This document shows, piece by piece, positions 1 to 44,831 of a DNA stretch of 44,831 bases. The stretch lies in assembly GCA_902799015.1 (NCBI GenBank), contig CADBZI010000025.1, forward strand, positions 1 to 44,831. Direction: 5' to 3'. The DNA comes from an uncultured Lachnospiraceae bacterium. GTDB lineage: Bacteria; Bacillota; Clostridia; Lachnospirales; Lachnospiraceae. Each line of letters begins with the position of its first letter. The first letter of the stretch is position 1. The notes beneath the pieces were generated by a model. The model made no database searches, had not been told where the DNA came from, and worked only from the letters and a program-made list of their open reading frames with translations. Made by a program: the position numbers and the translations under genes.

Positions 1-1768
1 ATATGAACCTTGTGGCATTCCAGATCTTGTTCGCGAAATTCCTGGAGTTCTCGACGCGCTCAAAATAGAAACGCATGTCATTGCCGGGCGCATTTCCGGT
101 CACCAGCGTCAGTCTCAGGGCATCTGCGCCGTACTGGTCAATGATCTCCAGCGGATCAATGCCGTTGCCCAGTGACTTTGACATCTTCCGCCCTTTGTCA
201 TCCCGCACAAGGCCGTGGATCAGGACGTATTTGAAGGGACTCTTCCCCGTCTGCTCCAGCGCCGAGAACACCATACGGATTACCCAGAAGAAGATAATAT
301 CGTATCCGGTTACCAGCACATCCGTCGGATAGAAGTATTCCAGCTCCGGTGTCTTCTCCGGCCAGCCCAGTGTCGAGAACGGCCAGAGCGCGGACGAGAA
401 CCAGGTATCCAGAGAATCCTCATCCTGATGGAAATGCGTGCCGCCGCACTTCGGGCACACCCGCGGCGCTCCGCCCTCGCATACAACCATCTCCCCGCAT
501 TCCGTGCAATAGTAAGCCGGAATCCTGTGGCCCCACCAAAGCTGGCGGGAAATGCACCAGTCTCTGATATTCTCGAGCCAGTGGATATAGGTCTTGTCAA
601 AATGCTCCGGCACGAAGTTCAGATCCTCCGTCTTCACTGCCGCAAGCGCCGCTTTCGCCATCTCATCCATCTTCACAAACCACTGCGGCTTGATCATGGG
701 CTCCACTGTGGTGTGGCAGCGGTCATGGGTTCCGACCGCATGGGTGTGCGGAACGGTTTTGACCAGAAGGCCAAGCGCATCCAGATCTGCGACGATCGCC
801 TTCCTGGCTTCATAACGGTCCATGCCGGTATACTTCCCGCACAGCTCGTTCATGGTGGCATCATCATTCAGGATATTGATCTCTTCCAGGTTATGGCGCT
901 TTCCAACCTCAAAATCGTTGGGATCATGCGCCGGCGTAATCTTCACGCAGCCTGTTCCGAACTCTTTATCCACGTAAGCATCCGCAATCACGGGGATCTG
1001 TCTCCCGGTCAGCGGAAGCTCCAGCGTCTTTCCGACCAGATCTTTGTATCTTTCATCCTCAGGATTCACCGCGACAGCGGTATCCCCCAGCATGGTTTCC
1101 GGGCGGGTCGTCGCGATCTCCACGAAGCGGCCCTTCTCTCCGACCACGGGATAATTGATATGCCAGAAGAAGCCGTTCTGATCCACGTGCTCAACCTCTG
1201 CATCGGAGAGCGAAGTCTGGCACTTCGGACACCAGTTAATAATCCGGTTTCCCTTATAGATCCACCCCTTTTTGTAGAGCTTGCAGAACACATGCTCAAC
1301 CGCCGCGGAGCAGCCCTCGTCCATCGTGAAGCGTTCTCTCTCCCAGTCAGCGGAGGAGCCCAGCTTCCGAAGCTGCGTCATGATGCGGCTTCCGTATTCC
1401 TTCTTCCAGTCCCAGCAGTATTCCAGGAACTTTTCCCTGCCAATCTCATGCTTGTCAATGCCCTTGTCCTTGAGCATATTCGTGACCCGCACCTCGGTGG
1501 CAATCGCAGCGTGATCCGTACCCGGCTGCCACAGCGCCTCATAGCCCTGCATTCTCTTCCAGCGGATCAGAATGTCCTGAAGCGTATTGTCCAGGGCATG
1601 TCCCATATGCAGCTGTCCCGTCACGTTTGGCGGAGGCATGACGATGGTGAACGGTTTCCTGTCCGGATTCACCTTCGCGTGAAAATACCCGTTTTTCTCC
1701 CAGTTCTGATAGATCTGATCCTCCATCCCGGAAGGGTCATATGTCTTGGCAAGTTCCTTTTTTCTCAT
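1..1768 (-). CDS. valS: Valyl-tRNA synthetase, partial (C-terminus beyond left edge)
   Basis: Charges tRNA-Val with valine in the cytosol. The minus-strand frame stays open from the ATG at 1768 to the window edge, giving about 589 residues of a family usually near 880, so the anticodon-binding and C-terminal coiled-coil parts are missing here. Class I signatures are clear: the HMGH form of HIGH at residues 54-57 after PPPNVTGQL, and KMSKS near residue 528 in [10 protein letters not shown]. Between them lie the editing domain and a Cys-rich zinc-like segment (YYCTECG, then VCPKCGG). The start has an AGGAG ribosome site about 7 nt upstream. It follows engB by 22 nt and is probably the last member of the tig-clpP-clpX-engB run seen here. 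Confidence 0.97.
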
Positions 1769-1790
1769 CTCATCTACTCCTGGTACATCT

Positions 1791-2471
1791 TTACAAAAGC
1801 GTTCCGATCTGTGCGCAGATCTCTTCTCTGCCGCTTCCTGTCTGCGCGGAAAAAGGAAGCAGAATGCTTCCTTTCGGCGCCTTCAGGCCTTCCCGGATCA
1901 CCTTGAGCTGTCCGTTGATTTTGCTTTTCTTTACCTTGTCTGCCTTTGTCGCAATCAGGACCGGGGTATACCCGCTCCCGAGGATCCAGTCATACATCTG
2001 CCGGTCATTCGCATTCGGCTCGTGACGGATATCCAGCAGGAGAAACACAGCGCGCAGCTGCCTGTCAGCCTTCAGGTAACGCTCGATCATCTTCCCCCAT
2101 CTGGCCTTCTCATCAAGCGAAACATTCGCATAGCCGTAGCCGGGGAGATCAACCAGCTGAAATACCACGCTCTCCTCCGCCTGCCTGCCGGATTCTTTTG
2201 CCTGAGCGGAGAAATCCTCCGTCAGACCGGAGTCCGCCGGCATCGCGGCCGGTCTTTTGATCAGCGCGTCAATCTCATAGAAATTGATGGTTCTTGTCTT
2301 TCCCGGCGTCTCTCCGACACGTGCCAGACGCTTGCGCTGCATCAATGCATTGATCAGAGAGGACTTCCCGACATTCGATCTTCCGGCAAAGGCAATCTCG
2401 GGAAGCACGGACTCCGGCAGTGTGCTCGTATATCCGCATACTGTTTTCAGTTCGGCACTTCTTATTTTCAT
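1791..2471 (-). CDS. engB: Ribosome biogenesis GTPase EngB (YsxC/YihA)
   Basis: Essential GTPase of large ribosomal subunit assembly. The G1 loop GRSNVGKS is at residues 30-37, the G2 threonine region in [13 protein letters not shown]3 DLPGYGYA from residue 108, G4 TKAD at 176-179 and G5-like SAQTGSG near the end. At 226 residues it is longer than the usual 195-200: residues about 71-102, between the switch strands, form a polar Ala/Glu/Gln-rich insertion. An AGGAAA ribosome site precedes the ATG. It starts 14 nt after the clpX stop; the lon gene often found between clpX and engB in Firmicutes is absent. Confidence 0.96.
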
Positions 2472-2485
2472 GCGTTTCCTGTCTC

Positions 2486-3799
2486 TCAGGCTGTCTCTTC
2501 CAGGGACTTCTTTCCTCTCTTGCGGGGCTGCTTTTCCTCTTCCGCAATCAAAGCCTGGTCATAGATCAGCTTCGGCTTCTCCTCCCCGTCGATCGCTTCC
2601 TTCGTCATCACGCAGCCTGTGATCTGATCCTGGCCGGGAATCTCGAACATGACATCAAGCATGGCGCCTTCTATGATCGACCGAAGACCTCTGGCTCCGA
2701 TCTTGCGCTCAATCGTCTTATCCGCAATCCGGCAAACCGCATCCTGCTCAAAGGTAAGCTCCACGCCATCCAGCTCAAACAGCTTCTGGTACTGGCGAAT
2801 AATCGCGTTCTTCGGTTCGGTCAGGATGCGGATCATGGCATCCCGGTCCAGCGCGTTCAGACTCACCACGATCGGTACACGGCCGATAAACTCCGGAATC
2901 AGTCCGAACCGAATCAGGTCCTGGGGAAGCACATTCTTCAAAAGCTCTCCGATGTTCTCCTCGCGTTTCTCCGTAATCTCGGCAAGGAAGCCCATCGACT
3001 TCGTATCCATCCTGTTCTCGATGATCTTTTCGAGTCCCTCGAACGCGCCGCCGCAGATAAAGAGAATGTTGGTCGTGTCGATCTGAATCAGTTCCTGGTG
3101 CGGATGCTTTCTCCCGCCCTGCGGCGGCACGGAGGCAACCGTACCCTCGATGATCTTTAAAAGTGCCTGCTGCACGCCTTCTCCGGAGACATCCCGGGTG
3201 ATGGATACGTTCTCGCTCTTACGCGTGATCTTATCAATCTCATCGATATAGATGATTCCCCTCTGTGCCCTTTCGATGTCATAATCGGCAGCCTGAATCA
3301 GCTTCAGCAGAATATTCTCCACATCCTCGCCGACATATCCTGCCTCTGTCAGGGAAGTCGCATCCGCAATCGCAAACGGAACATTCAGCATCCTGGCAAG
3401 CGTCTGCGCAAGATATGTTTTGCCGGATCCGGTCGGCCCCAGCATCAGAATGTTGCTCTTCTGAAGCTCCACCACATCGCCGACGGACTGGGCAGTATTG
3501 GCAAGAACCCGCTTATAATGATTGTACACCGCGACAGACAGCGTCTTCTTCGCCTCTTCCTGTCCGATCACGTACTCGTCCAGAAAGGCCTTGATCTCCT
3601 TCGGCGTACGCAGATTAATCTCACTCTGCGCAAGCTGCATATCCTCTTCCGCCAGCTCGTCCTCCACAATCTCGGAACAGACGTCAATACATTCGTCACA
3701 GATATATACTCCACCCGGTCCGGCAATCAGCTTACGCACCTGATCCTCTGTCTTGTTGCAGAAGGAACACCTGACTTTTTCAAAATTCTTTCCCGCCAT
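2486..3799 (-). CDS. clpX: ATP-dependent unfoldase ClpX
   Basis: AAA+ unfoldase that feeds substrates to ClpP. The N-terminal zinc-binding domain has Cys11, Cys14, Cys34 and Cys37. The AAA+ core has Walker A GPTGSGKT at 121-128, pore loop GYVG at 154-157, Walker B IIYIDEID at 182-189, an RKH loop at 230-232, a KSMGF loop near 268-271 in the place of the ClpP-docking IGF loop, and sensor-2 GAR at 368-370. Length 437 residues is slightly above the usual 415-430 because of a Lys/Glu-rich tail. It lies 73 nt downstream of clpP and is presumably co-transcribed from the tig promoter. Confidence 0.98.
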
Positions 3800-3872
3800 A
3801 TTTCCCCTTACGCTTTATGATTCAGCACAACCAGGGATGCACGCATCCCTGGCCTGTTATGACAAAAACTCT

Positions 3873-4454
3873 TTATCTGGATGTTACAACCTGGTCGATC
3901 AGACCATACTCCATTGCCTCTTCGGCACTCATCCAGTGGTCACGCTCCGTGTCGCGCTCAATGACCTCAAGCGGCTGTCCGGTGTTTTCCGCCAGATACT
4001 GATTCAGCCTGCGCCTGGTCTCAATAATCTGCTCCGCCTGGATCTTGATATCGCTCGCCTGTCCCTGCGCACCGCCGGAAGGCTGGTGGATCATAATCCG
4101 GGAGTTCGGAAGCGCGTATCTCTTTCCCTTTGTACCTCCCGCCAGGAGAAATGCGCCCATGCTGGCAGCCATGCCGATGCAGGTTGTGGAAACATCACAC
4201 TTGATGTAACGCATCGTATCGTAGATCGCCCAGCCGGCGGATACCGATCCGCCCGGGCTGTTGATATACAGGTGAATATCCTTGTTCGGATCCTCCGATT
4301 CCAGGAACAGAAGCTCCGCAACAATGATGTTCGCGGATACATCCGTGACTTCCTCTCCCAGGAAAATGATCCTGTCCTTCAGAAGCCTGGAATAAATATC
4401 ATAGGATCTCTCTCCCCGTGAAGTCTGTTCAATCACATATGGGATCAATGGCAT
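3873..4454 (-). CDS. clpP: ATP-dependent Clp protease proteolytic subunit
   Basis: Serine peptidase that forms the double heptameric ring of ClpXP. The catalytic triad is Ser98 (GMAASMG), His123 (MIHQPSGG) and Asp172 (ERDHWMS). The chosen ATG at 4454 gives 193 residues, the normal size, starting [10 protein letters not shown]. An upstream in-frame ATG at 4532 lies inside tig and would add 26 Arg-rich residues, so it is rejected. The start is one base after the tig stop and its GGAG ribosome site is within the end of tig, implying translational coupling. Confidence 0.98.
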
Positions 4455-4455
4455 A

Positions 4456-5793
4456 TCAGTTCTCCTCCGGATTCTCCTCGAGATCGACGCTCTCTTCCTC
4501 AGGCATCTCCACCTCAACCGCATTCTCGGCAATGATCTTCACTGCCTCCTGGATCGCCAGATCCTGCTTCATCTGAGCCCTGGATTCCTCTCCCATCAGA
4601 TCATAGAGCTTCTCTTTCTCCATGTTGTACGCTTCTGCCATCTTTTCCACTTCTTCATCCAGCCGCTCATCGGAGATCTCGATATTCTCAGCCTTCGCAA
4701 CCGCCTCAAGAAGCAGACTGTTCTGGATGCGCTCGAGTGCCTGCGGCTTCATCTGCTGCGCAAGCGTCTGCTCATTCATGCCGGTGATCTGCATATACTG
4801 CTGCATGTTCATGCCCTGGGACTGAATTCTCTGGGCAAACTCGTTAACCAGCGTCTGAGCCTGCTCTTCGACCATCGCATCCGGGATATCCATGCTGGCA
4901 TTCTTCAGAGCTGCGCGCACCGCCGCGCTCTCATTCTCGGACTTTAACGCCTTCTCCTTGCGCTCACGGATCTTCTTCTCTACATCCGCCTTGTACTCCT
5001 CCACAGTGTCAAACTCGGAGACATCCTGTACAAAATCATCATCCAGTTCCGGCACCTGATGCTCGGAGATGCTGTTAACCTTGCACCGGAAAACGGCAGG
5101 CTTGCCCTTGAGCGCCTCGGCGTGGTAATCCTCCGGGAAGGTGACATTGACATCAAATTCTTTCCCGATGTTCTTGCCGATGATCTGGTCTTCAAATCCG
5201 GGGATGAAGGAACCGGATCCGATCGTCAGATCAAAGTCCTCCGCCTTGCCGCCGTCAAATCTCTCGCCATCCACAGTGCCGTCAAAATCAAGCTTGATGC
5301 GGTCCTTGTCTTTTACCGGGCGGTCATCCACATCGAGGTCACGCGCGTTCTGCTCTCTCTCGCGGTCGATGTCCGCCATGATCTCCTCTTCCGATACGGT
5401 AACCTCCTTCTTCGGAATCTCCACTCCTTTGTACTGTCCGAGGGTAACCTCCGGTCTCAGTGCAACGGTCGCGGTATAGATGAACGGCTTTCCTTCCTCG
5501 ATCTGCTTGATATCAATCTGCGGGCTCGACACGATCTTCTCGCCGCTTTCCTTCGCCGCGTCACTGTAAGTCGTCTGGAAAATCAGATTCGCCGCTTCCT
5601 CAAAAAAGACCTGCGCGCCATAGAGCTTCTGAATCATCCTGCGCGGTGCCTTTCCCTTTCTGAATCCGGGAATCACAATACTCTTCTTCTGTCTCTGATA
5701 TGCCTTCTCGATCGCCTCGACGAACTTCTCCGCCGGAACCTCAATCGTCAGGACTGCCATGTTATTGTCTTTTTTCTCAACTGTTACGCTCAT
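4456..5793 (-). CDS. tig: Trigger factor (ribosome-bound chaperone and prolyl isomerase)
   Basis: Binds at the ribosome exit tunnel and holds nascent chains. The ribosome-docking signature GFRKGKAP is at residues 43-50. A FKBP-type prolyl isomerase domain follows (around residues 150-245, with [19 protein letters not shown] and the GFEDQIIG segment), then a long helical C-terminal chaperone domain rich in Glu, Gln and Met, ending in an acidic tail. Length 445 is typical. It is the first gene of the tig-clpP-clpX-engB-valS run; AAGGAG lies before the ATG and a promoter is visible at 5878-5906. Confidence 0.97.
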
Positions 5794-5877
5794 GAAATCT
5801 TGCTCCTTACATTGGATATCGTTATCTGGTCTGGCCCGGGACGCACGATGCAGAATCCCCTATGCAGCCGTTTAATC

Positions 5878-5906
5878 AGTATAACACAGGGATATGTCGA
5901 ATACAA
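5878..5906 (-). promoter_or_regulatory. Predicted housekeeping promoter of tig-clpP-clpX
   Basis: On the minus strand TTGTAT (5906-5901) and TATACT (5883-5878) are separated by exactly 17 bp. Transcription would begin near 5871, leaving a leader of roughly 78 nt before tig. A 7-bp inverted repeat (AGGGATA at 5888-5894 and TATCCCT at 5924-5930) surrounds the -35 box and overlaps the stop of the upstream DJ-1 gene. The -35 match is only moderate; the -10 and spacing are good. Confidence 0.55.
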
Positions 5907-5922
5907 TTTGAAAATTATGCTT

Positions 5923-6474
5923 CTATCCCTGAAACACGATCGATTCCCTGATCTTTTCAGACTGCTCCTTCCCCTGAAGAAGCTCGATGATCTTCAGGGC
6001 AAATGGAATCGCGGTTCCGACGCCGCGGCTCGTTACAAACTGTCCGGATACCTCCACCTCCTGCTCTGTGGTCACGGCTCCGGTCAGGTATTCCTCACAC
6101 CCCGGATAGCAGGTCGCAGTGTGCTCCTTCAAAAGCCCCAGTCCGCCCAGAACTCTGGGAGCCGCGCAGATCGCGCAGATCAGCGTGTTCCGGCCCTCTG
6201 CCGCTTTCAGGATCCCGGCCAGCGTCTCATCGCCGATCAGATTCAGCGTCCCCGGCATTCCGCCCGGCAGGATGAGTGCGTCCGCGTCTTTCACATCTGC
6301 ATCCTCGATCGGCACATCTGCCCGGAAAGAAATCCCGTGCGATCCCTGAATGGTCAGATCTTTGCCGACCGCACAGATTATGACCTCAATCCCGGCCCGG
6401 CGAAGCAGATCCACCTGGGTCAGGCATTCGATTTCTTCTACGCCCTGTGCAGCGAAAATGTAAGCTTTTTTCAT
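5923..6474 (-). CDS. DJ-1/PfpI family protein
   Basis: Member of the DJ-1/ThiJ/PfpI superfamily, DJ-1 (YajL-like) branch, cytosolic, 183 residues. The nucleophile-elbow cysteine is Cys103 in LICAICAAP, and the conserved glutamate region near the N-terminus is GVEEIE (residues 11-16). Further family marks are LILPGGMPG (68-75) and the segment TSRGVGTAIPFALKIIE near the C-terminus. Proposed activities in the family include protein or nucleotide deglycation and stress chaperone function; the sequence cannot tell which. It stands alone between the tig promoter and a divergent XRE gene. Confidence 0.9.
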   Translation of the reverse strand: MKKAYIFAAQGVEEIECLTQVDLLRRAGIEVIICAVGKDLTIQGSHGISFRADVPIEDADVKDADALILPGGMPGTLNLIGDETLAGILKAAEGRNTLICAICAAPRVLGGLGLLKEHTATCYPGCEEYLTGAVTTEQEVEVSGQFVTSRGVGTAIPFALKIIELLQGKEQSEKIRESIVFQG

Positions 6475-6518
6475 TGGTATTCCCCTTTCTTTCTATTCTT
6501 ATCTTATCCCTGTGCTTC

Positions 6519-6555
6519 TGCACATAGAAGATGTATAAATATTATCTTATGTGCA
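6519..6555. promoter_or_regulatory. Inverted repeat in the DJ-1/XRE divergent intergenic region
   Basis: Two exact 8-bp arms, TGCACATA (6519-6526) and TATGTGCA (6548-6555), with a 21-bp AT-rich centre. They sit in the AT-rich 221-bp gap between the divergent DJ-1 gene and the XRE gene, where the small HTH protein could bind as an autoregulator. I could not find a convincing -35/-10 pair for either gene. Assignment as operator is inference. Confidence 0.3.
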
Positions 6556-6695
6556 AGTCTTATTTTGTAAATAAAAAGTTATTAATTTGTTGCATACCCA
6601 GTAGACATTCCTCTTCTCTTGTGCTAATGTAACGATGTTTAGTAAGTTCAAAAAAACGATGTCGGTGGCGTTGCCCGGAAGGAGGTTCCATTATT

Positions 6696-6929
6696 ATGAC
6701 CAGGCAAAGATCCAATCAATATAAGCAGCTTGGGCTTACAATTGCCTACTATAGAAAACTCAAAGGCATTACCCAGCAGGCGCTGGCTGAAGCTGTGAAT
6801 CTCAGCCGCACCCATATCAGCAATCTGGAAGCGCCGAATATGCCTACCTCCATCTCTTTAGAGAAGCTTTTCGATATTGCAGATGTACTGAATGTCCCGG
6901 TTAAGAATTTCTTTGATTTTCGTGACTGA
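6696..6929 (+). CDS. Small XRE-family HTH regulator
   Basis: A 77-residue protein that is almost entirely a Cro/CI-type helix-turn-helix: residues 10-70 read as five helices, with the recognition region QQALAEAVNLSRTHISNLE and the conserved IADVLNV near the end. A perfect GGAAGGAGG ribosome site lies upstream of the ATG. No effector domain is present, so it is a stand-alone DNA-binding protein; related small Clostridial proteins are of unknown target. It points towards the bidirectional terminator at 6991-7018 and is the only plus-strand protein gene in the first 19 kb. Confidence 0.88.
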   Translation: MTRQRSNQYKQLGLTIAYYRKLKGITQQALAEAVNLSRTHISNLEAPNMPTSISLEKLFDIADVLNVPVKNFFDFRD

Positions 6930-6987
6930 TCCTTACGGATGGCAGGCTTTTTTGCTTCCGGAGAATCCTGCAAAATAGTCTGATAGA

Positions 6988-7018
6988 AAAAGGTGCCCCG
7001 ATGGGGCGCCTTTTTCTG
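6988..7018. terminator. Bidirectional rho-independent terminator
   Basis: Hairpin GGTGCCCC (6992-6999) with GGGGCGCC (7003-7010) and a 3-nt loop, flanked by TTTTT on the plus strand (7011-7015) and an A run on the other side that reads as TTTTT on the minus strand. It sits between the convergent XRE gene (ends 6929) and the NlpC/P60 gene (ends 7026), and serves both. Confidence 0.88.
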
Positions 7019-7025
7019 TCCATTC

Positions 7026-7946
7026 TTACACTTCGTGGAAGATGACCTTCAAAACCTGCTCCGCGTTCATCTGCCGCAAGCCTTCCGGGTCACTCATAAC
7101 ACTGTTCTTGGTATCGATATACCAGCTCATCTTGCTGTATCTGGTCAGGTAGGACTTGTTCCTTCTGACATCCTTAAATTTCGCCATCCACTGCGGGAAG
7201 TACCGTCTCATATACTTTCTCGCAAGCTTCCATGCCTGGCTCTTCTTTTTTCCCTTCCGGCTGACCGTTCCGTTGATCATAACGCCCTTGGGGCTGGAAT
7301 GCACCAGAACAACGCTGCCGTCCGCACATCTTCCGATCACGATATACACGTGGCCGGCCGCAAGACTCATGATATCGCCCGCCTGGTGGACCTTGAACTT
7401 TCTCGCTCCGGTATATGCTCCCCATCCCCAGTTTGCATAGGTCCTTGTCATATGCTCCGCAAGCATGGTAAAGCTTCCCTGCCCGCTCTCGGTATGGAAC
7501 GTATTGTAAAGAACCCATCCGACATACCCGGAGCAGTCCAGGCCATTGCGATACTGCCATCTTGTATTTTTGTAATTGTAGGAGGAAGTCTGCTTGTTGA
7601 AAAACTTTTCCCACTGAGGAGAAACGCCGATCATTGTCATCTCGGGGCCCTGATGTCCGCCGCCCCAGATGTACACGGTCCTGCCAACCGGCATAAGTGC
7701 CACTTCCAGAAGATGGCGGATCGTAGACTTCTGGATCATATATCCCTTCGAGTCATAGAAATCGCCGTCCTCGTCATACCCGTTCTTAATTTTATTTTGC
7801 TTTTTCTTCTTCACAGTCGTTTCTGTCTGAGTCGTCTGGGTGGTTTCTGTCTGAGTGGTTTCGTCCGCAAAGGAAACCGACGCAGGCATTGTCAGGCACA
7901 AAATAAGCAGTAATACAAGTCCCTTCAGGTTCAATCTCTTTTCCAT
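7026..7946 (-). CDS. Exported NlpC/P60-type cell wall hydrolase
   Basis: Predicted gamma-D-glutamyl-meso-diaminopimelate type peptidase acting on peptidoglycan outside the cell. The start at 7946 is chosen because it gives a clean signal peptide (MEKRLNLKGL, hydrophobic core to residue 20, cleavage after about Ala27) and an AGGAGAGG-like ribosome site. A Thr/Gln linker of repeated TQTETT units follows (residues 30-44), then a Lys-rich patch. The catalytic domain has Cys138 in GLDCSGYVGW, His199 in AAGHVYIV and a third polar residue probably His216. There are no SH3 or LysM wall-binding repeats, so targeting would rest on the linker or the C-terminal basic region. A WalR-type box lies at 8036-8052. 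Confidence 0.88.
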   Translation of the reverse strand: MEKRLNLKGLVLLLILCLTMPASVSFADETTQTETTQTTQTETTVKKKKQNKIKNGYDEDGDFYDSKGYMIQKSTIRHLLEVALMPVGRTVYIWGGGHQGPEMTMIGVSPQWEKFFNKQTSSYNYKNTRWQYRNGLDCSGYVGWVLYNTFHTESGQGSFTMLAEHMTRTYANWGWGAYTGARKFKVHQAGDIMSLAAGHVYIVIGRCADGSVVLVHSSPKGVMINGTVSRKGKKKSQAWKLARKYMRRYFPQWMAKFKDVRRNKSYLTRYSKMSWYIDTKNSVMSDPEGLRQMNAEQVLKVIFHEV

Positions 7947-8035
7947 CTCTTCTTTCCTCTCCTCTCCATCCGGACAGAATTTCCCGTATAGCCGCCGCAC
8001 CTGACTTCCTCGTCGTAACGGTTCGTAACGCAAAT

Positions 8036-8052
8036 TTAACAAAAGTGTAACA
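8036..8052 (-). promoter_or_regulatory. Predicted WalR (YycF) binding box
   Basis: On the minus strand the sequence reads TGTTAC-ACTTT-TGTTAA, an exact fit to the WalR consensus TGTWAH-N5-TGTWAH known from Bacillus and Staphylococcus, about 90-105 nt upstream of the NlpC/P60 start codon. WalRK controls NlpC/P60 hydrolases such as LytE and CwlO in those bacteria, so site and target agree. Two further CGTTACG copies follow at 10-bp spacing (8014-8030 region), and another TGTTACA lies near 8164-8170 on the same strand. Confidence 0.6.
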
Positions 8053-8203
8053 TATTTCTCCCGTTCCGAAAACCCCTTTTTCTTTGTCTATAATGACGAA
8101 AATGAATCCGCCGGAACCATCTTTTGTCTGCCAATCTCAGCTTGTGCAGATAAGTTCGATCAAATGTAACAAAATATATCTCAAAAATCACAAGCTTTTC
8201 TAT

Positions 8204-8232
8204 TTGCATTTCGTATGCCCTGCGAATAAGAT
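8204..8232 (+). promoter_or_regulatory. Predicted promoter of the candidate small RNA
   Basis: TTGCAT (8204-8209) and TAAGAT (8227-8232) with a 17-bp spacer on the plus strand. The predicted start, about 7 nt downstream near 8239-8240, falls exactly at the first base of the closing stem of the small RNA structure described next. Confidence 0.5.
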
Positions 8233-8238
8233 AGTCCG

Positions 8239-8346
8239 TGGGTGGGCGAAAGCTCTTATTCATAAGAGGCTGCCGGCACCACCGACAGGCAGGGCCGGCA
8301 GCTTCCCACCCATCAAACAGGCTCCCGTAACCGGGAGCCCTTTCTT
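8239..8346 (+). ncRNA. Candidate small structured RNA, about 108 nt
   Basis: No open frame of note, but strong nested pairing. P1: TGGGTGGG (8239-8246) with CCCACCCA (8305-8312). Inside it are P2: CTCTTA (8253-8258) with TAAGAG (8263-8268), TTCA loop, and P3: GCTGCCGGC (8269-8277) with GCCGGCAGC (8294-8302), 16-nt loop. This makes a three-way junction. P4: GGCTCCCG (8320-8327) with CGGGAGCC (8332-8339) is followed by TTTCTTCTCTTTCTT and acts as terminator. I do not recognise it as 6S, SRP, tmRNA, RNase P or a riboswitch class I know. It points towards maf, which is convergent. Confidence 0.5.
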
Positions 8347-8348
8347 CT
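8320..8348 (+). terminator. Terminator of the small RNA, possibly also of maf
   Basis: An 8-bp perfect GC-rich stem (8320-8327 with 8332-8339), 4-nt loop TAAC, followed on the plus strand by a C and a T-rich tract. On the minus strand, after maf, the same hairpin has only a weak TGTTT tail, so it is primarily a plus-strand terminator. Confidence 0.65.
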
Positions 8349-8361
8349 CTTTCTTCAGAAA

Positions 8362-8952
8362 TCAGGAGCAGAATGCCTTCAATTCCCGGTACACTCTGCT
8401 GACCGGGAGGCCGACAATGTTGAAATAATCCCCTTCAATCCGGGTCACATGTTTGCAGAACGCGCCCTGAATGCCATAAGCGCCTGCCTTGTCCAGCGGT
8501 TCGCCGGAGTCGACATAGGAAGCAATCTCCTGCTCGGTAAGGTGATCGACATGTACCGTGCTGACCTCGGAAAAGGTGCGCACGCGCTCATTTCCGTCGA
8601 TTCTTCCGTGAAGCGTCACTCCGGTACAGACATGATGCGCTCTTCCGGACAGCATACGGAGCATTCGTTTCGCGTCCTCGGGGCCGGCAGGCTTTCCCAG
8701 GATCACTCCATCTATGAAAACCACCGTATCCGCACCGATCACCGCGAAGTCATCCTCCGATGTGATCCTGCCGCACACCTCCTGTGCTTTTTTTGCGGAG
8801 AGCAGTTCTACCAGCGTACGTGGATTCGTCTGTGCCACATCCTCGTTGGCCCCGGATACCATCACTTCATGAAAGAGTCCGGCCGTATTCAGAAGCTCAT
8901 CTCTTCTGGGAGACGCCGACGCGAGGATCAGCCTTAGTTGTTCAGGTTTCAT
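8362..8952 (-). CDS. maf: Maf family nucleoside triphosphate pyrophosphatase
   Basis: House-cleaning enzyme that hydrolyses non-canonical or modified NTPs such as dTTP, UTP or m5-derivatives; also called a septum formation inhibitor. Family marks are SASPRR at residues 12-17, IGADTVV at 72-78 with catalytic Asp75, GKPAGPEDA, and YGIQGAF near residue 160 followed by GDYFNIVGLPVSRVY. Length 196 is typical. GGAGG lies 6 nt before the ATG. The start overlaps the end of the upstream AAA+ gene by 11 bp, so the two are translationally coupled. Confidence 0.96.
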   Translation of the reverse strand: MKPEQLRLILASASPRRDELLNTAGLFHEVMVSGANEDVAQTNPRTLVELLSAKKAQEVCGRITSEDDFAVIGADTVVFIDGVILGKPAGPEDAKRMLRMLSGRAHHVCTGVTLHGRIDGNERVRTFSEVSTVHVDHLTEQEIASYVDSGEPLDKAGAYGIQGAFCKHVTRIEGDYFNIVGLPVSRVYRELKAFCS

Positions 8953-10207
8953 CCTTTTCCTCCTGCTGCCCGGAAGTCTCCCCGGGTGATTCTTCCTGCG
9001 CCTGCTTTGAAGTCTCCTCCGACACTTCCGAGGTCTTCTCCGGGGCTCCTTCCGCCGGGATCACCCGTTCCTGTTCCGCGTTCTCCGCCATCATCTGAGC
9101 CAGCGTCCTGGCAGAGATTGCTTCTTCTTCCGCGTCCGTCAGGTCCTCATTCGTGATCGTCTTCATATCCTCAAGAGAAGGATCCTTCATCGCCGCAATC
9201 CTGCCGGCCTGGTTGGTGATAATCTCCTCAAACAGATTCCGGACCGCTCTGGCATTCGCGAAATTCTCCGGGGAGGACAGTTTCATGAGAGACAGCTTCT
9301 CCCTGACATGGCCCCGCGCGTCCTCCTGGATGACATAATCATATTTTTTGCAATTCAGATCGAAGATTGCCATCAGTTCATCGATCGAGTAATCCGGAAA
9401 TTCAATATATTTATTGAACCGGCTCTTCAGGCCCGGATTGCTGTTGATAAAAGTCTCCATCGGCTGCGTATAGCCGGCAACAATCACAATCAGGTCATCC
9501 CGGTGATCTTCCATCGCCTTCAAGATGGTATCGATCGCTTCCTGCCCGAAGTCTTCATTCTTTGCGGCAAGTGTATACGCTTCATCAATAAACAGGACGC
9601 CTCCGAGCGCATTCTGGATCTGCTCCTGTGTCTTAATCGCTGTCTGCCCGACATATCCCGCAACGAGGCCGGAACGGTCAACCTCAACCAGCTGTCCCTT
9701 CGACAGGATCCCGATCTGGTTGTACAGCTTTGCCAGAATTCGGGCAACCGTTGTCTTTCCTGTCCCGGGATTGCCTGTGAATACAAGGTGAAGAGAAACC
9801 GGAACCGACTTCAGCCCGGCATCCTTTCTGGCCTTCTGAATCCTGGCAAAGTCGGTCAGTTCCTTCACATCATGCTTAATCTTCTCCAGGCCGACCAGGT
9901 TGTTCAGCGTTTCCATCGGATCTTCCTGCGGCTCTTCCTTCACCGTCGGTGCCTGGGCGCGCTTCGGTGCCGGACCTGTTGCAGCCTCGACCGGAGCTTT
10001 GGGCATATCACCGCAAGCCTTCGAAGATTCTGCAGCACCGGCAGCAGCAGAAGATGCCTTTCCGCTCTCCTGTCCTGCGGAAGATGAAGTTCCCGCTGAC
10101 AAAGGTCCCCCGAAGAAATCACTGTACAGGCTGGCGGCAAGCTGCCTTCTTGTCTCCTGTATCTGGCGAATCATCTCATCTGTGTCTTCTTTTTTTCCCT
10201 TTCCCAT
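8942..10207 (-). CDS. AAA+ ATPase of the CbxX/CfxQ (SpoVK-like) family
   Basis: A 421-residue protein. Residues 1-100 are a low-complexity Ala/Ser/Glu linker with an N-terminal charged helix. The AAA+ domain runs from about 100 to 340: Walker A GNPGTGKT (145-152), pore loop GYVGQT (184-189), Walker B LFIDEA (205-210), arginine-finger region SRFN (262-265). The C-terminus from about 370 is a Glu/Ser/Gln-rich disordered tail. Homologues include the rubisco activase CbbX, sporulation protein SpoVK and the AAA domain of EccA of type VII secretion; none of those partners is nearby, so the substrate is unknown. It follows a small unknown protein and a membrane protein, and overlaps maf by 11 bp. 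Confidence 0.88.
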   Translation of the reverse strand: MGKGKKEDTDEMIRQIQETRRQLAASLYSDFFGGPLSAGTSSSAGQESGKASSAAAGAAESSKACGDMPKAPVEAATGPAPKRAQAPTVKEEPQEDPMETLNNLVGLEKIKHDVKELTDFARIQKARKDAGLKSVPVSLHLVFTGNPGTGKTTVARILAKLYNQIGILSKGQLVEVDRSGLVAGYVGQTAIKTQEQIQNALGGVLFIDEAYTLAAKNEDFGQEAIDTILKAMEDHRDDLIVIVAGYTQPMETFINSNPGLKSRFNKYIEFPDYSIDELMAIFDLNCKKYDYVIQEDARGHVREKLSLMKLSSPENFANARAVRNLFEEIITNQAGRIAAMKDPSLEDMKTITNEDLTDAEEEAISARTLAQMMAENAEQERVIPAEGAPEKTSEVSEETSKQAQEESPGETSGQQEEKDET

Positions 10208-10242
10208 CGCTTCTCTCCGATCCCGCTGTCGTCTGTCACCGC

Positions 10243-10572
10243 TTAATACTTCCGGTTTCTGATCTTGTCCGCTGCCTGGGCGGTCAGTTCCCCCGGTGTC
10301 TTTACTTCCGTAACCAGCCCTGCTTTGCGAATCGCGCTCAGCGCGCGCTCCTCATCGGCAGCCTTCACGTAGACAGCATAGACTTCTCTGTCAACCCTGC
10401 CTTTTTTTCCGAAATTTCTCGGATCCATCGCACTGTATCCGCCGACCGGAATATCTTCCTGCTCGTAATGGGAGCACTTATTCCACACGCCTGCCGCATC
10501 CAGCGCCTCTTTGATCTTTTCCTGTGTCTCCCGGTCTCTTTTGCGGTAAACCGGCACCTTTTTTTCAAACAT
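10243..10572 (-). CDS. Small protein of unknown function
   Basis: With the start at 10572 it has 109 residues, beginning MFEKKVPVYRKRD. An earlier in-frame ATG would add an Arg-rich stretch that is the shadow of the repeat region of the upstream gene, so it is rejected. The middle (residues about 75-95) reads VYAVYVKAADEERALSAIRKAG, which looks like a strand followed by a helix as in small signal-transducing DUF2007-like proteins, but I cannot place it in a family. It is 13 nt after the membrane protein gene and 35 nt before the AAA+ gene, so is part of the same transcript. Confidence 0.7.
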   Translation of the reverse strand: MFEKKVPVYRKRDRETQEKIKEALDAAGVWNKCSHYEQEDIPVGGYSAMDPRNFGKKGRVDREVYAVYVKAADEERALSAIRKAGLVTEVKTPGELTAQAADKIRNRKY

Positions 10573-10585
10573 AACGGCAGCTGTC

Positions 10586-11839
10586 CTACCCTTCTTCTCT
10601 CGCCTGATTGGCAGCGTCCTGCTTAGCAGTCTGCGCCTCATCGGCCGCATCCTGCGCCTGATTGGCGGCATCCTCTACTGCAGTCTGCGCCTGATTGGCG
10701 GCGTCCTGCTTAGCAGTCTGCGCCGGATTGGCCGCGTCCTGTGCCTGCGAAGCATCCGTCTTAGCGCCGGATGCTTCTTTTTCCGTCTCCGCGCTCTTCG
10801 CGGTTTCTTCTCCCGCGGCGCCGGAGTCCGGGAGCGTATATCCTGCCCGCTTCATTCCGGTCACAAATGCTTCCTCACTCATCCCGAGCCGTTCGGCAGC
10901 AACCTTCGTACCGTACAGTCCCGCCATGACATCCTCATAGCGTTCCTTCAGCCTGGCCTGTTCCGCGCTGCGCGTGGCTGCCAGCGCGAGCTCCTTTGCT
11001 TTCTCTACAAGGACCTCCTCCGCCTGAACCATGCTGATTCCTTCCTCCTCAGGCACAGACTCCTCCTGTGCAGGATTACCGGAAGCATGGTCTGCGGATA
11101 CCGGTCCTGCAAACGTGCTGTCCCGCTCTTCTCCCGTCGGAATCGCAAGCGCTTTCTGCTCCGCCCGGATCGCCAGCAGCTGGATCAGCTGCATCAAAAC
11201 GCCCGTAGCAGCGATCACCAGAGGAAGGAGGTTTAAAATCTGTGCTTCGGTAAGCTTCTCCCTCACCCAGGGGATCTTACCCACCGGCAGAAACGCGTCG
11301 CACAAGAGTCCCAGAACAACGCCCCCTTCCAGCGCGGTCAGCACAAACTTCAGTTTTTTCGCCAGAAGCGCAAAGAGCAGACCCGCCGCGGCAGCGATCA
11401 CCAGGGTCCAGATTCTGCCTTTTCCCGCAGTCACCTTCAGATGGAAGTATTCCGGCAGAAGATATGCCGAGACAACTGTGCCGAACACGAACCCGGCAGC
11501 AAACTGAAAGACCCGCTCCAGGAATGCATACAGAAAACCACCCCCCATGCCGGCAAGACCTGCGTAAAGAAACGCCTGATTCAGCGGCAGGGAGTATTCT
11601 GTGGTAAGAACCAGCAAAACCATACAAAAAACACTGGCCGCTCCTGCGCCAAACCGTGCAGCGCGCTTCATCTTCAATCCCCACCAGCAGGAAAGCACGC
11701 TGACGCCCACAAGGAGTACCAGCACTCCAACCACAACCGCCTGCATCCAGACAGCCATTCCAAGAAATGTATTCTTCCAGTCCCGCAGTGCGGAGGGGTT
11801 CAGCCTTCTCACCGCAAGGTCCAACAGCTTCCAATTCAT
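10586..11839 (-). CDS. Polytopic membrane protein with 11-residue repeat tail
   Basis: Unrecognised, 417 residues. About seven hydrophobic segments occupy residues 28-215, followed by a soluble region. Residues about 265-300 form a charged helix (VLVEKAKELALAATRS) and a short helix-turn region (AAERLGMSEEAFVTGMKRAG, about 310-330). From residue 365 the chain is a repeat of the type DAANQAQTAKQ, with an 11-residue period, compatible with a hendecad coiled coil. GAGGT precedes the ATG. The downstream AAA+ ATPase gene suggests the tail could be a docking or oligomerisation arm, but that is inference. Confidence 0.75.
   Translation of the reverse strand: MNWKLLDLAVRRLNPSALRDWKNTFLGMAVWMQAVVVGVLVLLVGVSVLSCWWGLKMKRAARFGAGAASVFCMVLLVLTTEYSLPLNQAFLYAGLAGMGGGFLYAFLERVFQFAAGFVFGTVVSAYLLPEYFHLKVTAGKGRIWTLVIAAAAGLLFALLAKKLKFVLTALEGGVVLGLLCDAFLPVGKIPWVREKLTEAQILNLLPLVIAATGVLMQLIQLLAIRAEQKALAIPTGEERDSTFAGPVSADHASGNPAQEESVPEEEGISMVQAEEVLVEKAKELALAATRSAEQARLKERYEDVMAGLYGTKVAAERLGMSEEAFVTGMKRAGYTLPDSGAAGEETAKSAETEKEASGAKTDASQAQDAANPAQTAKQDAANQAQTAVEDAANQAQDAADEAQTAKQDAANQAREEG
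10606..10746 (-). repeat. In-frame 33-bp tandem repeats coding for an 11-residue motif
   Basis: Five units begin at 10606, 10639, 10660, 10693 and 10726; three are 33 bp and two are 21 bp (a 12-bp in-frame deletion). All differences preserve the reading frame and the pattern Asp-Ala-Ala-Asn-Gln-Ala-Gln. Such repeats usually vary in number between strains. Confidence 0.85.
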
Positions 11840-11863
11840 ATTCTACCTCACCATCCATACATC

Positions 11864-11897
11864 ATGGTTGGGGTCAAAACAATTTGACCCCAACCAT
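11864..11897. terminator. Perfect 15-bp hairpin after rnfB
   Basis: Arms 11864-11878 and 11883-11897 are exact inverse complements with a 4-nt ACAA loop and a GGGGTC core. It lies in the gap between rnfB and the next minus-strand gene. There is no T run on either strand, so it may be an RNA-stabilising or processing hairpin or a dispersed repeat as well as a terminator; a related hairpin is at 27974-28003. Confidence 0.55.
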
Positions 11898-11954
11898 CAT
11901 TATATGCTCCCGGACAGTAAAACAAAAGGGAGGAAATTCAGTTTCCGGCAAAGT

Positions 11955-12740
11955 CTACACGATGCAGTGGCGCGGACAGTTATCTCTGCACTGACCGCAG
12001 TCATTGCATTTTTCATAGTCAATGACAGGGAATCCGCCGCTGTTGTCAATCGCGCCCTGTGGACATTCTCTTGCGCATTTCCCGCAGGAAATGCACCCGA
12101 TCTTGCAGTTTTCGGTGACCGGCTTGCCCCTGAGCGGATTCATACATCCGATGTGCGACGCCCGGAAATAGGGAACCTCAATGATAATCCCTTTCGGGCA
12201 GGTATTGATGCATTTGCGGCAGTCAAGACACTTCTCTTCATCCACCACAGCTACGCCGCGTACGATGGAAATTGCGCCATACTCACACATTCTGGTACAG
12301 TCCCCGCAGCCGATGCAGCCATACGAGCAGGACTTCGGGCCGCCCTGAGGCGCAAGCGCCATCGCGGCACAGGTCTTCGGTCCGGTATACTCATATCGGT
12401 CAAAGGTGTGATTGCAATCTCCGCTGCAGCGGACAAACGCGACATTGCGCACAACCCGCTCACTCTTTCCGCCGATGATCCACTTGATCTGGTTCGCGAC
12501 CGGCTCCTGTCCAACCACACACGCATTTGCCGGGGCTTCTCCCCTGACCAGGGCGGCGGCCAGAGCGTCGCATCCGGAATAGCCGCAGGCTCCGCAGTTC
12601 GCGCCGGGAAGAATCTCCCGGATATCCTTTTCCTGCTGATTCACTTTTACCGCAAATACCTTGCTCGCGAATCCGAGAAATACACCCACAAACAGACCGA
12701 CCGATCCGATCATGATTGCGGCAAACAGCATCTGTGTCAT
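11955..12740 (-). CDS. rnfB: Rnf complex subunit RnfB (electron-entry ferredoxin subunit)
   Basis: Takes electrons from reduced ferredoxin for the membrane Rnf complex. N-terminal transmembrane helix (residues 5-27), then the four-cysteine domain Cys49, Cys52, Cys57 and Cys74 (CGACGYSGC) that holds a [4Fe-4S] cluster, then several more ferredoxin motifs: CSYGCIGCGDCTRMC, CLDCRKCINTC, CKIGCISCGKCAREC and CNDCGQCRDNC. The protein ends shortly after the last cluster (261 residues). Ribosome site GGAAGGAAT. Last gene of the rnf operon, 84 nt after rnfA. Confidence 0.97.
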   Translation of the reverse strand: MTQMLFAAIMIGSVGLFVGVFLGFASKVFAVKVNQQEKDIREILPGANCGACGYSGCDALAAALVRGEAPANACVVGQEPVANQIKWIIGGKSERVVRNVAFVRCSGDCNHTFDRYEYTGPKTCAAMALAPQGGPKSCSYGCIGCGDCTRMCEYGAISIVRGVAVVDEEKCLDCRKCINTCPKGIIIEVPYFRASHIGCMNPLRGKPVTENCKIGCISCGKCARECPQGAIDNSGGFPVIDYEKCNDCGQCRDNCPRHCIV

Positions 12741-12824
12741 GCCTGATTCCTTCCTTCTTTGTATTGATTCGGCACCCTTTACGGCCGGCGTCAGGCCGGA
12801 ACGGCTGCCTTTTTCTCTCCGTCC

Positions 12825-13409
12825 TTACTTGATCCCTGCGAAACCGAAGAAAGCGATACTCATCAGCGCGGCGGTAACCATAACAATCGGGAATCCCCGG
12901 AACGGACGGGGGATCTCATTGTCCGCCATCTTTTCTCTCAGATACGCCATGATCACGATCGCGACCCAGTAGCCGATGGCGGTGGCCAGACCGTAGACGG
13001 TACCGATGAAAATGTCATAATCCTTCTGGACATTCAGAAGCGCGACGCCCAGCACCGCACAGTTGGTTGTGATCAGCGGCAGGTAGATGCCCAGCGCCTC
13101 GTAAAGAGAGCGCATATACTTCTTCAGGAACATCTCCACAAACTGCACAAGTGCGGCTACGATCAGAATGAACACGATGGTTCTGAGATATTCCAGATGA
13201 AACGGAACCAGCACCAGATGGTACAGGACGCCGCACACGAAGCTGGCCAGCGTCAGGACAAAGGTCAGAGCGCCGCCCATTCCGCTGGCAGTTTCCGTCT
13301 TCTGGGAAACGCCAAGGAAAGAGCAGATCCCGAGGAACTGGCTCAGCACTACATTATTCGCGAGGATCGTCGTAACGACCAGCATCAGCATTGCGGAAAA
13401 TGACATCAT
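12825..13409 (-). CDS. rnfA: Rnf complex subunit RnfA
   Basis: Integral membrane subunit, 194 residues with six predicted helices. Cys29 (LGICSFLG) and Cys117 (TTNCAVLG) are the residues that, together with the matching pair in RnfE, are known to ligate an intramembrane [2Fe-2S] cluster in this family. The start overlaps the rnfE stop by 4 bp (ATGA), with AGGAAGGGAG just upstream. Confidence 0.97.
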   Translation of the reverse strand: MMSFSAMLMLVVTTILANNVVLSQFLGICSFLGVSQKTETASGMGGALTFVLTLASFVCGVLYHLVLVPFHLEYLRTIVFILIVAALVQFVEMFLKKYMRSLYEALGIYLPLITTNCAVLGVALLNVQKDYDIFIGTVYGLATAIGYWVAIVIMAYLREKMADNEIPRPFRGFPIVMVTAALMSIAFFGFAGIK

Positions 13410-14215
13410 CTTCTCCCTTCCTGGCTGCCTTTGGCTGCCTCAACCGCAGGCTTGCCTCCGCATCCCTTTACTCTCGGACAGCTGCGGCAATCCCCGCAGA
13501 CAAACTTTCCTGTCGGATCCCACTCGTCCTCTCTTCTCGCGGCGCCGATCTTCAGCCGGTTCATGACCGCGACAAACATCGCCAGAACCAGGAACGCGCC
13601 GGGAGCCAGAACAAAGATACTGATCGGTTCATACGCAGCGGGCATCACCTGAAATCCCGCCAGCGTTCCGCTGCCCAGAAGCTCGCGCACCGCGGCGACG
13701 ACAATCAGGGCGACGGTAAATCCCAGTCCCATGCCCAGTCCGTCCGCAAGGGAGGGCAGGGGACCATGCTTGCCGGCATAAGCCTCGGCGCGTCCCATGA
13801 TGATGCAGTTGACCACGATCAGAGGGATGTAAACGCCCAGAGACTCATACATCTGAGGCAAAAAGCCCTGCATCAGAAAGTCAACGATCGTCACAAACGA
13901 TGCGATGATGACGATGTAGGACGGCATCCTCATCCGCTCGGGAATGATCTTTCTCAACAGAGAGATGAAAAGATTCGACATCATCAGGATCGCTGTCGTG
14001 GAAAGTCCCATACCGATGGCATTGGTCACCGAGGTTGTCGTTGCCAGCGTCGGGCACATTCCCAGGACAAGCATGAAAACCGGATTCTCAAAATAGATTC
14101 CGTTCACGACTCTTTCCTGAACAGAGTCCTTCCTCAGGTAGATGTACCGGCTCAGGTCAAAACGACTTTTCCTGCGATCCGGATCAATCAATTCTCCGGG
14201 GTTTTTCCTGCTCAT
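13406..14215 (-). CDS. rnfE: Rnf complex subunit RnfE with Cys-rich C-terminal tail
   Basis: Partner of RnfA, six membrane helices; Cys54 (LGMCPTLA) and Cys137 (VVNCIIMG) complete the intramembrane cluster. The protein is 269 residues, longer than the usual 200-230, because of a soluble tail after residue 221 that carries Cys240, Cys243, Cys246 and Cys252, spaced CxxCxxCx5C, in VCGDCRSCPRVKGC. That pattern could bind a metal or an extra cluster. It overlaps both neighbours by 4 bp, so rnfG, rnfE and rnfA are translationally coupled. Confidence 0.96.
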   Translation of the reverse strand: MSRKNPGELIDPDRRKSRFDLSRYIYLRKDSVQERVVNGIYFENPVFMLVLGMCPTLATTTSVTNAIGMGLSTTAILMMSNLFISLLRKIIPERMRMPSYIVIIASFVTIVDFLMQGFLPQMYESLGVYIPLIVVNCIIMGRAEAYAGKHGPLPSLADGLGMGLGFTVALIVVAAVRELLGSGTLAGFQVMPAAYEPISIFVLAPGAFLVLAMFVAVMNRLKIGAARREDEWDPTGKFVCGDCRSCPRVKGCGGKPAVEAAKGSQEGRR

Positions 14216-15081
14216 TCTGATTCCTCCTGCATAGCCTGCTCGGTACCGCTTTCCGTCTGTGGCTGCGCCTGGCCGGACCGGGTGATCTGCCCGGCCGCGA
14301 TCAATGCGGCATTGACATCATCCGTCACGGCCGAGGTTGTGATGGTACAGCCGCTGATTGCATCAATCTCATAAGGCTGCGCTGCACCGTCTTTGACGTA
14401 GACAATCTGTTCTCCTTTTTCCAGCTTCCTGTCAGAGAACTGGTTCATGAATGCCTCGTCCTTCGCGCGCATGCCCATGCCTGCCGTCTCGGACAGAGAG
14501 AGGAAGGAAATCCCCTCAATTGTCATCGATCCGTCACCATCCGTCGCGATGCCGCACATCAGCTCAACGTCACCGCCGTACCCGTCCGGATCGACCACTG
14601 TAAAGACATAACCGGCCGGAGAATGATTCTCATCGTAGGCGGTATCAATCCGCGTGACCTTCGTCGCGGCGATTCCGGCATCCTCCAGCGCCTGGGGGAT
14701 TGCGGCGGGAATGGCCTCTCCCTCGTCCTGGCTGGAAGAATACTTCGTTTCGAAGCTCTTCGCGCTGCGCATGACCATGCGCTGCGCAGCAACCCTTGCG
14801 TCTTCCTGTGCTTTTGCGATCGGATCCTTCGTAATCCCATAGGCAATGCCCAGAAGCAGTCCTGACACAAGCGTAATCATCACCAGAATCGAGATATCCT
14901 TCCCGATGCTGTCCTTTTTCTCCGCCTCCTTCGTGGAAACGCTCCTGTAATCCTGACCGGTATAGATCTCATCGGAAGGCGGGTTGGTGATGGCAGGATC
15001 TGTTCCGGATTTGGCAGGTGACGGAAAAGGAATTCCCTTATTCTCCTGCTCATTCCATGCTTTGTTCTCCGTCTGGCTCAT
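14212..15081 (-). CDS. rnfG: Rnf complex subunit RnfG (covalent FMN)
   Basis: Flavoprotein on the outer face of the membrane. Residues 1-62 are a hydrophilic cytoplasmic extension, longer than usual; a single membrane helix covers about 63-84; the FMN_bind domain follows. The conserved SETPGLG segment is present as SETAGMG (197-203). The covalent FMN site of the family, S(T)GATx(S/T), is SGCTIT at 243-248, making Thr248 the likely attachment residue, with Cys in place of the usual Ala. The C-terminus is Gln/Glu-rich. Overlaps rnfD and rnfE by 4 bp each. Confidence 0.95.
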   Translation of the reverse strand: MSQTENKAWNEQENKGIPFPSPAKSGTDPAITNPPSDEIYTGQDYRSVSTKEAEKKDSIGKDISILVMITLVSGLLLGIAYGITKDPIAKAQEDARVAAQRMVMRSAKSFETKYSSSQDEGEAIPAAIPQALEDAGIAATKVTRIDTAYDENHSPAGYVFTVVDPDGYGGDVELMCGIATDGDGSMTIEGISFLSLSETAGMGMRAKDEAFMNQFSDRKLEKGEQIVYVKDGAAQPYEIDAISGCTITTSAVTDDVNAALIAAGQITRSGQAQPQTESGTEQAMQEESE

Positions 15082-16142
15082 GCATCTTTCTCCTTCTTAC
15101 CAGCCGCTTTCAGCCGCCTGGCTTCTTTCTTCTTCTGCCGCATCAGGCGTCTGTTTTCCCTGTTCAGCCGTACCATGCCCGCCGCAACAGGCCTTGTATA
15201 CTGTTCGATCACCGGCACCAGGAGATTCATGAATATGATCGAGTAGGAAACTCCCTCCGCGCCGCTTCCGATCAGGCGGAACACCCAGGTCAGAAAGCCG
15301 AGCGCGCACCCGAACACAATCTGCCCGCGCGCCGTGATCGGAGACGTCACATAATCCGTTGCCATAAACCATGCGCCCAGCATCAATCCGCCCGCGCACA
15401 GCTGCTGCAGGGTATACAGAACAGGATCCTGATATCCCCGCACGATTGCGGTGATCAGCGTCAGGACCGCGAAGCAGCCCAGATAGCTCCCCGGGATCCG
15501 GATCCGGATGACTCTCATGGTCAGAAGGAAGATCCCGCCGATCAGAAGCGCGATCGCACTGACTTCTCCGATGCATCCCATGCAATTTCCAAACAGCAGC
15601 GCCTTCAGGTCAAAGGTTTGACCGGCTTTGAGATAGGCAAGAGGCGTTGCTCCGGAGAGCGCGTCTGTCGTCGCCGGAACCTCTGTCACCAGCTTCCATA
15701 CTCCCCTGCCCCCGGTAAAAGTTGTCATCTTTGCCGAAAAAGAGATCAGCAGAAAGCATCTTGCTCCGAGCGCCGGATTCATAAAGTTCTTTCCAAGGCC
15801 GCCATAGAGCTGCTTGATCACAATGATCGCGAACACGCTGCCCAGACAGGGAATCCACAGATCAATCTGCGGCGGCATATTCATCCCGATCAAAAGGCCT
15901 GTAACGGCAGCGGATCCGTCCCGGATGGTGCTCTCTTTGTGCAGTAATTTTTCATAGAAGTATTCCGCAGCCACAGACGATGCCGTCGACACGACAAGGA
16001 CCAGAAGGGCATGCAGACCAAAGGAAAGTACTCCCATCACACAGGCCGGCATAAGCGCGGCGATCACCAGAGACATGATCTTTCCTGTTGTCATCATTCC
16101 CCTCGTATGCGGGGATGCGGAAACCTGTAGCTTCGGATTCAT
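15078..16142 (-). CDS. rnfD: Rnf complex subunit RnfD (covalent FMN, membrane)
   Basis: Polytopic membrane subunit, 354 residues, that with RnfG carries flavin across the membrane and is thought to form part of the ion path. The FMN attachment motif SGATPLAYLK is at 163-172 (Thr166). Other family marks are GLGKNFMNPALGARCFLL (115-132) and GAWFMATDYVTSPIT towards the end. The C-terminal 25 residues are strongly basic and cytoplasmic. Lies 15 nt after rnfC. Confidence 0.96.
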   Translation of the reverse strand: MNPKLQVSASPHTRGMMTTGKIMSLVIAALMPACVMGVLSFGLHALLVLVVSTASSVAAEYFYEKLLHKESTIRDGSAAVTGLLIGMNMPPQIDLWIPCLGSVFAIIVIKQLYGGLGKNFMNPALGARCFLLISFSAKMTTFTGGRGVWKLVTEVPATTDALSGATPLAYLKAGQTFDLKALLFGNCMGCIGEVSAIALLIGGIFLLTMRVIRIRIPGSYLGCFAVLTLITAIVRGYQDPVLYTLQQLCAGGLMLGAWFMATDYVTSPITARGQIVFGCALGFLTWVFRLIGSGAEGVSYSIIFMNLLVPVIEQYTRPVAAGMVRLNRENRRLMRQKKKEARRLKAAGKKEKDA

Positions 16143-16157
16143 AGATTCTCCTTTTTG

Positions 16158-17597
16158 CTATCTTGCCTTTCTTCTCGCTGCAAGAATTGTCTGCCTTCCC
16201 TGATTCACCAGGGCCGCCAGAGGTCTTCCCGCCGGACAGCTCCAGGAACAGGAGCCGCAGTTGACACACTCCAGTCCATAGTTCTCTTCAAACTTCTCCA
16301 TCTGCTTCTTCTGGACCATATCCGCCAGATGGCTCGGCACCAGACGGGCAGGACATGCATCCACACATCTGCCGCAATTGATGCAGGCCGTCTCTTTGTA
16401 CCTGGATACCAGGTCATACCGGAAAGCCGTGAGTGCGCTGGAGGTCTTCGTGACAACCTGGGAAAAATCACTCTGCGCAAATCCCATCATGGGTCCGCCT
16501 GCGATCAGCTTCTCCGGTGTCTGAAGAAATCCGCCTGCCTTCTCAACAATCTCTCCGAACGCAACTCCGGTCGGCACATAAAAGTTTTCCGGATTCACCA
16601 CGGCATCTCCGGAGATTGTCAGAAGTCTGCGATACAGAGGCTGTCCGAGAAAAACTGCCTCAAAGATCGCGAATGCCGTACTGACGTTGATCACAATACA
16701 GCCCGCATCCGCCGGCAGCATTCTGGAATTGACATCCCTGCTGGTGATTGCCTTGATCAGACTGCGCTCGGCACCTTCCGGATATTTGGTCCTGCACGGC
16801 GCAACATAGATATTCTCTTCCCTGCCAAGTGCCTCCGTCAGAATACGGATCGCCTGCGGTTTATTGTCCTCAATGCAGAACACACCCTTCGCGCTGCCAA
16901 AGAGCTTCAGCACTGCCTTCAGCCCGGCGATCAGTTCCCCCGGACGGTCACACATCAGGCGGTAATCGCAGGTGACATAGGGTTCACACTCGGATCCGTT
17001 CACCAGAATAAAATCAATCTTCTCCGGATCCGCGGGGGACAGCTTGACGTGCGTGGGGAAGCCCGCCCCGCCCATTCCGACGATTCCGGCGCTGCGGATT
17101 CTTTCCAGTATCTCCTTCTTGTCAAGCTTTGCCAGGCGCTCGTCCGGACGGATCAATTCCAGTGCCTCGGCGGCCGGCCGCGTCACCAGGTTATATTCTG
17201 CTCTTTCTGAGCGGCTTGCCTGGCGCAGAGCACTGTAGGCCTCCATCCCGGGCAGAGCGTCAAAGGGAACCTTCTCATGCTCGAAATCATTCTGCACAAT
17301 GACAGCGTCCGTCACTGCACCCGTGACCGTTCTTCTCTTCTCGATCCCCTTCACGGTTCCGGATACAGAGGAAAACACAGGCGCTGAAACAAAGCCTCCT
17401 GCCTCGGCAATCATCTGCCCCTCCAGTACCCGGTCGCCTTTTTTTACAATGCACTTCGCAGGCGCTCCGATGTGCTGGGACAGCAGAAAGGTGAGTTCCG
17501 CACCCGCTTCCAGAACCCGTACCGGCTTTTCCGCCGTCAGTTCCTTTCCGTCATACGGATGAACGCCACCCCTGAACGTAAACTTTCTCACTCTCAA
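16158..17597 (-). CDS. rnfC: Rnf complex subunit RnfC (NADH/FMN/ferredoxin subunit)
   Basis: Soluble subunit that reduces NAD+. The N-terminus FRGGVHPYDGKELT is typical; a Gly-rich nucleotide-binding segment GMGGAGFPTHVKL follows near residue 172, with an SLBB-type region after it. Two [4Fe-4S] motifs lie near the C-terminus: CINCGRCVDACP and CVNCGSCSWSCP. At 479 residues it lacks the long repetitive tail of gammaproteobacterial RnfC. First gene of rnfCDGEAB; the gene order is the one known from acetogens and other Clostridia. Ribosome site AAGGAGGAATTG. Confidence 0.97.
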   Translation of the reverse strand: MRVRKFTFRGGVHPYDGKELTAEKPVRVLEAGAELTFLLSQHIGAPAKCIVKKGDRVLEGQMIAEAGGFVSAPVFSSVSGTVKGIEKRRTVTGAVTDAVIVQNDFEHEKVPFDALPGMEAYSALRQASRSERAEYNLVTRPAAEALELIRPDERLAKLDKKEILERIRSAGIVGMGGAGFPTHVKLSPADPEKIDFILVNGSECEPYVTCDYRLMCDRPGELIAGLKAVLKLFGSAKGVFCIEDNKPQAIRILTEALGREENIYVAPCRTKYPEGAERSLIKAITSRDVNSRMLPADAGCIVINVSTAFAIFEAVFLGQPLYRRLLTISGDAVVNPENFYVPTGVAFGEIVEKAGGFLQTPEKLIAGGPMMGFAQSDFSQVVTKTSSALTAFRYDLVSRYKETACINCGRCVDACPARLVPSHLADMVQKKQMEKFEENYGLECVNCGSCSWSCPAGRPLAALVNQGRQTILAARRKAR

Positions 17598-17720
17598 TTC
17601 CTCCTTCTTCCATAACGCAGTTTTGGAAGTTGACTTACGGATGCCGATTTTGTAATCTCTTTTTACTCACAAAAACCGGCTCCCTGAGGGCTTGCAGATA
17701 TTTGGTAATAGTATCTTCAT

Positions 17721-17749
17721 ATTATGTCATAACGGTTTGTGCGGTGCAA
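17721..17749 (-). promoter_or_regulatory. Predicted promoter of rnfCDGEAB
   Basis: On the minus strand TTGCAC (17749-17744), 17-bp spacer, CATAAT (17726-17721). The start would be near 17714, leaving a leader of about 117 nt that can form an 11-bp hairpin (around 17637-17688, ACAAAATCGGC pairing with its near complement) before the ribosome site. The 12-mer GTTTTGGAAGTT (plus-strand reading) occurs at both 17620-17631 and 17762-17773, flanking the promoter. I found no Rex-type site. Confidence 0.5.
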
Positions 17750-17777
17750 ACGATTTTCCCCGTTTTGGAAGTTTCGC

Positions 17778-17812
17778 ATAAAAAGAGACCGGCAGAGAGG
17801 ACTCTGTCGGTC
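17778..17812 (-). terminator. Rho-independent terminator of gdhA
   Basis: Stem 17787-17797 with 17802-17812 (11 bp, one G-T pair, 4-nt loop), followed on the minus strand by TCTTTTTATG. It lies 35 nt after the gdhA stop and insulates it from the rnf promoter. Confidence 0.88.
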
Positions 17813-17846
17813 ATTTTCCAAGTAGATTCCGGCTCAAGTCTGTGCT

Positions 17847-19196
17847 TCAGAAGATTCCCTGCGCCATCATCGCATCCGCCACGCGCTCGAAGCCTGCAAT
17901 GTTAGCGCCTGCCACCAGATTGTAGCCCAGGCCGTTGCGCTCGGCGGCCGCAACCGAATCCTGGTAGATCCGCTCCATAATCCGGTGAAGCTGCGCGTCA
18001 ACCTCCTGCTTTGTCCAGAACAGCCGCTCGGAATTCTGGCTCATCTCCAGTCCGCTGACCGCCACACCTCCGGCATTGACTGCCTTGGAAGGCGCGACAA
18101 TCATATCCGGCTGATCCATCAGATAGCGCAGCGCGTCATTGGTGGTCGGCATGTTGGCCACCTCGATATAGTAACGAATCCCATTCTTTACGATCTTTTC
18201 GGCACTGTCCATGTGAACGTCATTCTGCATCGCAGACGGCATGACGATGTCTGCCTTGACCCCCCATGGCTTTTCGCCTGCACAAAATTCCACGTCAAAC
18301 CGGTCCGCGTAATCCTGCACGCGGTTGCGCCCCGAATTCCTCATCTCAACCAGATAGTCGATCTTCTCTTTTCCGCACACGCCGTCCGGATCATAGACAT
18401 AGCCGTCCGGGCCAGACAGCGTGATCACCTTTGCGCCAAGTTCCTGCGCCTTGCGGCAGATCCCCCACGTGACGTTCCCGAAGCCGGCGCAGGAGATGGT
18501 CTTCCCCTTCAGCGTCTCGTTATCGTGTCTGAGCACGTTCTCCAGGTAGTAAACCGATCCGAAGCCGGTTGCCTCCGGGCGGATCAGGCTGCCGCCGTAA
18601 GAGAATCCTTTTCCCGTAAAGGTTCCGTTCTCAAAGTTCCCTTTCAGCCTCCGGTATTCTCCGAACATATAGCCGATCTCCTTGCCGCCGACCCCCATAT
18701 CGCCGGCCGGTACATCCGTATCCGGACCAATGTAACGGTACAGCGCCTGGATAAAGCTCTGGCAGAACCGCATAATCTCATCGTCCGACTTACCCGCCGG
18801 ATCAAAATCCGACCCTCCCTTGCCGCCGCCCATGGACAGGCCGGTCAGGCTGTTCTTGAAGGTCTGCTCGAACGCCAGAAACTTCATGATGCTCGGCGTG
18901 ACATTCTTCTGAAAACGGATCCCTCCCTTGTAGGGGCCGATCGCGCCGTTAAACTGGCAGCGGTATCCGTTCTGGGTGTGGGCACAGCCTTTATCATCCT
19001 GCCAGACAACCCGGAACGAAAACATTCTCTCCGGCTCCACCATCCGGCCGAGCAGATCCGCTCTCTCATACTCCGGATGGCGCTCCACCACAGGATCCAG
19101 CGAGGACAGAACCTCCTCGACAGTCTGGCAGAATTCCGGCTCATACGGATACTTTTCTTTTACTCTTCCAATGACTTTCTCAATGTAACTATTCAT
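17847..19196 (-). CDS. gdhA: Glutamate dehydrogenase, probably NADP-dependent
   Basis: Interconverts glutamate and 2-oxoglutarate plus ammonium. Length 449 and the N-terminus match the hexameric small GDH family. Lys90 (GPYKGGIRF) and catalytic Lys126 in MGGGKGGSDFDP are present, as is DVPAGDMGVGGKEIGYMFG. The Rossmann motif is GFGNVTWG, and the residue run after the second strand (SGPDGYVYDPDG), with no acidic residue at the ribose position, fits NADP. A strong AAAGGGGG ribosome site precedes the ATG. It is divergent from the three-gene plus-strand operon, 109 bp away, and shares a palindromic control region with it. Confidence 0.95.
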   Translation of the reverse strand: MNSYIEKVIGRVKEKYPYEPEFCQTVEEVLSSLDPVVERHPEYERADLLGRMVEPERMFSFRVVWQDDKGCAHTQNGYRCQFNGAIGPYKGGIRFQKNVTPSIMKFLAFEQTFKNSLTGLSMGGGKGGSDFDPAGKSDDEIMRFCQSFIQALYRYIGPDTDVPAGDMGVGGKEIGYMFGEYRRLKGNFENGTFTGKGFSYGGSLIRPEATGFGSVYYLENVLRHDNETLKGKTISCAGFGNVTWGICRKAQELGAKVITLSGPDGYVYDPDGVCGKEKIDYLVEMRNSGRNRVQDYADRFDVEFCAGEKPWGVKADIVMPSAMQNDVHMDSAEKIVKNGIRYYIEVANMPTTNDALRYLMDQPDMIVAPSKAVNAGGVAVSGLEMSQNSERLFWTKQEVDAQLHRIMERIYQDSVAAAERNGLGYNLVAGANIAGFERVADAMMAQGIF

Positions 19197-19257
19197 CGTT
19201 TTCCCCCTTTAAGAGATGAGTTGTGGATCGCATGTGGAAAAGTATCAGCATACGTTG

Positions 19258-19276
19258 TATACTATGTAGTAGTATA
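19258..19276. promoter_or_regulatory. Palindromic site between gdhA and the divergent operon
   Basis: TATACTA-TGTAG-TAGTATA is a perfect 7-bp inverted repeat with a 5-bp centre. TATACT at 19258-19263 could serve as the plus-strand -10 box (TGGAAA 17 bp upstream as a weak -35), and the mirror half as the -10 region for gdhA on the minus strand, with TTGAAC as its -35. One bound protein could therefore affect both genes. Box assignments are tentative. Confidence 0.4.
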
Positions 19277-19305
19277 GCACAGGTTCAAACAAATCGGGTG
19301 AATCC

Positions 19306-21993
19306 ATGACAAATCGTTTGGAAAAAAGACTGACTGATCTGATCTTTGGCTCGGCTCAAGGCACAAGCATCGTGTTCTCGCTCAGCGACCTGTCTGATTT
19401 TTCGTCAATCCTGTCCGCTTTCACGGCATATGCCCGTCAGACCGGGAAGAAGATCGTGCGCATCCGTTTTGTCCCCGATGCAGATTCCTCCCCCGGGACG
19501 GCTTCTGCCCCCGGCCCGGCCTTGTCGCCTGATGTACCTTCTGTGTCTGATCCGTCTTCCGCCCCATATCCGGCCTCAGAAGACGCCTTGCGGAAAGAGA
19601 ATTCCCCTTTCTTTGAGGAGATTCCCGTCCGTCTGAATCACCGCTTCCGGCACTTTACAGTCGCTGTGCATGAGCAGATCCGGCGTCTGGAGCCGGGATG
19701 CCTGTTCGTCTTTGACTGTCTGTCCGAGCTGCAGACCGCCTGGGCAACGGACCTGATGATGGTCAATTTTTTTACCGTCACAACGCCTCTTCTGAAAAGC
19801 CGCGGCTGCGCCGCGCTGTTCCCGCTGATGGCTCTGATGCATTCCGACGAAGCCGCCGCCAAGATCACCCAGATTGCCGACTGCTTCTTCGAGGTCTGCT
19901 CTGACTTCAAGAATATCTATCTCCGGGCGGAAAAGGTTCCGGATCCGGCATCGGGAGAGCTGTATCAGCCGCATATTCTGAATGTGGAGACCGGGATGCT
20001 GACGCTGATAACGGATGGCGTAAAGCTGAGCCGCTATCACCGCGCGCAGGATATGGCCGGGCGCATCCATGCAGACCTGAGTATGGACAGCTGGGACCGC
20101 TTCTTTCTGAACGCGCAGAGAAAGTATGAATACGGAGAGGATCTTTCCGCAGAATGCACGCGTATGTGCCGTATCATGATGAGCCGTGACAGCCGTATGC
20201 GCAGCCTGATCCAGGAAAACTTCCGCCCGGGAGATTATTTCTTTGTGAAAGAGCACATGGTCGGCAGCGGACAGATCGGCGGAAAGTCCTGCGGCATGCT
20301 GACCGCACGCAAGATCATCGAGAACGGCCGTCCGGAGCTCTATGATTTCATGGAAGCTCACGATTCCTTCTATATCGGATCGGATGTATATGCCAGCTTT
20401 ATCGTGGAAAACGGTCTGTGGGACCTGTGGGTAGAGCAGCATACCAAGGAGGGTTATTTCTCCGTCTCCGGCCAGCTTTATGACGCCATCAAAAAAGGAT
20501 CCTTCTGGCCGCAGATTGAGCAGCAGTTTCTCCATCTGCTGGATTATTACGGGCAGGAGCCGGTGATTGTCCGCTCCAGCAGTATTCTGGAGGATGGATT
20601 TGACAATGCGTTCGCCGGAAAATATGAGTCTGTTTTTGTGCCGAATAACGGGACACGGAAGGAGCGGCTTGCCGCATTCGAGGACGCGGTGCGCACCGTC
20701 TACGCCAGCACCATGTCCCTCTCCGCCCTGGATTACCGCAGGCGCCGCCGTCTCGCAAGCCGGGATGAGGAGATGGCAGTCCTGGTCATGCGGGTGTCCG
20801 GCTCCCATTTCGGCAGTTATTTCATGCCCTGCGCGGCTGGTGTCGGCTACTCCTGCAGTCCCTACCGGTTCCTGGAGACCATGAATCCGCACTCCGGCAT
20901 GCTTCGCCTGGTCATGGGGCTCGGAACCTCGGCGGTAGACCGCATCGAGGGCGCCTGGCCGCGTCTGGTCAGCCTGGATGCGCCGGAGGCCACTCCCTAT
21001 CACACGGCCGCCGAAAAGCACCGTTACAGCCAGAGAAAGATCTCTCTGATCGATAAGGAGACCAATTCCTTCCGCTACGTTTCCCTGGAGGATCTGAATG
21101 CCAGCCTGCCATTCTGGCTCAGACGCGTGCTCCTGGAACACGACACGCAGGCTGAGCGTATGTTAAGAGAGCGCGGGGACAGACGAAGCGTCGAATTCAT
21201 CTCCTGCCGCGGCATCACGCAGAATCAGGAGCTGATGCACCTGATGCGGGGAATGCTGGAGGTGCTTCACGAAACCTACGGGCAGGACGTGGACATAGAG
21301 TTCACGATCAATCTGAGTGAGGACGGCGACTTTGTCGTCAATCTCCTGCAGTGCAGGCCTCTTCTTGTGCTGTCGTCCGATGCCGGTCTTTCGGAGAGCC
21401 CCCTCCCGGGTGAGGCGGGCAAGATCCTGCTGGAGACGCTGCGCTCCTCCATGGGCATGTCGCGGAATGTGAAGGTGGACGGAATCGTCTATATCGATCC
21501 TGTTGCCTACTACAGGCTGCCCTACGCAGACAAGCCGGCCGTCGCCCGAAGCCTGGGCGCACTGAACTGGTTCTTCCGGGACAAAGAAAAGACGCTGGTT
21601 CTTCTCACGCCCGGGCGCATCGGAACCTCATCCCCGGAGCTTGGCGTTCCCACTGCCTTCTCGGACATCAGTTCCTTCCGCGCGATCTGCGAAATTGCGG
21701 AATCCAAGGCAGGGTATCAGCCGGAGCTCTCCTACGGAAGCCACATCTTCCAGGATCTTGTGGAGGCGGATATCGTGTACGGCGCGGTGTTCGAAGACGA
21801 GCGGCGGGTGCAGTTTCATCCGGAGCTTCTGGAGACGCTTCCAAATGAAATCGCGAAGATCGTGCCGGACGCTGACAGCAGTGTCATCGGCTATTATGAT
21901 ATGAGCAGCCTGGGCTGCAGGCTGATTCAGGACATGCCGAAAGAGCATCTGCAGCTGGTCTGGACAGAGCCGTCCGGTCCCATCGATCCATGA
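19306..21993 (+). CDS. PEP/pyruvate-binding (PEP synthase N-domain) protein with RecA/KaiC-like N-terminus
   Basis: An 895-residue protein of unknown role. Residues 1-250 resemble a degenerate RecA/KaiC-type fold: strands SIVFSLS and KIVRIRF and a Walker-B-like CLFVFDCLSEL (132-142), but no P-loop; an inserted Pro/Ser/Ala-rich linker covers about 58-95. Residues 310-690 match the ATP-binding domain of PEP synthase/PPDK: SGQIGGKSCGML (321-332), VIVRSSSILED (420-430), AGKYESV (437-443), DVDIEFTI (661-668) and NLLQCRPLL (679-687). The phosphohistidine and TIM-barrel PEP domains are missing. Residues 765-830 hold the segment TPGRIGTSSPELGVP, FSDIS and SYGSHIFQDL, seen in stand-alone PEP/pyruvate-binding proteins. 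GGGTGA precedes the ATG. Its stop overlaps the alternative upstream ATG of the next gene. Confidence 0.8.
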   Translation: MTNRLEKRLTDLIFGSAQGTSIVFSLSDLSDFSSILSAFTAYARQTGKKIVRIRFVPDADSSPGTASAPGPALSPDVPSVSDPSSAPYPASEDALRKENSPFFEEIPVRLNHRFRHFTVAVHEQIRRLEPGCLFVFDCLSELQTAWATDLMMVNFFTVTTPLLKSRGCAALFPLMALMHSDEAAAKITQIADCFFEVCSDFKNIYLRAEKVPDPASGELYQPHILNVETGMLTLITDGVKLSRYHRAQDMAGRIHADLSMDSWDRFFLNAQRKYEYGEDLSAECTRMCRIMMSRDSRMRSLIQENFRPGDYFFVKEHMVGSGQIGGKSCGMLTARKIIENGRPELYDFMEAHDSFYIGSDVYASFIVENGLWDLWVEQHTKEGYFSVSGQLYDAIKKGSFWPQIEQQFLHLLDYYGQEPVIVRSSSILEDGFDNAFAGKYESVFVPNNGTRKERLAAFEDAVRTVYASTMSLSALDYRRRRRLASRDEEMAVLVMRVSGSHFGSYFMPCAAGVGYSCSPYRFLETMNPHSGMLRLVMGLGTSAVDRIEGAWPRLVSLDAPEATPYHTAAEKHRYSQRKISLIDKETNSFRYVSLEDLNASLPFWLRRVLLEHDTQAERMLRERGDRRSVEFISCRGITQNQELMHLMRGMLEVLHETYGQDVDIEFTINLSEDGDFVVNLLQCRPLLVLSSDAGLSESPLPGEAGKILLETLRSSMGMSRNVKVDGIVYIDPVAYYRLPYADKPAVARSLGALNWFFRDKEKTLVLLTPGRIGTSSPELGVPTAFSDISSFRAICEIAESKAGYQPELSYGSHIFQDLVEADIVYGAVFEDERRVQFHPELLETLPNEIAKIVPDADSSVIGYYDMSSLGCRLIQDMPKEHLQLVWTEPSGPIDP

Positions 21994-22001
21994 GGTGCAT
22001 T

Positions 22002-25000
22002 ATGAATGATACAGAACGCAACAATCAGATCCTGAAAGCGGTCTCCTCCATTCCCATCGAGAAGGAGGGAGCTGACCTTACGCTGGTTCCCGCTCTTTTG
22101 AAGGAGCAGCTTCAGCGCAGGATCCGGCCTGAGTTCCAGCCGGAATGGGAAGGCTGGAATGCCTATGTTCTGGCATGGCTGCTGGAAAACTTCTATCCCG
22201 GAAGACAGGAAATTGCCTGCCGCCAGGAGCGGAAGGAAGCCGTTTTATTCTATCTGGATGTGCTGAACGCGCTCTTTGAGAAGGAGGAGGCGCTCCTTGG
22301 AAAGGATCCCCTCAGGAGCCTTGTTTTTCTGGACGCGGATCAGGCACAAGGATATGACGCAAGCGCGTCCTATCTGAGGCTTCTGAAGGTTCTGAAGGAA
22401 GATTACCTGTATGCGTTTATGCGCCTGCACCGCTGTGTGACAGGCTATGAAACGCTCGGTCATATCTCCGGCGTCAGCTATATTTCCGTCTATCTTGCCA
22501 GACAGCTGCTTCAGACGGATGTCCGTGTGGATCCTGCTCTGGCAGGCGGAGCCGCGATTCTCCATGATATCGGCAAGTACGGCTGCCGCGCAGAGGAGCG
22601 CAGCCGCGTTCCCTATCTTCATTATTATTACACCTATGAGTTCGCGCAGCGCATGCACCTTGGCCAGATCGGCTCTGTTGCCTCCGCGCACTCCGTCTGG
22701 GATCTGGAGCTGGAGAATCTGAGCGTGGAGAGCCTGATCCTGATCTACGCAGACTTCAGAGTCAAGAGCATCCGGTCAAAGGACGGCACGGAGCAGGTCC
22801 GTTTCTGGACCCTGAAGGAATCCTACGACATCATTCTCGGCAAGCTCGACCATGTGAACGAGGAAAAACGCAGACGATACGCGAAGGTCTACGCAAAGCT
22901 GAAGGACTTCGAGGATTACCTGGTCTCTTTGGGGGTATCAACCGATCTGAAGAGCGGCTGGCACAAGAGCGCTCCCGGTACCCCGTATTCCCTCATGGGA
23001 ACAGGCGAGATGGTGCAGGCGTTCAAATTCCTTGCGATTTCGCAGAACCTGAAAGTAATGTACACCACCGGGCATGATGTTTCCTTCATCAGCCTTCTGG
23101 AAGACATCCGCGGAGAGAAAGACTGGCGGCATGTGCGCGCATTTCTGACGGTCATAGAGGAATACTCCGGGTATCTGACCCAGGAACAGAAGCTCGTGAT
23201 TCTCGACTTTCTCTACGAGATGCTCTCCCATCAGGACGGAGACATCCGGCGTCAGAGCGCCCGGATCTCCGCGAAGGTGATGGCCGGCTTTGATATCACA
23301 TTCAAAAAGGAGCTTCCGGAGGATGTGACTGCTCCGCGGATCGGCCGCCGGATGGTTGACGTGTGGAGTTCCTTTCTCCATCGGATGCTGTTCCCGAGCC
23401 ATATGATGACGGAGCAGCACAGACGTTGGATCGGCTATGGCATGAAGAGTGTTGTGCGCTGCCTTCTGGCCATGTGCGACGGGGCCAGGAGACGGGATGT
23501 TCTGAATGTGGTGCTGGAGCACTATAAGTCCTCGCGCTGGGAAGGCCTGACAAGATTTTTGCTTTTGGACTGCATGCCGGAGATTCCCTATTCCCTGTGC
23601 AGTGTGAACCAGCGCAAGCTTCTGTTTCGTTTCGCCAGGCAGTTTCTGGATGCGGGGGACATGGAGATCCGGGTCAGTGCCCTGCGTTTTCTCCTGTGCT
23701 GGCTCAGACAGGGCTGCGCAAAGGATGAGGAGCTGCGTACCGCCGCCCGTTCTCTGAGCACAGCCAAGGACGATCCTGTCTGCGTCCGGTATCTGACCGC
23801 TCAGATTCGCAGCCTTGTTCTGGACGAAAAGAGCGCATTTTCCTATGATGTCAAGCTTCTTTATATCGAGAATCAGCGATCTGAGATTCCATGGGTTTAC
23901 AAGCTTGTGAATCTGGAGATCCTTCAGCATGAAATGCTTCAGGAGCCGGACCTTCTGAAGGTTTACCAGTACGCTTCCCATCTCCTGAACCTGCTGCAGT
24001 TCAGCACCCGTGTTACGAACAAGCTGCAGGCCGGGGAGAATCTTGTTGAGATCATGCCCCGCCTGATGGAATCACAGCGCTACGAGATCGTTCTGGAGCT
24101 TGTGCGCGCCCTTGCCATGGGACAGTATTCCGTGGCGAAGTACATTCCCCAGTTCATGGGCCGGATCTACGTGATCATGACAGAAGATGAGCGGCGCGCG
24201 CTTCTGGAGCAGTTCCACGAGCTGTACGGGAGCCCTTCTGCCTCCGTTTCGATCCTCACGCTGGAAACCGTGAGCGTCATCCTGCAGCACCTGCCCTCTT
24301 CCGGGATCCCGGAGGAGGAAAAGCATGCGCTGGAGGGCATGCTGTTTTCCGGAACCGTGCATTTTAATGAGGAGGTCGCGCGGGAAGCGTTTTATTTCCT
24401 CGGGGAGGGGCTCTTCGGAAGCACCCGCCTTACCCTGGAGCAGAAAAAAGAATACTTTACGGCGATGGCGCGGAAGATTCTGACCTTCATTCTGTGGGAT
24501 CAGAAAACGATGCTGTGGTATTACAACGCGGCTTCCCTGAACCACATCTACCGTTTTATCTCGGATTATCTCATGGACCACGAGGCAATCGTTTTTGAAA
24601 AGCGCTCAAAGATCGCCTTCTTCCCCGGAACCTTCGATCCCTTTTCGCTGGGGCACAAGGCAATCGTCCGGGAGATTGCTTCCATGGGCTTTCATGTATT
24701 CCTTGCCGTCGACGAATTCTCCTGGTCCAAGAGCACGCAGCCTTACCGGATCCGCAGGAAGATCATGGTCATGTCGGTGGCCGATCTGAAAAATGTTTTC
24801 CTGTTCCCTGTCGAGATTCCCGTGAATATCGCCTGCCCGGAGGATTTGAAGCGTCTGAGGGAGTGCTTCCCGGACGAGGAAGTCTATATCGTCGCCGGAA
24901 GTGATGTCGTAGAACATGCCTCCGCCTACCGCGCCAAGGCGGCACCAGACTCGATCCATACCTTCCCGCATATCATATTCGCAAGGAACACAGAAGGATC

Positions 25001-26705
25001 CGGAACGTTCCGGTCCGGTTTTGAGGATGCCTTTTCCAGACTTCAGTCCGAGGTACTGTGGCTGAAGCTTCCGGCGTATTTTGAAAATATGAGTTCTACC
25101 CGCATCCGGCGCAATGTTTCGGACAACAAGGACATCGCGGATCTGGTGGAAAGCGTGGTGCAGAATTATATCTATGAGCTGGGGCTCTATACGATGGATC
25201 CCATCTACAAGCGCGCCGCCAGGACGCGTCCCGTGAATACCATCCTGGTGGAAGCGGCGGATGATGCGCTGCTGCAGGAGCTTAGGGCCGCCTTCTCTCT
25301 TTCCGAAGATGCCATCCCTGCTCCGGATCATGATCAAACCCGCTGTGTGATTCTTCGAAATGAAAACAATTCCGGCAGAATCTGCGGAGCGGTTCTCTAT
25401 CATGACCTGAGCGCGGGGGAGCTGCTTTCCTCGTGCAATGACATCGACCTGGCCGCGGATCTCAGGGACCGTCTGAGCGGAAAGACCTGCGTGATCACAC
25501 AGATTCTGGGCGAAACAGAACCCTCACGCGATGAGCGGTTTACCGCGCTGTGTGAGATGCTCGAGCACTGTCAGGAGGAAGGATATTCCTATGCGGTCTG
25601 CTTCGGCGCAAAAGCGTGGGAGAAGGTGCTGCCGCTGGTCGGCTTCACAGCGCATCCGCGCATGCCCGACTGCTTCCTGGTCGACATGAGACGTCCTATC
25701 GTTCTGTTTTTTGACACACCCTCCTTCATCAAGGATCCATTCCTGGACGAAGAGAAGATCCGGAGGGTTTTATGGAAATGCAATCAAAAGCTGCGCAGAG
25801 CAATCGCCGGTCTCTTCCCGGGCCAGCTGGTTCTGTGCTTTGACTCGGAGGTGATGAATCACCGGCTGATCGAGCTGATCGTTGCGTGCAACCCGATTCC
25901 AAAGGTCCAGTACACGGCAAAGAGGCTGGGCACCAAGATCTGTGTCCCCTACGGGAAGATTCTGAAGGGAGTTCTGGTTCCGGAGTGTGTTACAAAAGAC
26001 CTGAATACGGAGAAGCTCTATGATATCGACATGGAGCGGTTCGAGATCAGAGAATTCCCTCAGTATGCGCCTCTTGATATCCAGATCCGGACGATCAAGT
26101 CCTTCATGCGCCCTGTGATACTGGTAGATGACCTGTATCACAAAGGCTATCGTCTTGATGCGGTCCGGAAGGTCATGCGGAGCGAAGGGGTGCAGCTGGA
26201 TCAGCTGATTGTCGGCGTGCGCTCGGGGCGGGGGGATGATCTGGCCCGGGAGTCAGGAGAGCCTGCCAGGTCGGTCTACTATGTGCCGAACATGCGGTCC
26301 TGGCTGATTGAATCGGATCTGTACCCCTTTATCGGCGGAGACGGCATCCGGGTGAAGGAGCAGATCCACTCTTCTCCCTCCCTGCCCTCCGTAAACCCCA
26401 TCCTTCCCTACCAGTTCCCCTCGTTCATGAAGGGAGCTTCTATGGAAGCCTTTTACCACATGTCGGGAATCTGTCTGGAAAACGCGCGGGACATCTTCCT
26501 GACCCTGGAGAAACTGTATCAGAAAAAATACCACAGAAAACTGACCATGTCCCGCATCGGAGAGGTTCTGGCGGAACCGAGGCATCCGGATACCTGTATC
26601 CTTGACACCTCTGTCATCCAGGAATCCCCCTCTGTCCTGCTGGAGCGGGAGATGCAGAAGCTTCGCCGCCTCAAGCATCTGCTGGACGGACAGTTTCAGA
26701 TGTAA
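22002..26705 (+). CDS. Giant multidomain fusion: HD hydrolase, helical repeats, NadD-like nucleotidyltransferase, GNAT-like, PRTase-like
   Basis: About 1567 residues; the ATG at 22002 has GAGGTG 4 nt upstream and is preferred to an ATG 12 nt earlier that overlaps the previous stop (positions below count from the earlier ATG). Residues 150-260: HD domain with His158, His192-Asp193 (AILHDIGKY), His211, His234 and Asp255, so metal ligands look complete. Residues 340-860: alpha-helical, HEAT-like. Residues 873-1065: cytidylyltransferase fold of the NadD type, GTFDPFSLGHKA (880-891; Ser where NadD has its first His) and SSTRIR (1035-1040). Residues 1085-1230: GNAT-like strand/helix pattern without a clear acetyl-CoA loop. 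Residues 1235-1460: phosphoribosyltransferase-like, with PVILVDDLYHKGYRL (1375-1389) resembling the PRPP loop. No signal peptide or membrane segment. Function unknown; a nucleotide or NAD-related role is inference. Confidence 0.82.
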   Translation: MNDTERNNQILKAVSSIPIEKEGADLTLVPALLKEQLQRRIRPEFQPEWEGWNAYVLAWLLENFYPGRQEIACRQERKEAVLFYLDVLNALFEKEEALLGKDPLRSLVFLDADQAQGYDASASYLRLLKVLKEDYLYAFMRLHRCVTGYETLGHISGVSYISVYLARQLLQTDVRVDPALAGGAAILHDIGKYGCRAEERSRVPYLHYYYTYEFAQRMHLGQIGSVASAHSVWDLELENLSVESLILIYADFRVKSIRSKDGTEQVRFWTLKESYDIILGKLDHVNEEKRRRYAKVYAKLKDFEDYLVSLGVSTDLKSGWHKSAPGTPYSLMGTGEMVQAFKFLAISQNLKVMYTTGHDVSFISLLEDIRGEKDWRHVRAFLTVIEEYSGYLTQEQKLVILDFLYEMLSHQDGDIRRQSARISAKVMAGFDITFKKELPEDVTAPRIGRRMVDVWSSFLHRMLFPSHMMTEQHRRWIGYGMKSVVRCLLAMCDGARRRDVLNVVLEHYKSSRWEGLTRFLLLDCMPEIPYSLCSVNQRKLLFRFARQFLDAGDMEIRVSALRFLLCWLRQGCAKDEELRTAARSLSTAKDDPVCVRYLTAQIRSLVLDEKSAFSYDVKLLYIENQRSEIPWVYKLVNLEILQHEMLQEPDLLKVYQYASHLLNLLQFSTRVTNKLQAGENLVEIMPRLMESQRYEIVLELVRALAMGQYSVAKYIPQFMGRIYVIMTEDERRALLEQFHELYGSPSASVSILTLETVSVILQHLPSSGIPEEEKHALEGMLFSGTVHFNEEVAREAFYFLGEGLFGSTRLTLEQKKEYFTAMARKILTFILWDQKTMLWYYNAASLNHIYRFISDYLMDHEAIVFEKRSKIAFFPGTFDPFSLGHKAIVREIASMGFHVFLAVDEFSWSKSTQPYRIRRKIMVMSVADLKNVFLFPVEIPVNIACPEDLKRLRECFPDEEVYIVAGSDVVEHASAYRAKAAPDSIHTFPHIIFARNTEGSGTFRSGFEDAFSRLQSEVLWLKLPAYFENMSSTRIRRNVSDNKDIADLVESVVQNYIYELGLYTMDPIYKRAARTRPVNTILVEAADDALLQELRAAFSLSEDAIPAPDHDQTRCVILRNENNSGRICGAVLYHDLSAGELLSSCNDIDLAADLRDRLSGKTCVITQILGETEPSRDERFTALCEMLEHCQEEGYSYAVCFGAKAWEKVLPLVGFTAHPRMPDCFLVDMRRPIVLFFDTPSFIKDPFLDEEKIRRVLWKCNQKLRRAIAGLFPGQLVLCFDSEVMNHRLIELIVACNPIPKVQYTAKRLGTKICVPYGKILKGVLVPECVTKDLNTEKLYDIDMERFEIREFPQYAPLDIQIRTIKSFMRPVILVDDLYHKGYRLDAVRKVMRSEGVQLDQLIVGVRSGRGDDLARESGEPARSVYYVPNMRSWLIESDLYPFIGGDGIRVKEQIHSSPSLPSVNPILPYQFPSFMKGASMEAFYHMSGICLENARDIFLTLEKLYQKKYHRKLTMSRIGEVLAEPRHPDTCILDTSVIQESPSVLLEREMQKLRRLKHLLDGQFQM

Positions 26706-26736
26706 GAAAAGGCGTGAATCAGACAAGGAGACGACT

Positions 26737-27744
26737 ATGCATAAGATAACCGATCTGTGTTCTCAGTTCCCGTATAAGAAAGAGCGTCTGTCCTCTTACC
26801 CGTGGCTGATGGAAGATGCAGAGGATAAGAAAAGAGTTCATATCATCGGGCTTGGCGATGTGGGACAGCATGCTGCCGTGGCTTTGCGGATTGCCGGCGC
26901 TGACAGCATTTCCCGTATCGGAATCTATGACACAAATCAGAATCTGACCTCCCGCATGGAAATCGAGCTCTCTCAGATTCTCTCGCCTTTGGGGCAGATT
27001 GCATATCCTGAGATAAAAGTTTCCGGTCCCGAAAACCTGTTTGACTGCGATATCGCCTTGTTCTGCGCCACTGCTTTTGTCCCGGCGGTCGGGGAGGAAT
27101 CCAAAGGAGATGTCCGGATGGCGCAGTTTGCCAAAAATGTGCAGATCATCCGGGAGTATGCAAGACAGGCTGCAAGAGCTGAGTACAAAGGCCTCTTCGG
27201 CGTGGTTTCTGATCCGCTGGATCTTCTGTGCGCAGAAGCAGCCCGCTTCCTGCACCCGGAACAGGTGCAGGGCTTCGGGCTTGGCGTCATGTTTGCGAGA
27301 GCGGATTACTATGCCGCAAAGCGTGCTCCCAAAGATCCGCGCTTTGCGTATTTCAGACAGAGCGGACGCGTCTATGGTCCGCACGGAAACGGACTGGTTG
27401 CGGTCAACAGCATCCTGCCGCAGCATTATGACGACAGGGCAACCGAGAAGCTGACCAATCTGACGGTCGGCGCAAACATCTCGGTCCGTGCCCTCGGCTT
27501 TAAGCCTTATATTGCGCCGGGGGTCTCCTCCGTCGGGCTGACCATCCCCGAAGTCATCAAAGGACATTGGAATGACAGTGCCAGATACCTCAACGGCGTA
27601 TTCTTCGGGGCACGCAACAAGATCACTTCCTCCGGTACCAGATGGGAGAAGGAACCTCTGCCCGATGAACTGTACTACCGGCTGCGGGAAAGCTACCGCG
27701 CATTGGACAAAGCGCTGGAGGAAATTGCCCATCCGAAGGAGTAA
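26737..27744 (+). CDS. Lactate/malate dehydrogenase-like protein
   Basis: A 335-residue Rossmann protein. The NAD-binding motif GLGDVG is at 38-43 and Asp65 in IGIYD is in the position that selects NAD over NADP. The family layout is otherwise followed: substrate loop region with Arg127 in GDVRMAQFAKN, VVSDPLD (157-162) in place of VxNPVD, and GPHGNG (214-219) in place of GxHGD with His216 kept. The LDSAR motif appears as VMFAR (184-188), so the catalytic Asp seems replaced by Met while the Arg is kept. Activity as a true hydroxyacid dehydrogenase is therefore doubtful. AAGGAG lies 6 nt before the ATG. It is the third gene of the operon, 31 nt after the giant fusion. Confidence 0.78.
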   Translation: MHKITDLCSQFPYKKERLSSYPWLMEDAEDKKRVHIIGLGDVGQHAAVALRIAGADSISRIGIYDTNQNLTSRMEIELSQILSPLGQIAYPEIKVSGPENLFDCDIALFCATAFVPAVGEESKGDVRMAQFAKNVQIIREYARQAARAEYKGLFGVVSDPLDLLCAEAARFLHPEQVQGFGLGVMFARADYYAAKRAPKDPRFAYFRQSGRVYGPHGNGLVAVNSILPQHYDDRATEKLTNLTVGANISVRALGFKPYIAPGVSSVGLTIPEVIKGHWNDSARYLNGVFFGARNKITSSGTRWEKEPLPDELYYRLRESYRALDKALEEIAHPKE

Positions 27745-27761
27745 GCCTATTTTTTAAAAAA

Positions 27762-27947
27762 GGCGGACTCAAATGAAGAAAGGCATCCTCGCAAACACGT
27801 CGCCTGCCTTCCCCCGCCTGCGATGCAATTGCGCTCACTCCCGGCTCCTATAGAAGCGTGGTCGCCTCCGTTCGCGCACGCATCTGGCCGGGCTCAGTCG
27901 GCTCCTATGGTTTGCAGAGGATGCCTTTGCGTCATTTTGAGTCCGCC
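27762..27947. repeat. 186-bp MITE-like inverted-repeat element
   Basis: The left arm 27762-27796 and right arm 27910-27947 are imperfect inverse complements over about 35 bp, beginning GGCGGACTCAAA and ending with its near complement TTTTGAGTCCGCC. The interior holds a second stem (CCCGGC near 27840 with GCCGGG near 27887) and repeated CGGCTCCTAT. There is no transposase and no target duplication I can see. It fills most of the 306-bp gap between the convergent dehydrogenase-like and ACT genes. It could be a non-autonomous mobile element or a long structured RNA acting as a transcription barrier. Confidence 0.6.
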
Positions 27948-27973
27948 TGCCGATTCTTCTGAAATGCTAAGAT

Positions 27974-28003
27974 GTTGGGGGGAAAAGTACCTTTTGCCCC
28001 AAC
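27974..28003. terminator. Hairpin related to the one at 11864
   Basis: GTTGGGG (27974-27980) pairs with CCCCAAC (27997-28003), and AAAAG with CTTTT inside, around a 3-nt loop. It lies 48 nt after the ACT gene stop on the minus strand and lacks a T tail. The GTTGGGG...CCCCAAC frame is shared with the hairpin after rnfB. Confidence 0.5.
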
Positions 28004-28050
28004 TATGCTGTATGGATCGCTCCGGTACGTCAGCAGTTCTTTGGAAACGC

Positions 28051-28476
28051 TTAGTCCGGGAATTCCTCGATCAGCTTGAATCCGGCTTCGCGCAGAGCTT
28101 CTTCCGCTTTCTTTGTGTCTTCGACGCGCAGGATCATGTAAGCCTGTCCGCTCTGGCCGCCTGCCAGCGTGGAATACATATACTCCAGGTTGACATCCGC
28201 CGCGGTGAGCGCGGTGAGCACTTTATTCAGACCGCCTACCACATCCGGAATCATGACCGCGACAACCGGTGTCCTGCTCGAGATGTAATCGTGATCTTTC
28301 AAAAGAGTTGCCGTTTCATACACATCGTCCACGATCATGCGGACAATTCCAAAGTCCTTGGTCTCGGCCAGGGAAAGCGCGCGAAGTGTAATTCCCGCGT
28401 CTGCGAGGACCTTCGTCATCTTATCCAGCATGCCGGGTTTGTTCTCCAGAAATACCGAGATCTGTTTGATTGCCAT
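28051..28476 (-). CDS. Tandem ACT-domain protein linked to aryl-CoA metabolism
   Basis: 141 residues with two ACT domains: residues 3-65 (ISVFLENKPGMLDKMTKVLADAGI) and about 70-135 (VVAVMIPDVVGGLNKVLTALTAADVN). ACT domains bind amino acids or related ligands; proteins of this type are regularly encoded beside paaK and iorAB and are thought to sense an aromatic amino acid or product. AAGGAGG lies 9 nt before the ATG and paaK ends 14 nt upstream, so it is the last gene of iorA-iorB-paaK-ACT. Confidence 0.9.
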   Translation of the reverse strand: MAIKQISVFLENKPGMLDKMTKVLADAGITLRALSLAETKDFGIVRMIVDDVYETATLLKDHDYISSRTPVVAVMIPDVVGGLNKVLTALTAADVNLEYMYSTLAGGQSGQAYMILRVEDTKKAEEALREAGFKLIEEFPD

Positions 28477-28490
28477 GCGTTCTGTCCTCC

Positions 28491-29792
28491 TTATATTTTT
28501 CTCTTGTCGATGACCCTGACTGCCTTGCCCTCGGAGCGGGCGATGGACTTGGGGGCCACCAGCGTTACCTTTGCCTTGATTCCCAGCATCGACTTCAGAC
28601 CATCGACGAGATCTCTCTGCCGCTTATTGATCTCTCCGAGATTGTCCGTGAACATCTCCGGCGTCATTTCAACGTGAACATCGAGCGTATCGGAATTGTT
28701 GACGCGGTCAACAATAATCTGGTAATTGGCGGCGTAGCCCTGGTTGAGCAGGACGGTCTCAATCTGAGACGGGAAGACGTTGACGCCGCGGATGATCAGC
28801 ATGTCATCAGAGCGTCCCTTCGGCTTCGCCATCTTGATCAGGGTGCGGCCGCAGGAGCATTTCTCCCTGGAAAGGGAGCAGATATCACGCGTCCTGTAAC
28901 GGATCATCGGAAATGCCTCTTTGTCCAGGGAAGTGAATACCAGCTCTCCCTCGCTTCCGAGAGGCAGCACTTCTCCGGTATCCGGATCAATGATCTCCGG
29001 AATAAAGTGGTCCTCATTCACATGCATACCGTTCTGCTCCGAGCATTCGAAGGACACACCGGGACCGGAAAGCTCGGTCAGGCCGTAGATGTCATATGCC
29101 TTGATTCCCATGGTATTCTGAATGTCGTGCCGCATCTCCTCCGACCATGCTTCCGCACCGAAGATGCCGGCCTTCAGCGGTATATCGTCCGGGCCAAGGC
29201 CCATTTCCTTCATCCGCTCTCCGAGATAGGCCGCATAGGACGGCGTGCAGCAGAGGATGGTTGCCTTGAGGTCATTGATGAACATGATCTGCCGGTCTGT
29301 GTTGCCGGAGGAGGTCGGGATCGTAAGGCATCCGACCTTATGAGAGCCGCCATTCAGTCCGGGGCCGCCGGTGAATAGTCCGTAGCCGTAGGAAATCTGG
29401 CAGACATCCTCATCGGTGCCGCCTGCGGCAGTGATTGCACGGGCGCAGCAGTCTTCCCACAGGTCGATGTCATGCTGCGTATAAAATGCGACAACGCGCT
29501 TCCCTGTAGTGCCGGAGGTCGACTGGATCCTGACACACTCCTTCAGCGGTTTGCCCAGAAGACCGTATGGATAAGCTTCTCTGAGATCTGCCTTGGAAAG
29601 AAACGGAAGCTTGTGCAGATCATCGATCGACTTGATATCATCCGGCGTGACACCTGCCTCCTCCATCTTCTTTCTGTAATAGGGGACATCCTCCCAGATG
29701 TGCCTGACCTGCTTCAGAAGCTTTTCATTCTGTATCGCCCGCATCGCTTCCGGGGATGCGCATTCGATGTCCTGCTGATAATACCTCTCCAT
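28491..29792 (-). CDS. paaK: Phenylacetate (aryl-acetate)-CoA ligase
   Basis: Adenylate-forming ligase, 433 residues from the ATG at 29792 (AGGAAA upstream; an earlier in-frame ATG would add 14 residues inside iorB). The P-loop STSGTTGK is at 91-98 and the adenylate motif YGLTELSGPG further on; the C-terminal lid contains GRSDDMLIIRGVNVFPSQIE. In this context the natural substrate is probably phenylacetate or indoleacetate, either activated by the enzyme or, in reverse, released from the CoA ester made by IorAB. Its first 68 nt overlap the end of iorB. Confidence 0.95.
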   Translation of the reverse strand: MERYYQQDIECASPEAMRAIQNEKLLKQVRHIWEDVPYYRKKMEEAGVTPDDIKSIDDLHKLPFLSKADLREAYPYGLLGKPLKECVRIQSTSGTTGKRVVAFYTQHDIDLWEDCCARAITAAGGTDEDVCQISYGYGLFTGGPGLNGGSHKVGCLTIPTSSGNTDRQIMFINDLKATILCCTPSYAAYLGERMKEMGLGPDDIPLKAGIFGAEAWSEEMRHDIQNTMGIKAYDIYGLTELSGPGVSFECSEQNGMHVNEDHFIPEIIDPDTGEVLPLGSEGELVFTSLDKEAFPMIRYRTRDICSLSREKCSCGRTLIKMAKPKGRSDDMLIIRGVNVFPSQIETVLLNQGYAANYQIIVDRVNNSDTLDVHVEMTPEMFTDNLGEINKRQRDLVDGLKSMLGIKAKVTLVAPKSIARSEGKAVRVIDKRKI

Positions 29793-30393
29793 TGTGTTTC
29801 CTTTCTTGCATGGTTTGCTGCACTCTATTTCCACAGACGGGAGCTCCCGTCCGGTTCATCTCCAGGAATTTCTCCGGCACGCACGCTTCGATCGCTTTCT
29901 GCCAGACCTCTTCCGGAAAATCGAAGTAATGGGACAGTCTTCCGAGCAGAACCAGATTCACCGCCTTGACCGATCCCGCCTGCGCGGCAAGGGAAACGCA
30001 GTCCATGGCATCTACCCTGGCACCGGCTGCCTTCATCTTTCCGACCAGATCCTCCGGATACGGCATTGCTCCGGTCACGACCGGCATCGGATCGATCTGC
30101 TGCGTGTTGGTGACGATCTGTCCGCCTTCCTTCAGGAAAGGAAGCCATCTGGCACTTTCCAGGAGCTCAAAGGATACGATAAAATCTGCCTGCCCTTCAT
30201 CGATCACCGGGGAGGCAACCCTGTCCCCGTAGCGCACATAGGTCACAACACTCCCGCCTCTTTGAGACATGCCATGTACTTCACTGACCTTCACATCATA
30301 TCCTTCCGTCAGGAAAAGATGTCCGAGGAGCTTGCTGGCCAGCAGGGATCCCTGTCCGCCGACCCCGACAATCATGATATTCTTTGTCTCCAT
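29725..30393 (-). CDS. iorB: Indolepyruvate:ferredoxin oxidoreductase, beta subunit
   Basis: Gamma-type subunit of the 2-oxoacid:ferredoxin oxidoreductase superfamily, 222 residues. Marks are NIMIVGVGGQGSLLASKLLG at the N-terminus and EVHGMSQRGGSVVTYVRYG, both typical. The start codon shares one base with the iorA stop (TGATG). The usual length is about 190-200; the last 23 residues here overlap the beginning of paaK by 68 nt and have a composition unlike the rest, so the real end may differ by a frameshift or the tail may be genuine. Confidence 0.93.
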   Translation of the reverse strand: METKNIMIVGVGGQGSLLASKLLGHLFLTEGYDVKVSEVHGMSQRGGSVVTYVRYGDRVASPVIDEGQADFIVSFELLESARWLPFLKEGGQIVTNTQQIDPMPVVTGAMPYPEDLVGKMKAAGARVDAMDCVSLAAQAGSVKAVNLVLLGRLSHYFDFPEEVWQKAIEACVPEKFLEMNRTGAPVCGNRVQQTMQERKHNGEVLSAGHRMRIPGSDAGDTE

Positions 30394-32129
30394 CACGCCT
30401 CCTCCTTTTTCTGGAATGCGCCGAACCGGCACATCTGGGTGCAGACGCCGCAGCCGATGCACAGCGTCGCGTCCACGACTGCCTTTCCGCTGCGTATGGA
30501 GATCGCGGGGCATCCGATCCGCATACACATCCTGCAGCCCTTGCACGCATCCGGGGCAACCCGGAGCGGAGCCTTCTTTTTCACATACTTCAGAAGCGCA
30601 CAGGGACGCCTGGAGATAATCACGGACGCATCCTCCGCCTCCAGCTCCTGACGGATCACCCTCTCGCAGGAAGCAAGGTCATAGGGATCCACGACTTCTA
30701 CTCTGGAAAAGCCCATCGCCCGGCACAAAGCCTCGAGATCAATCTTACCCGCCGGATCTCCCTTGATGTTGTATCCTGTGGTCGGATTCTGCTGATGGCC
30801 GGTCATGCCGGTAATCGAATTGTCCAGTATGATAACGGTGGAATTGCTCTGGTTATAGGCAATGTTTGCGAGTCCTGTCATGCCGGAATGCATAAAGGTC
30901 GAATCGCCGATCACGCAGACGGTATTCTTCTCGGTTTCGCGCCCGCCCATCTTATTGAAGCCGTGGAGGGAGGATACGGAAGCGCCCATGCACAGGCACA
31001 GTTCCATCGATCCGAGCGGTGCGACTGCACCGAGTGTATAACAGCCGATATCTCCCAGCACCGTGCATCCGATCTTCTGAAGCGTATAAAAGAGTCCTCT
31101 GTGGGGACATCCGGGACACATCACCGGCGGACGCAGCGGAAGCGTCTCTTCCAGATGCAGTCCCTTTGGTGTATCGATACCAAATGCTTTCGCAATCAGA
31201 TTCTGTGAGAATTCGCCGCAGACCGGGAGAAGGTCCTTCCCCTGCACATCCAGTCCCAGCGCTTTGCAGTGGTTCTCTATGATCGGGTCAAGCTCTTCTA
31301 CGACAGCCAGTTTCTCCACCTTCCGGGCAAAGTCAAGGATCAGCCGGTCCGGCAGCGGATTCGCCATTCCGAGCTTCAGGATGGAAACAGAATCGCCGAA
31401 TGCCTCCACGACGTACTGATAGGAAGTGGAGGATGTGATGATTCCAAGCTTCGTTCCGCCCATCTGAACACGATTGACCGGACTTGTCTCTGCCAGCTCC
31501 TTCAGAAGACGCATGCGCTCTTCCACGATCGGATGACGCTTCTTCGCATTTCCGGGCATCATGACATACTTTGCAATGTTCTTCTCATAAGTCTTGACCG
31601 GCACACTGCGCTCAGAAATCTCTGCCACGGACTGGGAATGCGCAACCCTCGTGCACATCTTGAGAAGCACCGGCGTATCATATTGCTCCGAGATCTCAAA
31701 GGCAAGCTTTGTGAATTCCAGCGCCTCGCTCGAATCCGACGGCTCCAGCATCGGAACCTTGGACGCGATCGCGTGATGACGGGAATCCTGCTCATTCTGT
31801 GAAGAATGCATCCCCGCGTCATCGGCAACCACAATCACAATCCCTGCGTTGATGCCGGTATAGGACATGGTATAGAGCGGATCCGCAGCGACATTGAGTC
31901 CGACATGCTTCATCGCGCAGAAAGCGCGGCGTCCCTGCAAGGATGCGCCGAACGCGGCCTCCATGGCTACCTTCTCATTCGGCGCCCATTCGCAGTAAAC
32001 CTCCTCAAACTTTGCAAGCTCCTCTGTCACCTCGGTACTCGGCGTGCCGGGATAACTGGAGGCGAAGCAGCAGCCTGCCTCGTACAGCCCGCGGGCAACC
32101 GCCTTGTTGCCCAGCATCAATTGTTTCAT
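30393..32129 (-). CDS. iorA: Indolepyruvate:ferredoxin oxidoreductase, alpha subunit
   Basis: Thiamine-diphosphate enzyme that decarboxylates aryl-pyruvates to aryl-acetyl-CoA and reduces ferredoxin. 578 residues: N-terminal pyrimidine-binding half (MLGNKAVARGLYEAGCCFASSYPGTPSTEV), a TPP-binding half with CPGCPHRG and GDIGCYTLGA, and a C-terminal 8Fe ferredoxin domain with CKGCRMCMRIGCP and CIGCGVCTQMC. First gene of the cluster; GAGGTG is 10 nt or more from the ATG, a rather long spacing. Reduced ferredoxin from this enzyme is a natural substrate for the Rnf complex encoded in the same window. Confidence 0.96.
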   Translation of the reverse strand: MKQLMLGNKAVARGLYEAGCCFASSYPGTPSTEVTEELAKFEEVYCEWAPNEKVAMEAAFGASLQGRRAFCAMKHVGLNVAADPLYTMSYTGINAGIVIVVADDAGMHSSQNEQDSRHHAIASKVPMLEPSDSSEALEFTKLAFEISEQYDTPVLLKMCTRVAHSQSVAEISERSVPVKTYEKNIAKYVMMPGNAKKRHPIVEERMRLLKELAETSPVNRVQMGGTKLGIITSSTSYQYVVEAFGDSVSILKLGMANPLPDRLILDFARKVEKLAVVEELDPIIENHCKALGLDVQGKDLLPVCGEFSQNLIAKAFGIDTPKGLHLEETLPLRPPVMCPGCPHRGLFYTLQKIGCTVLGDIGCYTLGAVAPLGSMELCLCMGASVSSLHGFNKMGGRETEKNTVCVIGDSTFMHSGMTGLANIAYNQSNSTVIILDNSITGMTGHQQNPTTGYNIKGDPAGKIDLEALCRAMGFSRVEVVDPYDLASCERVIRQELEAEDASVIISRRPCALLKYVKKKAPLRVAPDACKGCRMCMRIGCPAISIRSGKAVVDATLCIGCGVCTQMCRFGAFQKKEEA

Positions 32130-32233
32130 GGAAACTGGTCACCTCACTTCCTGACAAAATACTGATGCCCATTTTACCACAAACGGCACAAAAATTATCA
32201 AAAAATACATTCTTTTCCGAAAAAACAAATCTA

Positions 32234-32278
32234 TATAATTAATGTCAACCTTTTATTCGTTAAAGGTTGACATTAATT
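32234..32278 (+). promoter_or_regulatory. BirA-type biotin operator overlapping the bioY promoter
   Basis: Perfect 14-bp arms (32237-32250 and 32265-32278), core TGTCAACC and GGTTGACA, separated by 14 bp. Layout and core fit the biotin repressor consensus (TGTAAACC or TGTTAACC, 14-16 bp, inverse half). The -10 box TATAAT is at 32234-32239 and is overlapped by the left arm, so binding would block transcription of bioY. The -35 region is poor. A 195-nt leader follows before bioY, containing a 7-bp hairpin at 32399-32415 and a GC-rich hairpin just before the ribosome site; no open frame in it is convincing. Confidence 0.78.
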
Positions 32279-32473
32279 CCCGGGGTGTGCTACAGTTGCT
32301 CCTGCCGGCTCACGATGGGGCTTCAGGAACATTGTTCCGTACACAAGTATGCCGCTGCGCTTCCTGTTTCCCATCTAAGCCGCGCTGACATCATGCAAGT
32401 ACGCCACCGGCGTACCGCATCATTCTTACAATACGATATGCCGCCCGTATGCGGCGGCGGAATGGAGAAAACT

Positions 32474-33058
32474 ATGACTGCATCCACACCGGCAAATACC
32501 AAGCCAGACAACCTTCGACACACCTCTGCAGCTTATGATGTTGTCTATGCTGCCCTGTTCGCCGTACTCATCGCGATCTGTTCCTGGATCTCGATCCCTG
32601 CAACGGTTCCGTTCACCCTGCAGACGATGGGAGTATTCCTCGCCGTCAGTATTTTAGGAGGAAGAAGAGGGACACTGAGTGTCCTTGTCTACATTCTGCT
32701 CGGAGCGGTCGGACTGCCTGTATTTGCCGGATTTACCGGAGGGATCGGCATTCTCCTCGGAAGCACCGGCGGGTATATCATCGGCTTCCTCTTTTCGGCG
32801 CTTGCCATGTGGGGGATCGAGCATTTCTTCGAATGCGGCAGGATCACCCTTGCGATCTCCATGCTGATCGGCCTTGCCATCTGCTATGCCTTCGGAACCG
32901 TCTGGTTCATGGTCGTCTACACGAGGGGAAATGGTCCTGTCTCACTTGCGGCAGTGCTTGGCTGGTGTGTGATCCCGTTCCTTCTTCCGGATCTGATCAA
33001 GATCGCGATTGCGCTTCTGATCGGCCCGAAAATCAGAAAACTCGCTATGATTCACTGA
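32474..33058 (+). CDS. bioY: Biotin transporter BioY (ECF substrate-binding component)
   Basis: Integral membrane S-component that imports biotin, 194 residues and about six helices. Family marks are FTLQTMGVFLAVSILGGRRG (54-73) and the following GAVGLPVFAGFTGGIGILLGSTGGY. The ATG at 32474 has GGAG with 6-nt spacing; the ATG at 32462 lacks as good a site and earlier in-frame codons lie in the leader. No energy-coupling genes are near, so it would use a shared ECF module or act alone. Regulated by the operator upstream. Its stop codon region overlaps that of the convergent EAL gene by 7 bp. Confidence 0.95.
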   Translation: MTASTPANTKPDNLRHTSAAYDVVYAALFAVLIAICSWISIPATVPFTLQTMGVFLAVSILGGRRGTLSVLVYILLGAVGLPVFAGFTGGIGILLGSTGGYIIGFLFSALAMWGIEHFFECGRITLAISMLIGLAICYAFGTVWFMVVYTRGNGPVSLAAVLGWCVIPFLLPDLIKIAIALLIGPKIRKLAMIH

Positions 33059-34863
33059 GAATCCTCTTCCCAGCATCTTTGGCGGAACGATTCCCGTTCC
33101 TCGGGACTCTCACAGGGCTGTACGGCTTCTCCGCCCCTGACCCGATACAGAATCTCCTCTAAGGATTCCGGCCGGTGATAATAAAAGCCCTGTGCGAGCT
33201 CACAGCCAATCTCCTTCGTAAAGGCAACGTGCTCTTCTGTCTCAACGCCCTCGACCAAGGTATGAATGTGGAGCTTTCGCGTCATTTTGACCAGTTCTTT
33301 GAGAATAATGCGGTTCTCCCCGTTGTGGTCATCCAGATGATGAAGCAGATCCATATCATATTTAATCAGATCGAATTCAAACCGGCTGAACATATTAATG
33401 GCGGAGTACCCGCTGCCAAAATCATCCAGCCAGAGCTGATATCCTTTTTCACGAATCTGCTTCAGCTGTTCCTGAAGCCTTTCTGACCCGGTCGCCAGAT
33501 CCTGTTCCGTGATTTCCACAATGAAGTAGCTTTTATCTACATACCGGTCAAGATCATACTTCTCGTAAAGCCGGTCCATCTCCTGCGCAATGTCGGCATG
33601 ATCAAAATCCTGCCTGGAAAAATTCACAGAGACCGGCAGCAGCGGAAGATCATTGTCATTGCGGATCTTCACTTCACGGCATACCTGCTCAAACATATAC
33701 AGATCCAGCCGGTACAGCAGATGATACTTGATCAGGACCGGAACAAACTCTCCCGGCGAGATCACGCCGCGCGTCGGATCGATCCATCTCGCAAGTCCTT
33801 CGAAGGCTGCAATCTTCCTGCTCTCTACCCTGTAAAGCGCGTGATAGAAAACACGGAACCATCCCTTTTCCAGTGCCTGGCCGAAGTTCTCGACAATATA
33901 GCGGTTCCGCCAGTAGATATTGTCCGCTTCCTGCGAAAAGAAAGCCACCTCCCGGTTCAAGTCATTTTCTATCTGCCGCAGCGCATGCTTGGCATGATCC
34001 AGCGCTTCGCTCAGACCAGCATTTTCCTCGACCGGACAGACTCCGGAGCGGATTCCCAGGGTATTCCCCTGCGCAGATCTCCGGATGAGCGCATTTACCT
34101 CATAGAGCCGCCGCCCCAGTTCCTTCTGGTCCTCCAGTGCACAGATCAGGATAAAATGATCATCCGAACCTCTGGTCACCAGCCCTCCGGGGAAATGGTT
34201 CTTCATCGTTTCAGCCGTCAGCTGCAGCAGACGGTTTCCCTCCTCGAATCCATACTGGTTATTGTAGGACTGCATTGCGCAGATATCGGTATAAATCAGG
34301 CAGGGCATATGCCCTTCCGTACGCACTGTGTTGACCTTCTCCTGTCCGAACTCATGCAGATAGTTCAGATTGGGAAGGCCGGTCAGAGGATCCGTATAGA
34401 AACGGTCCTTCTGAAACATCTGGTAGGATTCCCTCTTCTCCCGCACAATTTCCCGCGCCCTGGAAAGATTGTCATAGGCAATGACGCACAGCTTCGTTCC
34501 GTCCGGCATCGTCTGCCACTTTCCGATGCCATGAATCTTTACATATCTGGGCCTGACTTCCTCCCGGTTCAAGGCAGAATGATCCGGATCAATCCGGCGG
34601 CGGAAGATAATGTTGTACGGTCCTCTGTGATGCATGAATTCATCACTGACACGCGATACAAGTCCCACATCGTCCGGATGAATCCGCTCGAACAGGCCGG
34701 CACTAAGCCAGCTGATCGCATCCTCCCTGCTCTTGCCGGCATTGCGGCAGAATCCGTCCGAAACAAGAACCGGAATAACATGGCCGTCAACCACTTCATA
34801 GTAAACAAATGCGAGCGGGCTGCTCTCATATGCGCTTCTTAACGCATCGGGAAACTGGTACAT
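33052..34863 (-). CDS. PAS-GGDEF-EAL protein, probable c-di-GMP phosphodiesterase
   Basis: 603 residues, cytosolic. Residues 1-135 form a PAS-like sensor domain (FERIHPDDV). Residues 155-315 are a GGDEF fold (DPLTGLPNLNYL) whose active site reads GSDDH at 232-236, so cyclase activity is probably lost. Residues 325-575 are an EAL domain with the key residues kept: Glu355 (EGL variant), Asn414 (VNFS), Glu450 (VEITEQ), Asp480-Asp481 (LDDFGSGYS), Lys501, Glu541 (VEGVETEE) and Gln558 (QGFYY). It should therefore degrade c-di-GMP, with PAS and dead GGDEF as input modules. GAGGAG precedes the ATG. Confidence 0.92.
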   Translation of the reverse strand: MYQFPDALRSAYESSPLAFVYYEVVDGHVIPVLVSDGFCRNAGKSREDAISWLSAGLFERIHPDDVGLVSRVSDEFMHHRGPYNIIFRRRIDPDHSALNREEVRPRYVKIHGIGKWQTMPDGTKLCVIAYDNLSRAREIVREKRESYQMFQKDRFYTDPLTGLPNLNYLHEFGQEKVNTVRTEGHMPCLIYTDICAMQSYNNQYGFEEGNRLLQLTAETMKNHFPGGLVTRGSDDHFILICALEDQKELGRRLYEVNALIRRSAQGNTLGIRSGVCPVEENAGLSEALDHAKHALRQIENDLNREVAFFSQEADNIYWRNRYIVENFGQALEKGWFRVFYHALYRVESRKIAAFEGLARWIDPTRGVISPGEFVPVLIKYHLLYRLDLYMFEQVCREVKIRNDNDLPLLPVSVNFSRQDFDHADIAQEMDRLYEKYDLDRYVDKSYFIVEITEQDLATGSERLQEQLKQIREKGYQLWLDDFGSGYSAINMFSRFEFDLIKYDMDLLHHLDDHNGENRIILKELVKMTRKLHIHTLVEGVETEEHVAFTKEIGCELAQGFYYHRPESLEEILYRVRGGEAVQPCESPEERESFRQRCWEEDSQ

Positions 34864-34960
34864 GAAAAGCTACTCCTCACTTGAATCAACTGTACTGTCT
34901 GCTCCTTTTTCCGGTATACGCTCCCGCATCGTTGCTGCGGGATCCTGTGCGCATCCCGGT

Positions 34961-35908
34961 TCACTGCCCGGTGCCGGGCCTCTGAAGACCGAACTCCTCC
35001 GGAAGGAAGCGCGGGCATACATTCTCTTTTGTCGCGATCACACTCGTGGCAAGCCTTGTTCCGATCAGGCAGGCTTCCTGAAGCGTCTTCCCGTAGGTCA
35101 ATCCGATCGCGGCACCGGCAAAAAATGCATCTCCGGCGCCGGTGGTGTCCACCACCTCTGTTTCAATCGCCGGACTGAAGCCTGCTCCCTGGCCGGCCTG
35201 TGCGTACACAGCGCCCCTGCTGCCAAGCGTTACGATCATGCGCGGAATCTGAGCCTGGGTGGAACGTTCCAGAATCACCTGCTTCAGCTCCTCCACCTCC
35301 ATCCCCTCGTAATGCTCTGAGAACAGAAGTCCCGCCTCCTGCTCATTGCACACGATGCAAGCTGTCTTCTTAAACAGGTCTCTCCGCTCCAGCGCAATAG
35401 ACATATTCGAAACCGCGGCATAGATGTCCTTGTGCCACTTTTCCGCCAGGGCAAACACCTTTTTCAGAAGCTGCGGCTCCATGTCGATCTCTACAATCAC
35501 ACTGTCCGCCTTGCGAAAGATCTCATCGCCGCTCTCTTCCAGAGTGGACAGAATTCCCGACAGATCCGGCCGCTTGGAGATCGATCCGACAACATCGCCA
35601 TTGTGGTCAAAGATCGCCAGCCACGTACCTAGCCCGTCATTCGTGCGGCGGATATATTCCGTGTTCACCCTGTGCCGTTTCAGCTTCTCAATCACATCCG
35701 TGCTGATACCACTTTTGTCCACCACGCTGAGAAAGGTCGGCTCCAGCTCTACATTCGCGATGTCTTCCACGATGTTCCGGCTCACACCGCCGTGCACCTG
35801 CAAGACTCTGCCGGCATTCCTGCCGCCCGGATAATACTGGGTTTCCGGGTATCCCTTGATGTCAACAAACACTGCCCCCATCACTACGATTCCGATCCGA
35901 TCCGCCAT
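34961..35908 (-). CDS. PfkB-family carbohydrate/nucleoside kinase
   Basis: Ribokinase-like fold, 315 residues. The N-terminal motif GGVSRNIVEDIA (40-51) and the C-terminal catalytic motif VVDTTGAGDAFFAG (253-265, Asp260 as base) are intact. The GG-x-x-RN-x-x-E pattern is like that of pseudouridine kinase (PsuK), but no psuG glycosidase gene is adjacent, so the substrate is uncertain. AGGGGG lies upstream of the ATG. It stands between the EAL gene and the rRNA methyltransferase on the same strand. Confidence 0.88.
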   Translation of the reverse strand: MADRIGIVVMGAVFVDIKGYPETQYYPGGRNAGRVLQVHGGVSRNIVEDIANVELEPTFLSVVDKSGISTDVIEKLKRHRVNTEYIRRTNDGLGTWLAIFDHNGDVVGSISKRPDLSGILSTLEESGDEIFRKADSVIVEIDMEPQLLKKVFALAEKWHKDIYAAVSNMSIALERRDLFKKTACIVCNEQEAGLLFSEHYEGMEVEELKQVILERSTQAQIPRMIVTLGSRGAVYAQAGQGAGFSPAIETEVVDTTGAGDAFFAGAAIGLTYGKTLQEACLIGTRLATSVIATKENVCPRFLPEEFGLQRPGTGQ

Positions 35909-35957
35909 GCGTTTTTCCCCCTTGATTCATTCCGCCCTCTGCGGCATCTTCTGTTCG

Positions 35958-37514
35958 TCAGGTTCCGCTTCGCCAGCCGGCAGGAATATGATTCTTCAAA
36001 ACACCCGCCGCAAGCTTTCCCCAGCCGACCGGCCACCGGCTGGCACACACAAGCCGCCATCCATTCCGGCCGCCTTCCTTCAGCCGGAGGGTTTCCCCCC
36101 GGAGAAATGCGTTCAGAAGGTCGCTGTCAGCCGGAAACCTGAGGTATCTTCCATCATCCTCATATGCGTCTGCACCGTCTGGCACTGTCTGCGGTGTGCG
36201 CTCTTTGTCCGGAGCAGGAGGCAGTGCCATGGCCAGCTCCTGGGAAGGCTCGAACCTGTTTTTCTTAAATGTTCCGAGAAAAAGCCCCGCGCGCAGAAAC
36301 TGCAGACCCGAAAGATTCAGCTTATCCTCCGGCATCAGATACACGTGAGCATCCCGGATCTCACATCGACGCAGATCGATGCTCAGGTCCGGAGCATATT
36401 CTGCCATAAACTGTGAGAAGATCTGCAGCTCGGTTTTGGAAAGACTTCCGCTGCCGGAGACAGCAGACGCTCTCTTTCCCTGTTCCTTCCGCCCTTTTCT
36501 TATTTCCTTTTTCTTTCCCCGGTCTGCCTGCGCCAGACCGCAGTCCGCAATCCCTGTCTCCTTCCGGTGCAGCAGAGCAATAAAATGTCCTTCGCCGCCC
36601 GAGCGGTGCGGCCAGATCCGGACCGCGCAGGTCAGATCCGGGCTGCCGGAAGGCAGAGGATATCCTTGCAGATCGTACCCTTTTTCAGCCAGTTCCCCTG
36701 CAGAATACGCCCGCGCGAAGGATTCCCTCCCCTGTGTGCAGTCAATCCGCACGAGCTCCATATCCGGGCGTCGCAAGAGCAGATGCCAGATGGCCAGCTC
36801 ATTTTCTTCCGGCTCAAAAGTACAGGTGGAATACACCAGGTATCCGCCCGGCCGGAGCATATCCGCAGCCAGCGGAAGGATCTCCCTCTGCACGGCAGCA
36901 CACTCTTTTACCTTCTCCAAAGACCAGGTGGCGACCGCCTCCGGATTCTTCCGGAACATGCCCTCTCCGGAGCAGGGCGCATCCACCAGCACCTGATCAA
37001 AGAACGACAGAAACCGTTCCTGCAGCCTGTGCGGCGGCTCATTTGTCACAATCGCGTTCCGGATTCCGAACAATTCCAGGTTTCGCTTCAATGCCCGGAC
37101 TCTGGAGGAAGAGATCTCATTTGCGACAAGAAGACCTTCCCCGCCAATCCGCACGCCGAGTTCTGTCGCCTTTCCGCCCGGTGCGGCGCACAGATCGAGC
37201 ACTCTGTCGCCCGGAGCCGCCGGAAGGATCTGTGCCGGAGCCATCGCGCTTGGTTCCTGAAGATAATACAGTCCGGCACGGTAGAAAGCGTGCTGTCCCG
37301 GATAGTCCCTGTAGTCCACATAGTACCCGCCCTGTGCCCAGGGAACCTGCTCCAGAGCGAACGGAGAGACGGCTTCAAACTGCTCGCTGGTCAGCTTCAG
37401 CCGGTTTACCCGCAGCGCATTTCGTCTTCCCGCGTCGAAAGAGGCTGCGAAAGGCGCATACGCTTCTCCCAGAAGACGCTTCATGTTTTCCTGAAATTGA
37501 TCCGGCAGTTTCAT
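35958..37514 (-). CDS. RsmF/YebU-type rRNA (cytosine-C5) methyltransferase
   Basis: 518 residues from the ATG at 37514 (an upstream in-frame GTG adds 11 residues). SAM-binding motif LDLCAAPGGKATEL (107-119); both catalytic cysteines are present, Cys181 in VDAPCSGEGMF and Cys231 in YSTCTFEPEEN. The C-terminal half, after a Lys/Arg-rich linker near residue 330-350, contains the RsmF-type domain and a PUA-like end (LRFPADSDLLNAFLRGETL). Family members methylate 16S rRNA C1407 or neighbouring positions. The ribosome site is weak. Confidence 0.92.
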   Translation of the reverse strand: MKLPDQFQENMKRLLGEAYAPFAASFDAGRRNALRVNRLKLTSEQFEAVSPFALEQVPWAQGGYYVDYRDYPGQHAFYRAGLYYLQEPSAMAPAQILPAAPGDRVLDLCAAPGGKATELGVRIGGEGLLVANEISSSRVRALKRNLELFGIRNAIVTNEPPHRLQERFLSFFDQVLVDAPCSGEGMFRKNPEAVATWSLEKVKECAAVQREILPLAADMLRPGGYLVYSTCTFEPEENELAIWHLLLRRPDMELVRIDCTQGRESFARAYSAGELAEKGYDLQGYPLPSGSPDLTCAVRIWPHRSGGEGHFIALLHRKETGIADCGLAQADRGKKKEIRKGRKEQGKRASAVSGSGSLSKTELQIFSQFMAEYAPDLSIDLRRCEIRDAHVYLMPEDKLNLSGLQFLRAGLFLGTFKKNRFEPSQELAMALPPAPDKERTPQTVPDGADAYEDDGRYLRFPADSDLLNAFLRGETLRLKEGGRNGWRLVCASRWPVGWGKLAAGVLKNHIPAGWRSGT

Positions 37515-37649
37515 ATTCCATCCGTCCCTGGTTAAGATACGTTCCACAGGCAGTGTTCTCCGGTCAGCACCGGCCGCGTATCACCGGCGCGGTGCGAAGC
37601 ACCTTCCTCTGAGCGCGGCTGCGATCCGCCGGAGGCTTTCTCTCAAGGC

Positions 37650-39473
37650 TCAGCCGGTGTGCTGTGTCTGCGCCTGCGACAGACTCCGTCTCAGAAGTTC
37701 GCAGACTGCATCCGGCAGCTGGCCCAGCGTCTTTACGCGTACATATTGCTGTCCGTAGATCTGATGTACCTGCTCCAGATGAGACGATGCGCCGTAGAAC
37801 AGGGCTCCGGCATAGATCCCGTCCGAGACCAGAGCACGCACGGCTTCTCCGGCATCCCGGACCGGTTCATCCCCCTCATATTCTCGGGCAAACAGGCCAC
37901 CTTCCTTCGGAGGCAGCGGCACGGAATCATTCGGGCTGGCGTCCGTCAGCACCAGGAGGATCCGCGTCTGGAACATTTCCTTCTTCCGCTCTTCTTCCAT
38001 CAGATACCCCATTGCCTTCAGGCACAGGGCATCCCGGTTCCACCCGCCTGCATAGTAGCGGAAGATCCCTTCTCCGCTTTTCTCCCCATATTCCTTCAGC
38101 CTCTGGAGAATCGTATAGCCGCGCAGGGAGCGGAACTGTGTCACGCGCACGGGAATATGGCACTCCTCAAAGCTTCTGGCGATCACCAGTGCCTGAGACG
38201 CGATCATTTCCTGGGAATTCATCCGGGACTGGGACGCGTCGAGCAGCAGATCCACGCTCACGGAGGCATCCTCCGGATCCGAATCGGCCAGAAAGATATT
38301 CATGTCAGACAGCACATTAACCCGCCAGGCCTTCGCGCCCTCCAGCTTGCCCCTTTTCGCCCGGATCTGCCCATAGCGCAGATAAGACTGGAAGATCGTA
38401 TCCGTCTGCGCACTCAGGTTGCGGATGCTCTCCCGGATCTGAAACAGATGCGCTCTGTAATACGCTTCATTCCGCTTCCATTGCTTCTCCTGATCCAGCC
38501 TGAGCTTTCTGCCTTCCTTCGTCAGCGCGCTCTGTCTGCCTGTTTCTCCGGATATTGGTGCATGTGGATCCGGTTCCTTCCCCGGATTCTTTTTGCGGCT
38601 CTCGTCTGTGAACCACAGCCTGCAGGAGGCATCATCTCCCGTACACAGATTCCGGTGCAGAATCTCCATCTCAGCGTCGGTATACATGCAGGGCCCGAAG
38701 GATTCTTCGATGTACGCCCTGGAGGAAGACAGATCCTCCGGCACGTATTCCGCCGCAAAGCTGTGGGAGATGTGTACGCTTCTTTTGTGATCGCCGCTGC
38801 CGCTTCCTTTGCGAAGGATCAGAAGGTCAGCGCTTTTCTCCGCTCCTGAGGACAGATTCGCGGCAAGTGTTCTCAGCAAACCCTTTTTCCCAGGTTCCCG
38901 GACACGAGGACGATCCGGCAGCATCTTGTGAAAAGTATTCTTCAGAATCCTCTCCATCTGCTGCAGAACCTCGTCCGTATTCCATTCCGGCGAAAACTCC
39001 AGCTCCTTGGCAAGCTTTCTTGCCCCCGGCGTGACAGACAGAACCTTCCGGCCCAGGACACTGCTCCACCGAAGCAGCTCCTGATCATAGACCCGGATGC
39101 TCATGAACGACATCTGCTGTTCAGAGAGCATGCCATTGATCCGGAAGAATTCTTCAGCCCGCTCACGGCGCAGCCTTTCCAGCTGCGGGCGGTCAGGCAG
39201 CTCTTTTCCATAGACACAGTTTTCTATTCCGAGCCACAGAAGAGAAGATGCTTCGTCCAGCGTCGGTCCCTGTCCGAGACGCTCGAAAAAATCCGTGATG
39301 CGTTCCCTGTCCAGCCACTTCGCAGACAATCCGATCACCATATTCATATACTCATCCACATCGGAGTTGGGATGAAAGGCGAGAAACGGGCTGTTCCAGG
39401 TATAATCCCCGGCTGCGTTCCAGATCAGATTCATCGCCCGTCTGGAGCTGCCTGTATAGTGCTGTTTGATCAT
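37650..39473 (-). CDS. VWA-domain protein, partner of the MoxR-type ATPase
   Basis: 607 residues. The first 400 are helical and charged with no family I recognise; a von Willebrand A domain follows from about 403, with MIDAS motif DASQS (412-416) and the later acidic loop LTDASPND (509-516). The arrangement, a long helical N-terminus and C-terminal VWA, is like CoxE/NorD/CobT-type proteins that work with MoxR/NorQ AAA+ ATPases to insert metals or remodel enzymes. The gene starts 31 nt after the MoxR-type gene. The target of this pair is not evident from the neighbours. Confidence 0.85.
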   Translation of the reverse strand: MIKQHYTGSSRRAMNLIWNAAGDYTWNSPFLAFHPNSDVDEYMNMVIGLSAKWLDRERITDFFERLGQGPTLDEASSLLWLGIENCVYGKELPDRPQLERLRRERAEEFFRINGMLSEQQMSFMSIRVYDQELLRWSSVLGRKVLSVTPGARKLAKELEFSPEWNTDEVLQQMERILKNTFHKMLPDRPRVREPGKKGLLRTLAANLSSGAEKSADLLILRKGSGSGDHKRSVHISHSFAAEYVPEDLSSSRAYIEESFGPCMYTDAEMEILHRNLCTGDDASCRLWFTDESRKKNPGKEPDPHAPISGETGRQSALTKEGRKLRLDQEKQWKRNEAYYRAHLFQIRESIRNLSAQTDTIFQSYLRYGQIRAKRGKLEGAKAWRVNVLSDMNIFLADSDPEDASVSVDLLLDASQSRMNSQEMIASQALVIARSFEECHIPVRVTQFRSLRGYTILQRLKEYGEKSGEGIFRYYAGGWNRDALCLKAMGYLMEEERKKEMFQTRILLVLTDASPNDSVPLPPKEGGLFAREYEGDEPVRDAGEAVRALVSDGIYAGALFYGASSHLEQVHQIYGQQYVRVKTLGQLPDAVCELLRRSLSQAQTQHTG

Positions 39474-39504
39474 GGCATGTTCACTCAGAAGCGGTCGTCA
39501 TCAT

Positions 39505-40425
39505 TTACTCAAATACATCTTTCCCGGTCAGATCCATCGGGATGCGGGCACGGATGACGTCCATCACAAGTCCCCGCTCGTAATCGTCAAAGGTTTTGTT
39601 TACGATACACATCTCAAGCGCGTCCCGGCTCAGGACCCCCTTTCGAATCAATGCAGCCGCGTCCAGAAGTCCCCTCAGGTCAAGCGCTCTCTCTGAGACC
39701 TCCGCGCTCCTTGCCTTTCTCTCGAGTTCATAGAACAGCTCCGTAAACTGGGTGCGCATCGTTTTCTTCATATCCGGGAAAGTATCCCGCAGAAGCTTTT
39801 CCAGATCCTCCTGACGAATCAGCGGCATATCCAGGATCACGAAACGGGAACAGAGCGCTTCATTCAGATCCCTGGTGCCGGCATATCCGTAGTTCATCGT
39901 CCCGATAAACCGGGCGGCGGGATCCACCTGGATCCTGTCGTACCCCGCCACATCGATTACACGCCGGAAGTCGAGTGTCGCGTGAAGAACGGCAAGCGCC
40001 TCATTGCGCGCCATGTTGATCTCGTCCAGCACGCCGAAGCCGCCCCGCTGTGCGCAGCAGTATACCGGTCCGGGCCGGAACACCACCTTCGATCCGTCGT
40101 AGGTGTCTGATCCGATCAGGTAAGAGGCATCCGCATTGACATGGAAGCTGACATTCCATAAAGGGCGGCCAAACAGGCATGCCAGATTCTCCGCGAGAAC
40201 ATTTTTCCCGGTCGCCTTCGGCCCGGCCAGCAGCAGGTTCTCTCCGCACAGGATCGCGGCGATCGCCTTCTCCCAGACTTCCTTTCCGTAATACCGGTAA
40301 GGCGGATCGGGCACTCTCCGGCAATCATCCCCACCGGCTTCATGCTGCAGCCGAAATGACGCTGCTTCCTCCAGCAATGCCTCCGATACGCCTTCCTCCC
40401 GAAGAAAATGTTCAAGATCCTTCAT
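39505..40425 (-). CDS. MoxR/NorQ-type AAA+ ATPase
   Basis: 306 residues from the ATG at 40425, which has GGAGGAG upstream; an earlier in-frame ATG adds 11 residues. AAA+ elements: Walker A GPKATGKN (68-75), with Asn where Thr or Ser is usual, Walker B VLDEIN (132-137), sensor-1 region FIGTMNYG (173-180) and arginine-finger region CSRF (192-195). MoxR-family ATPases act as chaperones together with VWA proteins, and the VWA gene is directly downstream. The Walker A change may weaken Mg-nucleotide binding. Confidence 0.88.
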   Translation of the reverse strand: MKDLEHFLREEGVSEALLEEAASFRLQHEAGGDDCRRVPDPPYRYYGKEVWEKAIAAILCGENLLLAGPKATGKNVLAENLACLFGRPLWNVSFHVNADASYLIGSDTYDGSKVVFRPGPVYCCAQRGGFGVLDEINMARNEALAVLHATLDFRRVIDVAGYDRIQVDPAARFIGTMNYGYAGTRDLNEALCSRFVILDMPLIRQEDLEKLLRDTFPDMKKTMRTQFTELFYELERKARSAEVSERALDLRGLLDAAALIRKGVLSRDALEMCIVNKTFDDYERGLVMDVIRARIPMDLTGKDVFE

Positions 40426-40555
40426 CTGTCTCCTCCGATCGATAACTCCATCACGCATTTACCATCCTGCAGCACCACGCGGCACGGAAACGTTTCTTCC
40501 GCAAACCGTCCGCAGCGGGGAATTTCTGCTCTGCCTTGACTTTTCCGGTCCCTGC

Positions 40556-41611
40556 CTACCGGTAATCCGATACCAGGAACATCGGCTTCACGACGACTAC
40601 CTCATCATATTCCTCCTGAGACACCTTTACACTGTGGTTCAGCTTCCTGAGATCTTCCTTCACCACCTCCAGCGCCTCCTCACAGGTCTTCGCGCGCCCC
40701 TCGCGAATGCTGCGGATCATCCGTTCGAGCACGATCGGGTGCGCGTATCTGGCCGGCACCGGGAAGCGATGCCCGGCTAAGTCCGGGACGTCTTTTTCCT
40801 GTTCCGGTGCGGCAGAGGGACCTGTCCATGCCGAGATGTATTCCTCACATCCCTGGACGGCCTCCTGCCATTCCTGCTCCACACGGCCGGGAGAATTCTG
40901 CCCGATCGGAATCAGGTTGCCCGCAAGGGAGAACAGTAAAAATGCGCCGCCGAACATGATCATGTAGATTCCTGCCGGGTGGGTCCGTATGGTCAGGGGA
41001 ATGCCTGCTGCCAGAAGGACAATCGAGATGACAAAAATGCTGATTCCAAGAACTCTGTTTCTGACCGGAACCATCTGCTGCACCCGCTTCTTGCCCGCCT
41101 TCCGGCTGAGATTGTTGTACAGCTGCGGCTGTTTCTCCAGATAATCCTTTGCCTCCTGAAGCATTTGAACCAGACCTTGTGCCTGTTCGTCCAGCGAAAC
41201 CATTTTCGCGCTGCTTTCCATCCGCTTCTTTTCGTCAAGCTTTTTCTGTGCAGCCACGCTTCTGACAGGGATCTCCGGATGGTGCTCCCCGATCCAGGAA
41301 AGTGCCTGATCCGTCTGATTCTCATACTTGAACTGGCACTTCTTCACCCTTCCGTCTCTCAGCTCCACCACCAGATAGCTCATGGCACCGAATGCGCCGA
41401 TCCCGGTGAACCCGCCCTTCGACATGGCAACCTGCTTGTAGACTCTGCTCACTTCCGTCCACAGAACATAGTACATGTGGCTGATATAAAAGCTGTTCAG
41501 ATAGAACGCTCTTTTTCCCATACCGACCGGCCCGATCTTTTTCGCCGCCTTCTTGTCCGCCTTCAGATCAGCGGCCGGTATGGACTGTTTCCCGAATAAT
41601 AGTGTTGGCAC
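40556..41611 (-). CDS. Membrane protein of unknown function upstream of MoxR-VWA pair
   Basis: About 350 residues with two adjacent membrane helices in the middle (VLGISIFVISIVLLAAGIP and IYMIMFGGAFLLFSLAGNL), a cytosolic N-terminal part rich in Lys and a C-terminal helical part. The start is uncertain. A GTG at 41611 has a GGAGG site 10 nt upstream; an ATG at 41647 would add 12 residues but has no ribosome site. The GGAGG lies inside the perfect 12-bp palindrome GAGGTGCACCTC. No family is recognised; position suggests it is the membrane-bound client or anchor of the MoxR-VWA pair. The 130-nt gap before the MoxR gene contains no gene I can support. Confidence 0.72.
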   Translation of the reverse strand: MPTLLFGKQSIPAADLKADKKAAKKIGPVGMGKRAFYLNSFYISHMYYVLWTEVSRVYKQVAMSKGGFTGIGAFGAMSYLVVELRDGRVKKCQFKYENQTDQALSWIGEHHPEIPVRSVAAQKKLDEKKRMESSAKMVSLDEQAQGLVQMLQEAKDYLEKQPQLYNNLSRKAGKKRVQQMVPVRNRVLGISIFVISIVLLAAGIPLTIRTHPAGIYMIMFGGAFLLFSLAGNLIPIGQNSPGRVEQEWQEAVQGCEEYISAWTGPSAAPEQEKDVPDLAGHRFPVPARYAHPIVLERMIRSIREGRAKTCEEALEVVKEDLRKLNHSVKVSQEEYDEVVVVKPMFLVSDYR

Positions 41612-41703
41612 TTGAGGTGCACCTCCAATAGTCTGTAATAATTCCATATAACACCAGAAGGCAGGGAAACTGCTTCCCCGCCTCCAGGATTCGCTCACTC
41701 TTA

Positions 41704-41747
41704 TTCATAAAAGATGAGCTTCCCGCTGCCGCGGAAAAACTCATCTT
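41704..41747 (-). terminator. Terminator of cstA
   Basis: Stem AAGATGAG (41711-41718) with CTCATCTT (41740-41747), extended inside by a TTCCGC/GCGGGAA stem; on the minus strand it is followed by TTATGAAT. It lies 12 nt after the cstA stop. Confidence 0.75.
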
Positions 41748-41758
41748 CCGTTTACTGA

Positions 41759-43225
41759 TTAGGAATGCTTCTTCGCGCTGCGAAGGAAGATGCACAGGAA
41801 CAGAGCCGCAAGGATCAGTCCTGCCGGATACGCAACCATCGTGTTGCTCTTCAGCGCAGGAATCATGCCCAGGCACTCCGGTGCCATGATGAAGTAGGTC
41901 ATGGAAACCGCACTCATAAAGGTCGCCGGGATCGCCGTGATCCAGTAGTTCTTTCCTTCCATCGCCAGGAACATGGAGCCTGCCCACAGAACGATCATCG
42001 CAAGCGTCTGGTTCGTCCAGCTGAAATATCTCCAGATGACCGTGTAGTCGATGAAGCCGAGCGTGTTGCCGAAGCCAAGGAACGCGCCTACGCCCAGAAC
42101 CGGGATGCAAAGCGCAAGTCTGTGCATCATGGAGCCCTGGTCAAACTTCAGCCAGTCGGCAAGCGTCAGTCTCGCGGAACGGAACGCCGTGTCGCCGGAA
42201 GTGATCGGGCAGACCACAACACCGAGCATCGCAAGGATCACGCCGACATTGCCCATCGTTCTGACGGATACATCATAGATCGCAGCAGACTGTCCGTTTG
42301 CCAGAACATCTGCCAGTCCGGTATTCAGACCGCCGGTCACCTCGTACAGAGAGCATCCCGCAGCAGCCCAGATCAGTGCGATGCAGCCCTCAGCGATCAT
42401 CGCGCCGTAGAATACGAACTTACCCTGTCTCTCACTCTTCAGGCAGCGTGCCATCAGCGGAGACTGTGTGGAATGGAAACCGGAAATCGCGCCGCAGGCA
42501 ACCGTGATGAACATGAAGCTCCAGATCGGAGTTCCTGCCGGATGCATGTTGGTGAAATGGCTCCAGATCTCCGGAGTCTTGAATCCGTGGATCGGAATAC
42601 CGAACGCAACGCCGATTGCCATGATGATCAGAACGATACCGAAGATCGGATAGATCTTACCGATAATCTTATCAATCGAGATAAAGGTGGCGATGAAATA
42701 GTACGCCAGAATGATTGCCAGCCAGGTTGTGGTCTGAGCGAACGGGCCGGAAACGCCCTTCTCTGTCAGCAGCTTGACAAGCAGGCCTGCGGGTCCGACT
42801 GCGAACACGGTACCAACCATGACCAGCAGAATTACGGAGAAGACTCTCATGACATTGTGCATGACGGGCCCAAGATAGATACCGGTAACCTCGGAAATCG
42901 AGGCGCCGTCATTTCTCTCGGAAAGCATGCCGGAGAAGTAGTCATGTACCGCACCGGCAAAAACCGTACCAAACGTGATCCACAGGAATACGATCGGTCC
43001 CCACAGCGCACCCTGCATGGCACCGAAGATCGGGCCAAGGCCGGCAATGTTCAGCAGCTGCACCAGAAACAGCTTCCAGGCCGGCATAACGACATAGTCG
43101 ACACCGTCATTGATCGCAACAGCAGGAGTTTCCCTGTCATCCGGTCCGAAGGTGTTGTCTACGAACGTGCCGTAGGTGAAGTATCCGCATACCAGAATCA
43201 GCAGACATACAATAAAGCTTATCAT
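41759..43225 (-). CDS. cstA: CstA-family transporter (pyruvate/peptide)
   Basis: 488-residue polytopic membrane protein of the CstA/BtsT carbon-starvation family, in the short form common in Clostridia (E. coli CstA is about 700). Marks are TPAVAINDGVDYVVMPAWKLFLVQLLNIAG near the N-terminus, GPIFGAMQGALWGP, AVHDYFSGMLSERNDG and GFHSTQSPLMARC. Family members take up pyruvate or peptides. The ATG at 43225 has GGGAGGGATTAAGT upstream; an in-frame upstream ATG adds 18 polar residues and is rejected. Single-gene unit between two terminators, with a palindromic operator candidate upstream. Confidence 0.95.
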   Translation of the reverse strand: MISFIVCLLILVCGYFTYGTFVDNTFGPDDRETPAVAINDGVDYVVMPAWKLFLVQLLNIAGLGPIFGAMQGALWGPIVFLWITFGTVFAGAVHDYFSGMLSERNDGASISEVTGIYLGPVMHNVMRVFSVILLVMVGTVFAVGPAGLLVKLLTEKGVSGPFAQTTTWLAIILAYYFIATFISIDKIIGKIYPIFGIVLIIMAIGVAFGIPIHGFKTPEIWSHFTNMHPAGTPIWSFMFITVACGAISGFHSTQSPLMARCLKSERQGKFVFYGAMIAEGCIALIWAAAGCSLYEVTGGLNTGLADVLANGQSAAIYDVSVRTMGNVGVILAMLGVVVCPITSGDTAFRSARLTLADWLKFDQGSMMHRLALCIPVLGVGAFLGFGNTLGFIDYTVIWRYFSWTNQTLAMIVLWAGSMFLAMEGKNYWITAIPATFMSAVSMTYFIMAPECLGMIPALKSNTMVAYPAGLILAALFLCIFLRSAKKHS

Positions 43226-43347
43226 ACTTAATCCCTCCCAATTTTTCCGGCGCTCCCGTCTTGATCGGATTCGACACAAAAAATCCGCTGCGAGATTCTG
43301 GTAATTCTCACAGCCAGAAAAGTATCTCCGTCCAGGAGCTGCCTATT

Positions 43348-43393
43348 GATATGATATGCCTGTATCATATCACTCGGCTCATAAGAACGCAAT
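43348..43393 (-). promoter_or_regulatory. Predicted cstA promoter with overlapping 24-bp palindrome
   Basis: Arms GATATGATA (43348-43356) and TATCATATC (43363-43371) are perfect inverse complements around a 6-bp centre. On the minus strand TATGAT inside one arm lies 17 bp downstream of TTGCGT, a moderate promoter. A bound regulator would therefore cover the -10 box. The leader to cstA is about 140 nt. The rest of the 359-bp gap holds only the SBP-gene terminator and a palindrome at 43566-43583. Confidence 0.5.
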
Positions 43394-43438
43394 GGATTTC
43401 GTTTTTTTTCGGACAATTTGGGCCGGAGCATCCGGGGC

Positions 43439-43476
43439 AGAAAAAGAACAAGGCGGCGCCTGAAATCGGCGCCGCC
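43439..43476 (-). terminator. Rho-independent terminator after the substrate-binding protein gene
   Basis: GGCGGCGCC (43452-43460) with GGCGCCGCC (43468-43476), a 9-bp stem with 7-nt loop, followed on the minus strand by TTGTTCTTTTTCTG. A second hairpin, the perfect 18-bp palindrome at 43566-43583, follows the stop codon directly. Confidence 0.9.
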
Positions 43477-43584
43477 TGTGTGATGCTATGAAAAGACTAC
43501 GGTATGGCAGGATCTTCCTGTCGTCTCACAAATACAGCCTCTGTGATCCCGGATCCCGGAATCCCCTGCCCCGATCGGGGCAGC

Positions 43585-44559
43585 TCAGCCAAGGAGCGAG
43601 AAGAAGTCCGTCAGATCGTCTGTGCTGCACTCTCCCTTCTCCATCCAGAAATCTGCCATATCCTGGCTGATTGCCATGATCGACCGCTCCGTCTTACTGT
43701 CATTGAGCGTCTGATTCTCCTCTCTTCCGAAGAACTTCAGACCTTCCATGTCCCCGGCGATGTCCTGAGCCGTAACCTCTTCAAATCCGGAAGCCATCAT
43801 CTCGCACGCCTCCTCCGGATTCTCGTTCAGATAGTCGACCGCTTTGTACCATGCCTCGGCAACAGCCTCCACGACCTCCGGATGCTCCGCGGCATAGGAA
43901 TCGGTGACGACCAGAGAATCCAGAATCGTCTCCGGATAGTCCGCACTAGTCACCAGCGCGTGTGCGCCTTCCACGCTCTCAAGGGCCTCCGACAGCTCCG
44001 GCTCCCACATGATCGCCGCATCAACCTGCCCGCTCATGAAGGCAAGGCCGGCCTCCGTCGTATCCGACATCTGTGCCAGATTGATGTCCTCTTCCTTCAG
44101 GCTGCTCGCATCCTCCAGCGCAGTGAGGAAGAAATAGTAGGAGGAAGCTGCGGTATCAAGCGCCAGTGTCTTCCCCTTCAGGTCATCCAGGCTCTTGATG
44201 TCCGCATTCGTCACAAGTCCGTCCGCACCGCACGAGGCGTCCATCGCCAGAACGTAACGGCTGGGCGCGCCGTTTGCGAACATCTTGATATTCGGATCCT
44301 GCGCCGTCGCCAGGAACTGGACACTGCCCTGCACCAGAAGCGCGGCGTAGGTTGACTCATCCTCGATGATCTCAATATTCATATTGATTCCCGCATCCTC
44401 GAAATATCCCAACTCTTTGGCGATAAACATCGGCGCATATCCGGTCCAGGTGCAGAATGCCATGGTAACATCCTCCGCCGCAGTTGCCGGAGCACTGATG
44501 GTTCCGGCAAGAAGCGCTGTCAGGACAGCCGCCGGTATCACTGTTTTCTTCAGATTCAT
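43585..44559 (-). CDS. ABC transporter substrate-binding protein, SsuA/NMT1-like
   Basis: 324 residues from the ATG at 44559 (GGAGGAGG upstream). Signal peptide MNLKKTVIPAAVLTALLAG with an Ala-x-Ala cleavage site near residues 27-29 and no lipobox Cys, unusual for a Gram-positive binding protein. The mature part follows the NMT1/SsuA pattern: GYAPMFIAKELGYFEDAGINMNI, LVTNADIKSLDDLKGKTLA, GQVDAAIMWEP. Family ligands include sulfonates, nitrate, taurine and thiamine precursors; the ligand here cannot be read. The ATPase gene upstream starts beyond the window edge. Confidence 0.9.
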   Translation of the reverse strand: MNLKKTVIPAAVLTALLAGTISAPATAAEDVTMAFCTWTGYAPMFIAKELGYFEDAGINMNIEIIEDESTYAALLVQGSVQFLATAQDPNIKMFANGAPSRYVLAMDASCGADGLVTNADIKSLDDLKGKTLALDTAASSYYFFLTALEDASSLKEEDINLAQMSDTTEAGLAFMSGQVDAAIMWEPELSEALESVEGAHALVTSADYPETILDSLVVTDSYAAEHPEVVEAVAEAWYKAVDYLNENPEEACEMMASGFEEVTAQDIAGDMEGLKFFGREENQTLNDSKTERSIMAISQDMADFWMEKGECSTDDLTDFFSLLG

Positions 44560-44599
44560 ACTTGTTTCCTCCTCCATTGTGATTGCGTGTTATCGGTTC

Positions 44600-44831
44600 T
44601 TATCGATCCATGGCTGCATCGTTGCTCTCCTGCCACAGCATGTCCATAATCTTCTTTTTGATCTGCAGAAACTCCGGGAGAACCAGAGAATTATGGGTCC
44701 GCTCACCCGGAATGTCCACATCCAGCACCTCCCGGACGCAGCCCGGCCGGCGGCTCATCACATAGATCCGGTCTCCCAGCAGCACCGCTTCATCAATGTC
44801 ATGTGTGATGAACAGAATCGTCGTGTCTGTC
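44600..44831 (-). CDS. ABC transporter ATP-binding protein, partial (SsuB/TauB-like)
   Basis: The minus-strand frame is open to the right edge, so only the C-terminal 76 residues are visible. They read TILFITHDIDEAVLLGDRIYVMSRRPG, with the H-loop His of ABC ATPases, followed by the DIPGERTHNSLVLPEF segment found in the nitrate/sulfonate/taurine importer ATPases. It lies 40 nt before the substrate-binding protein gene and belongs to the same importer; the permease gene must be elsewhere, perhaps further upstream. Confidence 0.93.
   Translation of the reverse strand, partial: TDTTILFITHDIDEAVLLGDRIYVMSRRPGCVREVLDVDIPGERTHNSLVLPEFLQIKKKIMDMLWQESNDAAMDR

Follow-up and report, generated by a model that had tools for sequence, protein, structure and literature searches.

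The 44,831-nucleotide stretch of Lachnospiraceae DNA analyzed here (hereafter the window) encodes a giant fusion protein, P2 (21990..26705, forward strand; 1571 aa), in which an HD domain, a middle region, an NMNAT/NadD-like domain, a region X and a PRTase-like region follow one another. Across the Bacillota, P2 forms a conserved unit with a dehydrogenase-like protein (P3) and an Fe-S flavoprotein. We propose, with a probability of roughly one in three, that P2 is an NAD-type nucleotidyltransferase/phosphohydrolase that would make and edit (or cycle) an NAD-type dinucleotide for NAD-linked glutamate catabolism. A preliminary description of this DNA had placed an HD/NadD-type fusion with an NAD-like theme at the core of a three-gene set; the fusion and the theme stood, and the three genes as a conserved unit did not. 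Neither the protein nor its gene set was described anywhere in the literature search results (as distinct from full texts), and P2 is apparently undescribed so far.

Gene calls and distribution of P2

As first described, P1 (19306..21993; 895 aa), P2 and P3 (26737..27744; 335 aa) lie tightly spaced on the forward strand; all three are open reading frames with homologues elsewhere, and P1 and P2 overlap in the sequence ATGA. Third-position GC is high in each (0.71 in P1, 0.70 in P2 and 0.63 in P3), which, together with the homologues in other genomes, excludes chance open reading frames. The ribosome site assigned to every gene was recovered for P3, whose start is most likely 26737 behind AAGGAGA rather than the TTG at 26602, and for P2 at an alternative start candidate (22002, behind GAGGTG); the GGTGA of P1 is weak.

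Matches to P2 were obtained in 32 of 391 genomes of the class, and 398 genomes of the phylum gave eight matches, all of full length. At least 575 stretches with this architecture of ~1600 residues are present within one genome collection, and P2 is carried by many anaerobes of gut and sediment. Judged by sequence comparison, the architecture is fixed across homologues; identity to the window protein is just 31–36% for most proteins of one P2 alignment. Motif counts for P2 are given for 107 alignment rows, comprising proteins of 1450–1700 aa with loci L061 and L096 included; proteins outside this range, for example that of L134 (2164 aa), were left out.

HD and NMNAT/NadD-like domains of P2

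The HD domain (22455..22754, forward strand; residues 156–255) was matched by PF01966 (E = 8.5e-5), and an HD profile match was seen in 40 of the 44 P2 members scanned. Its metal ligands, reported as intact at the outset, are H158, H192, D193, H211, H234 and D255, and all six of these dinuclear-metal residues are invariant (107/107 rows). P2 thus carries the complete extended motif H..HD..H..H..D, which the accessible part of a review treats as the hallmark of dinuclear HD sites such as the one in the Ap4A hydrolase YqeK (PMC8177086). Family profile searches with YqeK models gave no match to P2 at E ≤ 1, and hhalign of the HD region against the YqeK of the same genome, a weak, single-sequence test, gave nothing above 15%.

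The nucleotidyltransferase domain (24597..25190, forward strand; approximately residues 870–1067) contains GTFDPFSLGH, GSD and SSTRIR. Its assignment as NadD-like is supported by a match to PF01467 (CTP_transf_like; E = 7.8e-7, 29.8 bits versus a gathering threshold of 21) and by an hhalign probability of 96.7% over 184 columns with the NadD of the same genome. NMNAT/NadD superfamily signatures are G.F.P.[H/T]..H and S.T..R. The first in its strict form is found in 16 of 107 P2 rows and, with Ser allowed (G.F.P.[HTS]..H), in 105, the variable position being Ser in 90 rows and Thr in 17. For the second, S.T..R is present in 93/107 rows and SS[TS].IR in 105/107.

NCBIfam NadD models match P2 as well, down to 6e-12, with scores far under their cut-offs: the equivalog TIGR00482 gives 41.7 bits versus 112.45, and the P2 loci listed for other genomes likewise fall short of it. 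A separate NadD above cut-off was found in 34 of 35 P2-containing genomes (the exception being G116), a set drawn from the class (25 of its 32 P2 carriers), the phylum search (six) and the window's genus (four more); seven class genomes of less than 90% completeness were left out. P2 is therefore not the housekeeping NadD, an annotation that its NadD-like domain invites.

The closest parallel is the NadD–YqeK fusion of mycoplasma (JCVISYN3A_0380), which likewise joins a NadD-type nucleotidyltransferase and an HD domain with the YqeK motif in one protein. According to the accessible part of the report on JCVI-Syn3A, the YqeK domain there hydrolyses incorrect analogues of NaAD, which NadD is capable of forming, and the fusion is its cell's NadD (PMC9426524), whereas P2 coexists with a separate NadD, has ~1600 residues with extra regions and scores far under the NadD cut-off. 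This precedent, together with the presence of another NadD whose mistakes P2 could correct, would suit a role for P2 as a NadD–YqeK-like proofreader, or else as an NpnN/Ap4A-type hydrolase, with GDH proximity reflecting mere co-regulation. We consider such a stress-alarmone or metabolite-repair function improbable: a YqeK-like HD gene already adjoins a NadD gene in the window's own genome, and the linkage of P2 to P3, the flavoprotein and GDH would be left unexplained.

C-terminal regions of P2

The C-terminus of P2 appears weakly PRTase-like in profile comparisons (25899..26309, forward strand; approximately residues 1304–1440). When 83 of the 88 non-redundant members were scanned, PF00156 was matched by 26 at E ≤ 0.1 (best 1.5e-4); the Acetoanaerobium protein gave E = 6.9e-4, one member reached 19.4 bits versus a gathering threshold of 26.3, the window protein's own segment gave no match, and PRTase matches by hhalign were short. 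The stretch VDDLYHKGYR (residues 1379–1388), originally likened to a PRPP loop, lies in this region; a canonical PRPP loop is present in 0/107 rows. The GNAT-like part also proposed for P2 was not borne out, as no acetyltransferase family matched any of the 83 members at E ≤ 0.1 and hhalign against GNATs of the same genome (a weak test) gave nothing above 15%.

P2, P3 and an Fe-S flavoprotein form the conserved unit

Neighbor genes were counted by tblastn, since ORF calling misses genes masked by antisense ORFs, and contig-repeating loci (L098, L099, L100, L118 and L175) were left out. P3 comes after P2 in 90 of 98 loci and the Fe-S flavoprotein, the third gene, does so in 76 of 91; P2–P3–flavoprotein is thus the unit conserved across the Bacillota. 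The flavoprotein gene was not found in the window or its close lineage. Two P2 loci without P3 or flavoprotein, L085 and L096, are second copies with damaged NMNAT motifs; L126, L168 and L237 also have neither partner.

The flavoprotein resembles iron-sulfur flavoproteins in having an FMN_red domain (PF03358; E = 7.7e-21 and 1.2e-15 for the pair of proteins scanned) and a compact four-Cys motif, present in 67/67 proteins of 330–390 aa. It differs from them in its length of ~350 aa, of which the ~160 residues before FMN_red match no family strongly.

P3 had been described as a dehydrogenase-like NAD binder, in agreement with its match to PF00056 (Ldh_1_N; E = 7.9e-9), which is shared by all 27 members scanned; none of these matched the C-terminal LDH Pfam domain. 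Residues were read from the same number of proteins, 27 of the 70 non-redundant P3 sequences. Like L-lactate/malate dehydrogenases, P3 has the NAD-binding domain and the equivalents of LDH Arg109, Arg171 and His195 (R127, R188 and H216, invariant in 27/27); it differs in the missing C-terminal match and at the position of LDH Asp168, which is Met in every case (M185 in the window). With the relay Asp replaced throughout, the activity of P3 is uncertain.

The retained substrate-binding and catalytic residues would fit a side pathway of glutamate metabolism in which P3 acts on a 2-oxo or 2-hydroxy acid, the flavoprotein is its electron partner and P2 makes an activated nucleotide intermediate. 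Locus L102, where a GltP-type transporter, P2, P3, the flavoprotein, an aminotransferase and GDH lie in a row, is in keeping with this. We nevertheless regard such a pathway as quite unlikely, given the Met replacement, the match of P3 to the N-terminal LDH domain alone and the lack of a clear role for the HD domain of P2.

Association with glutamate dehydrogenase and proposed function

The window also encodes a glutamate dehydrogenase (GDH; 17847..19196, reverse strand; 449 aa), divergent from P1 and lying just outside the three-gene region first described. It is the second GDH of its genome, the other copy being on contig C39. It scores above cut-off with NCBIfam NF006929 (630.4 bits), a model named NADP-specific; its coenzyme residues, in the signature GFGNV...LSGPDGY, are by contrast those of the NAD-type (Phe/Pro) enzyme of Clostridium symbiosum, whose Phe238/Pro262/Asp263 signature rests on residue roles given in the accessible part of PMC3157743.

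GDH lies within 7 kb of P2 in 29 of 113 loci, about a quarter; on the P2 tree this trait is present in 29 of 76 rows and has changed at least five times. Twenty-four of the 29 linked GDHs, including the window's, share the C. symbiosum-type Phe238/Pro262 equivalents, two are of the Ser type and three belong to another subfamily. Of all the features of the gene context, this mostly NAD-type GDH is the strongest. The setting differs from C. symbiosum in the window's genus, where this GDH is a second copy beside P1–P2: within the genus, 11 of the 13 genomes that carry P2 have a second GDH, against none of the six that lack it. The sole GDH located next to P1 where the genome has no P2 is of the Ser type.

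This nitrogen-metabolism setting recalls GlnD, a uridylyltransferase/uridylyl-removing enzyme with pol-beta nucleotidyltransferase, HD and ACT domains. P2 also pairs a nucleotidyltransferase with an HD hydrolase in one chain, and could by analogy modify a protein, for instance the neighboring GDH, its nucleotidyltransferase adding a nucleotide and its HD domain taking it off under the control of metabolites bound at the PRTase-like and X regions. The linkage to GDH, the PRPP-like site without canonical loop, the GOGAT-like genes between P2 and P3 at L078/L079 and the glutamine-synthetase-like and AsnB genes in six P2 loci all speak for such a regulator. We still judge it unlikely. The nucleotidyltransferase of P2 is of a different family, profile searches for GlnD, PII, pol-beta nucleotidyltransferase and ACT families gave no match in P2, and the most constant partners are P3 and the flavoprotein rather than GDH. 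Furthermore, NadD-type enzymes to our knowledge act on small-molecule phosphates, and we know of none that acts on proteins.

The reading we prefer, that P2 makes and edits an NAD-type dinucleotide, keeps as best guess the initial suggestion of an operon making, sensing or breaking down an NAD- or dinucleotide-related molecule; the domain matches agree with it, and the function is predicted from them. The NMNAT/NadD-like domain would couple a phosphorylated ribose compound, either NMN/NaMN or an analogue, with an NTP; the dinuclear HD domain would cleave phosphoanhydride bonds in molecules of that class. P2 could in this way make and edit, or cycle, the dinucleotide; these substrates and the coupling of the two sites we infer from the domains. 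P3 and the Fe-S flavoprotein may then use or reduce the product of P2, or a 2-oxo acid, and the module would support NAD-dependent glutamate oxidation by the adjoining GDH. A more detailed version, which we consider doubtful, would make P2–P3–flavoprotein an undescribed pathway in anaerobic Bacillota for producing, editing or recycling a non-canonical NAD-type dinucleotide (or dinucleotide signal) dedicated to NAD-linked glutamate fermentation. The HD and NMNAT-like sites of P2 would then act in opposition, the PRTase-like region supplying or sensing a ribosylated precursor.

The clustering of the P2 fusion with redox proteins, often beside GDH, suggests that glutamate fermentation includes an as yet unrecognized step related to NAD, and the fixed architecture, redox operon and GDH linkage together point to an unassigned step of energy metabolism in gut and sediment anaerobes. 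If P2 does make or edit an NAD-type dinucleotide, glutamate fermentation would have an extra layer of cofactor control, and the catabolic GDH copies that travel with P2 would also be explained.

Rejection of a defence role, and P1

Anti-phage defence was considered and rejected. PADLOC gave no match for P1 or P2 and two weak E1–E2 matches for P3 (E 0.03), viral contigs gave no match to six short patterns, and the one match in a plasmid collection was an Acetoanaerobium record of chromosome size.

P1 was correctly recognized as a PEP-synthase-type ATP-grasp protein without phosphotransfer domains: PF01326 (PPDK_N) covers residues 323–691 (E = 4.6e-41) and was found in 23/23 aligned family members, and by profile P1 lacks the swivelling phosphohistidine domain. 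It differs from PEP synthase and PPDK in having PPDK_N alone, without the phosphohistidine and PEP-binding domains. The KaiC-like front ascribed to it was not supported, as no KaiC/RecA Pfam match was obtained in 23 members and Walker A is present in 0/23; a Walker-B-like stretch is present in 23/23.

P1 was matched in 51 of the 391 class genomes and mostly occurs without P2; the genomes matched by P1 and those matched by P2 have just two in common, that of the window and G214, a weak match, and no neighbor is common to more than seven of 20 P1 loci. These results, with the P2–P3–flavoprotein counts, lead us to reject P1–P2–P3 as an ancestral trio. Mutual exclusion of P1 and P2 was set aside, no significance being attached to the low overlap. 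P1 partners P2 in a Lachnospiraceae branch only, where it lies directly upstream.

P2 joins conserved HD and NMNAT/NadD-like domains

In the window, the PEP-synthase-type ATP-grasp protein P1 (19306–21993), the fusion protein P2 (21990–26705) and the LDH-like protein P3 (26737–27744) are all encoded on the plus strand, with an ATGA overlap at the P1/P2 junction and a 31-base gap between P2 and P3, as expected of the tightly spaced three-gene set of the preliminary description. Profile matches placed an HD domain at P2 residues ~156–255 and an NMNAT/NadD-like domain at residues ~870–1067, bearing out both assignments. They likewise agreed with P1 as a protein without a phosphotransfer part (PPDK_N ATP-grasp matched, with no match to a phosphohistidine domain) and with P3 as a dehydrogenase-like NAD binder (LDH-type NAD domain).

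Across 107 P2 proteins, H158, H192, D193, H211, H234 and D255 are invariant, a pattern treated in a review (PMC8177086) as diagnostic of HD domains with a dinuclear site, YqeK among them. The NMNAT motif of the family is mostly GTFDPF(S/T)L(G/S)H; its strict [H/T] form was matched in 16/107 proteins, rising to 105 when Ser was permitted, the misfits being L125 and L096 (TDIFDPFTTVH). SS[TS].IR was also matched in 105/107 proteins (misfits L096 and L085), and hhalign of the NMNAT-like region against the NadD of its own genome gave 96.7% over 184 columns. The catalytic pair of P2 is of a known kind. In the NadD–YqeK precedent, the HD part is described as hydrolysing wrong dinucleotides that NadD can make (PMC9426524). 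On the best-supported reading, which is modelled on this precedent, P2 would combine a nucleotidyltransferase with a phosphohydrolase and act on an NAD-type dinucleotide; the domains, their conservation and the linkage to glutamate dehydrogenase are shown, the substrates and role predicted. P2 may alternatively be a repair or alarmone hydrolase.

P2 as the housekeeping NadD was considered and rejected, as 34/35 tested P2 genomes have a NadD above the curated cut-off. The normal NadD of the window genome (171.5 bits, above cut-off) is flanked by an HD gene and two others, which we take to be YqeK-like, RsfS-like and YhbY-like, respectively.

The PRPP-like loop, which reads VDDLYHKGYR in the window, takes the canonical form in 0/107 P2 proteins. 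Weak PRTase likeness was found in the C-terminal third of relatives. A profile of this third matched 8/398 phylum genomes, and since 8/8 matches sit within open frames of 1573–1667 aa, no stand-alone relative was seen in that search.

Distribution of P2

A true P2 homologue is present in 13/19 genomes of the window's genus, the window genome counted; the raw genus-level tally of 29/61 takes in weak matches to ordinary NadD. At E ≤ 1e-20, P2 was matched in 32/391 class genomes. A collection of 84,980 species genomes, scanned once for two short patterns, yielded at least 575 stretches that code for relatives, of which the best 80 were kept; among the matches listed were Anaerotignum, Anaerovorax, Sedimentibacter, Geosporobacter, Emergencia, Pseudoflavonifractor, many Lachnospiraceae and one Spirochaetes MAG. 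L085 (genome G214) and L096 (G257) are divergent second copies, each in a genome with another P2; their NMNAT motifs are damaged, and P3 and the flavoprotein are absent from the locus.

A conserved P2–P3–flavoprotein neighbourhood

Neighbourhoods were scored by tblastn at 113 P2 loci, after removal of five repeated contigs. P3 is the next downstream gene on the same strand in 90/98 loci with sufficient flank. P1 lies near P2 in 14/113, within a Lachnospiraceae branch of the P2 tree. P3 is ~0.9 kb from P2 in L159 and L161, 5.4–5.6 kb away in L078 and L079, with GOGAT-like genes in between, and absent from four of the 98 loci (L085, L096, L126 and L168).

An FMN_red flavoprotein follows within 2.6 kb in 76/91 loci (PF03358 in both proteins tested; four-Cys motif in 67/67). 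It is more distant in L078, L079 and L159, on the opposite strand in L095 and L137, and absent, among the 91 scored loci, from the window, L085, L096, L126 and L168. It is also absent from L062–L066, the five eligible same-genus kin of the window in which P1 is directly upstream of P2. The L095 flavoprotein, used as query without a positive control, found no match in the window genome. Outside the class, the P2–P3–flavoprotein order was seen in 5/6 loci; L237 has neither P3 nor flavoprotein. Locus L095 of same-genus genome G010 unites all five genes: glutamate dehydrogenase (GDH; contig positions 251668–253011), the flavoprotein (2669–3781 of L095) and P1 (3822–6395) are arrayed in tandem on a single strand and face P2–P3.

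P1 was matched in 51/391 class genomes, in some via a longer paralogue. Among 20 P1 loci the commonest neighbour, an ABC-ATPase-type gene, is common to 7 at most. In L201 (7909–11997), from a genome without a P2 match, P1 adjoins a Ser-type GDH, and an apparent amino-acid ABC transporter lies downstream. Members of the P1 family (L188–L207), in which PPDK_N is combined with a front lacking Walker A, are found in many Clostridia that have no P2, and no neighbour of theirs is constant.

The preliminary description knew of no described system with this set, and searches of open-access literature likewise found no description of P2 or the gene set. As far as searches show, the architecture, partners and context of P2 are new within the open-access literature searched.

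P2 is linked to glutamate dehydrogenase

GDH is the 5' neighbour of P1 in the window (17847–19196, minus strand) and lies ≤7 kb from P2 in 29/113 loci (upstream/opposite strand 13, downstream/same 11, upstream/same 4, downstream/opposite 1); chance would give, roughly, an estimated ~1% per locus. A FastTree phylogeny built from 108 P2 proteins, which carries a warning of long branches, requires at least five changes of this trait (29/76 scored rows positive; 32 short-flank rows left out). The Phe238/Pro262/Asp263 signature is present in 24/29 P2-linked GDHs; three others belong to another subfamily and two are of Ser type. PMC3157743 assigns this signature to the NAD-specific C. symbiosum GDH and the Ser type usually to NADPH enzymes. 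Three same-genus GDHs on other contigs have Ala and Ser at the signature sites.

Some GDH match was found in 35/35 tested P2 genomes (24 above model cut-off) and GDH in 46/47 genus and family genomes with and without P2; because most genomes have it, P2 or not, presence alone is no evidence. A second GDH (>580 bits) occurs in 11/13 P2 genomes of the window's genus and in 0/6 members without P2 (Fisher p 0.001, shared ancestry ignored). The two P2 genomes outside the eleven are incomplete: G015 (70%) and G007 (77%), the latter with only a partial second match of 219.5 bits. In G011, which is counted among the eleven, the best match (>580 bits) is not on the P2-bearing contig and the other copy is in two pieces. 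None of 33 further same-family genomes without P2 had a second match >500 bits (top, 271 bits in G370); among them, G020 gave a partial GDH match only and G024 none.

Other P2 neighbours fit the glutamate theme, though most score below family cut-offs: a GltP-type transporter and an aminotransferase in L102, and glutamine-synthetase-like genes with AsnB (above cut-off) in six Anaerotignum-type loci. Given such neighbours, P2 may be a GlnD-like switch modifying a protein, or its module may form an acid-metabolising side path.

Active-site residues of P3

R127, R188 and H216 of P3 are invariant in 27/27 proteins. In an alignment to 4q3n, R188, H216 and R127 fall at positions that we take to be LDH Arg171, His195 and Arg109, whereas the LDH Asp168 position is Met185 in 27/27. 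In many lineages outside the window's genus (e.g. L061, L087 and L092) P3 is ~415 aa long, with a ~90-residue N-terminal stretch absent from the window copy. L061 is NZ_CP154629.1 of Acetoanaerobium noterae DSL2, a 2.63-Mb record of chromosome size filed as plasmid pTPELB2, with 4 annotated features in the PLSDB table.
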